DNA of 64,000 nt from Actinomycetes bacterium (GTDB taxonomy: Bacteria > Actinomycetota > Thermoleophilia > RBG-16-64-13), in contig JAGXFV010000028.1 in assembly GCA_024637095.1 (NCBI GenBank), forward strand, positions 1 to 64,000, in the 5' to 3' direction. Made by a program: the position numbers and the translations under genes. This document shows, in pieces, positions 1 through 64,000 of this stretch (its first letter is position 1; each line of letters starts with the position of its first letter). The notes beneath the pieces are model-generated. The model ran no database searches. It saw only the letters and a list, made by a program, of their open reading frames with translations, and had not been told where the DNA came from.

Positions 1-1587
<1,587 letters not shown>

Positions 1588-1641
1588 TTAGCGATCCTCC
1601 TTGTGGGATTTGTTTGGCGTGCGGGTTCTCGTACGGATGGG

Positions 1642-1926
1642 CTACTCGACCTTGGCCAGAATGTCCGAGGACCGCAGGATGAGGACTTCTTCGCCCTCGA
1701 CCTTGATCTCGGTCCCGCCGTACTTGGAGAAGATTACGGTGTCCCCTTCGGAAACACCTACGGGAATCTGGGTGCCGTTCTCATAGCGCCCCGGCCCGAC
1801 CGCGACGACCTTGGCCTTTTGCGGCTTCTCCTTGGCCGTGTCCGGCAGAACGATCCCGCTCGCCGTACGCTCTTCTTCCTCGAGCACTTGAACGACGACT
1901 CTGTCCTCCAGTGGTACGAGCTTCAT
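1642..1926 (-). CDS. groES: 10 kDa co-chaperonin GroES
   Basis: Heptameric lid of the GroEL chamber. The product is 94 residues, the normal family length. It starts [12 protein letters not shown] and contains the mobile-loop region [14 protein letters not shown] and the [14 protein letters not shown] segment. The ATG at 1926 is chosen over an in-frame TTG at 1932 because AAGGAGGG sits 6-7 bases before the ATG, whereas the TTG would almost touch it. It is the first gene of the groES-groEL operon, directly downstream of the CIRCE element, so HrcA-type heat-shock repression is expected. The hrcA gene itself is not in this window. Confidence 0.98.
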
Positions 1927-2013
1927 GCGCAACCCTCCTTTGGTTGGTGAATCGGTGCAATGTCGCCCCCGGACGGTGGACCCGACCCGGCGGCTTGCCT
2001 GCCCTTACATAAG

Positions 2014-2040
2014 TTGGCACTCCCACGGGGAGAGTGCCAG
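2014..2040. promoter_or_regulatory. CIRCE operator of groES-groEL
   Basis: The inverted repeat TTGGCACTC-N9-GAGTGCCAG matches the CIRCE consensus (TTAGCACTC-N9-GAGTGCTAA) in arrangement and spacing; the two arms pair at 8 of 9 positions. It lies just downstream of the -10 box at 2050-2055, where bound HrcA would block transcription. HrcA is the known ligand of CIRCE; its presence in this genome is inferred. Confidence 0.93.
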
Positions 2041-2049
2041 ACAACGAGG

Positions 2050-2078
2050 ATAGTATGCCGCGGGAGCCAATTTGTCAA
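2050..2078 (-). promoter_or_regulatory. Sigma-A-type promoter of groES-groEL
   Basis: Read on the minus strand, a perfect -35 TTGACA (2073-2078) is followed by exactly 17 bases and then a -10 TACTAT (2050-2055). The predicted start of transcription, near 2043, falls immediately before the CIRCE element. This is the standard HrcA-controlled housekeeping promoter layout. Confidence 0.85.
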
Positions 2079-2098
2079 ACATCGGCGAAGAGTGCCAA
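2072..2098. promoter_or_regulatory. Second, degenerate CIRCE-like repeat over the -35 box
   Basis: TTGTCAAAC-N9-GAGTGCCAA has the same 9-9-9 geometry as the real CIRCE. The right arm is a perfect half-site and the left arm matches 6 of 9 positions; its centre is the -35 hexamer. It may be a weak second HrcA site or an upstream half-site. The call rests only on the sequence match. Confidence 0.4.
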
Positions 2099-2133
2099 TT
2101 TTACGCACGCGTCCCCGAGGGTGGGGCAAACCG

Positions 2134-2517
2134 TTAGGTTACGTACTGCGCCACTCCGCTACCCCAGGACCAGTCGGCCTTGGAAACCTCGACCAGGTTT
2201 ATCACCACATCTTCGCGCCGCACTCCGGGTTTCTGCTCGAGGAGTTCCACGATCTTGCCGTAGAGCGCCTTCTTCTGTTCGACGCTGCGACCCTCGTTGA
2301 GGAAGATCTGCACGAACACCACGTCATCCGAGCGGTCGATTCCCTGGTAGTTCGGGTTGTAGATCAAGCCGCTTTCGTCGTGTTCTGCGATGATTTCGAA
2401 CTGATCTCCTTCGGGCGCCCCGATCGCCTCGACCATGGCGTGATAAACGGCGTCTCCCAGGTCCCGGCGGTACTCCGGCGATTTTCCTTTTCTCACGTCG
2501 ATCCGGACCAACGGCAT
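2134..2517 (-). CDS. Tautomerase-family protein (4-oxalocrotonate tautomerase superfamily)
   Basis: A 127-residue protein beginning M-P-L-V-R-I-D-V. After removal of Met the N-terminal Pro is the general base of the tautomerase superfamily. Length and the features FEIIAEHDESGLIYNP and VFVQIFLNEGRS fit the longer 4-OT-like group (Tautomerase_2) rather than the 62-residue 4-OT. The start at 2517 is set by this Pro and by GAGGAGG six bases upstream; the frame extends further upstream only through a longer N-terminus that would bury the Pro. It is a single gene, divergent from the reductase at 2659. The substrate is unknown. Confidence 0.85.
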   Translation of the reverse strand: MPLVRIDVRKGKSPEYRRDLGDAVYHAMVEAIGAPEGDQFEIIAEHDESGLIYNPNYQGIDRSDDVVFVQIFLNEGRSVEQKKALYGKIVELLEQKPGVRREDVVINLVEVSKADWSWGSGVAQYVT

Positions 2518-2658
2518 TTCGGCCTCCTCAGGAATAGGGATGGATGAGGGGTAACATGCCCCGGTACCCTCCGGCTTCAAGCCCCTCGGACACGAGGCGT
2601 TGGAAGGTGATTCAGGCGACCCGCTTCACCTCGGCGAGGTTGAGGGTAGAGGGCCCTC

Positions 2659-3186
2659 ATGGGAGAGGTGGTCCTTTACATCGCCGCGAGTCTCGACGGT
2701 TACATCGCCCGGACCGATGGCGACGTTTCCTGGCTGGATGCCTACCAGGGCGAGGATCAGCAGACGGACTACGAAGCCTTTTACGAGACCGTCCGCGCCC
2801 TGGTGATGGGCAGCCGCACGTACGAGCAGATACTTAGCTTCGGCGACTGGCCGTACGCCGAGCGTCGAACCTACGTGCTGGGGCAACGGCGCCTGCCGGT
2901 GCCGTCCGGCGCCGAGGTCACCTTCTACGCCGGGGGCCCCGAAGACCTCATGCGCATGGTGCGGGCCTTCACGCATAGCGATGTTTGGCTCGTGGGCGGG
3001 GCCCGGGTTGTCGGCAGCTTCCTCAAGGCCGGGCTGGTGAACTCCCTACGGCTCGCGGTGGTACCGGTCGTTCTTGGCGAGGGAATCGCGCTCTTCGAGC
3101 GCTCGCTCGGAGGGCTGAGTCTCGAACTGGAGGGAGAACACCGCTTCGAGAGCGGGATCGTCGAGCTCAGCTACTCAGTCAGCTGA
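2659..3186 (+). CDS. RibD C-terminal/dihydrofolate reductase-like family protein
   Basis: A 175-residue soluble protein of the RibD_C fold (YyaP/YwjB-like), predicted NADPH-dependent reductase. Features are the N-terminal strand VLYIAASLDGYIAR, the MGSRTYEQ segment, and the C-terminal GGARVVGSFL followed by VVPVVLGEGIALF, typical of the family. Many relatives have no known substrate and are not true dihydrofolate reductases. The ATG at 2659 has a moderate GAGGG site before it. Its 3' end overlaps the convergent metallo-hydrolase by eight bases. It interrupts the otherwise minus-strand region between groES and tsaD. Confidence 0.85.
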   Translation: MGEVVLYIAASLDGYIARTDGDVSWLDAYQGEDQQTDYEAFYETVRALVMGSRTYEQILSFGDWPYAERRTYVLGQRRLPVPSGAEVTFYAGGPEDLMRMVRAFTHSDVWLVGGARVVGSFLKAGLVNSLRLAVVPVVLGEGIALFERSLGGLSLELEGEHRFESGIVELSYSVS

Positions 3187-4579
3187 GGGTAAACCTCTCC
3201 CCCGGCTTCGGTACCGCTACCTCGAACCCCAGGCGCGACTCGAGCACTCGCTGAAGCGCGAAGGCGGCCTCGGGCTCTCCGTGGGTCAGCAGCGTCAGCC
3301 GCGGCGGTGCGATCTGCGAGGCCCACTTCACCAGTTGCTCCTCGTCGGCATGGGCCGAAAAGCCGGTCAGATCGTGGATGTGCGCCCTGACCGCAATCTC
3401 CTCACCGAAGATGCGCACAGGGTCGCTGCCGTCCAGGATCCGCCTACCCAGAGTATGTTGCGCTTGATAGCCGACAAAGACGACGTGCGCCTCCGGCCGC
3501 CACAGGTTGTGCTTCAAGTGGTGTTTGATCCGTCCGGCCTCGGCCATCCCGCTCGAGGAGATGATGATCACCCCCTGCCGACCGTTGAGCGCGCGCGACT
3601 CGTCGGCCGATTCGGTGAAGTGCAGTTCAGCGAAACGGAAGATGGGGCCGTTGTCCGCGATCATGGTCCGGGCTTCTTCGTCGAAGACGTTACGGTGGCG
3701 ACGGTAGACCTCCGTGGCCTCTTTGGCCAGAGGACTGTCTACGTAGATGGGCAACCCGCACTTCTCTTCCTCGCAGATCTGGCGCAGGTAGTAGATGATC
3801 TCCTGCGTCCGGCCCACGGCGAAGCTGGGGATGATGACGTTGCCCCCGCTCGCCCGTGCTGCCCTGATTATCCGGCGCAACTCTTCGATCGCGTCCTTGG
3901 TCTCCTCATGCCTTCGCCCGCCGTAGGTGGACTCCAAAACCAGATAATCGGCCCGCATCCCCGATTCGGGATCACGGATCAAAGGTCTTTCCGGCTGCCC
4001 GACGTCCCCGCTGAATACCAGGTGAACCGCGGCATCCTCCGAACGGTCAGAAAGCAGAGTGAGCTCCAGAATGGCGGATCCCAGGATATGGCCGGCATCC
4101 CAGAAGCGCAGGCGAACCTCCGGACCGATGCTGAGCTCCTCGCCATACCGGTGGCGCTGGAACAGTCCGATGGCGCGGTCCGCGTCGTCTCGGGTGTATG
4201 CGGGCTTCCACTGCTTGCGCCCGGCCCGCTTACCTTTGCGAGTGCGCCACTCGGCTTCCATCTCCTGGATGTGCGCCGAATCGCGAAGGAGCACGGCGGC
4301 CAGATCGGCGGTGGCGGCGGTCGAGTGGATGGTGCCCTGGAAGCCCTCGGCCACCAGCCTGGGAATCAGTCCGGAATGATCTATATGAGCATGAGTCAGG
4401 ATCAAAAAATCGATTTTGGCCGGATCGAAAGGAAACGGAAGCAGGTTCTTCTCGGCCTCCTCGGTGTTTCCCTGATGCAGGCCGAAGTCCACCAGAAAGC
4501 GGGTGCTGCCGGTCTCCACCAAATAGGCGGATCCGGTGACCTCGCGGGCGGCGCCGAGTACGGTGAGCGTGGGGGGCAT
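3179..4579 (-). CDS. Beta-CASP metallo-beta-lactamase-fold RNase-like protein
   Basis: A 466-residue protein of the MBL/beta-CASP family, whose characterised members are RNA endo- or exonucleases acting with two zinc ions. It shows the zinc motif THAHIDHSG near the N-terminus, the FWDAGHILGSA and VFSGDVG segments, and the beta-CASP motifs YVDSPLAKEATEVY, TGFSAHADEEQL and LLTHGEPEA. The ATG at 4579 overlaps the tsaD stop as TGATG, so translation is probably coupled. The frame stays open about 48 codons upstream inside tsaD, but those residues are low-quality, Arg-rich and unlike the family. RNA processing is a family inference; the natural substrate is unknown. Confidence 0.9.
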   Translation of the reverse strand: MPPTLTVLGAAREVTGSAYLVETGSTRFLVDFGLHQGNTEEAEKNLLPFPFDPAKIDFLILTHAHIDHSGLIPRLVAEGFQGTIHSTAATADLAAVLLRDSAHIQEMEAEWRTRKGKRAGRKQWKPAYTRDDADRAIGLFQRHRYGEELSIGPEVRLRFWDAGHILGSAILELTLLSDRSEDAAVHLVFSGDVGQPERPLIRDPESGMRADYLVLESTYGGRRHEETKDAIEELRRIIRAARASGGNVIIPSFAVGRTQEIIYYLRQICEEEKCGLPIYVDSPLAKEATEVYRRHRNVFDEEARTMIADNGPIFRFAELHFTESADESRALNGRQGVIIISSSGMAEAGRIKHHLKHNLWRPEAHVVFVGYQAQHTLGRRILDGSDPVRIFGEEIAVRAHIHDLTGFSAHADEEQLVKWASQIAPPRLTLLTHGEPEAAFALQRVLESRLGFEVAVPKPGERFTLS

Positions 4580-5658
4580 CAGAGACCTGCCTTTTCGGAA
4601 TTCGGGTTGAGATCGGCGTCGAGCGACAGAGAGGCCGCGGCCTCCAGGGGTAGGTACGCGGGAAAGGGCAGGAGCGGCCCGCTCCGCGCGGCCGCGGCGA
4701 TCATGGCGGCGTTGTCGGTGCAATAAGAGAGCCTCGGAATCACGACCTCGAAGCCGGCGGTGGTTCCTTCGCGCTCCAGTCGACTCCGCAAGAGGGAGTT
4801 GGCGGCCACGCCCCCGGCTATGGCCAGGGTGGGTACGCCGGCTCGTTCCCCCGCCTGGAGCAACTTGGAGATGAGCGCCTCGACCACGGCTTCCCGATAG
4901 GCGGCCGCGATATCGGCGCGGCCGGCCCGGCGCTCCGCCTCGTCCATATCCCGCAGGAGGTAGTACATTGCCGTCTTCACTCCGGAAAAGGAGAAGTCCA
5001 GGTTTCCCTTACGCGCCAGGCCGATGGGGAATTCGAAGCGGCCCCGCTCGCCCTGCTCGGCCAACGCGTCCAGTTCGCGCCCTCCCGGGTAACCCAGGCC
5101 GAGCAACCGAGCGCCCTTGTCCATGGCCTCCCCCGCGGCGTCGTCCAGAGTTTGGCCCAGCAGCTGGAAGGTGCGGCTGTCCTCCACCAAGATCAGCGAA
5201 GTGTGGCCGCCGGAAGCGATCAGAGTGACCATAGGGAAGGCGACCTGTGGCTCGGTCAGCCAGACGGCGGCCAGGTGTCCGTGTAGGTGGTGCACCGGCA
5301 CCAGCGGCAGTCGCTGCGACCAGGCGATCGCCTTGGCCGTATTCAGGCCGATGAGGAGCGCGCCTATCAGTCCCGGCCCCACCGTCACCGCGACGCGGCC
5401 GAGGTCCTCCACACGCAGTTCGGCTTCGGCCAACGCTTCCCTCACCACCACGGTGGCCCGTTCCACGTGAGCGCGGCTCGCCACCTCGGGCACCACTCCC
5501 CCGTATTTCTCGTGAATCACGTCCTGGGAGTGGACCACCGAGGCGAGCACCGACCCCGATTCATCCATGACGGCAACCGAGGTATCGTCGCAGGAGGTCT
5601 CGACCGCCAGAATTGGGCCTTCGCCGACTGTCACCACGCCTGGATTCGGGTCAACCAC
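4579..5658 (-). CDS. tsaD: tRNA N6-adenosine threonylcarbamoyltransferase TsaD
   Basis: Transfers the threonylcarbamoyl group to A37 of ANN-decoding tRNAs (t6A synthesis), working in a TsaBDE complex. The 359-residue sequence has the ASKHA-type opening ILAVETSCDDTSVAV, the metal-binding histidines in HHLHGHL, GGHTSL, and the closing segment LSYCTDNAAMIA. The start is a GTG at 5658 with GGAAGGGGAG just before it, overlapping rimI by eight bases. It is the third gene of a tsaE-tsaB-rimI-tsaD operon, so all three TsaBDE components are encoded together here; TsaC is not in the window. Confidence 0.97.
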   Translation of the reverse strand: MVDPNPGVVTVGEGPILAVETSCDDTSVAVMDESGSVLASVVHSQDVIHEKYGGVVPEVASRAHVERATVVVREALAEAELRVEDLGRVAVTVGPGLIGALLIGLNTAKAIAWSQRLPLVPVHHLHGHLAAVWLTEPQVAFPMVTLIASGGHTSLILVEDSRTFQLLGQTLDDAAGEAMDKGARLLGLGYPGGRELDALAEQGERGRFEFPIGLARKGNLDFSFSGVKTAMYYLLRDMDEAERRAGRADIAAAYREAVVEALISKLLQAGERAGVPTLAIAGGVAANSLLRSRLEREGTTAGFEVVIPRLSYCTDNAAMIAAAARSGPLLPFPAYLPLEAAASLSLDADLNPNSEKAGL

Positions 5659-6142
5659 GTCTCCCCTTCCGCGGGGCCTCGATTTGGCCTTCGTGAGGAC
5701 GCATCATGATGTAGGCGTCCTCCCGGTTGTCGTGGTAGTAGGCGGGCCTTCTCCCCGACATCTGGAAGTCCCGCCGCTCGTAGAGGCGGATGGCGGCCTT
5801 GTTGGAAACCCGCACCTCCAGCGTCAGGTCCACGCCGCCGTCCGCGGCGAGCAGCACGAGCTCGTCGAGTAAGAAGCCGGCCAAACCCTGCCGGCGGTGC
5901 TCGGGATCAATGGATACGTTCATCAAATGCCAGACGTCGCCGTAATAGCGGGAGACCAGGTACCCCACGAGTTCACCCCCCTCGACTTCAACCACCCGGG
6001 TCCAGCCCAGAGGATTCCGCACCTCCCCCAGAAACATGCGGTACGTCCAGGGAGCGGGGTACACCTTCTGCTCCAGCTCCAGCACGGCGGGGAGGTCGCG
6101 CACGTCCATCTTCCGCACCCGGTATCCCTCCGGCGGCTGCAT
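5651..6142 (-). CDS. rimI: Ribosomal protein bS18-alanine N-acetyltransferase RimI
   Basis: A 163-residue GNAT acetyltransferase. It contains the family run MNVSIDPEHRRQGLAGFLL, where RRQGLA is the acetyl-CoA pyrophosphate loop, and the C-terminal LEVRVSNKAAIRLYERRDF. In the family it acetylates the N-terminal Ala of bS18; actinobacterial relatives can be broader in specificity. The ATG at 6142 shares a base with the tsaB stop (TGATG). Its place between tsaB and tsaD is the normal actinobacterial arrangement and supports the call. Confidence 0.93.
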   Translation of the reverse strand: MQPPEGYRVRKMDVRDLPAVLELEQKVYPAPWTYRMFLGEVRNPLGWTRVVEVEGGELVGYLVSRYYGDVWHLMNVSIDPEHRRQGLAGFLLDELVLLAADGGVDLTLEVRVSNKAAIRLYERRDFQMSGRRPAYYHDNREDAYIMMRPHEGQIEAPRKGRRG

Positions 6143-7023
6143 CAGGCCCAGGGATCCTTCATCTTCTTGATGTGCTGGTCGGCATCCGGCACCCGGACGT
6201 ACAGAGGCCGGACGGCTTCGGGAGAGCCGGGCTCCCCCGGCCGGGAGGCACCGCCGGCAACTATGCTTGCGAGAAGATCAACCGCGGTGGGCGGCTTAGA
6301 GCGCGGTTCGCCTGAGGACGAACCGTCGGCGGGCGGCGCTTCCTGCAACCTCTCTTGGCCGAGCACCAGGAACTCCGCGGAAGGCAGCCACTCCTCGTGA
6401 GCCACCCGGCCATCGCCCACTATCCAGGTGTCGGTGGGAGCGCCGGGGACGCCGTCGGCGGAGGCGGAGTCGGCCAATTCCTCAAGGCCTGGCTCCAGGC
6501 GGTCCGGATCGATGACGAAAGGAGCCCGGCTCAGCAGCCACCCCCCCTCTCTGCGCTCGTACACAGCGGCGAACACCTGTCCCCGGCGGGCGTCGATGGT
6601 GGGAACCAAGCGGCCAACGCGGGTCGGGGCCTCCAGAACCGCACGCGTTGCCAGCGCCGAGAGTGCCGTCCGTCCGATCACCGGGATTCCCAGCGCCAGT
6701 GCCGCCGCGCGGGCGGCCGCCACACCGATGCGCACGCCGGTGAAGGTTCCCGGGCCGACACCCACGACCAGGCCTCCAAGATCCTCCCGCCTAAGCCCGG
6801 TCTCCGTCAGCACCCGCTCGGCCAAGGGAAAAAGCGTTCTAGTTTGCGAGCGGGCCTCGTCCTCAGCAGCGCGGGCGGCCACCTGCCACACCCCTTGCTC
6901 ACGGCTCAACGCGGCCACCGAACAGCGCGTGGTCGAGGTTTCCAGGGCGAGAACGGTCAAAGGCGCAGCCGTTGAGGCGGGGCGTGGGCCAGAATGAGGT
7001 CGGCTTTCGGGTGAGTCGCTCAA
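6142..7023 (-). CDS. tsaB: t6A synthesis protein TsaB
   Basis: Scaffold and partner of TsaD in the t6A complex. It is 293 residues, longer than the roughly 230 usual in E. coli-type TsaB. The ASKHA opening LTVLALETSTTRCSVAAL begins about 20 residues in, after a Pro/Ser-rich leader. VVGVGPGTFTGVRIG is the family's most conserved segment. The C-terminal third carries a low-complexity insert (about residues 225-265) before PLYVRVPDAD. The start is a TTG at 7023 with AGGAGG seven bases upstream, and it overlaps the tsaE stop as TTGA. Confidence 0.95.
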   Translation of the reverse strand: MSDSPESRPHSGPRPASTAAPLTVLALETSTTRCSVAALSREQGVWQVAARAAEDEARSQTRTLFPLAERVLTETGLRREDLGGLVVGVGPGTFTGVRIGVAAARAAALALGIPVIGRTALSALATRAVLEAPTRVGRLVPTIDARRGQVFAAVYERREGGWLLSRAPFVIDPDRLEPGLEELADSASADGVPGAPTDTWIVGDGRVAHEEWLPSAEFLVLGQERLQEAPPADGSSSGEPRSKPPTAVDLLASIVAGGASRPGEPGSPEAVRPLYVRVPDADQHIKKMKDPWA

Positions 7024-7562
7024 GCCCCGGCCTCCTCCGCCGAGTCCCAGCGGGCCACCGCCTCGGCGGTGCCCGCGATCACCCGCAGCTTGCGGGTGTC
7101 GATCGTCTCATGTTCGATCATTACCGCGTAGTCCGCCTCCCCCAGGCGGTCCAGGCCCGTTTCCGGCCACTCCACCAGGGTGACAGCGTCCGGCGCCACA
7201 TATTCTTCCAGGGCCAGGACGTCCTCGTCGAGGATCAGTTCGAGCCGATAGAGATCCAGATGGTTGACCGTCAGCCTGCGTCCGCGGTAGACGTTCGCGA
7301 TGGTGAACGAAGGACTGCGCACCGGGTCGGTGACCTCGAGTCCACGTGCGATGGCCCGGACCAGCGCGGTCTTTCCCGCCCCGAGAGGGCCTTCGAGCAG
7401 GATCAGTTCCCCACCCCGCACGATCCGGGCGAACCAACGGCCTATGCGCTCGAGTTGGTGCAGATCCACCCCGTCGGCGGCGAAGACCAAGAGCCCGCCG
7501 GCCGAACCGGCGCCCGCATCTTCGGGCCCGGGGTCGGCAGCATGCGGCGGTCCGTTCACCAC
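7020..7562 (-). CDS. tsaE: t6A synthesis ATPase TsaE
   Basis: A P-loop ATPase that resets the TsaBD complex during t6A synthesis. In 180 residues it shows the Walker A motif LLEGPLGAGKTALVRAIARG, the SPSFTIANVYRG segment and the VNHLDLYRL and LVEWPE motifs that define the family. The first 25-30 residues are low complexity and probably disordered. Two adjacent GTG codons (7562, 7559) could initiate, and neither can be preferred from the sequence. The gene overlaps the uracil-DNA glycosylase frame upstream by a few bases and tsaB downstream by four. Confidence 0.95.
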   Translation of the reverse strand: MVNGPPHAADPGPEDAGAGSAGGLLVFAADGVDLHQLERIGRWFARIVRGGELILLEGPLGAGKTALVRAIARGLEVTDPVRSPSFTIANVYRGRRLTVNHLDLYRLELILDEDVLALEEYVAPDAVTLVEWPETGLDRLGEADYAVMIEHETIDTRKLRVIAGTAEAVARWDSAEEAGA

Positions 7563-8314
7563 AGAGGGAGCTGCTCCGCCTCGTCGTCGACCGGGGCCGT
7601 CGTCGTCGGCTTGGGCGGCGCAGATGACTCAGATGAGGACCGCCGTTCGGGGGACGGTTCCCCTGGCGTCCGGGCCGAGCCCTCTAGAGCTGTTCCCGGC
7701 TCGGCCTTCGGCTCCGCAGTGGGTCCTTGGAGCACGGTCTCTCCGCGTTCCAACAAGAGACGCAACCGCCCAAAATCCTCTTCCAGCACCTGTCTGTTGG
7801 CCGGGGTGTAGAGTGCAGCGGCCGGATGGAAGACCGGGAAGACCACCACCGGCACTCCTCCCACCTCCATGGGCTTGGCCTTACCGCGAACCGCACCCAT
7901 GGGCGCGGTGGTCTCGGCGATGAGATGCGTGGCGAAACGACCCAATGTGCAGAGCACCCTCGGGCGGACGATCTGGACCTGCCGGAACAGGTTCTCCCGG
8001 CAGGCATCGATCTCCGCGGGTTGAGGATCGCGATTCTGCGGCGGCCTGCACTTCAGGACGTTCGCGATGTAGACCTCGCCTCGGGAAAGTCCGATCTGCT
8101 CCAACAACTCGTTGAGCAGCTTGCCCGCCTGCCCCACAAACGGCTCCCCCTGCTTGTCCTCGTTGAAGCCGGGAGCCTCTCCGACGAACATCAGGTCGGC
8201 ATCGGCGCTGCCCGTGCCAAAGACGATCTGTGTTCGTCCCTCGGCCAAGCCACAGCTCCGACAATCGGTCAGATCAGCGGCCAGTTTCTCCAGGCTCTCC
8301 GTGGGTTCGTCCAG
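7556..8314 (-). CDS. Type-4 (iron-sulfur) uracil-DNA glycosylase, probable CTG start
   Basis: Removes uracil from DNA in base-excision repair. Motifs are the catalytic [14 protein letters not shown], and [12 protein letters not shown] with the conserved His. Four Cys fit the 4Fe-4S cluster of type-4 enzymes: CRSC at residues 18-21, then C89 and C105 (numbered from the proposed start). The first ATG/GTG/TTG in frame is a TTG at 8248, which would remove both Cys of the CRSC pair. Upstream the frame contains family-like sequence but no ATG, GTG or TTG; a CTG at 8314 with GGGAG four bases before it is the best start. The C-terminal tail of about 60 residues is Pro/Ser/Glu-rich and ends EQLPLW. 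An upstream frameshift is the alternative explanation. Confidence 0.82.
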
Positions 8315-8339
8315 CCGGCTCCCAACTCTCTTAGGCGGT

Positions 8340-8549
8340 CTAGGAAGCTCCCGTATTCTCCGTGGGGAGCACGAAGCAGAGTACCAAATAGGCCAACACG
8401 ATGATCAGGTTGGGCCCGGGCAGCAGGATGGAAACCACCCACAGCAGCCGGATGATACTCGGGTCCAGACCCACGTAATCCGCGATTCCCGCCGCCACTC
8501 CACAGAGCATTTTCTCGTCCCGGGATCGCACCAGTTTCTTCTTCGCCAT
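8340..8549 (-). CDS. PspC-domain small membrane protein
   Basis: A 69-residue protein made almost entirely of a PspC domain. The basic N-terminus [30 protein letters not shown] is read in pieces as [13 protein letters not shown] and [13 protein letters not shown], both family hallmarks. A hydrophobic segment of about 25 residues then spans the membrane. PspC proteins sense or transmit envelope stress with other Psp partners; none of those is adjacent here. The ATG at 8549 has a weak upstream site. It lies 25 bases before the proposed glycosylase start on the same strand. Confidence 0.85.
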
Positions 8550-8705
8550 GTCACTCTCCTAATCGATTGCCGCCGCTCTTCTTGATGACTTACCCAAAGT
8601 GCCGAAGCTCACCACTCCGTAACCACCGTGATATCCTCCTCGCGCCGTCTGGTATCTGCCCGCAGAACTGGAACGGGACGACTTCTGAATACATCGCCCG
8701 AAAAC

Positions 8706-9680
8706 ATGTCCGCCCTCACCCGTGGCGCGTCTGCACGCGCTCCCTTTCCCCAACCCAAGTCATCCCCACCCCGCATCGCCATCATTGGAGCGGGCCGCAT
8801 GGGCGTTGCCCTGGGGGTGGAGTTGATGGCGCAGGGTGCCGAGCTTGCCGGTCATCTCAACCGGACCGCCGAGAGCCGCCGGCAGGCCGCCCACAGATTG
8901 GGCGTACCCGGCGCGGCCGACCTCCACAGCCTTGCCAACCGCGAGCCCGTACTATGGCTCTTGACGGTTCCTGACGCTTCCCTGCCCGGGGTAGTCGACG
9001 CGCTCTCTCCGCTCATCGAACCGGGTCAATACGTCGCCCACACCAGTGGCGCCACCTCAGTATCGGTCCTGGAGCCCTGCGCGGCGCAGGGAGCTGTAAC
9101 CCTGGCGTTCCACCCCTTGCAGACGGTGACCGCGGCACCGGCTCCCGAACTGTTCCGGGGAGTCAGCGTCGCGGTGACGCCGGGAGCCGCCGGCGCCTGG
9201 GAAGCCGGGCTTCGGTTGGCGGAACTCCTCGGCGCGCGCCCCTTCCTGCTTCGGGACGAGGACCGCGCCCTCTACCATGCGGCCGGCGTCTTGGCCAGCA
9301 ACTACGTAGTCACCCTCGCCTGGCTGGCGCGGCAGCTCTTCCAACGCGTGGGTCTTCCCGCCGACGGCGCCCTCGAAGCTCTGCTGCCACTGACCACCAG
9401 AGCGGTGGAGAATCTGCGGGAGGTGGGAATTCCCCAAGCGCTGACCGGCCCCCTGATGCGGGGAGACCTCGCCACCGTAGTCCGGCACCTTTCGGTCCTC
9501 GAAAGGGAAGCTCCCAAGGCCCTGCCCACCTACCGAGCCCTCGGCGGGGCCACGGTCGACCTGCTGGCCGAGCACGCGCTGCTGCCCGAAGGCACGCTCT
9601 CGGAACTCAAACGGATATTCGCACAACCGACGCCGCCAGACCCAAGTGACTCGTCCACGTCGCCCAAAGGAACGCGATGA
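8706..9680 (+). CDS. Rossmann-fold and DUF2520-domain protein (possible pantothenate-pathway reductase)
   Basis: Predicted NAD(P)-dependent oxidoreductase. It has an N-terminal dinucleotide-binding loop (IAIIGAGRMGVALG), a HTSGATSVSVL segment and AFHPLQT typical of DUF2520 proteins, and an all-helical C-terminal half around ALYHAAGVLASNYV. Such proteins often sit by panC and have been proposed to act like ketopantoate reductase; panC is indeed close by (11477-12325, convergent). The ATG at 8706 gives 324 residues; an in-frame GTG at 8628 is possible, and neither has a clear Shine-Dalgarno. Its end overlaps the next gene as ATGA. The reaction itself is not shown by the sequence. Confidence 0.82.
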   Translation: MSALTRGASARAPFPQPKSSPPRIAIIGAGRMGVALGVELMAQGAELAGHLNRTAESRRQAAHRLGVPGAADLHSLANREPVLWLLTVPDASLPGVVDALSPLIEPGQYVAHTSGATSVSVLEPCAAQGAVTLAFHPLQTVTAAPAPELFRGVSVAVTPGAAGAWEAGLRLAELLGARPFLLRDEDRALYHAAGVLASNYVVTLAWLARQLFQRVGLPADGALEALLPLTTRAVENLREVGIPQALTGPLMRGDLATVVRHLSVLEREAPKALPTYRALGGATVDLLAEHALLPEGTLSELKRIFAQPTPPDPSDSSTSPKGTR

Positions 9681-10150
9681 CCACAAGCATTCAGCAGAAA
9701 CGTGAGCACTCAGCCGAAGGCCGGCTCACCGTCACCACCTACGAGATCCTGATTTCCACTGCCGGTAATGCCGACATCACAGCCCTCTCCGAGGAGGTGA
9801 CCTCCCTGCTGCGCGACTCAGGCCTCACCGCGGGCAGCGCCACCGTCTTCGTCCCCGGCGCAACCGGGGCGATGACCACGCTGGAATTCGAGCCCGGCGT
9901 GGTGGCTGACTTCCAGCGTCTGTTCGACGAGTTGGCCGCGGCCGACCGCGACTACCGTCACAATCTGCTGCTGGGGGACGGCAACGGCCATTCGCACATC
10001 CGCGCGGGACTCCTGGGCCCGAGCCTGGTGGTGCCCTTCGCCGAGGCGCGGCTTCTGCTGGGGACCTGGCAGGAGATCTGTCTGGTGTGTTTCGACAACC
10101 GCCGGCGCGAGCGCCGTCTGGTCGTTCAATTCTCCGGGGTGAGTGCATGA
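9677..10150 (+). CDS. YjbQ/UPF0047-family protein (secondary thiamine-phosphate synthase-like)
   Basis: A 157-residue protein of the YjbQ family. The fingerprint is GNGHSHIRAGLLGPS followed by VVPFAEARLLLGTWQEI, with VFVPGATGAMTTLE earlier. Some members give weak thiamine-phosphate synthase activity, but the true role of the family is unsettled. The ATG at 9677 overlaps the DUF2520 stop, and the gene's own stop overlaps the next ATG at 10147, so three genes form a tightly coupled operon. Confidence 0.88.
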   Translation: MTTSIQQKREHSAEGRLTVTTYEILISTAGNADITALSEEVTSLLRDSGLTAGSATVFVPGATGAMTTLEFEPGVVADFQRLFDELAAADRDYRHNLLLGDGNGHSHIRAGLLGPSLVVPFAEARLLLGTWQEICLVCFDNRRRERRLVVQFSGVSA

Positions 10151-11433
10151 AGGCCCGCCTGCAGTTGGCGCTGGACTTCGTCGATCTGCCCCGCGCCCTC
10201 AGGGTGGCCGAGCAGGCCGTCGCGGGTGGCGCCGACTGGCTGGAGGCGGGCACACCTCTGATCAAGAGCGAGGGTCTCCAGGCGGTGCGGGCCCTTCGGG
10301 AGCGCTGGCCCAACCTCACCATCGTGGCCGACATGAAGACCATGGACGCGGGCCGCGCCGAGGTGGAGTACGCCGCCAAGGCGGGCGCCAAGGTGATCGG
10401 CGTGCTGGGAGCGGCCTCCGACGCCACCATCCGCGAGTGCGTAGAGGCGGGGCGCAACTACGGCGCCGAGATCATCGTGGACATGATCCAGGTCTCCGAC
10501 CCCGTGGTGCGGGCCCGCGAGGTCGAGGCGCTCGGCGCCTCCTACATCGGAATTCACGTGGCCATCGACGAGCAGATGGCTGGGCGCACGCCCTTCGAGG
10601 CGCTGAAGCAGGTGGCGGAGGCGGTTTCCATCCCCGTGGCCGTGGCCGGTGGAATCAATTCGGAGACCGCGGCGGCGGCCATCGAGGCCGGCGCCGCCAT
10701 AGTCATCGTGGGCGGGGCCATCACCAAGGCCAAAGACGTGCGCGAGGCCGCCGCGCAGATCAGACAGGCGCTCGACGAGGGCACGAGCATCAAGTCCGAG
10801 TACTTCGTCCGCGCCGGCAAAGCCGACCTGCGCGAGCAGTTGCTCCGGGTCTCCGCAGCCAACGTCTCGGACGCCCAGCACCGCAGTGGCGATCTTCCCG
10901 GCATCACGCCTCGGGTTCCCGGAGCAAAGATGGCGGGACCCGTGCTCACCGTTCGCACATATCCCGGCGACTGGGCCAAGCCGGTGGAGGCCATCGACGA
11001 AGCCGAAGAAGGCACCGTGCTGGTCATCGACGCGGGGGGATCCTTGCCCGCGGTGTGGGGCGAGCTCGCCACCCACTCGGCAGTGCAGCGCAAGCTGGCC
11101 GGAGTCGTCATTCACGGCGCCGCTCGCGACCTGCCCGAGATCCTCGCGCTGGGTTTTCCCCTCTTCTCAAGCCTGGTGACCCCCACGGCGGGCGAGCCCA
11201 AGGGCTTCGGCGAGATCGGAGCCCCGATCCGCATCTCCGGGGTCACCATCCGCACAGGCGACTGGGTGGTAGGCGACGACGACGGGGTCTGCGTGATCCC
11301 CAAGGAGAAGGCGGTCGAATACACCAACCGGGCCATGGACGTGCTCGAGCGGGAGAACCGGCTGCGCCAGGAGATCCAGGAGGGCAGCACGCTGAGCCAG
11401 GTGGCCTATTTGCTCAAATGGGAGAAGCGTTAG
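10147..11433 (+). CDS. 3-hexulose-6-phosphate synthase fused to an RraA-like domain
   Basis: A 428-residue two-domain fusion. Residues 1 to about 210 form an OMP-decarboxylase-suprafamily barrel with the DxKxxD signature (VADMKTMDAG), as in hexulose-6-phosphate synthase, which condenses formaldehyde with ribulose 5-phosphate. Residues from about 240 form an RraA/HMG-aldolase-like domain with GSLPAVWGELATHSA, VIHGAARDLPE and GDWVVGDDDGVCVIP. This fusion is known mainly from archaea. No hexulose-phosphate isomerase lies nearby, so formaldehyde assimilation by the RuMP route is not established; a pentose-phosphate supply or another aldolase role is possible. It starts at an ATG overlapping the YjbQ stop (ATGA). 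A longer upstream extension of 20 codons is within YjbQ and is rejected. Confidence 0.88.
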   Translation: MKARLQLALDFVDLPRALRVAEQAVAGGADWLEAGTPLIKSEGLQAVRALRERWPNLTIVADMKTMDAGRAEVEYAAKAGAKVIGVLGAASDATIRECVEAGRNYGAEIIVDMIQVSDPVVRAREVEALGASYIGIHVAIDEQMAGRTPFEALKQVAEAVSIPVAVAGGINSETAAAAIEAGAAIVIVGGAITKAKDVREAAAQIRQALDEGTSIKSEYFVRAGKADLREQLLRVSAANVSDAQHRSGDLPGITPRVPGAKMAGPVLTVRTYPGDWAKPVEAIDEAEEGTVLVIDAGGSLPAVWGELATHSAVQRKLAGVVIHGAARDLPEILALGFPLFSSLVTPTAGEPKGFGEIGAPIRISGVTIRTGDWVVGDDDGVCVIPKEKAVEYTNRAMDVLERENRLRQEIQEGSTLSQVAYLLKWEKR

Positions 11434-11476
11434 AGGAGGGTCGGATTCGTCGGTCTCCGCCCCGGTCGAGACCGCG

Positions 11477-12325
11477 CTACGGCACCTTGATGATCACGTT
11501 GTCGATCAAGCGGGTCTTCCCGAAGAAGACCGCGGCCGCCAGCAGCACCTCGCCCGCGATGAGCTCGACGCTTTGCAGCGTTTCGGTGGAGACCAGTTCG
11601 ACGTAGTCCACCCGAGCCTCCGGCGCACCTTCGATCCGCCGCCGCACCTGGCTGCGCACCGCTTCCGCGTCCCGCTCGCCCGCGCCTACCGTGACCTCAC
11701 CCTCACAGAGGGCGCGCTGCAGGATGGGGGCGGCGCGGCGCTCCTCCTCGGAGAGATAGACGTTCCGGGAACTGAGCGCCAGCCCATCGGCTTCGCGCAC
11801 GATGGGAGCCACCACCACCTCGACTCCCAGATCGAGGTCGCGGGTCATGCGGCCGATGACGAAGGCCTGCTGCCCGTCCTTCTGCCCGAAGTAGGCCCGG
11901 TCGGGACGGCAGATGCCGAAGAGCTTGGTGACCACCGTGGTGACGCCGCGGAAGTGGTCGGGACGGCTGCGCCCGCAGAGGCCTCGAGTGAGTTCTTCGA
12001 CCTCGACCCAGGTGCGGTGGCCAGGAGCGTACATCTCCTCCGCCTCGGGCGCGAACACCAGATCAACTCCCGACTGTTCTGCGAGCTCGAGGTCACTTTC
12101 GAGGTCGCGGGGGTAACTTTCCAGATCTTCTCCGGGGCCGAACTGGGTGGGGTTCACGAAGATCGAGAGGACCACGTAGTCGTTCTGCTCCCGCGCCCGA
12201 CGCACCAGGGAGAGATGGCCCTCGTGCAGATAGCCCATGGTGGGCACCAGGCCCACCGAGGCTCCTCGCCCGCGGGCCTCTTCGACCAGGGCGCGCACCT
12301 CGGCCTTCCCCCGACTTAGCTTCAC
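11477..12325 (-). CDS. panC: Pantothenate synthetase PanC
   Basis: Ligates pantoate and beta-alanine using ATP to give pantothenate. The 282-residue sequence has the HIGH-like nucleotide motif LVPTMGYLHEGHLSL, FVNPTQFGPGEDLESYPRD, and the KMSKS-like segment ALSSRNVYLSEEER, with YFGQKDGQQ in between. The start is a GTG at 12325 with GGGGGA about eight bases before it. It converges on the DUF2520-YjbQ-HPS operon. panB and panD are not in the window. Confidence 0.97.
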   Translation of the reverse strand: MKLSRGKAEVRALVEEARGRGASVGLVPTMGYLHEGHLSLVRRAREQNDYVVLSIFVNPTQFGPGEDLESYPRDLESDLELAEQSGVDLVFAPEAEEMYAPGHRTWVEVEELTRGLCGRSRPDHFRGVTTVVTKLFGICRPDRAYFGQKDGQQAFVIGRMTRDLDLGVEVVVAPIVREADGLALSSRNVYLSEEERRAAPILQRALCEGEVTVGAGERDAEAVRSQVRRRIEGAPEARVDYVELVSTETLQSVELIAGEVLLAAAVFFGKTRLIDNVIIKVP

Positions 12326-12380
12326 CGCTTAATCCCCCACGCCGGCACAGGGACCATGCGTCCCCCCGGCAGCCCCTGGG

Positions 12381-13400
12381 CTAGGCATCGCCCATCCCGT
12401 CGTCGGACGTGTCGCCGCGCGCATCGCTCAGCGCGGGAACCCCGGCGAGTGAGGTCGCCAGGCGCACCGCCCGGCGCACGCCGGCCGAAACCACATCGAC
12501 CGCGGCGATGCCCACCTGGAAGATGCTGGCCGGACGTTGCCCGGTGGCGAGCACGAAGACTGCGTCACCGTCGACCGGAGTGTGCACGGGAGAGATGGTG
12601 CGCGCCAGCCCGTCGTGGGCCATGCGGGCAACCATGAGACATTCCACTTTGCGCAGATCCGCATTGGTCACCACCACGGAAAGCGTGGTGTTCTGGCCTG
12701 CGCGCTCGAACAAGGGGTAGTGATGCTGCGTCAGCAGGAAGCGGCAGGCATCCACGAAACCGCCGGCCGCTCGGGCCCCGGCCAGGATCGAGCCGTCTTC
12801 TGCAAGGACATCGCCGAAGGCATTCGTCACCGTCAGCGCCGCCACCCGGACGTCCCCCGGCAGCGTCAGGGCCGCTGCGCCGAAGCCGCCCTTCATCCAA
12901 CCGGTCTCTCCCAGCACCTTGCCCACGGTGGCCCCGGTGCCGACACCCACGCTGCCCTCTTCGGGTTCTGGCGGTTCGGCGCCAGAGGAGGCCGCGGTGA
13001 TACCTGCCATGGCCGCCTCGGCCGCCGCATACCCGGCGTCTGCCCGCGGCCGCCTACCTGGCTCGCCCACGCCCAGATCGTAGATGACGGCCCCGGAAAC
13101 CAGAGGAATGGCGGCGTAGGGAGTGGCGTAGCCCAGCCCCCGCTCCTCGAGATACTGCACCACGCCGTCGGCCGCACCCAAGCCGGGCGCGCTACCTCCG
13201 CAGAGGATGACCGCTTGAATCTGGAAGACGGTGGCGAGCGGGGAGAGCAGGTCCGTTTCCCGGGTGCCCGGAGCCATGCCGCGAACCTCGACGGAGGCGG
13301 TCGCGCCCTCCGGGGCGAGAACCACGGTGCAACCGGTGGCCCCTTCCCGGTCGGTCCAGTGACCGGCCGACACACCCTGTATGTCCAACTTGAAGCTCAC
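12381..13400 (-). CDS. P1-family (S58) N-terminal-nucleophile peptidase, DmpA/NylC-like
   Basis: A 339-residue member of the DmpA/NylC family. These proteins self-cleave once and then use the new N-terminal Ser or Thr as nucleophile. The likely cleavage point is Asn237-Thr238 within AGQNTTLSVVVTNADL; NylC likewise cuts between Asn and Thr, while DmpA uses Gly-Ser. Other family segments are LCGGSAPGLGAADGV, IPLVSGAVIYDL and VGTGATVGKV. Known activities include D-aminopeptidase and beta-peptide or nylon-oligomer hydrolysis; the substrate here is unknown. The start is a GTG at 13400 with no clear Shine-Dalgarno. It lies 28 bases downstream of rho. Confidence 0.88.
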   Translation of the reverse strand: MSFKLDIQGVSAGHWTDREGATGCTVVLAPEGATASVEVRGMAPGTRETDLLSPLATVFQIQAVILCGGSAPGLGAADGVVQYLEERGLGYATPYAAIPLVSGAVIYDLGVGEPGRRPRADAGYAAAEAAMAGITAASSGAEPPEPEEGSVGVGTGATVGKVLGETGWMKGGFGAAALTLPGDVRVAALTVTNAFGDVLAEDGSILAGARAAGGFVDACRFLLTQHHYPLFERAGQNTTLSVVVTNADLRKVECLMVARMAHDGLARTISPVHTPVDGDAVFVLATGQRPASIFQVGIAAVDVVSAGVRRAVRLATSLAGVPALSDARGDTSDDGMGDA

Positions 13401-13428
13401 GGCTGCGGCGAGGCGAGGCCCAAAGCGG

Positions 13429-14679
13429 TTAGCGGGAGTTCTTCCTCATCGCTTCGAGGAACTGGGTGTTCGATTTGGTCTCTTTCAGCTTATTGATCAG
13501 CAACTCGATGGCCGCGTTGGGCTCGAGGGCGTGCAGTACGGAGCGGAGCTTCCAAACCACCTTGGCCTCTTCTGCGCTCATCAGCAATTCTTCCTTCCTC
13601 GTGCCCGACTTCTCTATGTCGATGGCGGGAAAGATGCGCTTGTTGGCCAGTTGGCGGCTCAGGTGGACCTCCATGTTGCCGGTTCCCTTGAACTCCTCAA
13701 AGATGACCTCGTCCATGCGTGAGCCGGTGTCCACCAGCGCGGTGGCAAGGATAGTCAACGAGCCACCTTCCTCGATATTCCGTGCCGCCCCGAAGAATTT
13801 CTTGGGCGGGTAGAGCGCGGTGGAGTCAACGCCGCCGGAGAGAATTCGGCCGCTGGCCGGCGCCGCCAGGTTGTAGGCCCGGGCGAGACGGGTGATCGAA
13901 TCGAGCAGCACGACCACGTCTCTGCCCACCTCGACCAACCGCTTGACGCGCTCGAGCACCAACTCCGTCACCTGCAGGTGGTTGTCCGCAGGTTGGTCAA
14001 AGGTCGAGGCCACCACTTCGCCGTTGACCGAACGCTCCATGTCGGTGACTTCCTCGGGACGCTCATCTACCAGCAGCACCAGGAGGTGCACCTCGGGATT
14101 GTTCTCGGTGATCGAATTGGCCATCTCTTTAAGGATGGTGGTCTTTCCGGCCTTGGGCGGAGAGACGATCAGACCCCGCTGTCCCTTGCCAATGGGGCTG
14201 ACCAGATCCATAACTCGGGGAGCGATGAGGTTGGGCTGGGTCTCCAGACGCAGCCGCTCCTCGGGAAACAGCGGCGTGAGCGAGTCGAAATTGGGGCGGT
14301 GCCGCGCGGCCTCGGGATCGAGTCCGTTGACCGTGTTGATCTTGAGCAGGGCGTGATACTTCTCGTTGTCCTTGGGATTCCGAACCTGGCCGGTGATCTC
14401 GTCTCCGCGGCGCAGCTTGAAGCGCCGGATTTGAGAGAGCGAAACGTAGATGTCGGAATCGGACTGAGTGTATCCCTGCGTCCGGAGAAAGCCGAAGCCG
14501 TCCGGAAGTATGTCCAGCAGACCGGTACGCACCTGCAGGCCCATGTCTCCAGACTGCTCGTTCAGGATCCGATTGATCAAATCCTGCTTGGAATACTTGC
14601 GGAAGTTCTTTATCCCCAACTCCGACGCGACCTGGTGCAGGTCGGAGAGCAGCTTGGGTTCTAGTTCGGTTAGCTCCAT
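13429..14679 (-). CDS. rho: Transcription termination factor Rho
   Basis: A hexameric RNA-dependent ATPase that ends transcription. The 416-residue sequence has the N-terminal helical domain, the RNA-binding cold-shock-like domain (DILPDGFGFLRT), Walker A SPPKAGKTTILKE, Walker B VVVLLDSITRLARAYN, the Q-loop/R-loop region GGSLTILATALVDTGSRMDE, and the family C-terminus ATKSN-type KETKSNTQFLE. It lacks the long charged N-terminal insertion seen in many high-GC actinomycetes. The ATG at 14679 is preferred over a GTG 18 bases upstream because GGAGG lies five bases before it. Confidence 0.98.
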   Translation of the reverse strand: MELTELEPKLLSDLHQVASELGIKNFRKYSKQDLINRILNEQSGDMGLQVRTGLLDILPDGFGFLRTQGYTQSDSDIYVSLSQIRRFKLRRGDEITGQVRNPKDNEKYHALLKINTVNGLDPEAARHRPNFDSLTPLFPEERLRLETQPNLIAPRVMDLVSPIGKGQRGLIVSPPKAGKTTILKEMANSITENNPEVHLLVLLVDERPEEVTDMERSVNGEVVASTFDQPADNHLQVTELVLERVKRLVEVGRDVVVLLDSITRLARAYNLAAPASGRILSGGVDSTALYPPKKFFGAARNIEEGGSLTILATALVDTGSRMDEVIFEEFKGTGNMEVHLSRQLANKRIFPAIDIEKSGTRKEELLMSAEEAKVVWKLRSVLHALEPNAAIELLINKLKETKSNTQFLEAMRKNSR

Positions 14680-14817
14680 CGTTCCTCCAGCGACCATTTC
14701 TGCAGCCCTTCTATTGAATAATTGAGAAAATGCTTAAATTTGAACAATCAGAATTCCTATAGTGATGAAATGAAATCCTCGTGCTTCGACCAGCTACGGC
14801 ATGACGCCCGCGTTCGC
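14680..14817 (-). promoter_or_regulatory. AT-rich upstream region of rho
   Basis: Between glpX and rho lie 138 bases that are strikingly AT-rich (about 14705-14775) in an otherwise GC-rich neighbourhood. On the minus strand this carries poor to moderate -35/-10 candidates (for example TTGTTC upstream of ATTATT). It probably holds the rho promoter and leader; no single hexamer pair is convincing and no stable hairpin was seen. Confidence 0.4.
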
Positions 14818-15846
14818 TTAAAGCCGGATCTCCCGCCGTTCCTGCGTGAAGAGCTGGATATTGTCGACGAAGCGAACGTTGCGGCAACGAGTGCACATGA
14901 CTAGTGTCTGGGTGCGGGCCCCGTGGCCGAAATAGAAGACGCCGCGTAGAAGGTCGCTGCGGGTGACGCCCGTCGCGCAAAAGACGACGTCGCCCTTAAC
15001 CATATCATCTGTCGAGAGTTTTGCCTCCATATCGTCGATGCCCAGCTTCAGGCAGGCGTCCACCTCGCTTCGCGACAGCGGCCAGAAACGCGCCTGGATC
15101 TCGCCGCCCAGGGACCTCATGGCGGCTGCGGTCATAATCCCCTCGGGTGCCCCACCGATGCCAATGTAGACGTGGTCGCCGGTTCCCTGCACCGCCGCCG
15201 ATATGCTGGCGGTGATATCGCCGTCGGGAATGAGTTTGATGCGGGCCTTGGTCGCCCGGATCTCCTCGATGAGGTCCTCGTGCCGGGGACGGTCGAGCGT
15301 GATAACCGAGATGTCCTTCACCGGCCGGTCGTAGGCCTTGGCGATCGCCTCGAGATTCTCGCGCACCGGCAGGTCCATGTCCACGGAGCCCGCCGCGCGG
15401 GGGCCCACCACTATCTTCTGCATGTACATGCGCGGGACCGGCAGGATGTGGTTGGGTGCGGCTACCGCCAGCACCGACATCGCCCCGGTCTGCCCGCGGG
15501 CCAGGCTCTCCGTGCCTTCGAGCGCGTCGATGGCCAGCTCGCAGCGGCGGCCTCCGGCCCCCACTTCGCGTCCGCCGATCAGGCCGTCCGCTCCGTAGCG
15601 GTCCCCGAAGCCAACGGTGACGCGGGCGGAGATGGCCATATCGTCCAGAGTCCTGCGCATGGCGTCCACGGCGGCTCGATGGGCGACGGGCCCGTCTCCC
15701 TGACCGCGCATGCGCCCCGCCTCCAGCGCGGCCGCCTCGGTCGCCTTCACGAAGTCGTCACACATGCAGAGTACTCCTGGCCCCCAGTTCGCGTCGGCGG
15801 CCTTCAGCGAGCCGTCCTCTTTCAACCTGTCTGCCTCTGGTTTCAT
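14818..15846 (-). CDS. glpX: Class II fructose-1,6-bisphosphatase GlpX
   Basis: Hydrolyses fructose 1,6-bisphosphate in gluconeogenesis. The 342-residue protein carries family runs VKATEAAALEAGRMRGQGD, DAMRRTLD, the metal and phosphate site region around ALEGTESLARG, and TLDRPRHEDLIEEIR. The C-terminus is unusual: it contains a Cys pair (CTRC) followed by NVRFVDNIQLF. The ATG at 15846 overlaps the stop of the kinase upstream (ATGA). It is the last gene of the overlapping cDPG operon, suggesting coupling of that solute to gluconeogenic flux. Confidence 0.95.
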   Translation of the reverse strand: MKPEADRLKEDGSLKAADANWGPGVLCMCDDFVKATEAAALEAGRMRGQGDGPVAHRAAVDAMRRTLDDMAISARVTVGFGDRYGADGLIGGREVGAGGRRCELAIDALEGTESLARGQTGAMSVLAVAAPNHILPVPRMYMQKIVVGPRAAGSVDMDLPVRENLEAIAKAYDRPVKDISVITLDRPRHEDLIEEIRATKARIKLIPDGDITASISAAVQGTGDHVYIGIGGAPEGIMTAAAMRSLGGEIQARFWPLSRSEVDACLKLGIDDMEAKLSTDDMVKGDVVFCATGVTRSDLLRGVFYFGHGARTQTLVMCTRCRNVRFVDNIQLFTQERREIRL

Positions 15847-16934
15847 TCGGTGACGTCGCCCTCGGGGGCATCGGCCTGCTCGAGCGGGCCGGTGCGGTCC
15901 GTCGGGTCGGCGGCGCCCAATGGGCCGACGGGCTCCGGCAATCCCGCACGGTTCCCGGAGTGTCCCTCGAAGTCCTGTTCCGCGGATTCCGAGATCAGCT
16001 CGTAGAGCGCGTCCACGACCAGGCCCACGGTATCGTCGATATTCAGGTTCTCGATAATCAGCGTTCCCTCTGCCTCGGCCCGGCGAATGATGAAGTCCTG
16101 TATCTTGCGGATCTGCTCGAAGTTGCGCAGATACCGCTTGAAGGGTCGCCGGCCGTCGGTCTCACGGTCTCTGATAACGAAGTGGCTGCGGTGAAGTTCC
16201 TCGTCCCTTAGAGCCACCACCATGGGAAGGACGAGCGCATCCTCTCCGCCGGGGGAAGCCATGAAGCCAGGCACCATGTGGACCCCCTCGATGACCATCC
16301 CCGTGGCCTCTTTGATGGCCCGGTCGACGATGGCGTTGATCCCGGAATTAACCGCCTCGACCTGCTCGACAAACCCCACGATATTGGGGTCCAGACTGGG
16401 TCCGATCGGCACCCTGACCGAGCCGCCGGCGTCAAAGCTGGAGTAGTGAATGGCCGGCATCAGCGCCGCCGAGAAGAAGGAGCGCATGACCTCGCGGATG
16501 GCATCGGTCGCGATGATGCGAACGATCCCCAGACGGTGAGCGAGCGTGGTCGCGAGAGTGCTCTTGCCCACGCCCGTTGTGCCGCCGATGAGGATGATCA
16601 CGGGACGGTCTTGGAGGGCCAGCTGATGCCACTTGTGGTAGCGCTCGACCCAGGGGGCTCCCTCCATCCGCCCGAGCACCTGCTCCACCAAACGGTCGAG
16701 TTCCCCGATGCTGACCCGCTGCACGCCCCTGACGACGAGTTCGGTTTCCACCGCCAACGCCACTTCGGAAGCGCCGTGGGGGGAGAGCCCGGTAGCCGTC
16801 AGCGACTGACCGAGCAAACCCTTGGAGAAGGGCACGGCATGCCCCGTGTCCAGTATTTGGATGCGCGAGCGGATGACCGGATGGCTGAGTTCGTCCGGCA
16901 CTTTGTCATCCCCGGGTTGCTCGCCGAAACTCAT
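15843..16934 (-). CDS. 2-phosphoglycerate kinase with N-terminal ATP-cone
   Basis: Predicted to phosphorylate 2-phosphoglycerate to 2,3-bisphosphoglycerate, the first step of cyclic 2,3-diphosphoglycerate synthesis. Residues 15 to about 90 resemble an ATP-cone (IRSRIQILDTGHAVPFSKGL). The kinase part has Walker A GGTTGVGKST at 117-126, then IIATDAIREVMRSF and VIEGVHMVPGFM, as in archaeal 2-phosphoglycerate kinases. The C-terminal 45 residues are low complexity. It overlaps the cDPG synthetase (ATGA) upstream and glpX downstream, which strongly supports the pathway. The call rests on sequence likeness and on this neighbour. Confidence 0.88.
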   Translation of the reverse strand: MSFGEQPGDDKVPDELSHPVIRSRIQILDTGHAVPFSKGLLGQSLTATGLSPHGASEVALAVETELVVRGVQRVSIGELDRLVEQVLGRMEGAPWVERYHKWHQLALQDRPVIILIGGTTGVGKSTLATTLAHRLGIVRIIATDAIREVMRSFFSAALMPAIHYSSFDAGGSVRVPIGPSLDPNIVGFVEQVEAVNSGINAIVDRAIKEATGMVIEGVHMVPGFMASPGGEDALVLPMVVALRDEELHRSHFVIRDRETDGRRPFKRYLRNFEQIRKIQDFIIRRAEAEGTLIIENLNIDDTVGLVVDALYELISESAEQDFEGHSGNRAGLPEPVGPLGAADPTDRTGPLEQADAPEGDVTE

Positions 16935-18319
16935 CGGGCCTTGAACCGCTGGGCTGCCAGGCGGCCGAGAGCACGGCTATGCTTCGCGAGCTCGCCCGGC
17001 CGGGCGGGCTCGACCTCCACCGGCAGGTTGTCCATGAACACCACCTCGCGGCCCCTGGCCTCAGCGGCCTCGGCGACCACGTCGACGGCCGCCGCCTTGA
17101 TCTCGGTCAAGAAGATCTCCGCTCGTTTCACGCCGGGCTGATCCAGGTCTTCTCTTAGTCGGGAGCGATCGGACAGGTTGCGTGAGTAAGCCACCACCTC
17201 GGCCCCGTGCTCCTGCTCCAGGAAAGCGCTGATCCGCGGACGCAGTGCCTCCGGCGCGGTGCTAAAAACCGCCACCCTGCGCCCCGCTACAGAGGTGGCA
17301 GGCTGAGGGCGGAAGACCACCGGAACCACGGTGAGGCCCGGTTTGACCGCGCGGATTGCGGCAATCATAGCTGCGATTTTCTCCTTGGAGGCAAGCGGCT
17401 CCTCCGCCATCGCGAGAACCACGAGATCGCTGATCAGGATACGATAAGTACCAAGGTAACCCGTGACGTAATCAACCGGCTGGTGGGCCCCCGCCAGTAG
17501 CAGCCGGGCGTCGGTCTCCACCGGGGGAATCGCGGCGCCGCTTCCCTCGAAGATGATCAACTCCGGAGCCAGCGCATTCGCCACCAGCGCGCCTTCGCGG
17601 ACGTTGCTCGACAACGGTTCCCCGGCGAGTCCCCCGCCGCACCGGCGGCAACCCACGGTGGTCACCCGGCTGATCACGGCGTCCTCGAAATGATCGGAGG
17701 CGGCGTGGCGCCCCTCGCGGCTCCACGCCAGCAGATCCTTCGCCCGCAGTTCGCGGGAAATACCTTCGATCACCTCCGGCTCCGGCGGCCCGCCTCGCCC
17801 CATGGGGACGATCACCACCTCTCCGGCACTGGACTCGGCAAACATGTCCCGGAGGTTCCGAGCCACGAACCCGCTGACGGCGGTCTTGCCGACCCGTTTC
17901 GCGGTACCGATGATGGAGAGCGAAGGATGAGTGGCGATACGCTCGAGCCGCGGAGGAGTGAAGCGAAAGTCGGAACCCTCGTAAGTCACCCCCTGCGCCA
18001 AGGCGTGACTTACCAGACGAAAACGCTCGACATAACCTATCACCGGCTCGTCGCTGGCGTCAACGACCACCTCCGGCCGAAACCGCTCCAGCGCCCGGTC
18101 CAGGCCCTCGGCGTAGTCCCCGCCGGCGATCTCGGTGGGCAGCCCGTAGAGCTCCTGGGCGCGGGACCGCAGGTCATCAGCCTCGATCTTCTCGGTTCCG
18201 CCCAGAAAAAGCGCCCCGCGAAACTCGTAGCGGTCGGAGAGTTCCTCGAGGGCGGCCGTGACCACGTTGGGGTAGTGCTCCCCGTCGATCAGGACCAGCG
18301 CGGCCCTGCGGTCAGGCAT
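16931..18319 (-). CDS. Cyclic 2,3-diphosphoglycerate synthetase
   Basis: Closes the ring of 2,3-diphosphoglycerate with ATP to give cDPG, a trivalent anion that stabilises proteins in thermophilic methanogens. The 462-residue protein opens ALVLIDGEHYPNVV, has a nucleotide loop IGTAKRVGKTAVSG at about 137-150, MGRGGPPEPEVI, a CRRCGGG cysteine pair and the IFEGSGAAIPPVETDA segment. It overlaps the phosphoesterase upstream by eight bases and the kinase downstream by four. Members are best known from archaea, so its presence in an actinobacterial operon is notable. Activity is inferred from the family and from pairing with the kinase. Confidence 0.88.
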   Translation of the reverse strand: MPDRRAALVLIDGEHYPNVVTAALEELSDRYEFRGALFLGGTEKIEADDLRSRAQELYGLPTEIAGGDYAEGLDRALERFRPEVVVDASDEPVIGYVERFRLVSHALAQGVTYEGSDFRFTPPRLERIATHPSLSIIGTAKRVGKTAVSGFVARNLRDMFAESSAGEVVIVPMGRGGPPEPEVIEGISRELRAKDLLAWSREGRHAASDHFEDAVISRVTTVGCRRCGGGLAGEPLSSNVREGALVANALAPELIIFEGSGAAIPPVETDARLLLAGAHQPVDYVTGYLGTYRILISDLVVLAMAEEPLASKEKIAAMIAAIRAVKPGLTVVPVVFRPQPATSVAGRRVAVFSTAPEALRPRISAFLEQEHGAEVVAYSRNLSDRSRLREDLDQPGVKRAEIFLTEIKAAAVDVVAEAAEARGREVVFMDNLPVEVEPARPGELAKHSRALGRLAAQRFKAR

Positions 18320-19121
18320 CCGTCACCACCCGGTCGACGTGGTGCTCGTGCTTGGTGTACCGGGCGGTGCCCGCGTCGAACTCGACGATCGGCTCGCTGC
18401 CCCGGAAGGGGTAGTGCCGGGTGATGGTCACCTTGCCGCCTTCCACGTCGACTACGTTGTAGCAGGGCTTCGTGTCGCCCCGCAGACGCAGCGTGCTAAT
18501 GGTGCCGGTGTTGACCACGAACATGTCCTCGAGCCGCCAGACGTAAGGCACGTGCTTGTGTCCGGAGAGCACCAGGCGCACCCGGTTGCGGATCAAGACC
18601 TCGAGCACGTCCCCGGCATCGTGCACAACGTTGCGCTCTCGGCCGGTGCCCGGCACCGGCAGCAGATGGTGGTGCAATGCGAAGATGCGCAGGTCGTCAT
18701 CTTCGCATTGCTCGAAGCTTTCATCGATCCAGGGATAGCGGTGCCGGCCGATGCGTCCGTAGTCCAGGTCCGGCTCGCTGGAGTCGACGCCCACCAGGGA
18801 GACTCCGTCCATACATAGGACGGAATCGCGCTCCCCGAAAAGCCGCTCGAAATGCAGGTAGCCCACGTTGCGGCTGTCGTGGTTGCCCGGGGTTATCACC
18901 AGGTTCTCCGTGTCCAGCCGGTCCAGGTAGTCCCGAGCCTCCCGAAACTCCTGGCGGTAGCCCATGTTGGTCAGGTCCCCGGTGATCACCACGGCATCCG
19001 GAGCCAGGTCGTTGACTTCGACCAGGGTGCGCTCGAGCAGGTTCGGGACGAAGTACTGCGAGCCGCAGTGGATATCGGAGAAATGGACGATACGGACCCG
19101 CCGCGTTTTCGCGTTCGACAT
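18312..19121 (-). CDS. Calcineurin-like metallophosphoesterase
   Basis: A 269-residue two-metal phosphoesterase. All core motifs are visible: FSDIHCG, VITGDLTN, TPGNHDSRN, ALHHHLLP and LSGHKHVP. The overall form resembles class III cyclic-nucleotide phosphodiesterases (CpdA type). As the first gene of the cDPG operon, overlapping the synthetase by eight bases, it may hydrolyse cDPG or 2,3-bisphosphoglycerate and so set solute level; this role is inference only. The ATG at 19121 lies after a 67-base gap from sppA that contains a 15-base tandem duplication. Confidence 0.88.
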   Translation of the reverse strand: MSNAKTRRVRIVHFSDIHCGSQYFVPNLLERTLVEVNDLAPDAVVITGDLTNMGYRQEFREARDYLDRLDTENLVITPGNHDSRNVGYLHFERLFGERDSVLCMDGVSLVGVDSSEPDLDYGRIGRHRYPWIDESFEQCEDDDLRIFALHHHLLPVPGTGRERNVVHDAGDVLEVLIRNRVRLVLSGHKHVPYVWRLEDMFVVNTGTISTLRLRGDTKPCYNVVDVEGGKVTITRHYPFRGSEPIVEFDAGTARYTKHEHHVDRVVTDA

Positions 19122-19139
19122 TCCTACCTTCTCTCAGAG

Positions 19140-19169
19140 GGTGCAGGGACCGAAGGTGCAGGGACCGAA
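19140..19169. repeat. 15-bp tandem duplication (x2)
   Basis: The unit ggtgcagggaccgaa occurs twice in direct succession (19140-19154, 19155-19169), perfectly conserved, in the gap between sppA and the metallophosphoesterase. It lies just upstream of the phosphoesterase start on the minus strand. It looks like a recent replication-slippage product; no regulator is implied by the sequence. Confidence 0.9.
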
Positions 19170-19188
19170 CCCTGGCCTCCTCCCGTGT

Positions 19189-20136
19189 CTAACGGAGGCG
19201 CAGCCCGCCGGCCGGCTCCAACCCCGCCCGAATCGAGCTGCCCAACTCACGGGCGAGTTCCTGAAGGCCCTGACGCGCCTCGACGCCGAAGAAGAGGGAA
19301 AGGAGATCGAGACCGTAATCATCTTCGCCCAAAACCCGCACCTCGTAATCGTCCGCGGATCCTCCGGCCTGCTCGGCAGCAAGATCCAGGGCGTCATTGT
19401 AGGTGCCAATCTCGTCCACCAGCCCCAGTTCGAGCGCCCGCTCGCCGTTGTAGGTGAGGCCGTTGGCCAACTCCCGCACCTCCGCCAGCTCGAGGCCACG
19501 CCCCTGCGCCACGTCGGCGATGAATTGCTCGTACACCTCGTCGAGTTGCTGCGAGAGGATACGGCGTTCCTCCGACGTCAGGCTGCGCGCGGGGTTGCCT
19601 ATGTCCTTGTACTCGCCCTTGGTCAGCACCGTGTACTCGATCCCGAGCTTATCGTATAGACCCTCGAGATTGGCCGCCGTGAGGATCACGCCGATGCTGC
19701 CCACCGAAGAGGTGGGTGCGGCCAGAATGGCATCGGCCGCGCTGGCGAAATAGTAGGCTCCGGACGCGGTGAGATCGGCCACCGAAACAATCACCGGCTT
19801 GCTCATGGTTCGAACGCGCTCGTAGATCTCCCAACTGGCCGCCGGGCTGCCGCCCGGGCTGTTGACGCGAAGCACAACCGCGTCCAGACTGTTGTCCATA
19901 TCCGCGTCCGTCAGCAGGTCGACCGTACGCACCGGCTCGATTCCGCCGCCGCTGAAGAAGTCCTGTTCGCCCGCGGAGACCACGCCGTCGAGCCGCAACA
20001 CCCCCACCGTCGTACCCCCGCCACCCAGATCCGCGCCGTCCCAGCCGCCCAGGATCAGCACGAAGCCAACGAAGGCCACGTAGAGCAGCACGGCCAGCGC
20101 GGCCACCCCGAGGATGATCTTGACGGTACTAGACAC
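19189..20136 (-). CDS. sppA: Signal peptide peptidase SppA
   Basis: A membrane-anchored Ser-Lys protease that degrades cleaved signal peptides. It is 315 residues, the short bacterial form. One N-terminal membrane segment (about residues 5-32) is followed by the S49 core: VLRVNSPGGSPAAS, the catalytic Ser in DLTASGAYYFAS and the general-base Lys in the TKGEYKDIG region, with SSVGSIGV in between. The start is taken as GTG at 20136, four bases after the hom stop; no Shine-Dalgarno is visible, so translation may depend on coupling. It follows lysA and hom on the same strand. Confidence 0.93.
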   Translation of the reverse strand: MSSTVKIILGVAALAVLLYVAFVGFVLILGGWDGADLGGGGTTVGVLRLDGVVSAGEQDFFSGGGIEPVRTVDLLTDADMDNSLDAVVLRVNSPGGSPAASWEIYERVRTMSKPVIVSVADLTASGAYYFASAADAILAAPTSSVGSIGVILTAANLEGLYDKLGIEYTVLTKGEYKDIGNPARSLTSEERRILSQQLDEVYEQFIADVAQGRGLELAEVRELANGLTYNGERALELGLVDEIGTYNDALDLAAEQAGGSADDYEVRVLGEDDYGLDLLSLFFGVEARQGLQELARELGSSIRAGLEPAGGLRLR

Positions 20137-20140
20137 GGCG

Positions 20141-21451
20141 CTAGGAGAGGACCCGCAGGGTTACCGGCCTACCCTTGCACACGGGCAGTCCGGCGATGGC
20201 GTCGATCGCCCGGAAGAAGCCGTCCTCCCGAGTGGGGTGGGTGACGATCACCAGCTCGGCCTCGTCGGCGTGCCCCTTCTGGATCATGCTCTCGATGGAA
20301 ACGCCCTCGTCCGCGAACGCCCCGGCGATCTGCGCCAACACTCCGGGCCGGTCGGCGACATTGACCCGCAGGAAGAAAGCGGAGGGGACCTCTTCGGAGG
20401 GAATGGAATCCAGCGACTTGTAGCAGGAGCAGTCCTGAAGAAAGCCGGTAGTCTTGGTGCCCGCGATGCTGACGATGTCGCTGACGATGGCGGAGGCGGT
20501 CTGACGGCCACCCGCCCCCGGCCCGGTCAGCATGATCTCGTCGATCACGTCGCCCTCGAGAAACACCGCGTTGGTGGAACCCTGAATGGAGGCCAGGGGA
20601 TGGTTCTCGGGCACAAGGGCGGGGTGCACCCTGACGTTCACCCTTCCCCCGATCAGACGAGCGGCGCCTATCAGCTTGACCACGAAGCCGAACTCCCGAG
20701 CGTAGCGCACGTCGTCCAGGGTCAGCCTCTCGATGCCTTCGTAAGAGACGTCAGCCATGGTGACCCGGCTCTTGAAGGCGATGGAAGCCAGAATTGCCAT
20801 CTTGGCCGCCGCGTCCCCTCCGCTTACGTCCTCGGTGGGGTCGGGTTCCGCGTAGCCCAACTTCTGGGCGTCGATCAGCGCCTCGGCGTAGTCCCCGCGG
20901 CCCTGGGCCATTGCAGTGAGGATGTAGTTGGTGGTGCCGTTGACGATGCCATAGACGGTGTGGATGCCGGCCGCGATCATGCTCTCCCGCAGGACGCGAA
21001 TGATGGGAATGGCACCGCCCACGGCGGCTTCGAAACGGATCTGGCGCTGCAGATCACGGGCCAACTGAAAGAGCGTGGCGCCCTTGTGCGCCAGCAACTG
21101 CTTGTTGGCGGTGACGACGTTCTTGCCGCTCTCCAGGGCGGTCTTGACGAAGTCGAAGGCCGCGCCGGTCCCGCCGATGACCTCCACGATCACATCGATC
21201 TCGGGGTCGTCCACGATGCTGCTGAAGTCGTCGGTCAGGAGCTCGCGGGGCAGGCCCGGCCGCTCCATCTGAAGATCCTTCTCCAGGACCTTGACCACCC
21301 GCAGCTCCACCCCGGTTGCGGCGATGATCTCGTCCCGCTCCCGCTCGATCAGCCGGTAGACCCCCGAGCCGATGGTGCCGAAGCCCAAGAGCCCTATACG
21401 AAGCACGCTCTGCACGCTCATGGCTCCCTGGCCCGCAGCTCCCTGACCCAT
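20141..21451 (-). CDS. hom: Homoserine dehydrogenase
   Basis: Reduces aspartate semialdehyde to homoserine on the route to threonine and methionine. The N-terminal NAD(P) loop GLLGFGTIGSGVYRL is followed by the catalytic region GGAIPIIRVLRESM and INGTTNYIL-type VNGTTNYILTAM; a C-terminal ACT domain (VADRPGVLAQIAGAF) probably gives feedback control by threonine. It is 436 residues from the chosen ATG at 21451, which has AAAGAGG five bases before it. An ATG 30 bases upstream (21481) and one at 21421 are alternatives. It lies directly downstream of lysA, linking lysine and threonine branches in one operon. Confidence 0.95.
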   Translation of the reverse strand: MGQGAAGQGAMSVQSVLRIGLLGFGTIGSGVYRLIERERDEIIAATGVELRVVKVLEKDLQMERPGLPRELLTDDFSSIVDDPEIDVIVEVIGGTGAAFDFVKTALESGKNVVTANKQLLAHKGATLFQLARDLQRQIRFEAAVGGAIPIIRVLRESMIAAGIHTVYGIVNGTTNYILTAMAQGRGDYAEALIDAQKLGYAEPDPTEDVSGGDAAAKMAILASIAFKSRVTMADVSYEGIERLTLDDVRYAREFGFVVKLIGAARLIGGRVNVRVHPALVPENHPLASIQGSTNAVFLEGDVIDEIMLTGPGAGGRQTASAIVSDIVSIAGTKTTGFLQDCSCYKSLDSIPSEEVPSAFFLRVNVADRPGVLAQIAGAFADEGVSIESMIQKGHADEAELVIVTHPTREDGFFRAIDAIAGLPVCKGRPVTLRVLS

Positions 21452-21488
21452 CGCATCCTCTTTCCTCGATTCCTCTTCCATTGGGCGA

Positions 21489-22826
21489 CTACCTGCCTTC
21501 CGGTCGCCTGCCCTCTAGCGGCCGCTGTCTGGCGACCAGGTCGCCGTAGGTCTCGCGCTCCACGATAAGCCATGCCCGGCCTTCCCGGACCAGAACCACC
21601 GCAGGACGCGGATTCCCGTTGTAGTTTGAGGCCATGGCGTAGGCGTAAGCCCCGGTGCTCGGCATGACCAGGACATCCCCCGCTTCCGGTTTGGCGATTT
21701 CGATGTCCCGGATCAAGATGTCGCCGCTCTCGCAGTGCTTACCCGCCACTGTGACCAGCGTGTCCTCGGAAACGTCCGCCTTGTTGGCGAGCATGGCCTC
21801 GTACTTGGCGTCATAGAGCATGGGCCGAATGTTGTCGCTCATCCCGCCGTCCACGGCAACGAAGGTGCGGATCCCCGGCACTTCTTTGATGGTGCCCACC
21901 CGGTAGGCGGTGACTCCCGCCGCGCCCACCAGCGACCGCCCGGGTTCGACCAGCACCCGCGGCACGGGCAGCCCGACCCTGACCATAGCTTCTTCAAGGC
22001 CCCGCACCTTGACCTCGGCGTACTCGTCCACCGTGGCCGGAGAATCCTCTTCCGTGTACCGGATGCCCAGCCCTCCGCCGGCGTTCAGATAGCGGCAACT
22101 CCAGCCGATCTCGTCGTGAGCCTCCTTGATCAGCCCCACCAGCACGTCGATTGCCCGCTGGAAGCCTTCCATCGAGAAGATCTGGCTGCCGATATGAGCG
22201 TGAAGACCCACCAGCGCCAAGTGCTCCGAGGTGTGCGCCCGCCGAATCGCCTCGAGCGCGATCCCCTCCACCAGCCCGAACCCGAACTTCGAATCCTCTT
22301 GGCCGGTCTGGATGTAGGAGTGGGTCTCGGCATGAACGCCTGGAGTGATGCGGAGCAAGATCTTCTGGCACAATCCGCGTGCGGCGCAGAGTTCTTCCAG
22401 CAGGTCGAGCTCCATGAAGCTATCGGCCACCACGAAGCCGACCCCGTTCTCCAGGGCGTACTCGAGTTCCCCCCGGGACTTGTTGTTCCCGTGGAAGAAG
22501 ATGCGCTCTCGGGGGAATCCGGCCACCAGCGCGGTGTGGTACTCGCCGCCGGCGGAAACGTCGAGTGAGAGACCCTCCTGGGCCACGATCTGCAGCATGG
22601 CAACGGCCGAAAAGGCCTTGCTCGCGTAGATCACCTCGAAGTCGTCGGTCCTACTGGAGAAAGCCCCCACGTAGCGGCGGCACTGGTCGCGCACCGCCTC
22701 CTCGTCGTAGATGAAGAGAGGAGTTCCGAACTTCTCCGCCAACTCGACCACATCACACCCGCCTATCTCCAAATGCCCCCGCTCATTGTGCCGGGTGGAG
22801 TTGGGGTAGATCAGAGTGTGGGTCAT
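21489..22826 (-). CDS. lysA: Diaminopimelate decarboxylase LysA
   Basis: A PLP-dependent enzyme that makes lysine from meso-diaminopimelate. The 445-residue protein has the PLP lysine in VIYASKAFSAVAM, HGNNKSRGELEYAL, the glycine-rich phosphate site LNAGGGLGIRY, EPGRSLVGAAGVTAY, and the substrate-binding HCESGDIL and PSTGAYAYAMAS. The ATG at 22826 is preferred because GGGAG precedes it by six bases; the frame runs 34 codons further up but with non-family sequence. It is divergent from the nuclease-like gene, with about 100 bases between the starts. Confidence 0.96.
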   Translation of the reverse strand: MTHTLIYPNSTRHNERGHLEIGGCDVVELAEKFGTPLFIYDEEAVRDQCRRYVGAFSSRTDDFEVIYASKAFSAVAMLQIVAQEGLSLDVSAGGEYHTALVAGFPRERIFFHGNNKSRGELEYALENGVGFVVADSFMELDLLEELCAARGLCQKILLRITPGVHAETHSYIQTGQEDSKFGFGLVEGIALEAIRRAHTSEHLALVGLHAHIGSQIFSMEGFQRAIDVLVGLIKEAHDEIGWSCRYLNAGGGLGIRYTEEDSPATVDEYAEVKVRGLEEAMVRVGLPVPRVLVEPGRSLVGAAGVTAYRVGTIKEVPGIRTFVAVDGGMSDNIRPMLYDAKYEAMLANKADVSEDTLVTVAGKHCESGDILIRDIEIAKPEAGDVLVMPSTGAYAYAMASNYNGNPRPAVVLVREGRAWLIVERETYGDLVARQRPLEGRRPEGR

Positions 22827-22928
22827 GTGTGCTCCCGGGGGGTCGAAAACTCGCCGGTACGGTACCACAAGGACCGCATTGCTAGAATTGTCGCAGCACT
22901 GATACGACCACGGAGAAACCCTGTTCAA

Positions 22929-23306
22929 GTGAAGAATCCAGGCGCCGAGGAAGAACGCTACGCCTACTACCGAGGCAGCAAGCCGCCGCGTTTCGTCACC
23001 GAGAGCGAACGGGAGGCGGCCCGCATCCTTGACTACTACCGCATCCCTTGGATGTACGAGCCCAGAACCTTTATTCTGGAACAGGACGAGGGGGGCAACA
23101 TCCTCGAGGCCTTTACTCCCGACTTCTATCTGCCTGAACTCGACGTCTATATCGAGGTAACGCAGATGAAGCAGTCACTGGTGACAGACAAGAATCGGAA
23201 GGTCCGTAAGATGGCGGAGAAGTACCCGGAGGTGCGGGTCAAATTGCTCTACAGGCGGGATTTCATGATTCTCGCCCGCAAGTACGACCTCACTCTGCCC
23301 ATGTGA
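22929..23306 (+). CDS. Small PD-(D/E)XK nuclease-like protein of unknown function
   Basis: A 125-residue protein without an assigned role. The central pattern TPDFYLPELDVYIEVTQMK, preceded by an early Glu helix (SEREAARIL) and the strand WMYEPRTFIL, resembles a minimal PD-(D/E)XK restriction-endonuclease fold (TnsA/Vsr-like), with Gln or Lys in place of the usual Lys after the Glu. The start is a GTG at 22929; GGAG lies about 13 bases upstream, and a TAGAAT -10-like box is at 22883-22888. Its TGA overlaps the hpt ATG (TGATG), so the two are coupled. Nuclease function is an inference from motif spacing only. Confidence 0.65.
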   Translation: MKNPGAEEERYAYYRGSKPPRFVTESEREAARILDYYRIPWMYEPRTFILEQDEGGNILEAFTPDFYLPELDVYIEVTQMKQSLVTDKNRKVRKMAEKYPEVRVKLLYRRDFMILARKYDLTLPM

Positions 23307-23869
23307 TGACCACGCACGGCACGGCTCGCAAAGTCTTCCTCACCGAACAGCAGATAGCAAAGCGGGTCATCGAATTGGCCGCCGAGATCTCACGCGACTA
23401 CCAGGGCCGCCTGACGGAACCCCTGCTCCTGGTGTCCGTGCTGAAAAGCGCGGTGATCTTCCTGGCCGACCTAGCCCGGGCGATCACCGTCGACGTCGAA
23501 CTCGACTTCATGGCCATCACCTCCTACGCGACCGAAGACCCCGGACAAAGCAGCGGTGAAACCCGCGGTGTTCGCTTCTTGAAAGACCTGGACCATCCCA
23601 TCGCGGGGCGAGACCTGCTGATCGTGGAAGACGTGATCGACACCGGCCTTACACTTCACTACATCACGCGCTCGCTGGGACTGCGCGAGCCCCGCTCGCT
23701 CGAGATCTGCACCCTGCTCGACCGCCCCTATCGCCGCCTGGTCGACCTGCCCGTGCGCTATCAGGGCTTTACCGCACCGGACGACTTCTTCATCGGCTAC
23801 GGTTTCGACCAGCGAGGTCGCTTCCGCAACCTGCCGTACCTGGCGTTCGCCGAAGAGGAGGCAAGCTGA
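23306..23869 (+). CDS. hpt: Hypoxanthine phosphoribosyltransferase
   Basis: Purine-salvage enzyme that joins hypoxanthine or guanine to PRPP. The 187-residue protein contains the PRPP-binding run LLIVEDVIDTGLTL, the early loop LLVSVLKSAVIFLADL, and the C-terminal DFFIGYGFDQRGRFRNLP. The start is the ATG at 23306, sharing its first base with the stop of the upstream nuclease-like gene; a GTG at 23303 is the only alternative and would overlap fully. A well-formed AGGAGG near its 3' end serves the next gene. Confidence 0.95.
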   Translation: MTTHGTARKVFLTEQQIAKRVIELAAEISRDYQGRLTEPLLLVSVLKSAVIFLADLARAITVDVELDFMAITSYATEDPGQSSGETRGVRFLKDLDHPIAGRDLLIVEDVIDTGLTLHYITRSLGLREPRSLEICTLLDRPYRRLVDLPVRYQGFTAPDDFFIGYGFDQRGRFRNLPYLAFAEEEAS

Positions 23870-24645
23870 CGGCCGCAGTCATCGAGGAGCTTCGCTTTCG
23901 CTCGACGGTGACGCCCGGATTAGTGCTGGCGGCGGACCTCTTTCTCCCGGCGGCGGCGACAACTCCTGGGGGCTCCCCTCTTCCCGGCCTGGTGGTGGTC
24001 CACGGGGCCGGAAGCAACCGCAAACGCCACGAGACCTTCGCGCGGACCGCCTGCGCCGAAGGCATGGCCGTCCTGGTCCTCGACCTGCGCGGGCATGGCG
24101 GAAGTGGCGGCGCCGTGGATGGGGAGACCGTCGCGGACGTCATCGATGCCACCCGCCTGCTGCGCAGTCACCCCCTGGTCCATCCCCTGCGGATCGGCTT
24201 CCGCGGCTCGAGCATGGGCGGACACCTTGGAGTGATGGCCGCGCAAGACGCCGAGCTCGCCGCCCTATGCCTGCTCTGTCCGGCCCCGGAAGAAGTGCTT
24301 CTAGAAGGGCTGGATCACTTGGCCCAGAGGGAAGAAAACGGGGAGATCGTGCAATCCGCCCGCTTTGAGCCCGACTCCCTGAGGCGCTCTCTCGAAAGGA
24401 GCGACATCTTCACCGAGGCGGAGGAGATCGACGCCCCGGTTTTGTTGGTGCACACGCGCGACGACGAAACCGTCCCGTTCACCACCTCGCTGAGGTTGGC
24501 CGAGCAGTTAAGGGGTGATGCCGAGGTAATACTGCTGGCCGGAGGCGATCACGGATCAGCGCAGACATCCCCCGCTATGCACCAACGCACCTCGCGCTGG
24601 CTCAAGGAGCGCTTGGAGCCAGGTTCTGGCCGGAACCAGCCTTAG
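23866..24645 (+). CDS. Alpha/beta hydrolase, probable CTG start overlapping the hpt stop
   Basis: A soluble alpha/beta hydrolase. It shows the oxyanion strand VVVHGAGSNRKRHETF, LDLRGHGGSGG, the nucleophile elbow FRGSSMGGHLG with the Ser, and later the acid in LLVHTRDDETVPF and the His in GGDHGSAQ. The first conventional start is a GTG at 23908 without any ribosome site. A CTG at 23866 is better placed: GAGGAGG lies five bases before it, it overlaps the hpt TGA as CTGA, and it restores the expected first strand (VIEELRFRS). From the CTG the product is 259 residues. The substrate is unknown; hydrolase activity is a family inference. Confidence 0.82.
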   Translation: MTAAVIEELRFRSTVTPGLVLAADLFLPAAATTPGGSPLPGLVVVHGAGSNRKRHETFARTACAEGMAVLVLDLRGHGGSGGAVDGETVADVIDATRLLRSHPLVHPLRIGFRGSSMGGHLGVMAAQDAELAALCLLCPAPEEVLLEGLDHLAQREENGEIVQSARFEPDSLRRSLERSDIFTEAEEIDAPVLLVHTRDDETVPFTTSLRLAEQLRGDAEVILLAGGDHGSAQTSPAMHQRTSRWLKERLEPGSGRNQP

Positions 24646-24652
24646 CGGTGAA

Positions 24653-24949
24653 TTAGCGCGCGCACTGCACGTATTTGAGAAAGATCTCGAAGGCCTGCTC
24701 CATCGCGGCCTCGTCCACCTGGGGGCTCGAGGTCTCCAGGCATTCCTTCATGCGGTGACTGATCAGGTGGATGCCGACCCGGTCCAGGGCTGACTTGACC
24801 GCGGAGAGCTGCGTCAGCACCTGTTCGCATTCCTTTTCTTCCTCGATCATCCGCTGCAGACCGCGCACCTGGCCTTCGACGCGGCGCAGCCTATTGAGCA
24901 CTCGCTCTCTGTCCTGATCGACCGAGGGCCGAGCCGGCGTCGACTCCAT
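24653..24949 (-). CDS. CsoR/RcnR/CstR-family (DUF156) transcriptional repressor
   Basis: A 98-residue all-helical repressor. The family core runs NRLRRVEGQVRGLQRM, then C41, VLTQLSAVKSAL, and ISHRMKEC with C70. The two cysteines are 29 apart, as in CsoR and CstR. The copper-sensor His, expected four residues before the second Cys, is instead Arg66, with a His one residue earlier (H65). This may favour a persulfide sensor (CstR-like) or another metal. The ATG at 24949 has AAGGAGG upstream. Its promoter holds a matching palindrome, so autoregulation is likely. It is convergent with the hydrolase. Confidence 0.85.
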   Translation of the reverse strand: MESTPARPSVDQDRERVLNRLRRVEGQVRGLQRMIEEEKECEQVLTQLSAVKSALDRVGIHLISHRMKECLETSSPQVDEAAMEQAFEIFLKYVQCAR

Positions 24950-24988
24950 ACCGGCCTCCTTTCAGTGGAGGATTGATGCCGGTCGGAA

Positions 24989-25017
24989 AGTATACCCGCC
25001 CGGGTAATACCGGTCAA
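24989..25017 (-). promoter_or_regulatory. Promoter and palindromic operator of the CsoR-family gene
   Basis: On the minus strand, TTGACC (25012-25017) is followed by 17 bases and TATACT (24989-24994), a good sigma-A promoter. The spacer contains the perfect palindrome TACCCG-CC-CGGGTA (24993-25006), extended as GTATACCCG...CGGGT(A)ATAC. CsoR and CstR operators have this TATACCC/GGGTATA form, so the repressor bound here would cover both promoter boxes. Confidence 0.8.
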
Positions 25018-25044
25018 ACGGTCTGAGAGGCGAGGACCGGGCAG

Positions 25045-25069
25045 CGAAAAGGCCGGCCTGAGCGGCCTT
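25045..25069 (-). terminator. Rho-independent terminator after tRNA-Gly
   Basis: The 7-bp stem AAGGCCG/CGGCCTT (25049-25069) with a 7-base loop is followed on the minus strand by TTTTCG. It lies five bases past the tRNA 3' end. The T run is short but placement and stem support a terminator. Confidence 0.7.
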
Positions 25070-25073
25070 CGTA

Positions 25074-25149
25074 TGGAGCGGAGTACGGGATTCGAACCCG
25101 CGACATCCAGCTTGGGAAGCTAGCACTCTACCAACTGAGTTAACTCCGC
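25074..25149 (-). tRNA. tRNA-Gly (anticodon CCC)
   Basis: A full cloverleaf on the minus strand. The acceptor stem is GCGGAGT/ACTCCGC, the D-arm ACTC...GAGT, the anticodon arm CTAGC-TTCCCAA-GCTGG with CCC at positions 34-36, and the T-arm has TTCGAAT. The variable loop is five bases. The discriminator U is followed by an encoded CCA (25074-25076). A possible -10 (TAAAAT, 25209-25214) lies upstream, with a 50-base leader that carries a 10-bp triple repeat and a small GCTCT/AGAGC hairpin. Confidence 0.96.
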
Positions 25150-25173
25150 CCGCTCTGCAAAAGAGCACATGGG

Positions 25174-25203
25174 CCTTCGCGATCCTTCGCGATCCTTCGC
25201 GAT
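25174..25203. repeat. 10-bp tandem repeat (x3)
   Basis: ccttcgcgat is repeated three times without change (25174-25183, 25184-25193, 25194-25203). It lies 25 bases upstream of the tRNA-Gly 5' end on its transcribed side, in the likely leader. It is too short and too regular for CRISPR, with no spacers. Confidence 0.9.
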
Positions 25204-25412
25204 GACCGATTTTAACACAGGCCTCAACGGCCCCGCACCATGTCGTCCCCGCCCCAGGCCGCCTGTCCCGATCACCCGCGGCAGCATCCCCCCGCGGGTA
25301 AGGCCGCCTCCTGTCGGCGAATCCGACGGGCGCTGTCGGGTACGCTGCCAGCGAACACGCACCTATGCTGGTGAAGTTCGCTATTTGCGGGACTTTTACT
25401 CCTGGCCTGAGG

Positions 25413-25440
25413 TTGACATCCCGCTCAGACGCGGTAGACT
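25413..25440 (+). promoter_or_regulatory. Promoter of the structured RNA
   Basis: A perfect -35 TTGACA (25413-25418), a 16-base spacer, and a -10 TAGACT (25435-25440). The expected transcription start, about 25447-25448, falls at the first base before the closing stem of the RNA that follows. The region 25150-25412 upstream holds only the tRNA leader and short repeats; no gene was recognised. Confidence 0.75.
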
Positions 25441-25447
25441 GGTACAC

Positions 25448-25633
25448 AGAGTCCCGAGAGACAAGACGCATCTTCTCGAGACCATCACAACACCTCTTGT
25501 GGAGGAACGGCGGGGCTAAAAGACCGCCAACTACGTGGAAACAAGAGTAAGTGAAGGTCGTTGAAAGAAGAAAAGCGAGGTTACTCGGGACTCGCGTTAT
25601 CTAAAGGGCTGGGGTCTTCCCCGGCCCTTTTCT
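25448..25633 (+). ncRNA. Structured small RNA, 6S RNA-like candidate
   Basis: A roughly 186-nt transcription unit with its own promoter and terminator and no plausible reading frame. Ten bases at its start (GAGTCCCGAG, 25449-25458) pair perfectly with CTCGGGACTC (25584-25593). Further nested pairings run inward: CGC/GCG, TCTTCT/AGAAGA, GACC/GGTC, CAC/GTG, CTCTTGT/ACAAGAG, and an apical hairpin GGCGG/CCGCC. The result is one long rod broken by internal loops, closed at its first transcribed bases, with the length and form of 6S RNA, the RNA that binds sigma-A RNA polymerase. No conserved SRP RNA, tmRNA or RNase P motif is present. A cis-acting leader of the downstream kinase gene is the alternative. 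Confidence 0.6.
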
Positions 25634-25634
25634 C
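25603..25634 (+). terminator. Intrinsic terminator of the structured RNA
   Basis: AAAGGGCTGGGG pairs with CCCCGGCCCTTT (one T-G pair, 12-bp stem, TCTT tetraloop, 25603-25630) and is followed by a short T run (TTTTCTCG). It is strong and ends the RNA above, 110 bases before the kinase gene. A TATAAT box at 25654-25659 downstream may restart transcription for that gene, though its -35 is poor. Confidence 0.85.
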
Positions 25635-25744
25635 GTGCAATCGGTCAGCGAGATATAATTCCCCTGGAGCCGTCCGCGGTCTTTGGCAGTATCAGCCGGC
25701 CTTCACGCCGGCGCCGCACCACCCGCTCGACACTAGGGGGAAAC

Positions 25745-27148
25745 TTGCCCAGCAGCTCTAACACGAGCGCCGGGAGAGACATCCGCACCCCAATGCTGAT
25801 GGGGAGCTTCCTAGCCGTGGTTCAAGCGGCCCTGATAATTGGCGCCATTTACCTCGCCGGTCTCGAGTTCTCGTGGTGGGTGCTGGTACTGGGGCCCCTG
25901 GTGGCCTTCTCCACCCTGGGGATACTCGCCTGGATCGGCCTCGGTTGGGACACCTTCCAGAACATCTCCCACCGTCAGGCGCTGCAGGCCGAAGGCATCC
26001 TCGACATCGTGATCGAATCCTTGACGCACCTCAGGCAGGGGCTGAACGCGGATTCGGCGCGCGAGGTGGCTTACCTAATCTTCGCGAAGTTGCAGTTTGA
26101 CGCGGTTTCCATAACCGACACGTCGACAATTCTGTCCTATGTCGGCGAAGGCGAGAACCACCACCTTCCCGGCAGCAAGATCAAGACGCGCACGACCTAT
26201 GAGGCCCTCGAGACCGGTGAAATCCGCACGGTCAACAGCCGCTGGATGATCGGGTGCCCCTACCTCGACTGCCCCCTCCACTCCGCGGTCATCGCGCCGC
26301 TGGTGATCCGCGATCGGGCCGTGGGCTCGCTCAAGCTCTACTACGCCCGTCCCAAAGAGATGGGCGAACTCGAGAATACCGTGGCGAGCGGGCTCGCCCG
26401 CCTGCTTTCCAGTCAGCTCGAACTCTCGGAGCTCGATTCGCAGAGGCAGGCCGCGCTCTCCGCCGAGCTCCGAGCACTGCAAGCACAGATCAACCCCCAC
26501 TTCCTCTTCAACGCCCTCAACACCATAGCCATGTTCTGCCGCACCAAGCCCACCGAGGCGCGACGCTTGGTGCTGGCCTTTGCCGATTTCTTCCGGCACA
26601 CCCTGCAGAGCCCCGAGGACTTCATCACCGTGCGGGAAGAACTCGAATACGTGGACAACTATCTGCAGTTGGAGAAGGCCCGCTACGGCGACGAACTCCA
26701 AGTCGAGGTGCACGTGCCCGAGGAAGCGATGGAACTCTTCATCCCGCCTCTCACCATTCAGCCGCTCGCCGAGAACGCGGTCAAGCACGGCAAGCGGGCC
26801 GGGGGACAACGACTCTACGTCGAACTGGAGGCATCGGTAGACAACGACCGCCTAACCGTCCTGGTGCACGATGACGGACGGGGGTTCGAGCCGGAAGTGC
26901 TCGCGGACGTGGTGGCCAACGGGCCTTCGCAAGAGCACGGCATTGGGGTGTTTAATGTTCACCGCCGGCTCCGTGCGCTCTACCAGCAACGATCCGACTT
27001 TCTATTGGACAGCGACGGCGGCGGCACCAGCGTTGGTTTCTCACTCCCGCTGGAACTCTGCCTGCCCGACGATACCCCCGAGTTCCTCGAAAGCGGCGAG
27101 GGGTGCCGCGAAGAGCTGCACCCCTCCGCGGACGAGGTGGTCCAATGA
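25745..27148 (+). CDS. LytS/YehU-type sensor histidine kinase
   Basis: A 467-residue membrane kinase. Two hydrophobic segments (about residues 18-60) come first, then a GAF-like domain (about 85-205) with a CPYLDCPLHSAV stretch containing two Cys. The His_kinase domain has the phospho-acceptor His252 in INPHFLFNALNTI, then an ATPase domain with NAVKHGKRAGG and HDDGRGFEP. The TTG at 25745 is supported by AGGGGG four to five bases upstream. Its stop overlaps the DUF485 gene (ATGA). Unusually, no LytTR or other response regulator is adjacent; the operon goes straight to a symporter. Confidence 0.9.
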   Translation: MPSSSNTSAGRDIRTPMLMGSFLAVVQAALIIGAIYLAGLEFSWWVLVLGPLVAFSTLGILAWIGLGWDTFQNISHRQALQAEGILDIVIESLTHLRQGLNADSAREVAYLIFAKLQFDAVSITDTSTILSYVGEGENHHLPGSKIKTRTTYEALETGEIRTVNSRWMIGCPYLDCPLHSAVIAPLVIRDRAVGSLKLYYARPKEMGELENTVASGLARLLSSQLELSELDSQRQAALSAELRALQAQINPHFLFNALNTIAMFCRTKPTEARRLVLAFADFFRHTLQSPEDFITVREELEYVDNYLQLEKARYGDELQVEVHVPEEAMELFIPPLTIQPLAENAVKHGKRAGGQRLYVELEASVDNDRLTVLVHDDGRGFEPEVLADVVANGPSQEHGIGVFNVHRRLRALYQQRSDFLLDSDGGGTSVGFSLPLELCLPDDTPEFLESGEGCREELHPSADEVVQ

Positions 27149-27609
27149 CGGCAGCGAGAGGGGGCGCGTCCGGCGACTCCCCCACACCCGGCATCCCCCG
27201 GTTCCCCGGCCATTCCGATGCCTCCGGTGACGCCGACCAGCCCGAGCCCCGCAACGCGGCCTTCTCCCGACCGCGGCCCCGGCCGCTGCTGGGCGAGCAA
27301 AGACGGACAACGAGGGAGCGTCAACTGCAGAGCGAGGCCGAGCGGGAACGCGCTGAGGAGCTGCACGTGGCCGCCGTCATGCTTCGTCAGCGAAGGCTAA
27401 GCCTGCTTGCCGCCGGACTGCTCTTCGGTCTGGTGACAGCTACGATCATTCTCGAGGATCTGTTCCCCGGAGTGATGAACCGGCCGTTCTGGCACGGGTT
27501 CAGCCCATCGTTTCTCTTCGCCGCGGTGCTGATCTATCCGATCACCTGGGTGATCGCCCTCATCTACACGCTGCGCGCCAACAATATCGACGAACCCCGA
27601 GATCTCTAG
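27145..27609 (+). CDS. DUF485-family small membrane protein
   Basis: A 154-residue protein with a long, Pro/Arg-rich, probably disordered N-terminus (about 60 residues) and two membrane segments near residues 90-110 and 125-145. It ends TLRANNIDEPRDL. DUF485 proteins (YjcH type) are regularly encoded just before acetate/monocarboxylate symporters, as here, and are thought to help them. The ATG overlaps the kinase stop, and the symporter GTG follows the stop with no gap. Confidence 0.8.
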   Translation: MTAARGGASGDSPTPGIPRFPGHSDASGDADQPEPRNAAFSRPRPRPLLGEQRRTTRERQLQSEAERERAEELHVAAVMLRQRRLSLLAAGLLFGLVTATIILEDLFPGVMNRPFWHGFSPSFLFAAVLIYPITWVIALIYTLRANNIDEPRDL

Positions 27610-29208
27610 GTGAGGGCTGCTCCCGGCCATCCGCTCGAATTCTCGCTACTCTTAGGCTTGGTCCTGCTCGTGCTGACGGGCATTGTGGCGTGGAATCTGC
27701 GGAAGCACCAGCGCACCGCGTCCGAGTACTATCTCGCCGGCCGCAAGGTTACGGTGCTGCAAAACGCCTCCGCCATCTCGGGAGACTATCTGTCCGCCGC
27801 CTCGTTCCTTGGGGTGGCCGGGCTCGCCTTCCTATACGGTTTTGCCGCCCTGCATTATGCCTATGGGTTCTTCTTGGGCTTTGCCGTGGTGCTCTTTTTT
27901 ATCGCCGGGCCACTCCGAAAGTTCGGCCACTACACCATTCCCGACTTCGTGGCCGGGCGGCTGCACACCAAGACCGGCAGGGCGGTGGCGGTGTTCTGCG
28001 TGCTGGTGATCAGCCTCCTCTACGCCGCACCACAGATGCTCGGCGCCGGCAAGATCATGCTGATCCTGCTGGGTGTGCCCTACGAAGCCGGCATCGCGGT
28101 GGTGGCGCTCACCATCACCTTCTACGTGGTGCTGGGGGGCATGCGAGCTACCACCATCAACCAGGTGATCCAGTTCTGGGTCGCTCTGGTTGCCATCTTC
28201 GCAGTGGCGCTCAGCATAGTCGGCGACGGAAATCTGACTTACGGAGAGGTACTCGCGGGGCTGCGGGCAGCAGAAGGCGAGGGGTCTGCCGGTCTCGATG
28301 CGCTCACCTCTCACTCCCTGCCGGCCACTCTCTCCCTTTTGGTGGCGTTGGTTCTGGGAACAGCCGGGCTGCCTCACATACTGGTGCGTCTCTACACGAA
28401 CCCCGACCGCGCCCGCGCCCGCTGGAGCGTACTCCTGGTGCTGATGCTGATCGGCAGTTTCTACCTGGTGGCACCCTACATCGGGTTTGTCGTGCGCTAC
28501 CTGGTGGTCGCCCCCACCGGCCCCGGAGGCGGCGGATTCTCGCAGCCGCTCCTCGAGTGGCTGGCGCTCGACGGCAAGAACTTGGCCGTGCCCGCCGCCG
28601 CACTGCATTTCGGGGGAAGTTTCGGTCTGGGGTTGGTCGTGGCCGGCGCCCTCAGCGCGGTGCTCTCGACCGTTGCCGGCCTGTTGGTCGTAACCAGCGC
28701 AGCCCTGGGGCACGACCTCTACTACACCCTCTACAATCCACAGGCGAACGAGCGCACCCGCGTCCTCGTGGCGCGCGGCTCTACCGTAGTCATGGGGCTG
28801 GTGATGCTGATGGTCGGGCTCGCGGTCGAGCACATGCAGATCGCCGTACTGGTGGGCCTGGCCTTTGCCGTTTCGGCTTCCACGCTATTCCCGGTGCTGG
28901 TCGCGGGAATCTGGTGGCGAGGGCTGACTGCCAAAGGAGCGGTGGCCGGCATGACCGTGGGTCTGGTCAGCTCGCTTGCCCTCATCTTTGGTCACGGCCT
29001 GCTGCCCACCTGGCTTCAGTGGGAGAACCCGGGCGGGATCACCGTCCCTCTCGCCTTCCTTGCCCTGTGGCTGGTGTCGCGCCTGGACGGGAAGGTTCCC
29101 GAGGATGTGGACCGATTCATGGTGGTGGTGCACGGAAACCGAGAGGAGCGCCGCTTGCGCTCGGCCGGCCGCCTGCGCTCGCGGCGGTCGTTCGCGGAGA
29201 TCAAGTAG
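27610..29208 (+). CDS. Sodium:solute symporter (ActP/MctP-like)
   Basis: A 532-residue membrane protein of the SSS family with about 13 hydrophobic segments. Family features are SEYYLAGRKVT, SGDYLSAASFLGVAGL, the IPDFVAGR region, YVVLGGMRATTINQVIQFW and GLPHILVRLYTNPDRARAR. It most resembles cation/acetate or monocarboxylate symporters that pair with DUF485 proteins. The start is GTG at 27610, directly after the DUF485 TAG. The substrate is inferred from the family only; regulation by the upstream kinase is likely from the operon. Confidence 0.88.
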   Translation: MRAAPGHPLEFSLLLGLVLLVLTGIVAWNLRKHQRTASEYYLAGRKVTVLQNASAISGDYLSAASFLGVAGLAFLYGFAALHYAYGFFLGFAVVLFFIAGPLRKFGHYTIPDFVAGRLHTKTGRAVAVFCVLVISLLYAAPQMLGAGKIMLILLGVPYEAGIAVVALTITFYVVLGGMRATTINQVIQFWVALVAIFAVALSIVGDGNLTYGEVLAGLRAAEGEGSAGLDALTSHSLPATLSLLVALVLGTAGLPHILVRLYTNPDRARARWSVLLVLMLIGSFYLVAPYIGFVVRYLVVAPTGPGGGGFSQPLLEWLALDGKNLAVPAAALHFGGSFGLGLVVAGALSAVLSTVAGLLVVTSAALGHDLYYTLYNPQANERTRVLVARGSTVVMGLVMLMVGLAVEHMQIAVLVGLAFAVSASTLFPVLVAGIWWRGLTAKGAVAGMTVGLVSSLALIFGHGLLPTWLQWENPGGITVPLAFLALWLVSRLDGKVPEDVDRFMVVVHGNREERRLRSAGRLRSRRSFAEIK

Positions 29209-29253
29209 TCCCCGAAAGCTCAAATGGTCCGGCGCGGTGGGGCTCCGGGCGGG

Positions 29254-30093
29254 TCAGGCGGCCGGGAGTCGGCTCTGACAGGCCGCGCAGTAGGCGGTCC
29301 CCCGGCCGGCAATCACGACCCGGTCGAGGGGACGTCCACAGCGGGCGCACGGCTCTCCCTGGCGGCCGTAGGCCTGCAGCGCCTGCTGAAAGCCGCCGGG
29401 CCGGCCCTCGGCGTCGACGAAATCCGAGATCGAACAGCCGCGCAGGCGAACCCCTTCCGCCAGCCGGCCCCGAATTTCCCCCGCGAGCCGCACGACTTCC
29501 TCTTCGCTCAACCCGCCGGCCGGGCGCAGCGGCGACAGTTGTGCGGCCCAGAGGATCTCATCCGCGTAGATGTTACCGATCCCGGCGAGACGCCGCTGGT
29601 CGAGCAGGAAGGCCTTCAGCGGCGTGGTTCGTCCGGCCAGCATCCGCCCCAGATCCTCATGCGTCCATTCGCCCTCCAGGGCGTCCGGCCCCAGGCCCTC
29701 CAGTCGCCGGGTAGCCCGGCCGAAGGTTAACTCCACTCCGCCGAACTTCCGCATGTCGCGAAACAAGAGGCGCCGCGGCTGCTCCCCCTCCAACAGAAAG
29801 GCGAAGCGGCCATGTTTGGGCAAACCCGCGTCCGACGAGGTCAGCGTCACCTGCCCCGTCATGCCCAGGTGGAGCATCAGGTAGGCATCGTCCGAGAGCA
29901 CCAGGGTTAGGAACTTGCCGTGCCGGCGCACGTCCTCGACCAGCCTGCCGGGCAGGGCTTCGCGAAGCAGGCCGGGTTCCGCTCCCTCGGGAAGCATGAA
30001 GGGCTCCACCCGCTCGACCTCAACAAAGCGCCGGCCCGGGAGGTGTTCGAGCAACCCCCTTCTGACCGTCTCGACTTCGGGGAGTTCGGGCAC
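29254..30093 (-). CDS. mutM: Formamidopyrimidine-DNA glycosylase
   Basis: Removes 8-oxoguanine and other oxidised purines and nicks the abasic site. The 279-residue sequence begins M-PELPEVE with the catalytic Pro-Glu pair, has HLGMTGQ with the conserved region near the intercalating residues, the GIGNIYADEILW helix-turn element, and a C-terminal zinc finger CARCGRPL...CAACQ. The start is GTG at 30093, three bases after the argS stop. It converges on the symporter gene with a 45-base gap that holds no clear terminator. Confidence 0.96.
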   Translation of the reverse strand: MPELPEVETVRRGLLEHLPGRRFVEVERVEPFMLPEGAEPGLLREALPGRLVEDVRRHGKFLTLVLSDDAYLMLHLGMTGQVTLTSSDAGLPKHGRFAFLLEGEQPRRLLFRDMRKFGGVELTFGRATRRLEGLGPDALEGEWTHEDLGRMLAGRTTPLKAFLLDQRRLAGIGNIYADEILWAAQLSPLRPAGGLSEEEVVRLAGEIRGRLAEGVRLRGCSISDFVDAEGRPGGFQQALQAYGRQGEPCARCGRPLDRVVIAGRGTAYCAACQSRLPAA

Positions 30094-30096
30094 GGC

Positions 30097-31770
30097 CTAC
30101 ATCCGTTCGGGGGCGTCGACCCCAAGCAGGTCGAGGCAGCGGGCGATGACCCGGCGGGTGAGCAGGCAGAGAGCAAGGCGCGACGAAGCTACGGCCACAT
30201 CGGAGCCGATCACCCGGCAATTCTTGTAGAAGGGGTGAAACTCGGCCGCCAGCTCCTGGGCGTAGCTCGCGATGCGGTGGACGTGGCGCCGATCGGCCGC
30301 CTCCATCAGCACGTGCGGGAACTCATCGAGCTTCTTGACCAGTTCACGCTCGAAGGAAGTCTGGAAGAGGCTGGGGTCGGGGGTGAGTCCGGGTTCGAGT
30401 TCCGGGGGAGCGTTCCGCAGGATCCCGGCGATGCGGGCATGAGCGTACTGCACGTAGTACACCGGGTTTTCCTGTGACTGGCTGCGGGCCAGATCGAGAT
30501 CCAGATCCAGGGTCTGATCGTGAGAGCGCATAACCAAGAAGAAGCGGGCGGCGTCCTTGCCGATTGCCTCCAGCAGCTCCGCGAGAGTGGCCATTTCGCC
30601 CCGCCGGGTGGACATCTGCCGGGTCTCCCCCGCTTCCTGCAGGCTGACCAACTGGCCAATGATGATCTCCAGCCTTCCCGGTTCCCCCGCCAGGAACTCG
30701 ACCGCGGCCTTCATCCGGGGGATGTAGCCGTGGTGATCGGCGCCCCAGATATTGATCAGCAGGTCATACCCTCGCTGGAGCTTGTCCTCGTGATAGGCGA
30801 TGTCGGCGGCGAAGTAGGTGGGTTGCTCGTTCGAGCGGATGAGAACGCGGTCCTTGTCGTCGCCGTAGTCGGTGGTGCGCAGCCAGACGGCTGCATCCTG
30901 CTCGTAGGCCTGCTCCGCCGCCAGCAGCCGGTCGATCGCGCGGCTCACTCGGCCCTCGGTGTGAAGCGGCGTCTCGCTGAACCAGTTGTCGAAGGTGACG
31001 CCAAAACGTTCCAGTTCCGCGCCCATCTGCTCGAGCACGATCTCGCAGCCTCGCTCGCGGAAAACGCGTACGGCTTGGACCGAGGCGTCTTCGAGGCCCT
31101 GCTCGCGAAGCTCATCGAGCCAGCGATCCCCCTCCTCCTCCCGAATCTGGGCCGCGATGTCGGCTACGTAGGCACCCTGGTATCCCTCCTCGGGCACTGG
31201 AAGGTCGAGACCGAAGGATTGCGCGTAGTGGGCGGCCACGGAACGGCCGAACATGTCCATCTGCCGGCCGTAGTCGTTGATGTAGAACTCTGTGGTCACC
31301 CGCTCTCCGCTGAAGCGGAGGATGCGGTCCAGGGCGTTGCCGTAAGCCGCATAGCGCGCGTGCCCCACGTGCAGGGGGCCGTTGGGATTCACGCTCACGT
31401 ACTCCAGGAGGATGTGCCGGGGTGCCTCGCGCCGTCCGGCCCCGACGGTATCCCCCTGCTCCAGCAGGTCAGAGGCCATCTTCGCGAAAGCGTCTGAACG
31501 CAGGCGGAAATTGAGGAAGCCGGGACCCGCGATCGCGACAGCCTCGACGAGGGCCGCCGCCGCCGGATCCGCCTCCAGGCGGGCTTTGAGTTCCTCGGCC
31601 AGGTGCCGCGGTGCGCGACGGGCCGTCTTTGCCAGCTGCATGCAATAAGGCGTAGCGTAGTCGCCGTGGGAGGGGTCGGCGGGGCGCTCGAAGACGAAGT
31701 CGGGTGCGGGATCCCATTGGTTTTGGGTCACCCAGCTTCGCACCACTCGTTCCACTATTTCAGCGAGCAC
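30097..31770 (-). CDS. argS: Arginyl-tRNA synthetase
   Basis: Class I synthetase charging tRNA-Arg. It has the HIGH-like motif NPNGPLHVGHARYAAYGNAL, the QMSTRRGE element that replaces KMSKS, and the C-terminal anticodon domain with VQYAHARIAGIL. The product is 557 residues from GTG at 31770 (SVLAEIVERVV). The ATG at 31821 adds 17 residues, has no ribosome site, and falls inside a promoter -10 (TACAAT), so the GTG is preferred. mutM follows within three bases. Confidence 0.96.
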   Translation of the reverse strand: MLAEIVERVVRSWVTQNQWDPAPDFVFERPADPSHGDYATPYCMQLAKTARRAPRHLAEELKARLEADPAAAALVEAVAIAGPGFLNFRLRSDAFAKMASDLLEQGDTVGAGRREAPRHILLEYVSVNPNGPLHVGHARYAAYGNALDRILRFSGERVTTEFYINDYGRQMDMFGRSVAAHYAQSFGLDLPVPEEGYQGAYVADIAAQIREEEGDRWLDELREQGLEDASVQAVRVFRERGCEIVLEQMGAELERFGVTFDNWFSETPLHTEGRVSRAIDRLLAAEQAYEQDAAVWLRTTDYGDDKDRVLIRSNEQPTYFAADIAYHEDKLQRGYDLLINIWGADHHGYIPRMKAAVEFLAGEPGRLEIIIGQLVSLQEAGETRQMSTRRGEMATLAELLEAIGKDAARFFLVMRSHDQTLDLDLDLARSQSQENPVYYVQYAHARIAGILRNAPPELEPGLTPDPSLFQTSFERELVKKLDEFPHVLMEAADRRHVHRIASYAQELAAEFHPFYKNCRVIGSDVAVASSRLALCLLTRRVIARCLDLLGVDAPERM

Positions 31771-31819
31771 GCTCGGCCGTCCTTTTCTCTCTGGCGGGTT
31801 AGGGTCGACGCCGCGCGTC

Positions 31820-31848
31820 ATTGTATCGGGGCGGCCGCGTTCTGCCGA
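31820..31848 (-). promoter_or_regulatory. Candidate argS promoter
   Basis: On the minus strand TCGGCA (31843-31848), 17 bases, then TACAAT (31820-31825), giving a start near 31813, upstream of the argS GTG at 31770. The -10 is good and the -35 is 4 of 6. It would give argS-mutM transcription separate from the channel gene upstream. Confidence 0.5.
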
Positions 31849-31854
31849 GCACCC

Positions 31855-32904
31855 TCAGGAACTGGAACCGTAAAGCCCTTCTTTTCCCCGGGCGGGGATC
31901 CGGCAGGCAAACAACTCCTCCATGCGGCCGATGTCCTCAGGAGTGCCGATGGCGATCAGGATGTCACCGTCCTCGAGGACCGAATCGGAGTTGGGGTTGG
32001 TGTCGAGCTCCCCCGTCCGGGCGTGACGAACCGCAAGTATGTTCGCTCCTGTGTTCCGCCGGATGTGCAGCTCGCCGATCGAGCGCCCCACCACCTCGCA
32101 GGTGCCATTCAATGAGAACTCCTCGAGTCGGAATTCGATTTCGCCTCTGCCGGTGACCACGTCCAGGTAGTCGCTGACGAGCGGCTGCAGCAGGAGGTTG
32201 GCCATCTTCCGGCCGCTGAGATCGTAGGGCAGAATTACCTGATCGGCCCCGGCACGGCGGATCTTGCTTACGGCATCCGCTATGTTCGCGCGCGCGACGA
32301 TGTTCAGGCCGGGGTTGAGCTCACGGGCCGAGAGGACCACGAAGGTGTTCGCGGCGTCGCTGTCCAGAGCCGTCACCAACCCTCGCGCCTGCTCGATGCC
32401 GGCCTCGAGAAGGACCTTGTCCTGCGCCGCGTCGCCTTCGACTACGACCACCTCCTCGCGGTAGAGGGACTCGACCACGGCCGGGTCTTTGTCGACCACG
32501 ATGAAGGAAGCTCCGTGACGCTGAAATTCCCGCACGACGTTCTCGCCCACCCTGCCGTAGCCGCAGACGATGTAGTGACCGCTCATGCGTTCGATCCGTC
32601 GATTCATCACCCTCCTCCTGAACATCCCGGTGAACTGTCCGCCCACAATGAAGTCCATGACCACACCCAGCCCGTAGAAAAAGGCGGTCACCCCGAAGAC
32701 GATGAGCCCGATGGTGAAAACGCGCCCAGCTTCGGATAGGGGCTGCACCTCCTGAAAACCCACCGTAGTGATGGTGGTCACCGTCTGGTAGAGGGCCTCC
32801 AGCAGATCCATGTCCTCGATCAGAATGTAGCCAATGGTCCCGACCAGGACGATGGTCACGAACAGGCCGACCAGAAAGAGCAGGTTCCGCGCCTCTGCGA
32901 ACAA
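31855..32904 (-). CDS. Two-TM ion channel with RCK (TrkA-N/TrkA-C) domains
   Basis: A 349-residue protein: two membrane helices around a pore loop, then an RCK regulatory domain. The pore reads TTITTVGFQEV, so the classic TVGYGD filter is replaced by TVGFQE; potassium selectivity is therefore likely but not certain. The NAD-binding loop YIVCGYGRVGENVV begins TrkA-N, and the C-terminal part (TNPNSDSVLEDGDILIAIG) is TrkA-C. The start is TTG at 32904 with GGGGGGA before it; an ATG five bases further up is out of frame. One of three ion channels in the window. Confidence 0.88.
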   Translation of the reverse strand: MFAEARNLLFLVGLFVTIVLVGTIGYILIEDMDLLEALYQTVTTITTVGFQEVQPLSEAGRVFTIGLIVFGVTAFFYGLGVVMDFIVGGQFTGMFRRRVMNRRIERMSGHYIVCGYGRVGENVVREFQRHGASFIVVDKDPAVVESLYREEVVVVEGDAAQDKVLLEAGIEQARGLVTALDSDAANTFVVLSARELNPGLNIVARANIADAVSKIRRAGADQVILPYDLSGRKMANLLLQPLVSDYLDVVTGRGEIEFRLEEFSLNGTCEVVGRSIGELHIRRNTGANILAVRHARTGELDTNPNSDSVLEDGDILIAIGTPEDIGRMEELFACRIPARGKEGLYGSSS

Positions 32905-32914
32905 CCCATCCCCC

Positions 32915-33376
32915 CTAGTAGTGGTACGGCTCCCCCCGCTCGATTCTGATGGCGCGGTAGAGCTGCTCTGCCACCACGCAGCGCGCCAGCTGATGCGGGA
33001 ACGTGAGCCTCGAGAGGGACCAGCGCACGTCCGCCGCCTGTAGAACCGGGTCGTCGAGGCCCACTGCGCCCCCCAGTATAAACTGGAAATCGCTGATGCC
33101 CCTCAGCTTGCGCTCCGCCAGCAGAGCGCTCAACTCCTCGGAAGAGAACTCTTCCCCCAGACGGTCGAGGGCCACGGTGTGCGCGTTCGCTTTGAGCCGG
33201 CTGAGAATGCCCTCACCCTCCCTCGCCTTCACCCGCGCCTCGCCTTGAGAAACGGGAACCTCGGAGAGCTCATGCAGTTCGAGCTTGACGTAGGGTGAAA
33301 GCAGCTTCTCGTAGTGCGCGAAGACCGGCTGGTAGGGCTTGGAGAGCTTGCCCACGCATATTAGACGAAATCTCAT
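32915..33376 (-). CDS. rlmH: 23S rRNA pseudouridine-1915 N3-methyltransferase RlmH
   Basis: A 153-residue SPOUT methyltransferase that modifies helix 69 of 23S rRNA. It starts MRFRLICVGKLSK and has FILGGAVGLDDPVL (knot and SAM site) and the highly conserved C-terminus FPHQLARCVVAEQLYRA followed by IERGEPYHY. The length is normal. It is 10 bases upstream of the channel gene on the same strand. Confidence 0.97.
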   Translation of the reverse strand: MRFRLICVGKLSKPYQPVFAHYEKLLSPYVKLELHELSEVPVSQGEARVKAREGEGILSRLKANAHTVALDRLGEEFSSEELSALLAERKLRGISDFQFILGGAVGLDDPVLQAADVRWSLSRLTFPHQLARCVVAEQLYRAIRIERGEPYHY

Positions 33377-33429
33377 TAGACCGGGGAGCTCAATGGGGTG
33401 GAGCGGCCGGCGCTCGCGCGAGGGTTGCG

Positions 33430-34113
33430 CTACAGGAAGAAGAGTTCCTGGCGCTCGTCGCTTTCCGGTTCCTTGGGGCGACTAAAGGCGTGGTCGCGCA
33501 CGACGGTAGGCATGTTACGCCAAAGACAGATGTCGCTTTTGAGGTAACGCGCTTTGATCTCATCCGAGCACTCACTCGTGCAGGTCAGGCAGATTTCCTC
33601 CTCCACCTGAACCTTCTCTCTGCGAGGACGCTCTCCTTCGTCGAGACGGCGGGAGGCCTCCAGCAACAGGCTCTGCACGTCGATCGACGGAGTGATCGGG
33701 AACTTTACGGCGTGCTCCGGCACCACGAATTTGAAAGTACCTGCGGTCCAATTGGAGAGCTCCAGAGCCTGGTCGAAGGTCTGCCGGTTGATTATCTCCT
33801 GCAACGTTGCCCGATCGGTATAGCCTCTCTTGAGCAGGATCAGACCCAGAGGCTCGTTTCTACGCTCGTGACCGTAGCTCAGCAGGCACTCTTTGAGATT
33901 GTCCTGGGTAATGACCCCGGCGGCAACCAGTCGGTTGCCGATCAGGTCTTCGGAGAGCGGCAGCGAGATGGCATCAACCCGCCCCCGGGTCACGTAGATG
34001 TAGCCGTATTCTTCGAAATCTTGGATCTCGAGAATGCCCGTCTTTTCGTACGCGGCTATGAACTGCAGAATGCTGAATATCGAGAAATCCTGGATCTTAC
34101 CCCAGAGGATCAT
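33430..34113 (-). CDS. DUF4388 (PATAN)-domain protein
   Basis: A 227-residue cytosolic protein. Residues 1 to about 100 form a DUF4388 domain (ILQFIAAYEKTGILEI, IYVTRGRVDAISLPL), a module usually linked to two-component or gliding/motility signalling. The middle resembles a GspE-N-type region (LIGNRLVAAGVITQDNL). The C-terminus has CLTCTSEC, a Cys cluster that might bind metal, and ends in a charged tail. The ATG at 34113 has AGGAGGTG about six bases before it. It stands alone, with no signalling partner close by; the specific role is unknown. Confidence 0.75.
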   Translation of the reverse strand: MILWGKIQDFSIFSILQFIAAYEKTGILEIQDFEEYGYIYVTRGRVDAISLPLSEDLIGNRLVAAGVITQDNLKECLLSYGHERRNEPLGLILLKRGYTDRATLQEIINRQTFDQALELSNWTAGTFKFVVPEHAVKFPITPSIDVQSLLLEASRRLDEGERPRREKVQVEEEICLTCTSECSDEIKARYLKSDICLWRNMPTVVRDHAFSRPKEPESDERQELFFL

Positions 34114-34248
34114 CCCTTCACCTCCTGCTGAAGTGAATCGGCAGGAACGCGGGGCGAGTTGAGTGCTTGGCCCAAAACGTCGGGCACGCCCAGTGAACCC
34201 GGTACAGAAGTCTGAACGCAGGCAGCGCCGGAGGGATACGCGCCCGAC

Positions 34249-34827
34249 CTAGCGGTCGGGTTCCTTCTTGGGTGGCAGAGCAGCCCCGGCTTTACGAAAA
34301 CGGCGGCCGACGGGAACCCGTCCGGGCCAGCGTTCTGCATGGTAGCCGCCTTCAGACTCGGGCAGCAGCTCCACCTGAGTGGGGTCCGGCTCCCCCAGTC
34401 CGATGAAGGTTTCCTCAGGCGGGATATGCACGCCCCGATGCCGGTCATCCGCTTCAGGTCCGGCCTTTGCCGGTTCACTCTCGACGGCGTCGGTCCGGTC
34501 GTAATCGGGATCGCCCGCGACAGGCTCCTCCACGACGGCGTCGGCTCCGGGGGGTTCCCCGGTCAAAGGCTCGGATTCGGCCTCTTCCGGCCGGCCAACT
34601 TCCCCCGTTTCGCCAGGCTCCCGCGCGACTGCCGACCCGGGCCGGGGCGGATTGGCGAGCTGCCAGCCAACGACAATGAAAAGCCAGGCCAACACAAGAA
34701 ACACCCCGGCAAGAATCAGCAGGGTGACGTTGAAATTGTTGAGAAAAGGCAGAAGCGCAAGAAAAGCAACGCCCAGGAAGATGATGCCTACCAGGAGGCT
34801 CAAACCACCGAGAATGCGGTAGATCAA
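34249..34827 (-). CDS. Hypothetical membrane protein with acidic tail
   Basis: Not recognised as a known family. It is 192 residues. Two hydrophobic segments (about residues 5-30 and 34-58) form a hairpin in the membrane, followed by a long Pro/Glu-rich, probably disordered tail. The tail ends in a basic patch (GRRFRKAGAALPPKKEPDR). It is flanked by 135 and 155 bases without genes, so it is probably transcribed alone. The steady Pro/Glu/Ala composition suggests a linker to the cell surface or a coat role, which is speculation. Confidence 0.6.
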   Translation of the reverse strand: MIYRILGGLSLLVGIIFLGVAFLALLPFLNNFNVTLLILAGVFLVLAWLFIVVGWQLANPPRPGSAVAREPGETGEVGRPEEAESEPLTGEPPGADAVVEEPVAGDPDYDRTDAVESEPAKAGPEADDRHRGVHIPPEETFIGLGEPDPTQVELLPESEGGYHAERWPGRVPVGRRFRKAGAALPPKKEPDR

Positions 34828-34982
34828 TGCCGTCTCCTCATTGCGCCGTACGAAAGCGGGTACCCGCCGTGCCTAGGCCGGCCGCGTTATTCGTGCGCGC
34901 GGCGGGACCTACGCGCAGTCTAGAGAAGCGCTTGGGGCAGCGCAAGGAAATACGCGGCGGCGCACGTCCGACGGCCCATCGT

Positions 34983-35246
34983 CTAATCCGCTCCCTTCTC
35001 TGCACGCAACGCCTCTACCTCGGCAAGAACCTCATCGTCGGTGGAAGTCCTGTCGATGATCTCCCGGAACTCCTCGACGCTGATGCCCATCTGGCTCAGC
35101 AGCATGCGGTCGCGGCCGCAGGGATGCGCGTAGGTCCCGGGGTTGCCGTGGTAGGTGGCCCGGGCTTTATCGATCATGCGTGGCAGCCACGGCCACTCGC
35201 CCAGGCTGTCGGACCCAGGTCTGGGTTTCTCAACGCGTAGATCCAT
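34983..35246 (-). CDS. DUF5069-family small protein
   Basis: An 87-residue protein. The pattern WPWLPRMIDKARATYHGNPG and DRMLLSQMGISVEEF matches DUF5069 proteins, which are short, of unknown role and often found near metabolic genes. It has no membrane segment and no signal peptide. It lies between the membrane protein and glnD with its own 85-base upstream gap. No catalytic motif was recognised. Confidence 0.7.
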   Translation of the reverse strand: MDLRVEKPRPGSDSLGEWPWLPRMIDKARATYHGNPGTYAHPCGRDRMLLSQMGISVEEFREIIDRTSTDDEVLAEVEALRAEKGAD

Positions 35247-35331
35247 GCTCCCCTGGCTTCTTTCACCCGTTGTGCGTGCCCGTGCCTGTTACCCGCGGCT
35301 CGACGTGGCGACACACGAAGCGGACTCACGA

Positions 35332-37722
35332 CTATCGCTTCGCCTCGAGGGCAAACAGCAGGGCTTTCTCCAGTTCCCGGACGTGCTCTGTGTCAGTCAC
35401 CTTCTCGCCGCGGCAATCGGCGACGTAGAAGACGTCCACCACCTTCTCTTTGAGCGTGGCCACCTTGGCCAGCCTCACGTCGAGCAGCAGGTCGTCCAGC
35501 GTACGAGCCAAGGAGTAGAGGAGACCGATGCGGTCCTGGGTATGCACTTCGATCACGGTGAGGGTGTCCGAGGCGTCGTTGTCCACAACCACCTTGGCCG
35601 CGTGACGAAGTGCCGAGGGTCTCGCCAGGAGATTCCGGGAAGCCTTTTCCGCCAAACGGAACTCCAGAGCGAGCCTGCCTTCCAGCGCGCGTCTCAGATC
35701 CCGGATGATTCCTTCCCAACGCTCATGAGGGATCCAATCCTCGAATTGGTCGGAAACCTGGAAGCTCCGAACCACCAACCCCTGTTCGGTAGGCTCCACC
35801 TGGGCGCTCAAGATGTTGACGTCGTGGTGGCTGAGCACGCCGCTGAGCCGCGTGAGCAGACCTGGGTGAACCGGAGAGCTGACCAGCAACTCCTGCGCTC
35901 CAGCGACCTGACCTTCCCGCACCTCGAAGGTGACCTCGTCACCGGCCGGCCCGCCGAGAATCATCCTAGGGAAGACTTTGGCAGCGTCGGTCGGGGCGGC
36001 GTCGGCAGGAGCGGCCGCCGCCGCGTAGGTTTCGGACTCGGATGCCAGTACCTCTGCCCGGCCATCTCCCATTCCTCCCAGCCTGTCGCCCAGCTTGAAC
36101 AGTAACTCCTGCACCAGCGCAGACGTCCAGGGCGTCCAGGAAGCGGTACCGGTGGCGACGGAGTCGGCCACCGTCAACACGTAGAGCATCTCCAGCCGCC
36201 GGCGACTTCCGACACGAGCTGCCACGCGATCGAGCAACTGCTCGTCCTCGAGGTCTCGCCGGGTCGCCGTATCGGGCAACAGCAGATGCTCCCGCACGAG
36301 GAATTCCACGTCGTCCACCACCTCCGGCCGGCAGGCCAAGGCCTGGGCAGCGGCGCGGGCAAGCGCCGCACCGGCTTCGGAGTGATCGCTTTCGGGCACC
36401 CCCTTCCCCAGATCGTGGAACAGACAGGCAAGCAGGACCGTCTCCCAGTGCGGGGTGAGAGCCAGTTCGGAGGCGAGCGCCGCGGCGGTGCGGTCCGGCC
36501 CATGTGACACCGCCATCTCCACGGCGATGGCCGCCGCCCGGAAGGAGTGGCCGTCGACGGTGTAGGTGTGCAGGCTGTCCCGCCATCCCAGATAGCGGAT
36601 CTCCCGCCACCCCGGAAGCCACTCGGACAGCAGGCCCACGTGCGAGAGGCGCTCGAGCCGGGGGAGTCCGTTGTAGCCCTCACGCAGTAACTCGAGCAGC
36701 AGGACCCGGCGTCCGTCCGGGATAACCGGCAAGTCGGCGGGCAGGGACGAAGGCCGCCGGTTGGACGTCAGGTCGACATCAAGCAGAACCGACTCCCAGG
36801 CGTCGCTCGTCACAAGGGCCACCGCGTGCGCGGCATCGGTGATGCCCGCCATCACCTCGGCGACGTCCGGCTTTCCGCGCTCGGACATCAGCTGGGCCAC
36901 CTCTTCTTGAAAGTCCAGGAACAGGCGGTCCACGCGGCGGCCGGCCACGTATTGGAGGCCCGCCCGCGCCCGCAGCAGCACGTCGACCGCGGCTTCCAGG
37001 CGGGCGACCGCCTCAGATCCCAGCCAACCCGCGGCGCCCAGGGTTTCGACTCCCCCGCCACCCCTGAGAGCGAGTCCTGCCCAAAGCAACTCGTGAACGT
37101 CGCGCAGGCCGCCGCGACCTTCTTTGAGGTGAGGTTCGAGAAGGGCGGCGGACGCCCCATAGCGCTCGTGCCGGGCGTCCCTCGCCTCGAGCAGACGGCT
37201 GACGAAATCGCGGCCGCCGTCTTCCAGGATCTGCCGCCTGAGGCGGTCCGTAAGATCACGGTAAAGCTCCTGGTTACCCACCAGGAAGCGCGCCTGGAGA
37301 AAGGCGGTTTCCGCCTCGAGGTTATCGGCGGCCACGCTCAGGCACTCCTCGACGGTGCGCGCACCGTGTCCCAACTCGAGTCCGGCGTCCCAGAGGGGGT
37401 AGAACAGATCCGTTGCCGCCTCCTCGACCAGATCCGACTCCTCCTCACCGTAGAGGAGCATCAAGTCCACGTCCGAGTGCGGCCCTAACTCTCTGCGGCC
37501 GTAGCCGCCCAAAGCCACTACCGCGAGTCCCGACTGGCGAAAGCGGCCACCGGCCAGGATTCGCTGCTCTGTCTCGCGAAAGAGCGAGATGAGGACCAGA
37601 TCGACCAAGTCGGCCCGACGCCGGGCCAGCTCGAAACCGCCACCGCCCCGTTCGTGCAGCCCTCTTAGTTCATCTAAGGCGCGGCGAAGGAAGGCCGCCG
37701 GCGCCTCCTCCGGCAAATACAT
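35332..37722 (-). CDS. glnD: [Protein-PII] uridylyltransferase/uridylyl-removing enzyme GlnD
   Basis: Nitrogen sensor that adds and removes nucleotidyl groups on PII according to glutamine. The 796-residue protein has the nucleotidyltransferase motif ALGGYGRRELGPHSDVDLML, the helical region LKEGRGGLRDVHEL, the HD domain (LLACLFHDLGKG, then SEAGAALA) and two C-terminal ACT domains (PGLLTRLSGVLSHHDVNIL; DRIGLLYSLARTLDDL), in the family's order. It begins ten bases after the glnB stop, so enzyme and substrate are made together. amtB and glnA are not in the window. Confidence 0.95.
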   Translation of the reverse strand: MYLPEEAPAAFLRRALDELRGLHERGGGGFELARRRADLVDLVLISLFRETEQRILAGGRFRQSGLAVVALGGYGRRELGPHSDVDLMLLYGEEESDLVEEAATDLFYPLWDAGLELGHGARTVEECLSVAADNLEAETAFLQARFLVGNQELYRDLTDRLRRQILEDGGRDFVSRLLEARDARHERYGASAALLEPHLKEGRGGLRDVHELLWAGLALRGGGGVETLGAAGWLGSEAVARLEAAVDVLLRARAGLQYVAGRRVDRLFLDFQEEVAQLMSERGKPDVAEVMAGITDAAHAVALVTSDAWESVLLDVDLTSNRRPSSLPADLPVIPDGRRVLLLELLREGYNGLPRLERLSHVGLLSEWLPGWREIRYLGWRDSLHTYTVDGHSFRAAAIAVEMAVSHGPDRTAAALASELALTPHWETVLLACLFHDLGKGVPESDHSEAGAALARAAAQALACRPEVVDDVEFLVREHLLLPDTATRRDLEDEQLLDRVAARVGSRRRLEMLYVLTVADSVATGTASWTPWTSALVQELLFKLGDRLGGMGDGRAEVLASESETYAAAAAPADAAPTDAAKVFPRMILGGPAGDEVTFEVREGQVAGAQELLVSSPVHPGLLTRLSGVLSHHDVNILSAQVEPTEQGLVVRSFQVSDQFEDWIPHERWEGIIRDLRRALEGRLALEFRLAEKASRNLLARPSALRHAAKVVVDNDASDTLTVIEVHTQDRIGLLYSLARTLDDLLLDVRLAKVATLKEKVVDVFYVADCRGEKVTDTEHVRELEKALLFALEAKR

Positions 37723-37732
37723 GGCGACGTTC

Positions 37733-38362
<630 letters not shown>

Positions 38363-40414
38363 ATGAGTCAGGTCGAGAAGCCGCGCGAGGGCCGGCGCCG
38401 AGTGATCATCGAGGGAGTCGTCCCCCAGGTGGATTGCGGACGCTTCCCGATTAAACGCGTGGTAGGCGAAGAGGTCGAGGTCCTGGCCGACATCTTCACC
38501 GACGGTCATGACGAGGTATCCGCCTCGCTGCTGTTCCGGCGCGCGGGAGAACGGCGCTGGCAGGAAAGTCCCTTCGAATATGTGATCAACGATCGCTGGC
38601 GGTCTTCTTTCACCGTCGAGGCGATGGGCCGCTGGGAGTACACCATCGAGGCTTGGGTTGACCATTTCCAGACCTGGGTCCACGACTACGCCAAGAAACG
38701 CGCCGCCGACGTGGATACCGATATAGATCTGGTCATCGGGGGCGGCCTGGTCGAGGCCGCGGCCGAGCGGGCGGAAAAAGCCGCCAGGCGCTGCCGGCGG
38801 GCGGGAGACCGGGACGGCGCCGAACGGGCCCGCGAGGACGCGGCCCGGCACAAATACCAGGCCCGCCTGCTGCAGGACGACAAGGCGCCGATCGACGAGC
38901 GCCGCGAGCTGGCGCTCTCGCTCGAGCTGTCCGCTGCCGGCCGCGCCTATCCAGACCGCGAGCTGTCCAACACCTATGGTCGCCGGCTCGAGGTATGGGT
39001 GGACCGCCCAAGGGCCCGCTTCAGCTCTTGGTACGAATTCTTCCCCCGCTCCTGCGGCGAGGGCACCGGGCACGCCGGGCTTAAGGAGTGCGAGAAGCAC
39101 TTGGAGTACGTCGCCGGGATGGGGTTTGACGTCGCGTATCTCCCTCCCATCCACCCCATCGGCGTGACCAAGCGCAAGGGACCCAACAACCGCGTGGTAG
39201 CCGCACCCGAGGATCCGGGCAGCCCCTGGGCCATCGGTGGCTCCGACGGCGGACACAAGTCCATCCACCGGGAACTGGGGAACGAACAAGACCTGCGCAG
39301 CTTCGTCCGGCGCGCGGAGGAACTGGGGATGGAGGTCGCTCTGGACATCGCCTTCCAGGCCTCCCCCGACCATCCCTGGGTTGAAGAACATCCGGAATGG
39401 TTCCGCCGGCGCCCCGATGGAACCGTGCAGTTCGCGGAGAATCCGCCCAAGAAGTACGAGGACATCTATCCGATCAACTTCGAGAGCGAAGATTGGCAGG
39501 CCCTCTGGGAGGAACTCAAGCAGGTCATGCTGCACTGGGTGGCACTGGGGGTGAAGATCTTCCGGGTGGACAACCCACACACCAAGCCGTTTGCCTTCTG
39601 GGAGTGGGCCATCGCGGAAATCCAGCAGGAGCATCCGGACGTGCTCTTCCTGGCTGAGGCCTTCACCCGGCCAAAAGTGATGTACCGTCTGGCAAAGCTC
39701 GGCTTCTCCCAGTCTTACACCTATTTCACCTGGCGCAACGCCAAGTGGGAGCTCGAGCAGTACTTCTCCGAGCTGACACAAACCGATGCGGTGGAGTTCT
39801 TCCGGCCCAACGTCTGGCCGAACACCCCGGACATCCTGACGGAGTACATCCAGTTCGGGGGGCGCCACGCGGCGATGGTGCGTCTGTTCCTTGCCGCCAC
39901 CCTATCCGCCAACTACGGTATTTATGGGCCGGCCTTCGAACTGGTCGAGACCGCCCCCCGCGAACCAGGCAGCGAGGAGTACCTGAACTCAGAGAAGTAC
40001 GAGATCCGCGACTGGGACCTCGCGCACCCACACAGCCTGCGGGAGTTGATCGCGCTCGTCAACCACATCCGCCGGGAGAATCCCGCCCTGCAGGCCAACC
40101 GTTCCCTACGCTTCCACAGCATCGACAACGAACAGCTCATCGCCTATTCAAAACGCACCGAGGATGGGGAGAACGTCATCCTCTCGATTGTCAACCTGGA
40201 CCCCTACAACACGCACAGCGCTTGGACGGCACTCGACCTAGGTGAGCTGAACGTGGAGGCGGACCATTCCTATTACGCCGAAGATCTGCTGGGCGGCGCC
40301 AAGTACATTTGGCAGGGCGCGCACAACTTCGTGCAGCTCGAGCCGGGAACCGCCCACATCTTCCGGGTGCGGCCACAGTTGCGCTCCGAGACCGACTTCA
40401 ACACCTACATGTGA
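38363..40414 (+). CDS. glgE: Alpha-1,4-glucan:maltose-1-phosphate maltosyltransferase GlgE
   Basis: Extends alpha-glucan using maltose 1-phosphate, the last step of the trehalose-to-glycogen (GlgE) route. The 683-residue GH13_3 protein has its nucleophile Asp403 in FRVDNPHTKPF and acid/base Glu432 in LFLAEAFTRP, plus the family signature YLPPIHPIG and FGGRHAAMVRLFLAATL. The N-terminal 200 residues are the beta-sandwich and inserted helices used for dimer contacts. The ATG at 38363 follows an excellent Shine-Dalgarno. Maltose 1-phosphate would come from the maltokinase domain of the gene at 41388. Confidence 0.96.
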   Translation: MSQVEKPREGRRRVIIEGVVPQVDCGRFPIKRVVGEEVEVLADIFTDGHDEVSASLLFRRAGERRWQESPFEYVINDRWRSSFTVEAMGRWEYTIEAWVDHFQTWVHDYAKKRAADVDTDIDLVIGGGLVEAAAERAEKAARRCRRAGDRDGAERAREDAARHKYQARLLQDDKAPIDERRELALSLELSAAGRAYPDRELSNTYGRRLEVWVDRPRARFSSWYEFFPRSCGEGTGHAGLKECEKHLEYVAGMGFDVAYLPPIHPIGVTKRKGPNNRVVAAPEDPGSPWAIGGSDGGHKSIHRELGNEQDLRSFVRRAEELGMEVALDIAFQASPDHPWVEEHPEWFRRRPDGTVQFAENPPKKYEDIYPINFESEDWQALWEELKQVMLHWVALGVKIFRVDNPHTKPFAFWEWAIAEIQQEHPDVLFLAEAFTRPKVMYRLAKLGFSQSYTYFTWRNAKWELEQYFSELTQTDAVEFFRPNVWPNTPDILTEYIQFGGRHAAMVRLFLAATLSANYGIYGPAFELVETAPREPGSEEYLNSEKYEIRDWDLAHPHSLRELIALVNHIRRENPALQANRSLRFHSIDNEQLIAYSKRTEDGENVILSIVNLDPYNTHSAWTALDLGELNVEADHSYYAEDLLGGAKYIWQGAHNFVQLEPGTAHIFRVRPQLRSETDFNTYM

Positions 40415-40430
40415 CACACCTACATGTGAC
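40401..40430. repeat. 15-bp tandem duplication carrying both stop codons
   Basis: acacctacatgtgac occurs twice in direct succession (40401-40415, 40416-40430). The first copy encodes the glgE end (Thr-Tyr-Met-stop); the second supplies the TAG stop of the convergent channel gene (His-Met-stop on the minus strand). Without the duplication the two genes would end in overlap. Confidence 0.92.
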
Positions 40431-41226
40431 CGGGCTGGTCCCCCTGCGCCCGCTCCGGCTCGAGGGCCTGGCGCAGAGCCCTGACCTCCGCGTGCAGCGC
40501 ACGGATAGCGCCGGCGCCGGCCAGTTCGGCTTCCTCGTTCTCGGCGTCTTGGCCTATGAAGAAGGAGGCCAGCGCCGCGGTGACGTATCCGAAGACCGCG
40601 AATGAGTAGATGGCCAGCAGCACGGTGAGAATGCGGCCCTCGGCCGTCACCGGCCAATACTCCGAGCCGATGGTGGTCAGCATCATGGCCGTCCACCACA
40701 GGGCGTCACCGTAACCGGCGAAGGGCTCGCGTCCGTCGACATTCTCCAGCGCGAGCATCCCCGCCGCCCCGGTGGCGATCACGACGCCCGTGAAGACCAA
40801 GACGTAGCCGAACTGCCGCCTCCCCAGGATTACGCGCAGATTGCGCATGGTCCGGTTGAGCGAAGTGACGATGCGCAGCAGGCGCAGACCCCGCCCGATC
40901 CGGGCCAGGCGCAGCAGGCGCACGAAGTAGAAGACGCGGAATACCCGCAGCGCGGGCAGGATCAGCGAAATGGCTCCCAACCAGTTGCTGCGCAGGTAGG
41001 CCAGCCGGCTGGGGGCCACGATCATCCGCACCACGAAGTCGATGATGAACACCACCCAGATGATGATGACCAGCTGCTCGAGAAAGGAGTTCAGCCCCCA
41101 GATCAGCTCCACCAGCAAGAGCGCAAGCCAGACGAAACCCAGTACGAGCAGGGGGCGTTCCAGCCAATCATCCAGTTGGCGAATCAGTTCCCAACGCTCT
41201 TGGTCAATCCGCTCGCGGTCCTGCAC
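40420..41226 (-). CDS. Voltage-gated-type ion channel (Kv-like)
   Basis: A 268-residue membrane protein with six predicted segments. The fourth is a voltage-sensor-like helix rich in Arg (for example [19 protein letters not shown]), and the pore loop reads [13 protein letters not shown], so the filter is TTIGSE rather than TVGYGD. Ion selectivity is uncertain. The C-terminus has an acidic coiled-coil-like stretch ([13 protein letters not shown]). The GTG at 41226 has AGGGAGG six bases before it, better than longer starts upstream. It sits on the opposite strand inside the glycogen/trehalose cluster and ends in the duplicated stop repeat. Confidence 0.85.
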
Positions 41227-41387
41227 GCCATCCTCCCTTCTCCTCTTGCCGGCGGTCCTTACCCCGGCGATTGTCGCCATATACCATTCGTTGCCGCAGG
41301 CATGCATCCTCGGAACGCGCGCCGGGAAGAGGAATCAACAGATCCTGGGAGAAGATCCGGAGACAGGAACCTCGGCAAGGGAGAGAT

Positions 41388-44736
<3,349 letters not shown>

Positions 44737-44750
<14 letters not shown>

Positions 44751-46914
44751 GCGGGAGAGGCTCGAGGAGCTCGCGCGTCTCTACGGCGTGCAGACCTCCT
44801 ACCGGGACGTAGAAGACGAATTGCGACGACCCTCGCCGGAGTCCCTGGCCGCGGTACTGCGGGTATTGGGGGCACCGTTGGACTCGCCCCGAGATCTCTC
44901 CGGGGCGCTGAGCGCGCGGCTGCTCGAGGAATGGAGCAGTCCGCTCCCCCCCGTCGCCCTCTCTCCCGGTTCCGTCTCGATCCGCCTGCGCCTGCCCGAA
45001 CCCCGCCGGCTCGAACTACGGCTGCAGCTGGAAGACGATGCAGAGTTGCGGCGCAGCCTGAGCCCCGAGGAACTTCCCCTCGTGGAGAGCACCGAGGTCG
45101 CGGGCCAACGTTTCAGCCGCCGCTTGTTCGATCCGGAGAAGGACTGGCCGGGCAAGGATCGCAGGACCCCACTCCCCGGCGGCTACCACCGGCTCGAACT
45201 AACCGGCGGGGATCGGTCCACTTCGTGCCTGGTTATCTCCGCGCCCCAGCTTTGCTGGGGCCCCGGCCCCCAAGAGCGTCGGGCCTGGGGAGCCTTCATC
45301 CCGCTGTACGCCCTGCATTCCCAACACTCGTTGGGCATCGGCGATCTGGGAGACCTGCGCGCGCTGTTCGATTGGGTGGGAGGGATGGGCGGGGAGACAG
45401 TGGGCACGCTGCCCCTCCTCGCCGCCTTTCTGGACGAGCCTTTCGAGCCCAGCCCCTACTCGCCGGTCACCCGACTCTTCTTCAACGAGCTCTATCTGGA
45501 ACTCCGGGCCATCCCCGAACTCGAGATTTCTCCGGCGGCCCGTCTCATGCTGGACGATGCACGCGCGCGGACCGCTAGCGCCGGCCGACTGGTCGACTAC
45601 CGCACGGTGGCACGGGTCAAAGGCGAAGTGCTGCGCATCCTGGCGGATGCCTTTTTTGACAGGGGCACGGGCCGCCGGCGGGAGTCCTTCGAACGCTTCT
45701 CGAGCGCTCGGCCCGACGCCGCGGAATACGCGCGCTTCCGCGCGGTTGCCCAGCGAGAGGGCGCCGGCTGGCCCAACTGGGCACGGCCCCTTGACCCGGG
45801 TCAGGTCCTGCCCGAGCACTACGACGAGGATGTGCGGCACTTTCATATGTACGTGCAGTGGCTGCTCGACGAACAGCTGGAAGCCGCTCTCGGCGACGAG
45901 GGAGGGCGGCTCTATCTGGACCTTCCGCTCGGGGTCCACGGGGGTGGGTACGACACCTGGTGGGAGCGAGAGATCTTCGCCCGTGGCGCCTCCGGGGGCG
46001 CTCCGCCCGACACCTTCTTCTCCGGCGGCCAAAACTGGGGGTTCCCACCGCTTCATCCTCGGCGGCTGCGCGCTCAGGGTTATCGCTACTTCATCGCCTC
46101 GCTGCGGGCGCAAATGCGCTTCGCCCGCTACCTGCGCATCGACCACGCAATGGGTCTGCACCGTCTGTTCTGGATCCCCGATGGCTTCGGGGCCACAGAC
46201 GGCGTGTACGTAAGCTATCCGGCCGAAGAGCTTTACGCGATCCTCTGCCTGGAGTCGCATCGCAACCAGACCATCGTGCTGGGGGAAGACCTGGGCACCG
46301 TGCCCGACTACGTGAGGCCCGCCATGCGGGAACACGCGGTCCGCAGGATGTACGTGCTCAGCTATGAGTTGAATGCGGGCGAGAGGACACCCGACGGCGC
46401 GGCGGCGGAGACACTCACCCCGGTATCCCCGGGGATGGTGGCCAGCGTGAACACGCACGACATGCCTCCCTTTGCCGGCTTTCTCACGGGGGAGGACGTC
46501 GGGGAGCGACGCTCCGCCGGCCACCTGGAAGCCGACTCAGTCGATGCGGAACTAGCCGAGAGGCGGCGACAGACCCAGGCGCTGGCCGGATGGTTGCAGG
46601 CTAACGGGATGCTCGACCCTGCGGCCGTCGGTGAAGGAGAGGCTCTGACGGAGGCCGAGCTCTACGGTCTGCTCCGCGGCGCACTGCGCTTTCTGGCCCA
46701 GAGCCCGGCAGAGCTCGTGCTGGTCAATCTGGAGGATCTGCTGCTCGAGCGCCGTCCACAGAACGTCCCCGGAACCAGCGACGAACGCCCCAACTGGCAG
46801 TTGCGCGCGACCGCCTCACTGGAGGATCTGCGTGAAATACCGCAGGTCCGGGAAACCTTAATCGAAGTGAACCGCCTTAGGAACGAGCAGCGGAAGGGGA
46901 TGGAGCCGAAGTGA
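44737..46914 (+). CDS. malQ: 4-alpha-glucanotransferase (amylomaltase, GH77)
   Basis: Transfers maltodextrin segments between glucan chains. The 725-residue protein has the GH77 nucleophile Asp in [15 protein letters not shown], the acid/base Glu in [12 protein letters not shown] and the third Asp in [11 protein letters not shown]. The N-terminal 200 residues form the extra MalQ domain seen in actinobacterial and enterobacterial forms. The GTG at 44737 overlaps the treS end by 14 bases and has GGGAG seven to eight bases upstream. Its stop overlaps glgB. Confidence 0.92.
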
Positions 46915-48893
46915 ATCCGCGGGAACCTAAAGACCGGACCAAGAGCGGCCGGGATGGCCGTGCGTCCGCTCCCCTGGACAACGCGGGACTGTCCAGCAGC
47001 GTGCTGAGCAAGGACGATCTCTACCTGTTCAACGAAGGCAGCCATCTGCGCCTCTACGAGAAGCTGGGCTCACATCTGCTTACCAGGAACGGAGAGTCCG
47101 GCGCCAACTTTGCCGTGTGGGCGCCGGGGGCCGAGCGCGTCTCGGTGATCGGCGGCTTCAATGGATGGAATCCCGAAGCCAACGTCCTGCGGGCCCAGGA
47201 AAGCTCGGGTATATGGGAAGGCTTCATTCCCGGGATGGAAAAGGGAACCATCTATAAATACCACGTGGTCGGCCGCGGTGGTGAACACCGCGTCGACAAG
47301 GCCGATCCCTTCGCGGTTCATGCCGAAACCCCGCCCAAGACCGGCTCGATCATCTGGGACCTGGACTACTCCTGGAACGACGAGGACTGGATGGCCTCGC
47401 GGGCCGCGGCCAACTCGCTCGACAGCCCCCTGTCGATTTACGAAGTGCACCTGGGTTCGTGGATGCGCATTCCCGAGGATCACAATCGCTCACTTAGCTA
47501 CAGAGAGATCGCACCCAAGCTGGCGGCCCACGCGGTGGAGATGGGCTTTACCCACGTGGAGTTGCTGCCGGTAATGGAACACCCCTTCTATGGTTCGTGG
47601 GGCTATCAGACCACCGGATACTTCGCTCCGACCAGCCGCTACGGCACGCCCCAGGACTTCATGTTTCTGGTGGACACGCTGCATCAGGCGGGTATCGGCG
47701 TAATCCTCGACTGGGTTCCTTCACATTTCCCCAGCGATGAGCACGGCCTGGCCTATTTCGACGGCACCCACCTCTTCGAGCACGCCGACCCGCGGCAAGG
47801 ATTCCACCCCGATTGGCAGAGCTCCATCTTCAACTACGGTCGCCACGAGGTGCGGAGCTTCCTGCTCTCCTCGGCCTTCTACTGGATGGACCGGTATCAC
47901 GCCGACGGGCTGCGGGTGGACGCCGTCGCCTCGATGCTCTATCTGGATTACTCGCGCCAGCAGGGGGAGTGGATCCCCAACAAGTACGGGGGCCGGGAGA
48001 ACCTCGAGGCGATCGACTTCCTCCGGCGGATGAACGAGGAGATCTATCGGCACTTCCCCGACACTCAGACCATCGCCGAGGAGTCGACCGCCTGGGGGAT
48101 GGTCTCGCGGCCGGTTTATGTGGGCGGCCTGGGCTTCGGCCTCAAGTGGGACATGGGCTGGATGCACGACACCCTGGACTACATGAGCCACGAGCCGGTG
48201 CATCGGAAGTATCATCATGACGAACTCAGCTTCCGGATGATCTACGCCTTCACCGAGAACTTCTGCCTGCCGCTCTCGCACGACGAGGTGGTGCACGGCA
48301 AAGGCAGCCTGCTCAGCAAGATGCCCGGAGACGACTGGCAGCGCTTCGCCAATTTGCGCCTGTTGCTTGCCTACATGTTCAGTCAGGCGGGCAAGAAACT
48401 GCTCTTCATGGGAGTCGAACTGGCTCAGGGCGACGAGTGGAACCACGAGTCGAGCTTGGAGTGGCGCCTGCTGGACTATCCCGGTCACCGGGGCGTCAAC
48501 CAACTGCTCCGCGACCTCAACCGACTTTATCGGGAAGAAGCAGCGCTACACGAGTTGGACGTCTCCCCCGAGGGTTTCGAGTGGATCGCGGCCAACGACA
48601 GCCAGCAAAGCGTGGTCGCCTATCTACGTAAGGGCAGAAAGCCGGAAGATGTGGTGTTGGCGGCCTTTAACTTCACCCCGCTGCCGCGGCACAGCTATCA
48701 GGTGGGTGCCCCCTTGGGCGGTAAATGGGAGGAGATCCTCAACACCGACGCTCAGGAGTACATGGGCAGCGGTCAGGGCAACCTCGGGGTGGTGGAAGCC
48801 GGTCCGCTGCCCCTGCACGGACGGCCCTATCGGCTCACCCTCACCCTGCCGCCGCTGGGGGCGACCTTCCTGCGGCCGGCACGGGAGTCGTAG
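46911..48893 (+). CDS. glgB: 1,4-alpha-glucan branching enzyme GlgB
   Basis: Introduces alpha-1,6 branches into glycogen. The 660-residue protein has a CBM48 domain ([22 protein letters not shown], read as VIGGFNGW) from about residue 60, and the GH13 catalytic set: Asp in [12 protein letters not shown], Glu in [10 protein letters not shown] and Asp in [13 protein letters not shown]. It lacks the extra N-terminal domain of some GlgB forms. The GTG at 46911 overlaps the malQ stop; a GGAAGGGG site lies upstream. TreZ was considered and rejected because these motifs are GlgB-type. Confidence 0.95.
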
Positions 48894-48896
48894 ACC

Positions 48897-51356
48897 TTGG
48901 CCAAACGCTACATCTGCGTACACGGTCACTTCTACCAACCGCCTCGGGAAAACCCCTGGCTGGAGGCGATCGAGCTCCAGGACTCCGCGTACCCCTATCA
49001 CGACTGGAACGAGCGGATCACCGCCGAGTGTTACGAGACCAACGGCGTCGCGCGGATCTTGAACGACGCCGGCAAGATCGAGCGCATCGTCAACAACTAC
49101 GCCCGCATGAGCTTCAATTTCGGCCCCACCCTGCTTCAGTGGATGGAGGATCGGGCGCCCGAGGCCTACGCCGCCGTGCTGGAGGCCGACCGCTTGAGCC
49201 TGGAGCGCTTCGGCGGACACGGTTCGGCCATGGCCCAGGCCTATAATCACCTGATCATGCCGCTGGCCAACGAGCGGGACCGCCGTACCCAGGTAATCTG
49301 GGGCATCCGCGACTTCGAGGACCGCTTCGGCCGCGCGCCCAAGGGGATGTGGCTGCCCGAGACCGCGGTGGACCTGCCCACCCTGGAGCTCCTGGCCGAG
49401 TTCGCCATAGACTTCACCATTCTGGCACCGCGCCAGGCCCACCGGGTGCGCCCGCTCGGGGCAGGGGAGGATGACTGGGCGGACGTGACCGGCGGAAAGA
49501 TCGATCCCACTCGCGCTTACCGTCAGCAACTCCCCTCTGGCAAACAGATATCCCTTTTCTTCTACGACGGGCCGATCTCCCAGGCCATCGCCTTCGAGGG
49601 CCTGCTCAACCGAGGCGATCTGCTGGCCAGCCGGCTGCTTGGGGCCTTCAACAGCGAACGCGATTGGGCTCAATTGGTCCACATCGCCACCGACGGCGAG
49701 ACCTACGGCCACCATCACCGCAACGGCGAGATGGCCCTCGCCTGGGCTCTCGCCCGAATCGAAAGGGAAGACGACGTCGAGTTGGCCAACTACGGGTCCT
49801 ACCTCGAAGCCAACCCGCCGGAGTACGAGGTCGAGATCTACGAGGACAGCTCGTGGAGCTGCATTCACGGCGTGGAGCGCTGGCGGGCGGACTGCGGCTG
49901 CAACACTGGGGGCCACCCCGCTTGGAACCAGGCATGGCGGGGGCCGCTGCGCGACGCGCTCGACTGGATACGCGACGGGATCGCCCCTCACTACGAGGAG
50001 CAGGCGGGCCTGCTCCTCAAAGACCCCTGGGCAGCCCGCAATGCCTACATTCAGGTGATCCTCGACCGCGACCCAGACAACCTAGACGACTTCCTGCTCG
50101 AACACGCCAAGGCTCCGCTCGGGGAACAACAGACCCGCCGGGTGCTCAAACTGCTCGAGCTCCAACGGCACGCTTTGCTGATGTACACCAGCTGCGGCTG
50201 GTTCTTCGACGAGCTCTCGGGCATCGAGACCACGCAGGTGATCATGTACGCCGGGCGGGCGCTGCAACTCGCCGCCGAAACTCTGGGTGAGGACCTGGAG
50301 TCCGGCTTTATCCAAAGGCTGGAAGGAACCCCCAGCAACCTGCCGGCCATCGGAAACGGGCGCGTGGTCTACGAGCGGTTCATCCGTCCGGCGGCGGTCA
50401 CCCTGCCGAAGGTGGGGGCGCACTACGCCATCAGTTCCCTCTTCGAGGAGTACGAGCGGCTCACCCAGATCCACGCCTATCAGATCGAACTGGTCGACAG
50501 CCGGCGTGACCGCGCCGGAGAGGCCGGCCTACTGCTGGGGCGCGCCCGGGTGACCTCGCTGATCACCCGCGACACCATGGACCTGGGCTTCGGCCTGCTG
50601 CATTTCGGCGATCACAATTTGACTTGCGGAGTGCGTGAGTACCAGGGCGAAGAGGCGTACGAGCGAATGGCGAGCGACGCAGGCAGAGCCTTCTCCCGCG
50701 CCGACCTTCCCGAGGTCTTGCGTTCCCTGGACAGGGATTTCGGCGAGTTGACCTACTCATTGAGGTCGCTCTTCCGGGATGAACAGCGCAAGGTGCTCAA
50801 CTCGATCATGGAGTCCGCCATCGCAGAGGCTGAGGGGGCCTACCGCAGTCTCTACGAGCATCACGCCCCCCTGCTGTACTTCCTATCCAGCCTGGGGATG
50901 CCCGGGCCCTCCGCTCTGCGCGCTCCCACGGAGTTCGTGGTGAACTCGGACCTGCGCCAGAGTCTCGCCCTGGAGAGCTTCGACCGGCAGCGGGCCCTCG
51001 CCGTGCTGGAGACGGCAGAGCGCGGAGACCTCCCCCTGGACTCAGCCGGCCTGGCCTTCACCTATCAGGGCACTCTGGAACAACTCGCGCTGCAGCTGCA
51101 CGCCGATCCCAGGAACCTCGATTTTGTGCGAAGTCTGACCGAAGCTGCCTCGCTGGTGCGGAAGCTTCCTTTCGATACCGACCTCGTGCGGACGCAGAAC
51201 CGCTACTACGAGATTCTGCAAAGCACGTATCCCGCCATCCTCGAGAAGGCGGCCGTGGGCGACGCGGTCGCCGAAGAGTGGCGGGCCCAGTTCCAAGAGC
51301 TGGGTGAGTACTTGTGGATCGAGGTGCCGGAAAGCAGCTCGAATGGCGGACACTAG
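48897..51356 (+). CDS. GH57-family protein with DUF3536 (alpha-amylase-like)
   Basis: An 819-residue cytosolic protein. The GH57-type opening ICVHGHFYQPPRENPW and the nucleophile region GMWLPETAVDLPTLE are clear; DUF3536 makes up the remaining two thirds (HGVERWRADCGCNTGGHP, HALLMYTSCGWFFDELSG). Such proteins are common beside treY or glgE-type genes and probably act on alpha-glucans, but the reaction is not characterised. The start is TTG at 48897, three bases after glgB, with GGGAG about ten bases upstream. It overlaps treY by 14 bases, so it belongs to the same operon. Confidence 0.85.
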   Translation: MAKRYICVHGHFYQPPRENPWLEAIELQDSAYPYHDWNERITAECYETNGVARILNDAGKIERIVNNYARMSFNFGPTLLQWMEDRAPEAYAAVLEADRLSLERFGGHGSAMAQAYNHLIMPLANERDRRTQVIWGIRDFEDRFGRAPKGMWLPETAVDLPTLELLAEFAIDFTILAPRQAHRVRPLGAGEDDWADVTGGKIDPTRAYRQQLPSGKQISLFFYDGPISQAIAFEGLLNRGDLLASRLLGAFNSERDWAQLVHIATDGETYGHHHRNGEMALAWALARIEREDDVELANYGSYLEANPPEYEVEIYEDSSWSCIHGVERWRADCGCNTGGHPAWNQAWRGPLRDALDWIRDGIAPHYEEQAGLLLKDPWAARNAYIQVILDRDPDNLDDFLLEHAKAPLGEQQTRRVLKLLELQRHALLMYTSCGWFFDELSGIETTQVIMYAGRALQLAAETLGEDLESGFIQRLEGTPSNLPAIGNGRVVYERFIRPAAVTLPKVGAHYAISSLFEEYERLTQIHAYQIELVDSRRDRAGEAGLLLGRARVTSLITRDTMDLGFGLLHFGDHNLTCGVREYQGEEAYERMASDAGRAFSRADLPEVLRSLDRDFGELTYSLRSLFRDEQRKVLNSIMESAIAEAEGAYRSLYEHHAPLLYFLSSLGMPGPSALRAPTEFVVNSDLRQSLALESFDRQRALAVLETAERGDLPLDSAGLAFTYQGTLEQLALQLHADPRNLDFVRSLTEAASLVRKLPFDTDLVRTQNRYYEILQSTYPAILEKAAVGDAVAEEWRAQFQELGEYLWIEVPESSSNGGH

Positions 51357-53892
51357 GGTTCACCCGAGCGAGCACCTGCCCCGAAGTACCTATCGCCTGC
51401 AGCTGCGGCAAGGCATGGATCTCACCCGGGCCGCACAACTCGTCCCCTACCTGTCGCAGTTGGGGGTTAGCCACCTCTATCTCTCCCCCGTCTTCCAAGC
51501 GGTTCTCGGGAGCACCCATGGCTACGACGTGGTCCGGCCGGATCAGATCGACTCCACTCTCGGGGGCAGAGCGGCCTTCGACCGGCTGACCGACAGCCTG
51601 CGCGGGCACGATATGGGCCTGATCCTGGACATCATCCCCAATCACATGGCGGCACACTGGACCAATCCTTGGTGGGCGGATGTGCTCGAACGGGGGCAGG
51701 GGTCTCGCTACGCCAACTACTTCAACATCTCCTGGGAGCGCGGAGAGGGTAGGCTGATCCTGCCCTTCCTGGGTGCGCCCCTGCCCGAGATCCTCGAGCG
51801 CGGTGAGCTGCAAATTGTGCCGGAGGGCGGCGAAGGGCCGGGGTTCGGCCCACACCTGCGCTACCACGAGCACCGCTTTCCTCTGGCGGGCTCGTCACCG
51901 GCTCTCACGAATCTGCCTCGAGGGGCGGCCGGGAGCGCCGAACTGCACGAGTTGCTCGAACAGCAGAATTACCGACTGGTGCATTTCAGAGAGACCGAGC
52001 AGATCAATTACGTCCGCTTCTTCGATGTCTCCTCCCTCGTATCCCTGCGGATCGAAGAGCCCGAAGTATTCGCCGCCGTCCACAGGCTACCCCTCGAGTT
52101 GATAGACAGCGGCGCAGTACAGGGTCTGCGTGTCGATCACGTGGACGGCCTGCGCGACCCCGAGGCCTACCTGCACCACCTGCAGGAAGCGGTCGGCGCG
52201 GCGGGGCGCGGCAACCCCACCTATATCATCGTGGAGAAGATCCTGGAGCGCGACGAGGAACTCCCCCCAAGCTGGCCGGTGAGCGGCACTACCGGCTACG
52301 AATTCTTGAACGCGGCCAACGCCCTTCTGGTCTCACCCACCGGGCTTCGCGCACTGGAGGACTTCTACCGGGAGATGACCGGCGACCGGCGCAGCTTCGA
52401 TGAAGTGCTCTACGAGAGCAAGCGCGAAATCCTGAGCACGCTCTTCCGCGGAGAGGTGCGGGCGCTTGTCGAGTTGATCCGCGGAATACCGGGTTTGGAC
52501 GAGGCGGGCCCAGAGTTGGACACCGACTCCCTGACCGAGGCTCTGGTGGAGCTCACCGCCTGCCTCCCCGTTTACCGCACCTACGTCACCGAGACCGCCG
52601 GAGAAGAGGATCGGAACCTCATCGCCAACGCCGCGGAGTGCGCCCAGCGGCGCAGCGCAAGGCGCTCGACTGCGAGCCTCGCCTTCCTGCGCGGGCTCTT
52701 CTCCCTTTCCCTCCGCAGCCGCCCCTTGGACCCGCCTCCCGAGGCGCTCGAGACCGTTGCCCGCTGGCAGCAGCTGAGCGGGCCGGCGATGGCCAAGGGA
52801 CTGGAAGACACCGCGTTCTATCGCCATCACCGCCTCGTGGCTCTGAATGAAGTGGGGGGGTATGCCGAACCGACCCCGGACGCCACCGCGCATTTTCACC
52901 AGCTGATGGCACGAAACGCGCGGGAGTGGCCCGGCACCCTGAACGCCACCTCGACGCACGACACGAAGCGCTCCGAAGAGGCGCGGGCCCGGTTGGCGGT
53001 GCTTTCGGAAATGCCCGATACCTGGCGGGGACTGGTACAGCAATGGGAGAAGCATTTCGGAAGCCCGAGCACGAACGTCGCCGACCGGATACTCCTCTAC
53101 CAGAGCGCCTTCGCCATCTGGGGAGCACCCCTCGAGGAGATCGAAACCCGGCTCGAGCGCTTCGAGGTCAAAGCCCTCAGGGAAGGCAAGGAGCGAAGCG
53201 CCTGGCTGAATCCTGACAGGGCCTACGAGGCCGCGATGGTCGAACTCGCCCTGCAGCTGGTTGGGGATGAGGGATTCCGCGCCGACATGGACCGGCTCCT
53301 GACCAGAGTGGCCCCGGCGGCCGCGCTCAACTCACTCTCCCAGACCCTGCTCAAATTGGCGGCTCCCGGCATTCCCGATATCTATCAGGGTATGGAGCTG
53401 CGCGAGTTCAATTTGGTCGATCCCGACAACCGGGGAGCAGTCGACTTCGAGGAACGGGAGCGGCTGCTCGAAGAACTCAGAGAGGGCGAAAAGCGCGGGC
53501 GGAACCTATTCGCCGACCGGCGCACCAAGGATCTTGTGAGTGGGGGCCTGAAGCTGCAGCTGATCGCGTGCGGGCTCGACCTGCGCGCTTCGCAGCCCCA
53601 GCTCTTCGCCGAGGGGGATTACCTCCCGCTGATGGCAGAAGGTCCTCGAGCGGCCCACCTAGTTGCCTTCGCCCGCCGCCTGGGTTCCGCTCAATTGATC
53701 GCCGTCGCCCCCCGGCTCACCTTGGAATTCCAGGCTCCCGAATTCTGGAAGGGCACGCATCTCCCCCTTCCGGCCTCAACCGCCGGGCACTGGCGCGATC
53801 TCATCACCGGTGCCGAGTTCGAGCTCGGGTCGGAATTGTCGGCGGGCGAACTCCCCCACCCGCCGCTCGCCCTCCTGGTCCCCATTCGGTGA
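51343..53892 (+). CDS. treY: Maltooligosyl trehalose synthase TreY
   Basis: Turns the reducing end of maltooligosaccharides into a trehalosyl unit. The 849-residue GH13_26 protein has STYRLQLRQGM and HGYDVVRPDQI, the Asp in GLRVDHVDGLRDPEAYL, the Glu in YIIVEKILERDE and TSTHDTKRSEEARARL, with the C-terminal PGIPDIYQGMEL. The ATG at 51343 overlaps the DUF3536 gene. TreZ, which normally releases trehalose from the TreY product, is absent from this cluster; it may be elsewhere, or the product may feed the GlgE pathway. Confidence 0.95.
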   Translation: MADTRVHPSEHLPRSTYRLQLRQGMDLTRAAQLVPYLSQLGVSHLYLSPVFQAVLGSTHGYDVVRPDQIDSTLGGRAAFDRLTDSLRGHDMGLILDIIPNHMAAHWTNPWWADVLERGQGSRYANYFNISWERGEGRLILPFLGAPLPEILERGELQIVPEGGEGPGFGPHLRYHEHRFPLAGSSPALTNLPRGAAGSAELHELLEQQNYRLVHFRETEQINYVRFFDVSSLVSLRIEEPEVFAAVHRLPLELIDSGAVQGLRVDHVDGLRDPEAYLHHLQEAVGAAGRGNPTYIIVEKILERDEELPPSWPVSGTTGYEFLNAANALLVSPTGLRALEDFYREMTGDRRSFDEVLYESKREILSTLFRGEVRALVELIRGIPGLDEAGPELDTDSLTEALVELTACLPVYRTYVTETAGEEDRNLIANAAECAQRRSARRSTASLAFLRGLFSLSLRSRPLDPPPEALETVARWQQLSGPAMAKGLEDTAFYRHHRLVALNEVGGYAEPTPDATAHFHQLMARNAREWPGTLNATSTHDTKRSEEARARLAVLSEMPDTWRGLVQQWEKHFGSPSTNVADRILLYQSAFAIWGAPLEEIETRLERFEVKALREGKERSAWLNPDRAYEAAMVELALQLVGDEGFRADMDRLLTRVAPAAALNSLSQTLLKLAAPGIPDIYQGMELREFNLVDPDNRGAVDFEERERLLEELREGEKRGRNLFADRRTKDLVSGGLKLQLIACGLDLRASQPQLFAEGDYLPLMAEGPRAAHLVAFARRLGSAQLIAVAPRLTLEFQAPEFWKGTHLPLPASTAGHWRDLITGAEFELGSELSAGELPHPPLALLVPIR

Positions 53893-53981
53893 TCCCTTTG
53901 CAGAGCCGGACGCGGTGGACGCAAGACGAACTCGCCCCGCTCCGCCTGACCCGCGGTTCGATGGGGTAGAAGCGGCTCATC

Positions 53982-54455
53982 GTGGTTTCCTTCAAAGCAG
54001 AGATCGCCGCCGAAACGGTGATCCGTGCTGAACCGGAAAGCGTCTGGCGCATTCTGCTCGACGTGCGCACCTACTCGGAGTGGAACCGTTTCATGCTCGT
54101 GGTACAGGGCGAGATTCTTCCCGGCCGCATCCTTTCCGTTCAAGCACGCCTGAGCAACCTGCTCCGGCTGCAGTTCGCCGCCACCATCATCGAGCTCGAT
54201 CCCCCTTGGCGCCTGACCTGGGTGGGCCGTCTGCCGGTGCCCGGCCTCTTCACCGGCGTTCACACCTTCGGCCTGAAACGCGTTCCCGAGGGGGTGCGCT
54301 TTCTGCAAAGCGAGCGCTACAGCGGGCTCTTGGTACCGGTGATGCGCCGCTTCCTCATAGATCCCAGCGAGAGCGGTTTTCGCTCGATGAACGAGGCCCT
54401 GAGAGTGCGCGCAGAACACGAAGCAGCCGACCCGACGGAGGTAGGACATGAATGA
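53982..54455 (+). CDS. SRPBCC-family (polyketide cyclase/START-like) protein
   Basis: A 157-residue protein of the SRPBCC fold with a hydrophobic binding cavity. Features: AETVIRAEPESVWRILLDVRTYSEWN, read as VWRILLDVRTYSEWN, the strand ATIIELDPPWRLTWVG, and RFLQSERYSGLLVP. The ligand is unknown. The GTG at 53982 is forced by a stop codon five codons upstream; only a weak ribosome site is visible. It overlaps the next gene, an SDR oxidoreductase, by eight bases, suggesting joint function. Confidence 0.8.
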   Translation: MVSFKAEIAAETVIRAEPESVWRILLDVRTYSEWNRFMLVVQGEILPGRILSVQARLSNLLRLQFAATIIELDPPWRLTWVGRLPVPGLFTGVHTFGLKRVPEGVRFLQSERYSGLLVPVMRRFLIDPSESGFRSMNEALRVRAEHEAADPTEVGHE

Positions 54456-55371
54456 CAAGCGCCGCGTCTTGGTGATCGGAGCCACCGGCTACATCGGCTC
54501 GCACCTCGTCCCTCACCTCCTGGAGCGCGGCAACGACGTGGCCGTGCTGGCCCGAAACCCGGAGAAGCTCAAACGGCATCCCTGGCATGATCAGGTCACC
54601 GTTTTCGAGGGGGACGTGCTCGATATCGAGACCCTGCCCGCGGCCTTCGCGAGTATGGACGTCATCTACTATCTGGTGCACTCACTGGGCAAGGACAACT
54701 TCGCCGAGCGCGACCGCCACGCCGCCTACAACACCGCCCTTATCGCCGACAGGCAGCAGGTGGGGCGCATCATTTACCTGAGCGGCATGGGTCACGGCCC
54801 CGACCTTTCCGAACATTTGGCGAGCAGGCAGGAGACCGGGCGCGTGCTCGCCGGCAAGAGCGTCCCGGTGACGGAGTTCCGGGCGGCGGTGGTGGTGGGA
54901 GCGGGAAGCGACTCATTCCGCATCATCCACTACTTGGCGGAGCGACTGCCGGTGATGATCACGCCCAAATGGGTACAGACCCGCACTCAGCCGATCGCCG
55001 AGGCGGACGTTCTCCGTTACCTCGCCGAGGCCCCCGAGCGCCCGGAAAGCACCGGCAAGATCCTGGAAATCGGTGGCAACGACGTGATGTCTTACGGCGA
55101 TATGATGCGCACCTACTCACGTATCCGCGGCCTGCGTCGCCTTATGATTCCGGTCCCGGTGCTGACACCGAGGCTCTCGGCCTACTGGGTGGACCTGACC
55201 ACCCCGATCCCCGCGGGAGTCTCGCACCCCCTGATCGAGGGCCTCAAGAACGAGGTGGTGGTCACCGACCCCGCGGCCCGCAAGATCTTTTCCTTCGAAC
55301 CCATGGGCTACGAGCAAGCGGTACGCCTGGCCATCGAGGAGATGCGCCGGGAAAAGGCTGCCGCAGACTGA
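54448..55371 (+). CDS. NAD(P)H-binding atypical short-chain dehydrogenase
   Basis: A 307-residue protein. The N-terminal nucleotide loop LVIGATGYIGSHLVPHLLE is followed by VLARNPEKL and FEGDVLD, marking the NAD(P)-binding (NmrA/atypical SDR) group; YLSGMGHG replaces the usual catalytic Tyr-x3-Lys, so the enzyme may be redox-poor or act as a sensor. The ATG at 54448 has GGAGG six bases upstream. It is coupled to the SRPBCC gene. The substrate is unknown. Confidence 0.82.
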   Translation: MNDKRRVLVIGATGYIGSHLVPHLLERGNDVAVLARNPEKLKRHPWHDQVTVFEGDVLDIETLPAAFASMDVIYYLVHSLGKDNFAERDRHAAYNTALIADRQQVGRIIYLSGMGHGPDLSEHLASRQETGRVLAGKSVPVTEFRAAVVVGAGSDSFRIIHYLAERLPVMITPKWVQTRTQPIAEADVLRYLAEAPERPESTGKILEIGGNDVMSYGDMMRTYSRIRGLRRLMIPVPVLTPRLSAYWVDLTTPIPAGVSHPLIEGLKNEVVVTDPAARKIFSFEPMGYEQAVRLAIEEMRREKAAAD

Positions 55372-55374
55372 TGA

Positions 55375-55399
55375 ATACCGGGCGGACGTGCCCGGGTAT
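55375..55399. terminator. GC hairpin after the SDR gene
   Basis: ATACCGGGC pairs with GCCCGG(G)TAT across a 6-base loop, three bases past the SDR stop. No T run follows, so it may be a Rho-dependent or attenuating structure rather than a classic intrinsic terminator. Confidence 0.4.
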
Positions 55400-55489
55400 C
55401 CGAAAGGCAGGGCGACGAAGTGAGAGCGGTGGTCAAAGCCACCGAGGTCATGATCGAGAAGGACTAGAGTCTCAGCGCCCCCCCACGCA

Positions 55490-55515
55490 CTCTCCCGGTG
55501 CTAACGCCGGGAGAG
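55490..55515. terminator. GC hairpin at the end of the hydroxypyruvate isomerase gene
   Basis: CTCTCCCGG and CCGGGAGAG form a perfect 9-bp stem with an 8-base loop that contains the stop codon of the minus-strand gene. There is no T run on either strand. With the hairpin at 55375 it fills the convergent gap, and both may act to separate the two transcripts. Confidence 0.45.
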
Positions 55516-56286
55516 GTAAGGGCGCACCCAGCCCAAGCCGGCCACCGTATCGCCCGCCGGCTTGTATTCGCAGCCCACCCAGCCGTCGTATCCCAGTTCG
55601 TCCAGGCGCTTGAAGATGAAGGGGTAGGCGATCTCGCCGGTGCCGGGTTCGTTCCGCCCCGGGTTGTCGGCCACCTGGATGTGCCCGATGCGGTCCAGGT
55701 ATCGCTCGATGGTTGGAACCAGATCTCCCTCCATGACCTGCATGTGGTAGACGTCATACTGCAGTTTCAGGTTGGAGGCGCCCACCTCTTCCACGACACT
55801 TACCGCCTGCGCTGTGGTACTGAGGTAGAACCCAGGGATATCGCGCGTGTTTATCGCCTCGACCAGCAGCGTGATGTCGTGTTCGGCCAAACGCTCGGCC
55901 GCGAAACCCAGGTTACGCAAGAAGGTGGAACGCAGTTCGGTTGGGTCGGCCTCCTCGGGAACGATGCCCGCGAGACAGTTCACTTGGCGGCAACCGAGAA
56001 CCCGCGCGTAGTCAATCGCACGCTGCACTCCGTCGCGAAACTCGTCCACGCGTTCGGGGAGCACGGCGATCCCCCGCTCCCCGGCCTCCCAGTCGCCCGC
56101 GGGAAGATTATGCAGCACCTGCGTCAGACGGTGCTCCTGCAGGCGCTCGGCGAGTTCCCGCGCCTCGTAATCGTAGGGAAAGAGGTACTCGACGCCCTCG
56201 AAACCCACCTCTGCCGCGGCAGCGAAGCGTTCGATAAAAGGCCGTTCGCCAAACAGCATGGAAAGGTTGGCGGAGAACTTCGGCAC
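55501..56286 (-). CDS. Hydroxypyruvate isomerase-family (xylose-isomerase-like TIM barrel)
   Basis: A 261-residue TIM-barrel protein. The order MPKFSANLSMLFGERP, VEYLFPYDYEARELA, LVEAINTRDIPGFYL, LQYDVYHMQVMEG, and VADNPGRNEPGTGEI matches hydroxypyruvate isomerases (Hyi/OtnI). The His and Glu ligands of the divalent metal (EAIN, YDVYHMQ) are present. Related proteins isomerise other short ketoses, so the exact substrate is open. The start is GTG at 56286 with GGAGGTG four to five bases upstream. The gene stands alone. Confidence 0.9.
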   Translation of the reverse strand: MPKFSANLSMLFGERPFIERFAAAAEVGFEGVEYLFPYDYEARELAERLQEHRLTQVLHNLPAGDWEAGERGIAVLPERVDEFRDGVQRAIDYARVLGCRQVNCLAGIVPEEADPTELRSTFLRNLGFAAERLAEHDITLLVEAINTRDIPGFYLSTTAQAVSVVEEVGASNLKLQYDVYHMQVMEGDLVPTIERYLDRIGHIQVADNPGRNEPGTGEIAYPFIFKRLDELGYDGWVGCEYKPAGDTVAGLGWVRPYLSRR

Positions 56287-56466
56287 TACCCACCTCCGGA
56301 TCGCTGGGGGACCTACCCCTACTACCCAAAAGGGGCACCAGGATCAAACGCCACGTCTCACCGGAGGCCGCAACCCGAGAATCCGCCGAAGCGATAATGA
56401 TTCAAAATCGATTCAGGCGCGCCGGCCGCCGCCGTCAGCGGCCGGCGTGATCAGAGCTATACAGAG
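56287..56466. other. Intergenic region upstream of the isomerase gene
   Basis: 180 bases with no gene. It contains a 10-bp perfect stem, CGCCGGCCGC/GCGGCCGGCG, with an 8-base loop at 56420-56447, followed on the minus strand by GATTTTG; it may terminate the small gene at 56467. A 10-bp tandem repeat follows at 56452. Confidence 0.5.
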
Positions 56467-56471
56467 CTATA
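56452..56471. repeat. 10-bp tandem duplication (x2)
   Basis: cagagctata occurs twice in a row (56452-56461, 56462-56471), with the second copy covering the stop codon of the 39-residue peptide. It is another short perfect tandem duplication at a gene boundary. Confidence 0.9.
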
Positions 56472-56586
56472 CGGCGTAGACGATCAGTGCGAGCAAGGTA
56501 AGCGCAATCGAAGCGGCGATGACGGCGAGAACGGTAAGGCCGGCGCTTCTGGGAACGTTGCGGGTGTTGTAATACTCTTGGCGCAT
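56467..56586 (-). CDS. 39-residue single-span membrane peptide
   Basis: A small gene. The ATG at 56586 has AGGGGG five to six bases upstream and 39 codons to TAG. The product starts MRQEYYNTRNVPRSAG and continues with about 22 hydrophobic residues (LTVLAVIAASIALTLLALIV), ending YAV. A polar, Tyr/Arg-containing head with one helix suits a regulatory or assembly peptide in the membrane. The neighbours are an isomerase and an RCK potassium channel (160 bases away, also minus strand); a link to the channel is possible but unproven. The strong ribosome site is the main support. Confidence 0.6.
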   Translation of the reverse strand: MRQEYYNTRNVPRSAGLTVLAVIAASIALTLLALIVYAV

Positions 56587-56746
56587 CTTTTCCCCCTGAG
56601 ATGCCGGTCTGTCCGGCCGGTAGAGCTCAAGTCCATACCCTTAATGGTAGGACCAACATGGCTCCATCTTAACCTGCCCGGCCGGATGCCCCAACCGCAT
56701 CTTCGGCAAGCGGTCACGACGAAGGGACCAGCGGTTGCGAGAGCTA

Positions 56747-58435
56747 TCACAGCTGTTCGACCAGGGCGATGAAACGTCCTTCGGATTCCGGGCTGCCCAC
56801 CATCACCAGGCGCATCCCGGGCTTGAGCAGGGTGTTCGGGGTCGGGGAAACGAGTTCCCGCTCGTCGACCTGTACCGCCACCACTGTCGCACCCGTCCGC
56901 CGTCGCACCCCGAGGTCGGACAAGAGCCGCTCCGAGAGCGTACCCGGCAGAGAGCGTCGGTAGACGGTGAGACCTTCCGACAGGAAGACGGTCTCCTTTC
57001 CCTCGAGAGCGTTGAGCAACACGTTGGCCCCAACCGAGGCCATGGAGACGACAAAGTCGGCCCCCGCCGCGTACAGGGAGTCCACGTTCTCCTCTCGGTT
57101 GGAACGAGACACGATCCGCGCGTCCGGGTTCAGGTGGCGGGCGGCCAGAGTCAGATAGACATTGGTACCGTCGTCGTTGGTGGTCACGATGATTCCTCGA
57201 GCCTGCTTGACTCCCGCGGTTTCGAGCACGTGTGCCTCCTCCGCGCTCCCCACGATCACGTCGTCGGACGGGGATTGGGCGGGCGACTCCCGATCGACCA
57301 CCCGGTGGCGAACTCCGTTTTGCCTGAGAAACTCGGCGGCCGCTCTGCCCACGGTGCCGTAGCCCAGGATCAGCACTTCGTCCTCTTCCGGGTCCTCACC
57401 CGATAGGCGCTCCAAGCTCTGGAGTTGCTCTCGCGAGCCCACCAGGATGAGTACCGTGCCCGGGTTGATGTACGTATCCGCCGTCACCGGACTGGTCCTC
57501 CCCCGCTCCCAGGTGGCGATCACGGACAATCCGGTGCGCTCGCGGATTCCGGATTCGGAAAGGGTCTTGTCGACAAAGGGGGTGCCCACAACGGGCATCT
57601 CCGCTATCAGCAGGTTGTCGATAGAGTCGACCACATGGGCGAAGGCGCCTCGGGTCGTTGAGCGCACGGCCAGATTCCTTCCAAGCAGCTGACGGAGGGG
57701 AAGCACGCGCTCGGCACCGGCGAGCCGCAGCAACTCGCCCTTTTCCGGGTCGTCGAGGATGGCGAACACCGGTATCTCGGGGCAAAGTGCGTGAACGGAG
57801 AGAATGAGGTTGGCGTTGTCGGTGTCTTCCATATTGGCGACCACTGCCTTCGCCCGGCAGGCTCCCACCCGCTCCAGCACGTCCTGATCCGTGGGCACAC
57901 CCCAAACCACGCTTATCCCGCGTCCGTCCAGGCGGGCGGCGCGGTCGTAGGCAGAGGTCACCACTACGTAGCTGGTCCCCCGTGGGCGAAGAGCATCCAC
58001 GAGTGTCCGGGTCACGGAATCCCAGCCGACCAAGATCACATGGCCGCTGACGGTCTTACCGACTTCTGTGGGCGGCTGGTATCGCAGCCGGTCTTCCAAC
58101 CAGGGCGCGAGAAAAAGGCTGATCATGATGAAGGGCATGAGGATCAGTAGGAACACCACCCCGGAGACGGTCACCAGAGCGGAAAAGGCCCGGCCGCCAT
58201 CCGACTCGAAGGTGATGTCGCCGTAGCCCAAAGTCGTCATCGCGGTGATTGCCCAATAGATCCCCGAGATGAAGGAGAAGTGGCGTCCTTCCAGACGCAG
58301 CATCAGATAATCGAAGACCCAGGCGTAGATCACGATCATCGAGGTCACAAAAACGCTGTACCCCGCCAAGAGCTTGAGATTCTTTCGGGCTTTACCCCCC
58401 AGGAAATAGGCCAACTCCGACGCGATGGTCTTCAA
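56747..58435 (-). CDS. Potassium channel with two RCK domains
   Basis: A 562-residue protein. A two-helix pore has the classic filter AMTTLGYGDITF, and the cytosolic part has two TrkA-N/TrkA-C pairs: the first from about residue 130 (HVILVGWDSVTRTLV), the second from about 345 (EVLILGYGTVGRAAAEF). This is a potassium channel gated by a ligand-bound RCK ring. The start is TTG at 58435 with GGAGGT about nine bases upstream. It is divergent from the FNT transporter gene. It is the third ion channel in the window and the only one with a canonical potassium filter. Confidence 0.93.
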   Translation of the reverse strand: MKTIASELAYFLGGKARKNLKLLAGYSVFVTSMIVIYAWVFDYLMLRLEGRHFSFISGIYWAITAMTTLGYGDITFESDGGRAFSALVTVSGVVFLLILMPFIMISLFLAPWLEDRLRYQPPTEVGKTVSGHVILVGWDSVTRTLVDALRPRGTSYVVVTSAYDRAARLDGRGISVVWGVPTDQDVLERVGACRAKAVVANMEDTDNANLILSVHALCPEIPVFAILDDPEKGELLRLAGAERVLPLRQLLGRNLAVRSTTRGAFAHVVDSIDNLLIAEMPVVGTPFVDKTLSESGIRERTGLSVIATWERGRTSPVTADTYINPGTVLILVGSREQLQSLERLSGEDPEEDEVLILGYGTVGRAAAEFLRQNGVRHRVVDRESPAQSPSDDVIVGSAEEAHVLETAGVKQARGIIVTTNDDGTNVYLTLAARHLNPDARIVSRSNREENVDSLYAAGADFVVSMASVGANVLLNALEGKETVFLSEGLTVYRRSLPGTLSERLLSDLGVRRRTGATVVAVQVDERELVSPTPNTLLKPGMRLVMVGSPESEGRFIALVEQL

Positions 58436-58530
58436 TGCGCTTGTACCTCCAAGGCCTTCCGGCAGCGGCTGATCTGATCTGGGAATGCTTCTACCCGGGC
58501 TTTCGGGGAAGAACCGGTGGAAGCACCCTC

Positions 58531-59505
58531 ATGGGAGCTCGACACGAGGAGGAGCAGCTGAGCCCGGAGCGGAAACAGGACCGTCCAGGGGACAAACCGC
58601 CCAAGGGTCCGCCCAAGAACAAGGCCGAAGAGGTCTTCGAGAACGAGCCGACCGAGCCGGAACCGGAACTCGTCCCCAGCGAGCGCAGAGAGGTCCAGCG
58701 CCGCACCACGGTCAGGGCGCACGTGGTGCATGAAGCCATCCGCGCCGAGGGCGAGGACGAACTAAAGCGGCCACCCGCAGCCCTATGGTGGTCCGGGCTC
58801 GCCGCCGGTCTCTCCATGGGCTTCAGCATGGCCACCATGGGCCTGCTGCAGGCCGGGCTTCCCGACGCGCCCTGGGCTCCGCTGGTCTCGAGCTTTGGCT
58901 ACACCACGGGTTTTCTGATTGTCATCCTCGGGCGGCAACAGCTGTTCACCGAGAACACGCTCACCGTGGTCCTGCCGCTCTTTCACCGTCGCAACTGGCT
59001 AACCCTTCGCCTGGTGGCGCGGCTCTGGTTCATCGTGCTCGTTGCCAACCTGCTCGGGGCCCTGATCTTCGCGCTGGGGGCGATGCTCACTAATGCATTT
59101 CCCAATGCCGTGACGGACGCCTTCACAGCGATCGGCCTCCATGCCATCCGGGGCAGCTTCTTGGACACCTTCTTCGGCGCAGTGCTGGCCGGCTGGCTGA
59201 TCGCGCTGATGGTGTGGCTCATGCCTTCGGCGGACACCGCCCGGGTCACCATAATCGTCATCATCACCTACGTGGTCGCACTTGGAGGCTTCGCTCACAT
59301 CATCGCGGGCTCGGTCGAGACCCTCTTCATCATGGTCTCGGGCGAGATTGGGCCGATGCAGTACCTGTGGGATTTCTTCCTGCCCACGCTGACAGGCAAC
59401 GTGATCGGGGGCGTGGCGCTGGTGGCGACACTGAACCACGCCCAGGTCATCGCCGGGTCTCGCGAGGACAATGATCAGGGGCAGGACCGAAAGAAGAGAG
59501 GTTGA
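58531..59505 (+). CDS. Formate/nitrite transporter-family membrane protein (YfdC-like)
   Basis: A 324-residue membrane protein. Its first roughly 80 residues are charged and probably cytosolic (KPPKGPPKNKAEEVFENEPTE, in part as PPKNKAEEVFENEP), then six hydrophobic segments of the FNT fold: LWWSGLAAGLSMGFSMAT, LGRQQLFTENTLTVVLPLF, and GFAHIIAGSVETLF. FNT channels pass formate, nitrite or similar anions; the YfdC subgroup has no known substrate. The ATG at 58531 is preferred to in-frame alternatives upstream because it is the first Met before the charged domain; the ribosome site is modest. It may be co-transcribed with the fusion gene three bases downstream. Confidence 0.85.
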   Translation: MGARHEEEQLSPERKQDRPGDKPPKGPPKNKAEEVFENEPTEPEPELVPSERREVQRRTTVRAHVVHEAIRAEGEDELKRPPAALWWSGLAAGLSMGFSMATMGLLQAGLPDAPWAPLVSSFGYTTGFLIVILGRQQLFTENTLTVVLPLFHRRNWLTLRLVARLWFIVLVANLLGALIFALGAMLTNAFPNAVTDAFTAIGLHAIRGSFLDTFFGAVLAGWLIALMVWLMPSADTARVTIIVIITYVVALGGFAHIIAGSVETLFIMVSGEIGPMQYLWDFFLPTLTGNVIGGVALVATLNHAQVIAGSREDNDQGQDRKKRG

Positions 59506-59508
59506 GAG

Positions 59509-62289
59509 ATGGAGCAGGACCCAAAACACCGGCCGGCCGGCAAAGCGCGAGAGACCTCGCGTTTGGCTGAAACTTGGCCGCTGGGGTACGCCCCCAGCCT
59601 CAGCGATCTCCCTCCCCAGCAGATGCTCGCGCTGCTTTTGAAGCGCGATGCGTACGGGTCCCCCGCGCAGTCGCTCACCGTGGATCAGCTGCCCACTCCC
59701 CGGCTCTCCGCCGCCGACGCCGGGTCGGTACTGGTCGCCGTGCTGGCCACCGGACCCAACTTCAACACCAACTTCGCCTCACTCGGGCTACCCGTGCCGG
59801 TATTCGGCCGGGCGGACCCTGCCGAACTGCACGTCCCGGGGAGCGACGCTGTGGGCATCGTGGTCGACGCGGGTCCCGCCGTGCACGGTCTGCGCCTGGG
59901 TCAGGCGGTCATGCTCGACTCCTGGACGGGCTCCTCCATCAGAGGCTACGAGACTCACGACGGTTTCAACGCTCAACTCGTGCGGGTGCCGGAGGAGCAG
60001 GCCCTGCCGCTGCCCGAGGAACTCCGCTCGTTGCCTCCCGAGAGACTGGGAGCCCTGCTGCTTACACAAGGCACCGCCTATCGAGCGGTGATCGAGCGGC
60101 TGGCCCTCGAACCCGGCGAGAGCCTCCTCGTGATGGGAGGCGGAAAAGGCACCAGTTTCGCCGCCGCCCAGCTGGCTACGTCGGTGGGCGGTCGAGCTAT
60201 CCTCATGGGCTCCGACCCGGAATTGATGGGCCGACTGGTGGAACGCGGGCATGCGCATGCCTTCGTCGACAGACGCACCCTTCCGACCGAGCTCTTCGGT
60301 CCGCTGGAACCGGGCGACGATCTCGTGGAGTGGCGAGAGCGAACCGAGGTCTTCCGCGAAGCCATCCGCCTGGTCAACGGAGGGCGCCTGGTCGACGCCG
60401 TCTTCGAGCACACGGGAGCGCGCAACTTCCCCCTGCAGGTTTCCGCACTCAGACCCGGCGGCAGGCTGGCCTTCTTTGGAGCGACCGGTTCGGGGGTCAA
60501 GGGTGAATACCGCCACACCTTCGCCTATCAGGGACATCGCCTGGTCTTCGACGCGCGCTACGTGTGGATGCGCCAGAAACAGCTGCTCTTTAGGCCCCAG
60601 GACCCGGCGCAGATCCTGACGGAGATCGCCCTTCCCCCGGGCAGATACGTGCTCGTGTGGGGCGCCGATGGTTACGCGCGCGAGTTCGCAGAAGCGGCGC
60701 TCGAGCGTAGCGCCAGTGTCGCCGTGATCGCTTCCCGGCAGACGGAGCCGGCGAGAATTGCCGAGTTGCTCGAGCTCGGTGTGCCCGACAGGGCAATACT
60801 CGACCGTGACCGCTTCCAACTACCCGAGGACATGCCCGATCCCCTGCTGCCCGAAGGGAAGCCCAATCCGGAATACGACTCAGGTTTCCTGCGTCCCGCC
60901 CGGGCGCTGGGCCGAGCGCTCTGGCAATTATGGGGTCAACGCGTGAGCCCGGATGTGGTCGTCGAACGGCCGCAAAGCTCGACCTACCATCTGAGCGCCT
61001 TCCTGGCCCGGGACTTCGACGAGGGCGATCAGTTCCCGGCCGGTCACGTGATTGTCCGTGGCCAAGAGACCCTGTCCATCAGGGGGTCCCACATGTATTC
61101 GCGGTCGATGGCCCGGGAGGTCGTGCGCCTGCTGGCGAAGGGCGCCCTGCAGGTCACCGAGGCGGATCTCGAGGTCGTTACCCTGGGGGAGATGCCCGAG
61201 CTCCAGGAGAAGATGCTGCGCGGGCGCATGCGCAAACCCAAGGGCGTCGCGCTGGTACAGGCCGAAGGCGAGGGCGTCCCCTTGCATGACTATGAGGCCG
61301 AGTTCCTGGGACGTCCCATCTGGACGAGCGACGCCGCGGCAGGCCGTTACCTTAGCGTAAGCCTCCTCGATGACATCGCCCTGGTCTCAGTCGAGCGCCC
61401 GGCGGCGCTCAACGCCCTGAACTTGCAGGTGCTGGCGAATCTGGAGGAGCTCGCGCAGGCGCTGACCGACGGGGAGTTGGCCGAAAAAGTCGCCGGGTTG
61501 GTGCTAACCGGCTCGGGCCGCGCTTTTATGGCCGGAGCCGACATCGAGATCTTCCACGAACGGGGCGAGGCGGAGTTGGCCGTGCTGGCCGAGCGGGTCA
61601 ACCGGGCCTTCCGCGCGCTTGAAGGACTCTCCGTGCCGGTGGTGGCTCTGGTCAACGGGCTGACCCTGGGTGGGGGCAACGAACTGGCCATGAGCGCGCA
61701 TCACCGGATCGCGGTTCCGCAGGCGCTCTTCGGGCAGCCGGAGGTCAAGCTCGGCATCTTTCCGCTCTTCGGTGGAACCCAGCGCCTACCTCGTTTGGTC
61801 GGCCCGCGCGCCGCCGCCCTGCTCTGCGCGAACGGCGAGCCTATCGACGCCGAGCGCGCCCTGCAGCTCGGGTTGATCGACGAGATCCATCCCCGCGCGA
61901 CCGCGCTGCGTCGCGCCTGGCAGGTGGCGCGGGAACTGTCGGCGGGACCGCCCGAACTCTGGAGGCCGGCTTGGGAAGTCCGAGAGCGGCGCTTCGCCGG
62001 CGAGATCGAGGAGGTGATGGACGAGCCGCGGGTGCGCGAACTCCGGGCTGCCCCCATCGTCCGGAACGAGGAAGACGCTCAGGATCGCGAGCAGGTGAGA
62101 CGCGCGGCGGCCGGTCAGGCCCTCGAAGCGATGCGGGAGGGGTTTGCTCTTGGGTTCGAAGCCGGCCTGGAGGCTGACGCACGGCGCTTTGGCCGGCTGG
62201 GCGCTTCGCGTGGGGCTCAGGAGTGGATCGAGCGTTTCCTTGAGAAAGACCCGGAGCAGGCGGGGAGCGTGCGGCTGCTGCGCGGCTAG
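59509..62289 (+). CDS. Medium-chain reductase (crotonyl-CoA reductase-like) fused to enoyl-CoA hydratase
   Basis: A 926-residue fusion. The N-terminus resembles crotonyl-CoA carboxylase/reductase (PNFNTNFASLGLP, GSDAVGIVVDAG). The nucleotide-binding part seems doubled: VFEHTGARNFP (about residue 299) leading to YVWMRQKQ (about 351), and a second copy, VVVERPQSSTYHLS (about 480), leading to RGSHMYSRSMA (about 525). From about 610 a crotonase domain has GSGRAFMAGADIEIF and the two catalytic Glu in GGGNELAMS and QPEVKLGIFPLFGG. The order reductase-hydratase resembles parts of propionyl-CoA synthase without its ligase. The CoA substrate is unknown. The ATG at 59509 follows the FNT stop by three bases. 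Confidence 0.85.
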   Translation: MEQDPKHRPAGKARETSRLAETWPLGYAPSLSDLPPQQMLALLLKRDAYGSPAQSLTVDQLPTPRLSAADAGSVLVAVLATGPNFNTNFASLGLPVPVFGRADPAELHVPGSDAVGIVVDAGPAVHGLRLGQAVMLDSWTGSSIRGYETHDGFNAQLVRVPEEQALPLPEELRSLPPERLGALLLTQGTAYRAVIERLALEPGESLLVMGGGKGTSFAAAQLATSVGGRAILMGSDPELMGRLVERGHAHAFVDRRTLPTELFGPLEPGDDLVEWRERTEVFREAIRLVNGGRLVDAVFEHTGARNFPLQVSALRPGGRLAFFGATGSGVKGEYRHTFAYQGHRLVFDARYVWMRQKQLLFRPQDPAQILTEIALPPGRYVLVWGADGYAREFAEAALERSASVAVIASRQTEPARIAELLELGVPDRAILDRDRFQLPEDMPDPLLPEGKPNPEYDSGFLRPARALGRALWQLWGQRVSPDVVVERPQSSTYHLSAFLARDFDEGDQFPAGHVIVRGQETLSIRGSHMYSRSMAREVVRLLAKGALQVTEADLEVVTLGEMPELQEKMLRGRMRKPKGVALVQAEGEGVPLHDYEAEFLGRPIWTSDAAAGRYLSVSLLDDIALVSVERPAALNALNLQVLANLEELAQALTDGELAEKVAGLVLTGSGRAFMAGADIEIFHERGEAELAVLAERVNRAFRALEGLSVPVVALVNGLTLGGGNELAMSAHHRIAVPQALFGQPEVKLGIFPLFGGTQRLPRLVGPRAAALLCANGEPIDAERALQLGLIDEIHPRATALRRAWQVARELSAGPPELWRPAWEVRERRFAGEIEEVMDEPRVRELRAAPIVRNEEDAQDREQVRRAAAGQALEAMREGFALGFEAGLEADARRFGRLGASRGAQEWIERFLEKDPEQAGSVRLLRG

Positions 62290-62697
62290 CTAGGCCTCGT
62301 GGTGGTGCGCATGGCCATCGCCTTGATCGTGGCCGTGCTCGTGGTTCAACTCCCTCAACTCCCACTCGAAGCGTCCCTGCTCCTGCATGTGCCTCAGAGT
62401 GGCCAGGGTGACGGCCTCTACCTGGTCAGCGCTCAGCCCGTACACCAGAGCGGTTAGATCCACGGTTAGGGAGGTCGCCCCTTGCGCCCGCTCTCCCCGG
62501 CAACGGGGCCCCGAGCGCAAGCTGGTCAGACTCCCGTGAAAGCTCTCTCCCGAGGGCGCATCGACGTAGCACTTGAGGTGACCGATCAGAGAAGCCCCCG
62601 CGGACTCGGTTCGGCGCCCCAACTCCTCGAGCAGCGCGCAGATGACCTCGTGCGGTTCAGCGAAGGCGCCTTGCGGCGGCGCAAGCCGCAGCCGCAC
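62290..62697 (-). CDS. Hypothetical protein with His-rich C-terminus
   Basis: Not recognised as a named family. It is 135 residues. The core (LIGHLKCYVDAPSGESFHGSLTSL) is soluble; the tail (NHEHGHDQGDGHAHHHEA) holds seven His that could bind zinc, nickel or cobalt. The start is taken as GTG at 62697 with no Shine-Dalgarno, so it may depend on coupling. It follows the CobW GTPase by 29 bases on the same strand, and His-rich partners are usual for COG0523 metal chaperones. A metal-delivery or storage role is inference. Confidence 0.6.
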   Translation of the reverse strand: MRLRLAPPQGAFAEPHEVICALLEELGRRTESAGASLIGHLKCYVDAPSGESFHGSLTSLRSGPRCRGERAQGATSLTVDLTALVYGLSADQVEAVTLATLRHMQEQGRFEWELRELNHEHGHDQGDGHAHHHEA

Positions 62698-62726
62698 TGA
62701 ATGGGGGGCGATGAGCTCGCGGCCGG

Positions 62727-63335
62727 TCAGTTCGAGGCTCCGAAGGTCGCCAGCCGCCCCAGAAGCGGCAAAAAGCTATCGGGATTCTCGCTCGTGATCT
62801 CACTGACCCGGGTCTGGGGGGCCAGGTCGCGCAGCGTTTTCCGCGCGGCCGCCAACTCGTCCGGGGTCGCCTCGTCCAGCTTGGTAATCACGAGTTCGTC
62901 CGCTCCGCCTATCTGCGCCTCAGTGAGCGGGAGCGCTACGGCGAGCAGCATCTCCAGCCGGGTGGGATCGACAAGGCTGACAACTAGTTGATCTTGGAAA
63001 AGCTCGCCTCGACGGTGCGCCAACGCTTTGAGCACGCCCTCCGGAGCGGCGATCCCCGAGGCTTCGATTATCATGAGGTCAGGATGGTAACGCTCGACGA
63101 TTTGCTCGGCCGTCGTGACCAGACTGGATGCGATCTCGCAGCAGATGCAGCCGGCTGTGATCTCGTACACGTCAAGCCCGCCGTCGCCCAGGACCCGGCC
63201 ATCGATGCCCACCTCGCCCACCTCGTTGACGATGAAGCAGGCAGTCAGGCCTTCGTCGGTCAGCCGCTGAGCAAAGGCACGGATCAGAGTTGTCTTGCCC
63301 GAACCCAAGAAGCCGGAAAAAAGCAGAAGATTCAT
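62727..63335 (-). CDS. CobW/COG0523-family metallochaperone GTPase
   Basis: A 202-residue P-loop GTPase that helps insert metals. It has Walker A FSGFLGSGKTTLI, the metal motif CICCEIASSL (CxCC), IIEASGIAAPEGV and the base-specificity motif VITKLDE. It is short: the usual C-terminal CobW domain is missing, leaving only the G domain. The start is the ATG at 63335. A TATGAT box ends six bases before it, so the mRNA may be leaderless. It is followed by the His-rich gene. Confidence 0.88.
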   Translation of the reverse strand: MNLLLFSGFLGSGKTTLIRAFAQRLTDEGLTACFIVNEVGEVGIDGRVLGDGGLDVYEITAGCICCEIASSLVTTAEQIVERYHPDLMIIEASGIAAPEGVLKALAHRRGELFQDQLVVSLVDPTRLEMLLAVALPLTEAQIGGADELVITKLDEATPDELAAARKTLRDLAPQTRVSEITSENPDSFLPLLGRLATFGASN

Positions 63336-63341
63336 GCGAAG

Positions 63342-63392
63342 ATCATACGCGAAGTCGCGCGGGTCTACCTCCAGTCGCGCGGGTCTACCTCT
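63342..63392 (-). promoter_or_regulatory. Promoter of the CobW gene with a 20-bp direct repeat
   Basis: TATGAT (63342-63347 on the minus strand) sits six bases before the ATG. No TTGACA-like -35 exists; instead agtcgcgcgggtctacctc occurs twice at a 20-base period (63353-63371, 63373-63391), covering the -35 region. Two copies at about two helical turns suit a bound regulator, perhaps metal-dependent. No known Zur, NikR or Fur box was recognised. Confidence 0.55.
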
Positions 63393-63637
63393 ACTCGACC
63401 GGCTCCCAGAGCTCCGAGAATTCGCAGAGGGCGCGTCCCGAGTCGAGCCACGCATCCAGCAGGCCGCATTGCCCGGCCTCGCGGTGGCCGGTGGCCGCGG
63501 TCTTGCATGCACTTTCTGCGCACGGGGCGAACTGCCCGAGTCTCCGTTTTCTGCGCGATCGCGTGTAATCGCGGCACCAGGGGGGAAGCCCGGCTTGTAC
63601 CCGGTCTATAAAACCGCCCCACATAGGTGGAGAGTCA
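63393..63637. other. Intergenic region before the GlcD-type gene
   Basis: About 245 bases without a convincing gene. Short open frames exist on both strands but lack family features. A TATAAA box at 63606-63611 could be the -10 of the downstream oxidase; no matching -35 is visible. Confidence 0.4.
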
Positions 63638-64000
63638 GATGAAGCCGAGCCGTTTCGTGCAGGAACTGATCGAGATCGTCGGCGAACGAAACGTCCTGTG
63701 GGACGACTACGATCTGCGGCTCTACGAGTATGACGGGTCGGTCGACCGCGCTCTGCCCCAGGCGGTGGTGCTGCCCGAGACCGCCGAGCAGGTGGCGGAG
63801 ATCGTCCGGCTCTGCGCCCGCGCTTCCGTGCCCTACACCGCCCGGGGCGGCGGCACAGGGTTGTCCGGTGGCTCGATTCCGGTCGCCGGCGGGGTGCTAA
63901 TCACGCTCGTAAAGATGAACCGGGTGCTCGAAGTCGACCTCGACAGCCTGCGCGCGGTGGTCGAACCGGGCTTGGTCAACCTGCAGCTGAGCGAAGCCGT
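63638..64000 (+). CDS. FAD-binding oxidase, glycolate oxidase GlcD-like (3'-truncated)
   Basis: The first 121 codons of a GlcD/D-lactate dehydrogenase-type flavoprotein. VVLPETAEQVAEIVRLC and TARGGGTGLSGGSIPVAGG are the FAD (PCMH/FAD_binding_4) signature: the Gly-rich loop binds the FAD pyrophosphate. The following LVKMNRVLEVDLDSLRAVVEPG fits the family. The ATG at 63638 has GGAG six to seven bases upstream. Substrate (glycolate, lactate or 2-hydroxyglutarate) cannot be settled from this part. Confidence 0.9.

Follow-up and report, generated by a model that had tools for sequence, protein, structure and literature searches.

Stand-alone structured RNAs that are conserved in many genera and yet missing from Rfam are, to our knowledge, uncommon. 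Several such RNAs, once characterised, proved to control core processes. Among other structured RNAs, T-box stem I and the lysine riboswitch have arms that combine a kink-turn with a loop-E motif. 6S RNA is widespread in bacteria except Actinobacteria, according to the abstract of a study on Ms1 (PMC9130861). Actinobacteria use Ms1, which binds the core RNA polymerase and is encoded in a genomic context of a HAD hydrolase, an oxidoreductase and other genes (PMC9130861). Another structured RNA, raiA/ModT (RF03072), is found in Bacillota and Actinomycetota (PMC11706538).

Here we describe an RNA unit in the window, i.e., the whole stretch of 64,000 nucleotides analysed, which comes from an Actinomycetes bacterium. 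The initial annotation had described the unit as an independent structured RNA resembling 6S RNA, with a new RNA class or a leader of the kinase operon as alternatives. The independent structured RNA and the new class were upheld by the present analysis, while the 6S identity and the kinase leader were not.

Promoter, fold and boundaries of the RNA unit

The features of the unit are listed in Table 1. The promoter TTGACA-16-TAGACT that had been proposed in the initial annotation is present, with a spacer of 16 nt between the two boxes. Both boxes and the RNA itself are conserved across 16 orthologues anchored at the closing stem P1, and upstream of the -35 box the conservation is at the background level except for one short block. 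Most of the homologues with a sigma-A-type promoter have TTGACN, 16–17 nt and a TANNNT box, and the RNA follows 6–8 nt further on. The main copies in f1, the family of the window, mostly have TTGAC(A/T)-16-TANAAT, and P1 starts 6–8 nt after it. In these copies, the start of P1 is predicted to lie at or adjacent to the transcription start.

The 10-bp perfect closing stem that had been proposed is present, as GAGUCCCGAG pairs fully with CUCGGGACUC. The proposed rod of nested helices was also found between the two strands of P1, and it is backed by the folding energy and by the covariation described below. The minimum free energy calculated with RNAfold for positions 25440–25634 was -85.1 kcal/mol, as compared with -57.2 ± 4.3 kcal/mol for the shuffled sequences (z = -6.45), and none of the 200 shuffles was as good. 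The strong terminator was located as a hairpin downstream of P1. The P1 strands and the U-run reached about 1.3–1.9 bits of conservation per position versus about 0–0.3 downstream, with the drop directly after the U-run. The unit thus has its own promoter and terminator and a covarying closing stem, in agreement with an independent structured RNA.

Table 1. Coordinates of the RNA unit, its promoter, helices and motifs in the window, and loci of length variants and upstream repeats in relatives.
Feature	Position	Strand	Remarks
-35 box TTGACA	25413..25418	+	851-base region with 2 promoter-like sites, against 0.2 expected from shuffles
-10 box TAGACT	25435..25440	+	homologue consensus TA(G/C)AAT
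RNA unit, 186 nt, member of the new family	25449..25634	+	covariance-model matches in 18 f1 and 18 f6 genomes
Closing stem P1, 5' strand GAGUCCCGAG	25449..25458	+	perfect pairing with 25584-25593
Helix P3, 5' strand	25472..25476	+	3' strand 25566-25570; double changes in 4 of 5 pairs (alignment A2)
Helix P4, 5' strand GACCAUCAC	25480..25488	+	3' strand 25551-25559; RNAfold; core four pairs all covary
Helix P5, 5' strand	25494..25500	+	3' strand 25541-25547; fold and covariation analysis
Kink-turn motif (sequence pattern), non-bulged strand GA-G	25502..25504	+	partner 25534-25539: C, 3-nt loop GUG, GA
Loop-E/bulged-G-like motif, GAA strand	25505..25507	+	partner strand 25530-25533, ACUA; AGUA in most relatives
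Apical helix P6, 5' strand GGCGG	25509..25513	+	3' strand CCGCC 25524-25528; double changes in 4 of 5 pairs
Decayed terminator-hairpin remnant, 5 bp GCGAG/CUCGC, no U-run	25575..25595	+	intact in most relatives, overlapping the P1 3' strand
Closing stem P1, 3' strand CUCGGGACUC	25584..25593	+	fold and covariation
Separate intrinsic terminator hairpin and UUUU	25603..25631	+	clear in the window genus (G000, G001)
Short members with P1 and adjoining loop, without kink-turn/loop-E arm	L068:2784-2860, L069:424-500, L073:5631, L074:5056, L075:1974, L080:2190, L070:3487, L190:4406 (G005:C186)		
11-bp direct repeats upstream of the RNA	L060, L081, L086		other repeat loci: L200, L203, L206, L211

Distribution and covariation of the family

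A plain DNA search gave a match in each of the other 17 f1 genomes. The match in G005 (L018) was a spurious BLAST match and was dropped from alignment A1, and the real copies of this genome were obtained with a covariance model. Covariance model R1 detected members in every f1 genome (18 of 18) and in 18 genomes of f6, a different family of the same class. No member was detected with this model in f2, f3, f4, f5, f7 and f8 among the 199 genomes of the class searched, and nothing was found outside f1 and f6 in a sample of 297 genomes of the phylum. A wider covariance model, R2, returned the same two families only, with more paralogues. When a degenerate pattern of the apical arm was searched against 84,980 species genomes, 26 contigs were matched, all from Actinomycetota MAGs and including RBG_16_64_13, SURF_19 and DeMMO3_11, and nothing was found in viral contigs. 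Public relatives of f1 and f6 bear the names of Thermoleophilia or Actinomycetes MAGs. As far as sampled, the RNA family thus appears to be limited to two families of uncultured Actinomycetota.

The collections of plasmids and phages contained no match to the RNA, and a phage or plasmid origin was rejected on this ground. With Rfam 15 at permissive thresholds, tRNA was the only match in the window and the 17 homologous loci, and no description of this RNA family was found in a literature search of limited scope.

The pairing of the predicted helices was examined in two alignments. In a MAFFT alignment of 20 sequences, which was not fitted to a model, 97.8% of the cells were paired versus 26–51% with slid partners, and changes on both sides occurred in 15 of the 32 pairs. 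With 45 diverse members, in an alignment that was fitted to a model and therefore leans towards structure, 92.9% of the cells were paired versus 30–44% with slid partners, and double changes were found in 28 of the 32 pairs; the double-change cells numbered 262, as compared with 70 ± 8 in shuffles and 20–54 in slid controls. The closing stem had been singled out in the initial annotation as the place to look for covariation. In the 45 sequences, 98.6% of the cells of P1 were paired, and 7 of its 10 pairs changed on both sides. These patterns of substitution indicate that the RNA structure is under selection.

Comparison with the Rfam models of known RNAs

The Rfam model of 6S RNA (RF00013) found nothing at the unit, either at the gathering threshold or at E ≤ 10, nor at the 17 homologous loci. 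In the same genome, this model matched G000:C36:75549-75703 on the minus strand (L197:2550-2704) with 80.1 bits against a cut-off of 46.4. This locus aligns over its full length to the 6S consensus and adjoins hisS-aspS. RF00013 was above the cut-off in 17 of the 18 f1 genomes, and in 43 of the 61 genomes of the class, in several families. A canonical 6S RNA is therefore present in these deep-branching Actinomycetota, contrary to the exception made in the abstract cited above (PMC9130861). Because the canonical 6S RNA lies elsewhere in the genome, the unit in the window is an additional RNA. Its overall rod form with a promoter and a terminator is shared with 6S RNA, but the idea that it is the 6S RNA of this genome can practically be discarded, since RF00013 matches elsewhere in the genome and not here, and the structures are unlike, with no large central bubble in the unit.

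A further polymerase-binding RNA, with a 6S- or Ms1-like function and no 6S homology, is also an unlikely identity of the unit; in this reading, the rod would mimic DNA and sequester the polymerase. The rod closed at its ends, the strong promoter and the length of about 150–186 nt would suit this function, several promoter classes (see below) would fit a global regulator, and Actinobacteria use Ms1, which binds the core enzyme (PMC9130861). However, the genome already has a canonical 6S RNA, similarity to the Rfam 6S model is absent even at E ≤ 10, and the consensus lacks a large bubble like that of an open promoter, its internal loops being small and purine-rich. The HAD-hydrolase synteny of the Ms1 type was not noticed among the neighbours, part of which were typed. 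When 61 genomes of the class were searched with RF03072, the model of raiA/ModT, no match exceeded the cut-off, and there was none at the unit; this identity was rejected.

Internal motifs and length variants

Six short helices make up the consensus; the internal loops between them are small and asymmetric, and there is no large central bubble. The conserved unpaired segments are purine-rich and lie within internal loops, and no exposed pyrimidine-rich seed was found. Between P5 and P6, there is a conserved pattern, 5'-GA-G-GAA ... AGUA-C-NNN-GA-3', which we take to be a kink-turn signature (C-G pair, 3-nt loop and tandem G.A/A.G) followed by a loop-E/bulged-G motif. As assigned by sequence pattern, not by structure, the kink-turn is present in 51 of the 63 long copies, loop-E (GAA/AGUA) in 49 and both in 40. 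The C-stem G-C pair of the kink-turn is kept in all 63. The loop-E strand of the window genus is ACUA, not AGUA.

P1 and its adjoining loop are common to all members of the family, and P3–P6 are added in the long members. The short members are 67–100 nt long, counted to the end of the modelled fold, and the whole kink-turn/loop-E arm is missing from them. Several of them have sigma-B/F-like promoters, as judged by eye.

Alternative folds at the 3' end

Outside the window genus, the f1 main copies that were read did not show the separate terminator as such. Most f1 copies have a potential terminator hairpin, AGCGAGUUC-ACUCG-GGGCUCGCU, which is followed by a U-run and shares part of the 3' strand of P1. 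The f6 copies often have a weaker overlapping hairpin of a different sequence. The P1-closed fold was more stable than the open state, in which the 5' strand of P1 is unpaired, in 71 of 71 copies, with a median difference of 12 kcal/mol. The 3' end would probably fold first as the terminator hairpin, using part of the P1 3' strand, and then probably rearrange into the P1-closed rod, which is more stable. The window genus retains only a decayed form of the overlapping hairpin; a separate terminator has appeared there, and P1 is intact. Since P1 is intact despite the decay of the overlapping hairpin, it is presumably kept for more than termination.

The overlap of the terminator hairpin with the P1 3' strand, which occurs in most f1 and several f6 copies, raises the question of a ligand-sensing attenuator like a riboswitch, in which a P1-closed aptamer and the terminator would be mutually exclusive. 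Arms with a kink-turn and loop-E are known from riboswitches, and in f6 a tandem copy lies directly before the ribosome-binding site of a gene. Nevertheless, we regard an attenuator as improbable: a convergent fpg follows most of the f1 main copies, so that read-through would have no gene to control, the neighbours of the secondary copies are unrelated, and P1 is kept in the window genus in spite of the decay of the terminator that overlaps it.

Neighbours, paralogues and promoters

Gene names in this section are from our reading of the sequences, except where Pfam is cited. In the window genus, the gene after the RNA encodes a LytS-type histidine kinase (Pfam). The neighbours in the window were assigned by Pfam as a metal-sensitive repressor, an alpha/beta hydrolase, a phosphoribosyltransferase, a histidine kinase, an SSF symporter and Fpg. 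The f1 surroundings consist of tRNA-Gly, then a convergent fpg or the kinase. The RNA is followed by fpg on the opposite strand in most f1 genomes, and by the kinase in a minority only; the RNA is therefore not a leader of the kinase operon, as had been considered. In f6, pgk is upstream and a lipoprotein-like gene is downstream of the RNA, and the secondary copies are beside unrelated genes (carB, SLH-like, nitroreductase-like, lactate/malate dehydrogenase-like and a transporter-binding protein). Because the neighbours differ between f1, f6 and the secondary copies, there is no shared regulated gene. In the family, the orthologous position of the RNA is kept.

The number of copies per genome ranges from one in the window genome to about six in G016, where two contig ends with the same copy were merged. 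The only other match to the closing-stem pattern in the window genome, G000:C6:26639, has no 3' partner and was rejected. Across the family, the P1 pattern gave one extra real paralogue, G005:C186, of about 85–90 nt; the remaining extra matches that were checked lacked a 3' partner and appear fortuitous.

A miniature mobile element with terminal inverted repeats, and not an RNA gene, would also be multi-copy, with a near-constant terminal inverted repeat and a variable interior. This reading is very improbable in view of the promoters at fixed spacing, the U-run after the repeat, the covarying internal helices, the conserved internal-loop motifs, the retained orthologous position and the absence of any match in the phage and plasmid collections.

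Promoter classes besides sigma-A were assigned by visual inspection. In about ten secondary copies, a GTTT(A/G)-type -35 sequence is combined with a GGGNATAA-like -10 sequence, which presumably resembles sigma-B/F promoters. Three copies with a compensated P1 variant, GAGCCCUGAG/CUCAGGGCUC, have 11-bp direct repeats, GTTCAGG-N4-GTNCAGG, near the -35 box. Such repeats are typical of OmpR-family response regulators. In G010, the same repeat adjoins an ABC transporter and an OmpR-type response regulator, and in G017 it adjoins a matching ABC transporter. A reading of the repeats as Pho boxes was rejected, as the neighbours are not phosphate genes. Apart from the RNA subtype, the direct repeats were noticed beside ABC transporters (at L203 with the response regulator) and near glycogen-phosphorylase-like genes.

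Two further arrangements were observed in f6. A divergent second copy lies about 80–240 nt downstream of the first one at L098, L103, L104, L106, L108, L109, L110 and L113. Several of these tandem copies are directly before the ribosome-binding site and ATG of the lipoprotein-like gene, and they lack the kink-turn but mostly keep loop-E. Given this position, a role in cis is possible for some members of the family, and the tandem second copy may be a cis-acting derivative. A third conserved RNA locus (L099, L102, L105, L107, L112 and L114) is in most cases flanked by TauE/SafE-like or MviN/LepA genes on one side and by a gene for a UPF0182-like membrane protein on the other, and several of its copies have CGATAA-type -10 sequences unlike those of sigma-A.

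Search for protein partners

Pfam models were used for the search of 61 genomes of the class. Hfq was found in none of them, with positive controls, and L7Ae also in none. CsrA was absent from all of the f1, f3 and f6 genomes sampled, and was present in members of f2, f4, f5, f7 and f8; the RNA family therefore occurs only in genomes free of CsrA. Hfq, CsrA and L7Ae were thus rejected as partners, being absent from the f1 and f6 genomes as far as the Pfam models tell. The RNA would accordingly be neither an Hfq-dependent sRNA nor a CsrA-sequestering RNA.

These results bear on a base-pairing regulatory sRNA, which would reach its mRNA targets through the loops. Independent, terminated and multi-copy genes, with differently regulated paralogues and variable interiors, are seen in some sRNA families, and the apical arm of many f1 copies has an SD-like GGAGG. 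We doubt this function, however, because P1 locks the 5' end and P1 or the terminator locks the 3' end, the strongest conservation is mostly in the terminal stem and the kink-turn/loop-E arm, Hfq is found in 0 of 61 genomes, and an exposed pyrimidine-rich seed is lacking.

Discussion

The unit has the promoter, the terminator, the covarying structure, the conservation across genera and the varied neighbours of a stand-alone structured ncRNA, and without a fixed neighbour or an Rfam match it is well described as the new RNA class that the initial annotation had offered as an alternative. From the sequence comparisons, we assign a probability of roughly 0.55 to the reading that it is a stand-alone RNA of a new class which acts in trans through a bound protein. 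The gene would produce a structured RNA of about 150–186 nt from a housekeeping (sigma-A-type) promoter, ending at its own terminator, and the RNA would dock to a protein. Four observations lead us to favour action in trans through a protein: P1 locks both ends, the unpaired bases that are conserved belong to purine-rich motifs of internal loops, the search for Hfq gave no match, and no gene is a constant neighbour. All members would have in common the terminal stem, which is conserved in sequence, and in the long members the kink-turn/loop-E arm may bend the rod and offer a second binding surface.

The paralogues might give the same RNA output under different conditions, in which the sigma-A type would correspond to growth, the sigma-B/F-like type to stress, and the 11-bp direct repeats to a two-component signal. 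We propose tentatively, as a possibility short of an even chance, that the members form a multi-gene regulatory RNA family in which a constant module is connected to different sigma factors and to a response regulator, the connection differing between paralogues. This module would be the terminal stem with its adjoining loop, plus the kink-turn/loop-E arm in the long members. The well supported structure, the defined unit and the natural length variants make a minimal active module testable.

Compared with the known systems, the RNA resembles 6S RNA in its stand-alone, intergenic gene, its length, its own promoter and its fold as a long rod that the first and last bases close. It differs in having no detectable homology to 6S RNA and no large central bubble, in occurring in a genome that has a separate canonical 6S RNA, in being multi-copy in many relatives and in having the kink-turn/loop-E arm. 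Ms1 and the present RNA are both stand-alone structured RNAs of actinobacteria, but the HAD-hydrolase context of Ms1 was not noticed here, in a comparison by genomic context with part of the neighbours typed. raiA/ModT, a trans-acting orphan RNA, is comparable in its length and its structured, stand-alone form, but has two pseudoknots and eight helices (PMC11706538). The RNA shares with CsrB/CsrC the stand-alone form and the GGA-containing unpaired segments, although its GGA sites are few and mostly in internal loops, and CsrA is absent from f1 and f6. T-box stem I and the lysine riboswitch also combine a kink-turn with a loop-E/bulged-G motif in a single arm, whereas the RNA described here has neither an Rfam match nor a consistent downstream gene, and a single G-C pair separates its two motifs. 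A stand-alone structured ncRNA is a known kind of gene; this family and its organisation with multiple paralogues and promoters are not catalogued in Rfam 15. If the wiring of a constant module to several promoters proves true, it would represent an output channel made of RNA that differs from the catalogued classes and perhaps acts on the machinery of transcription or translation.
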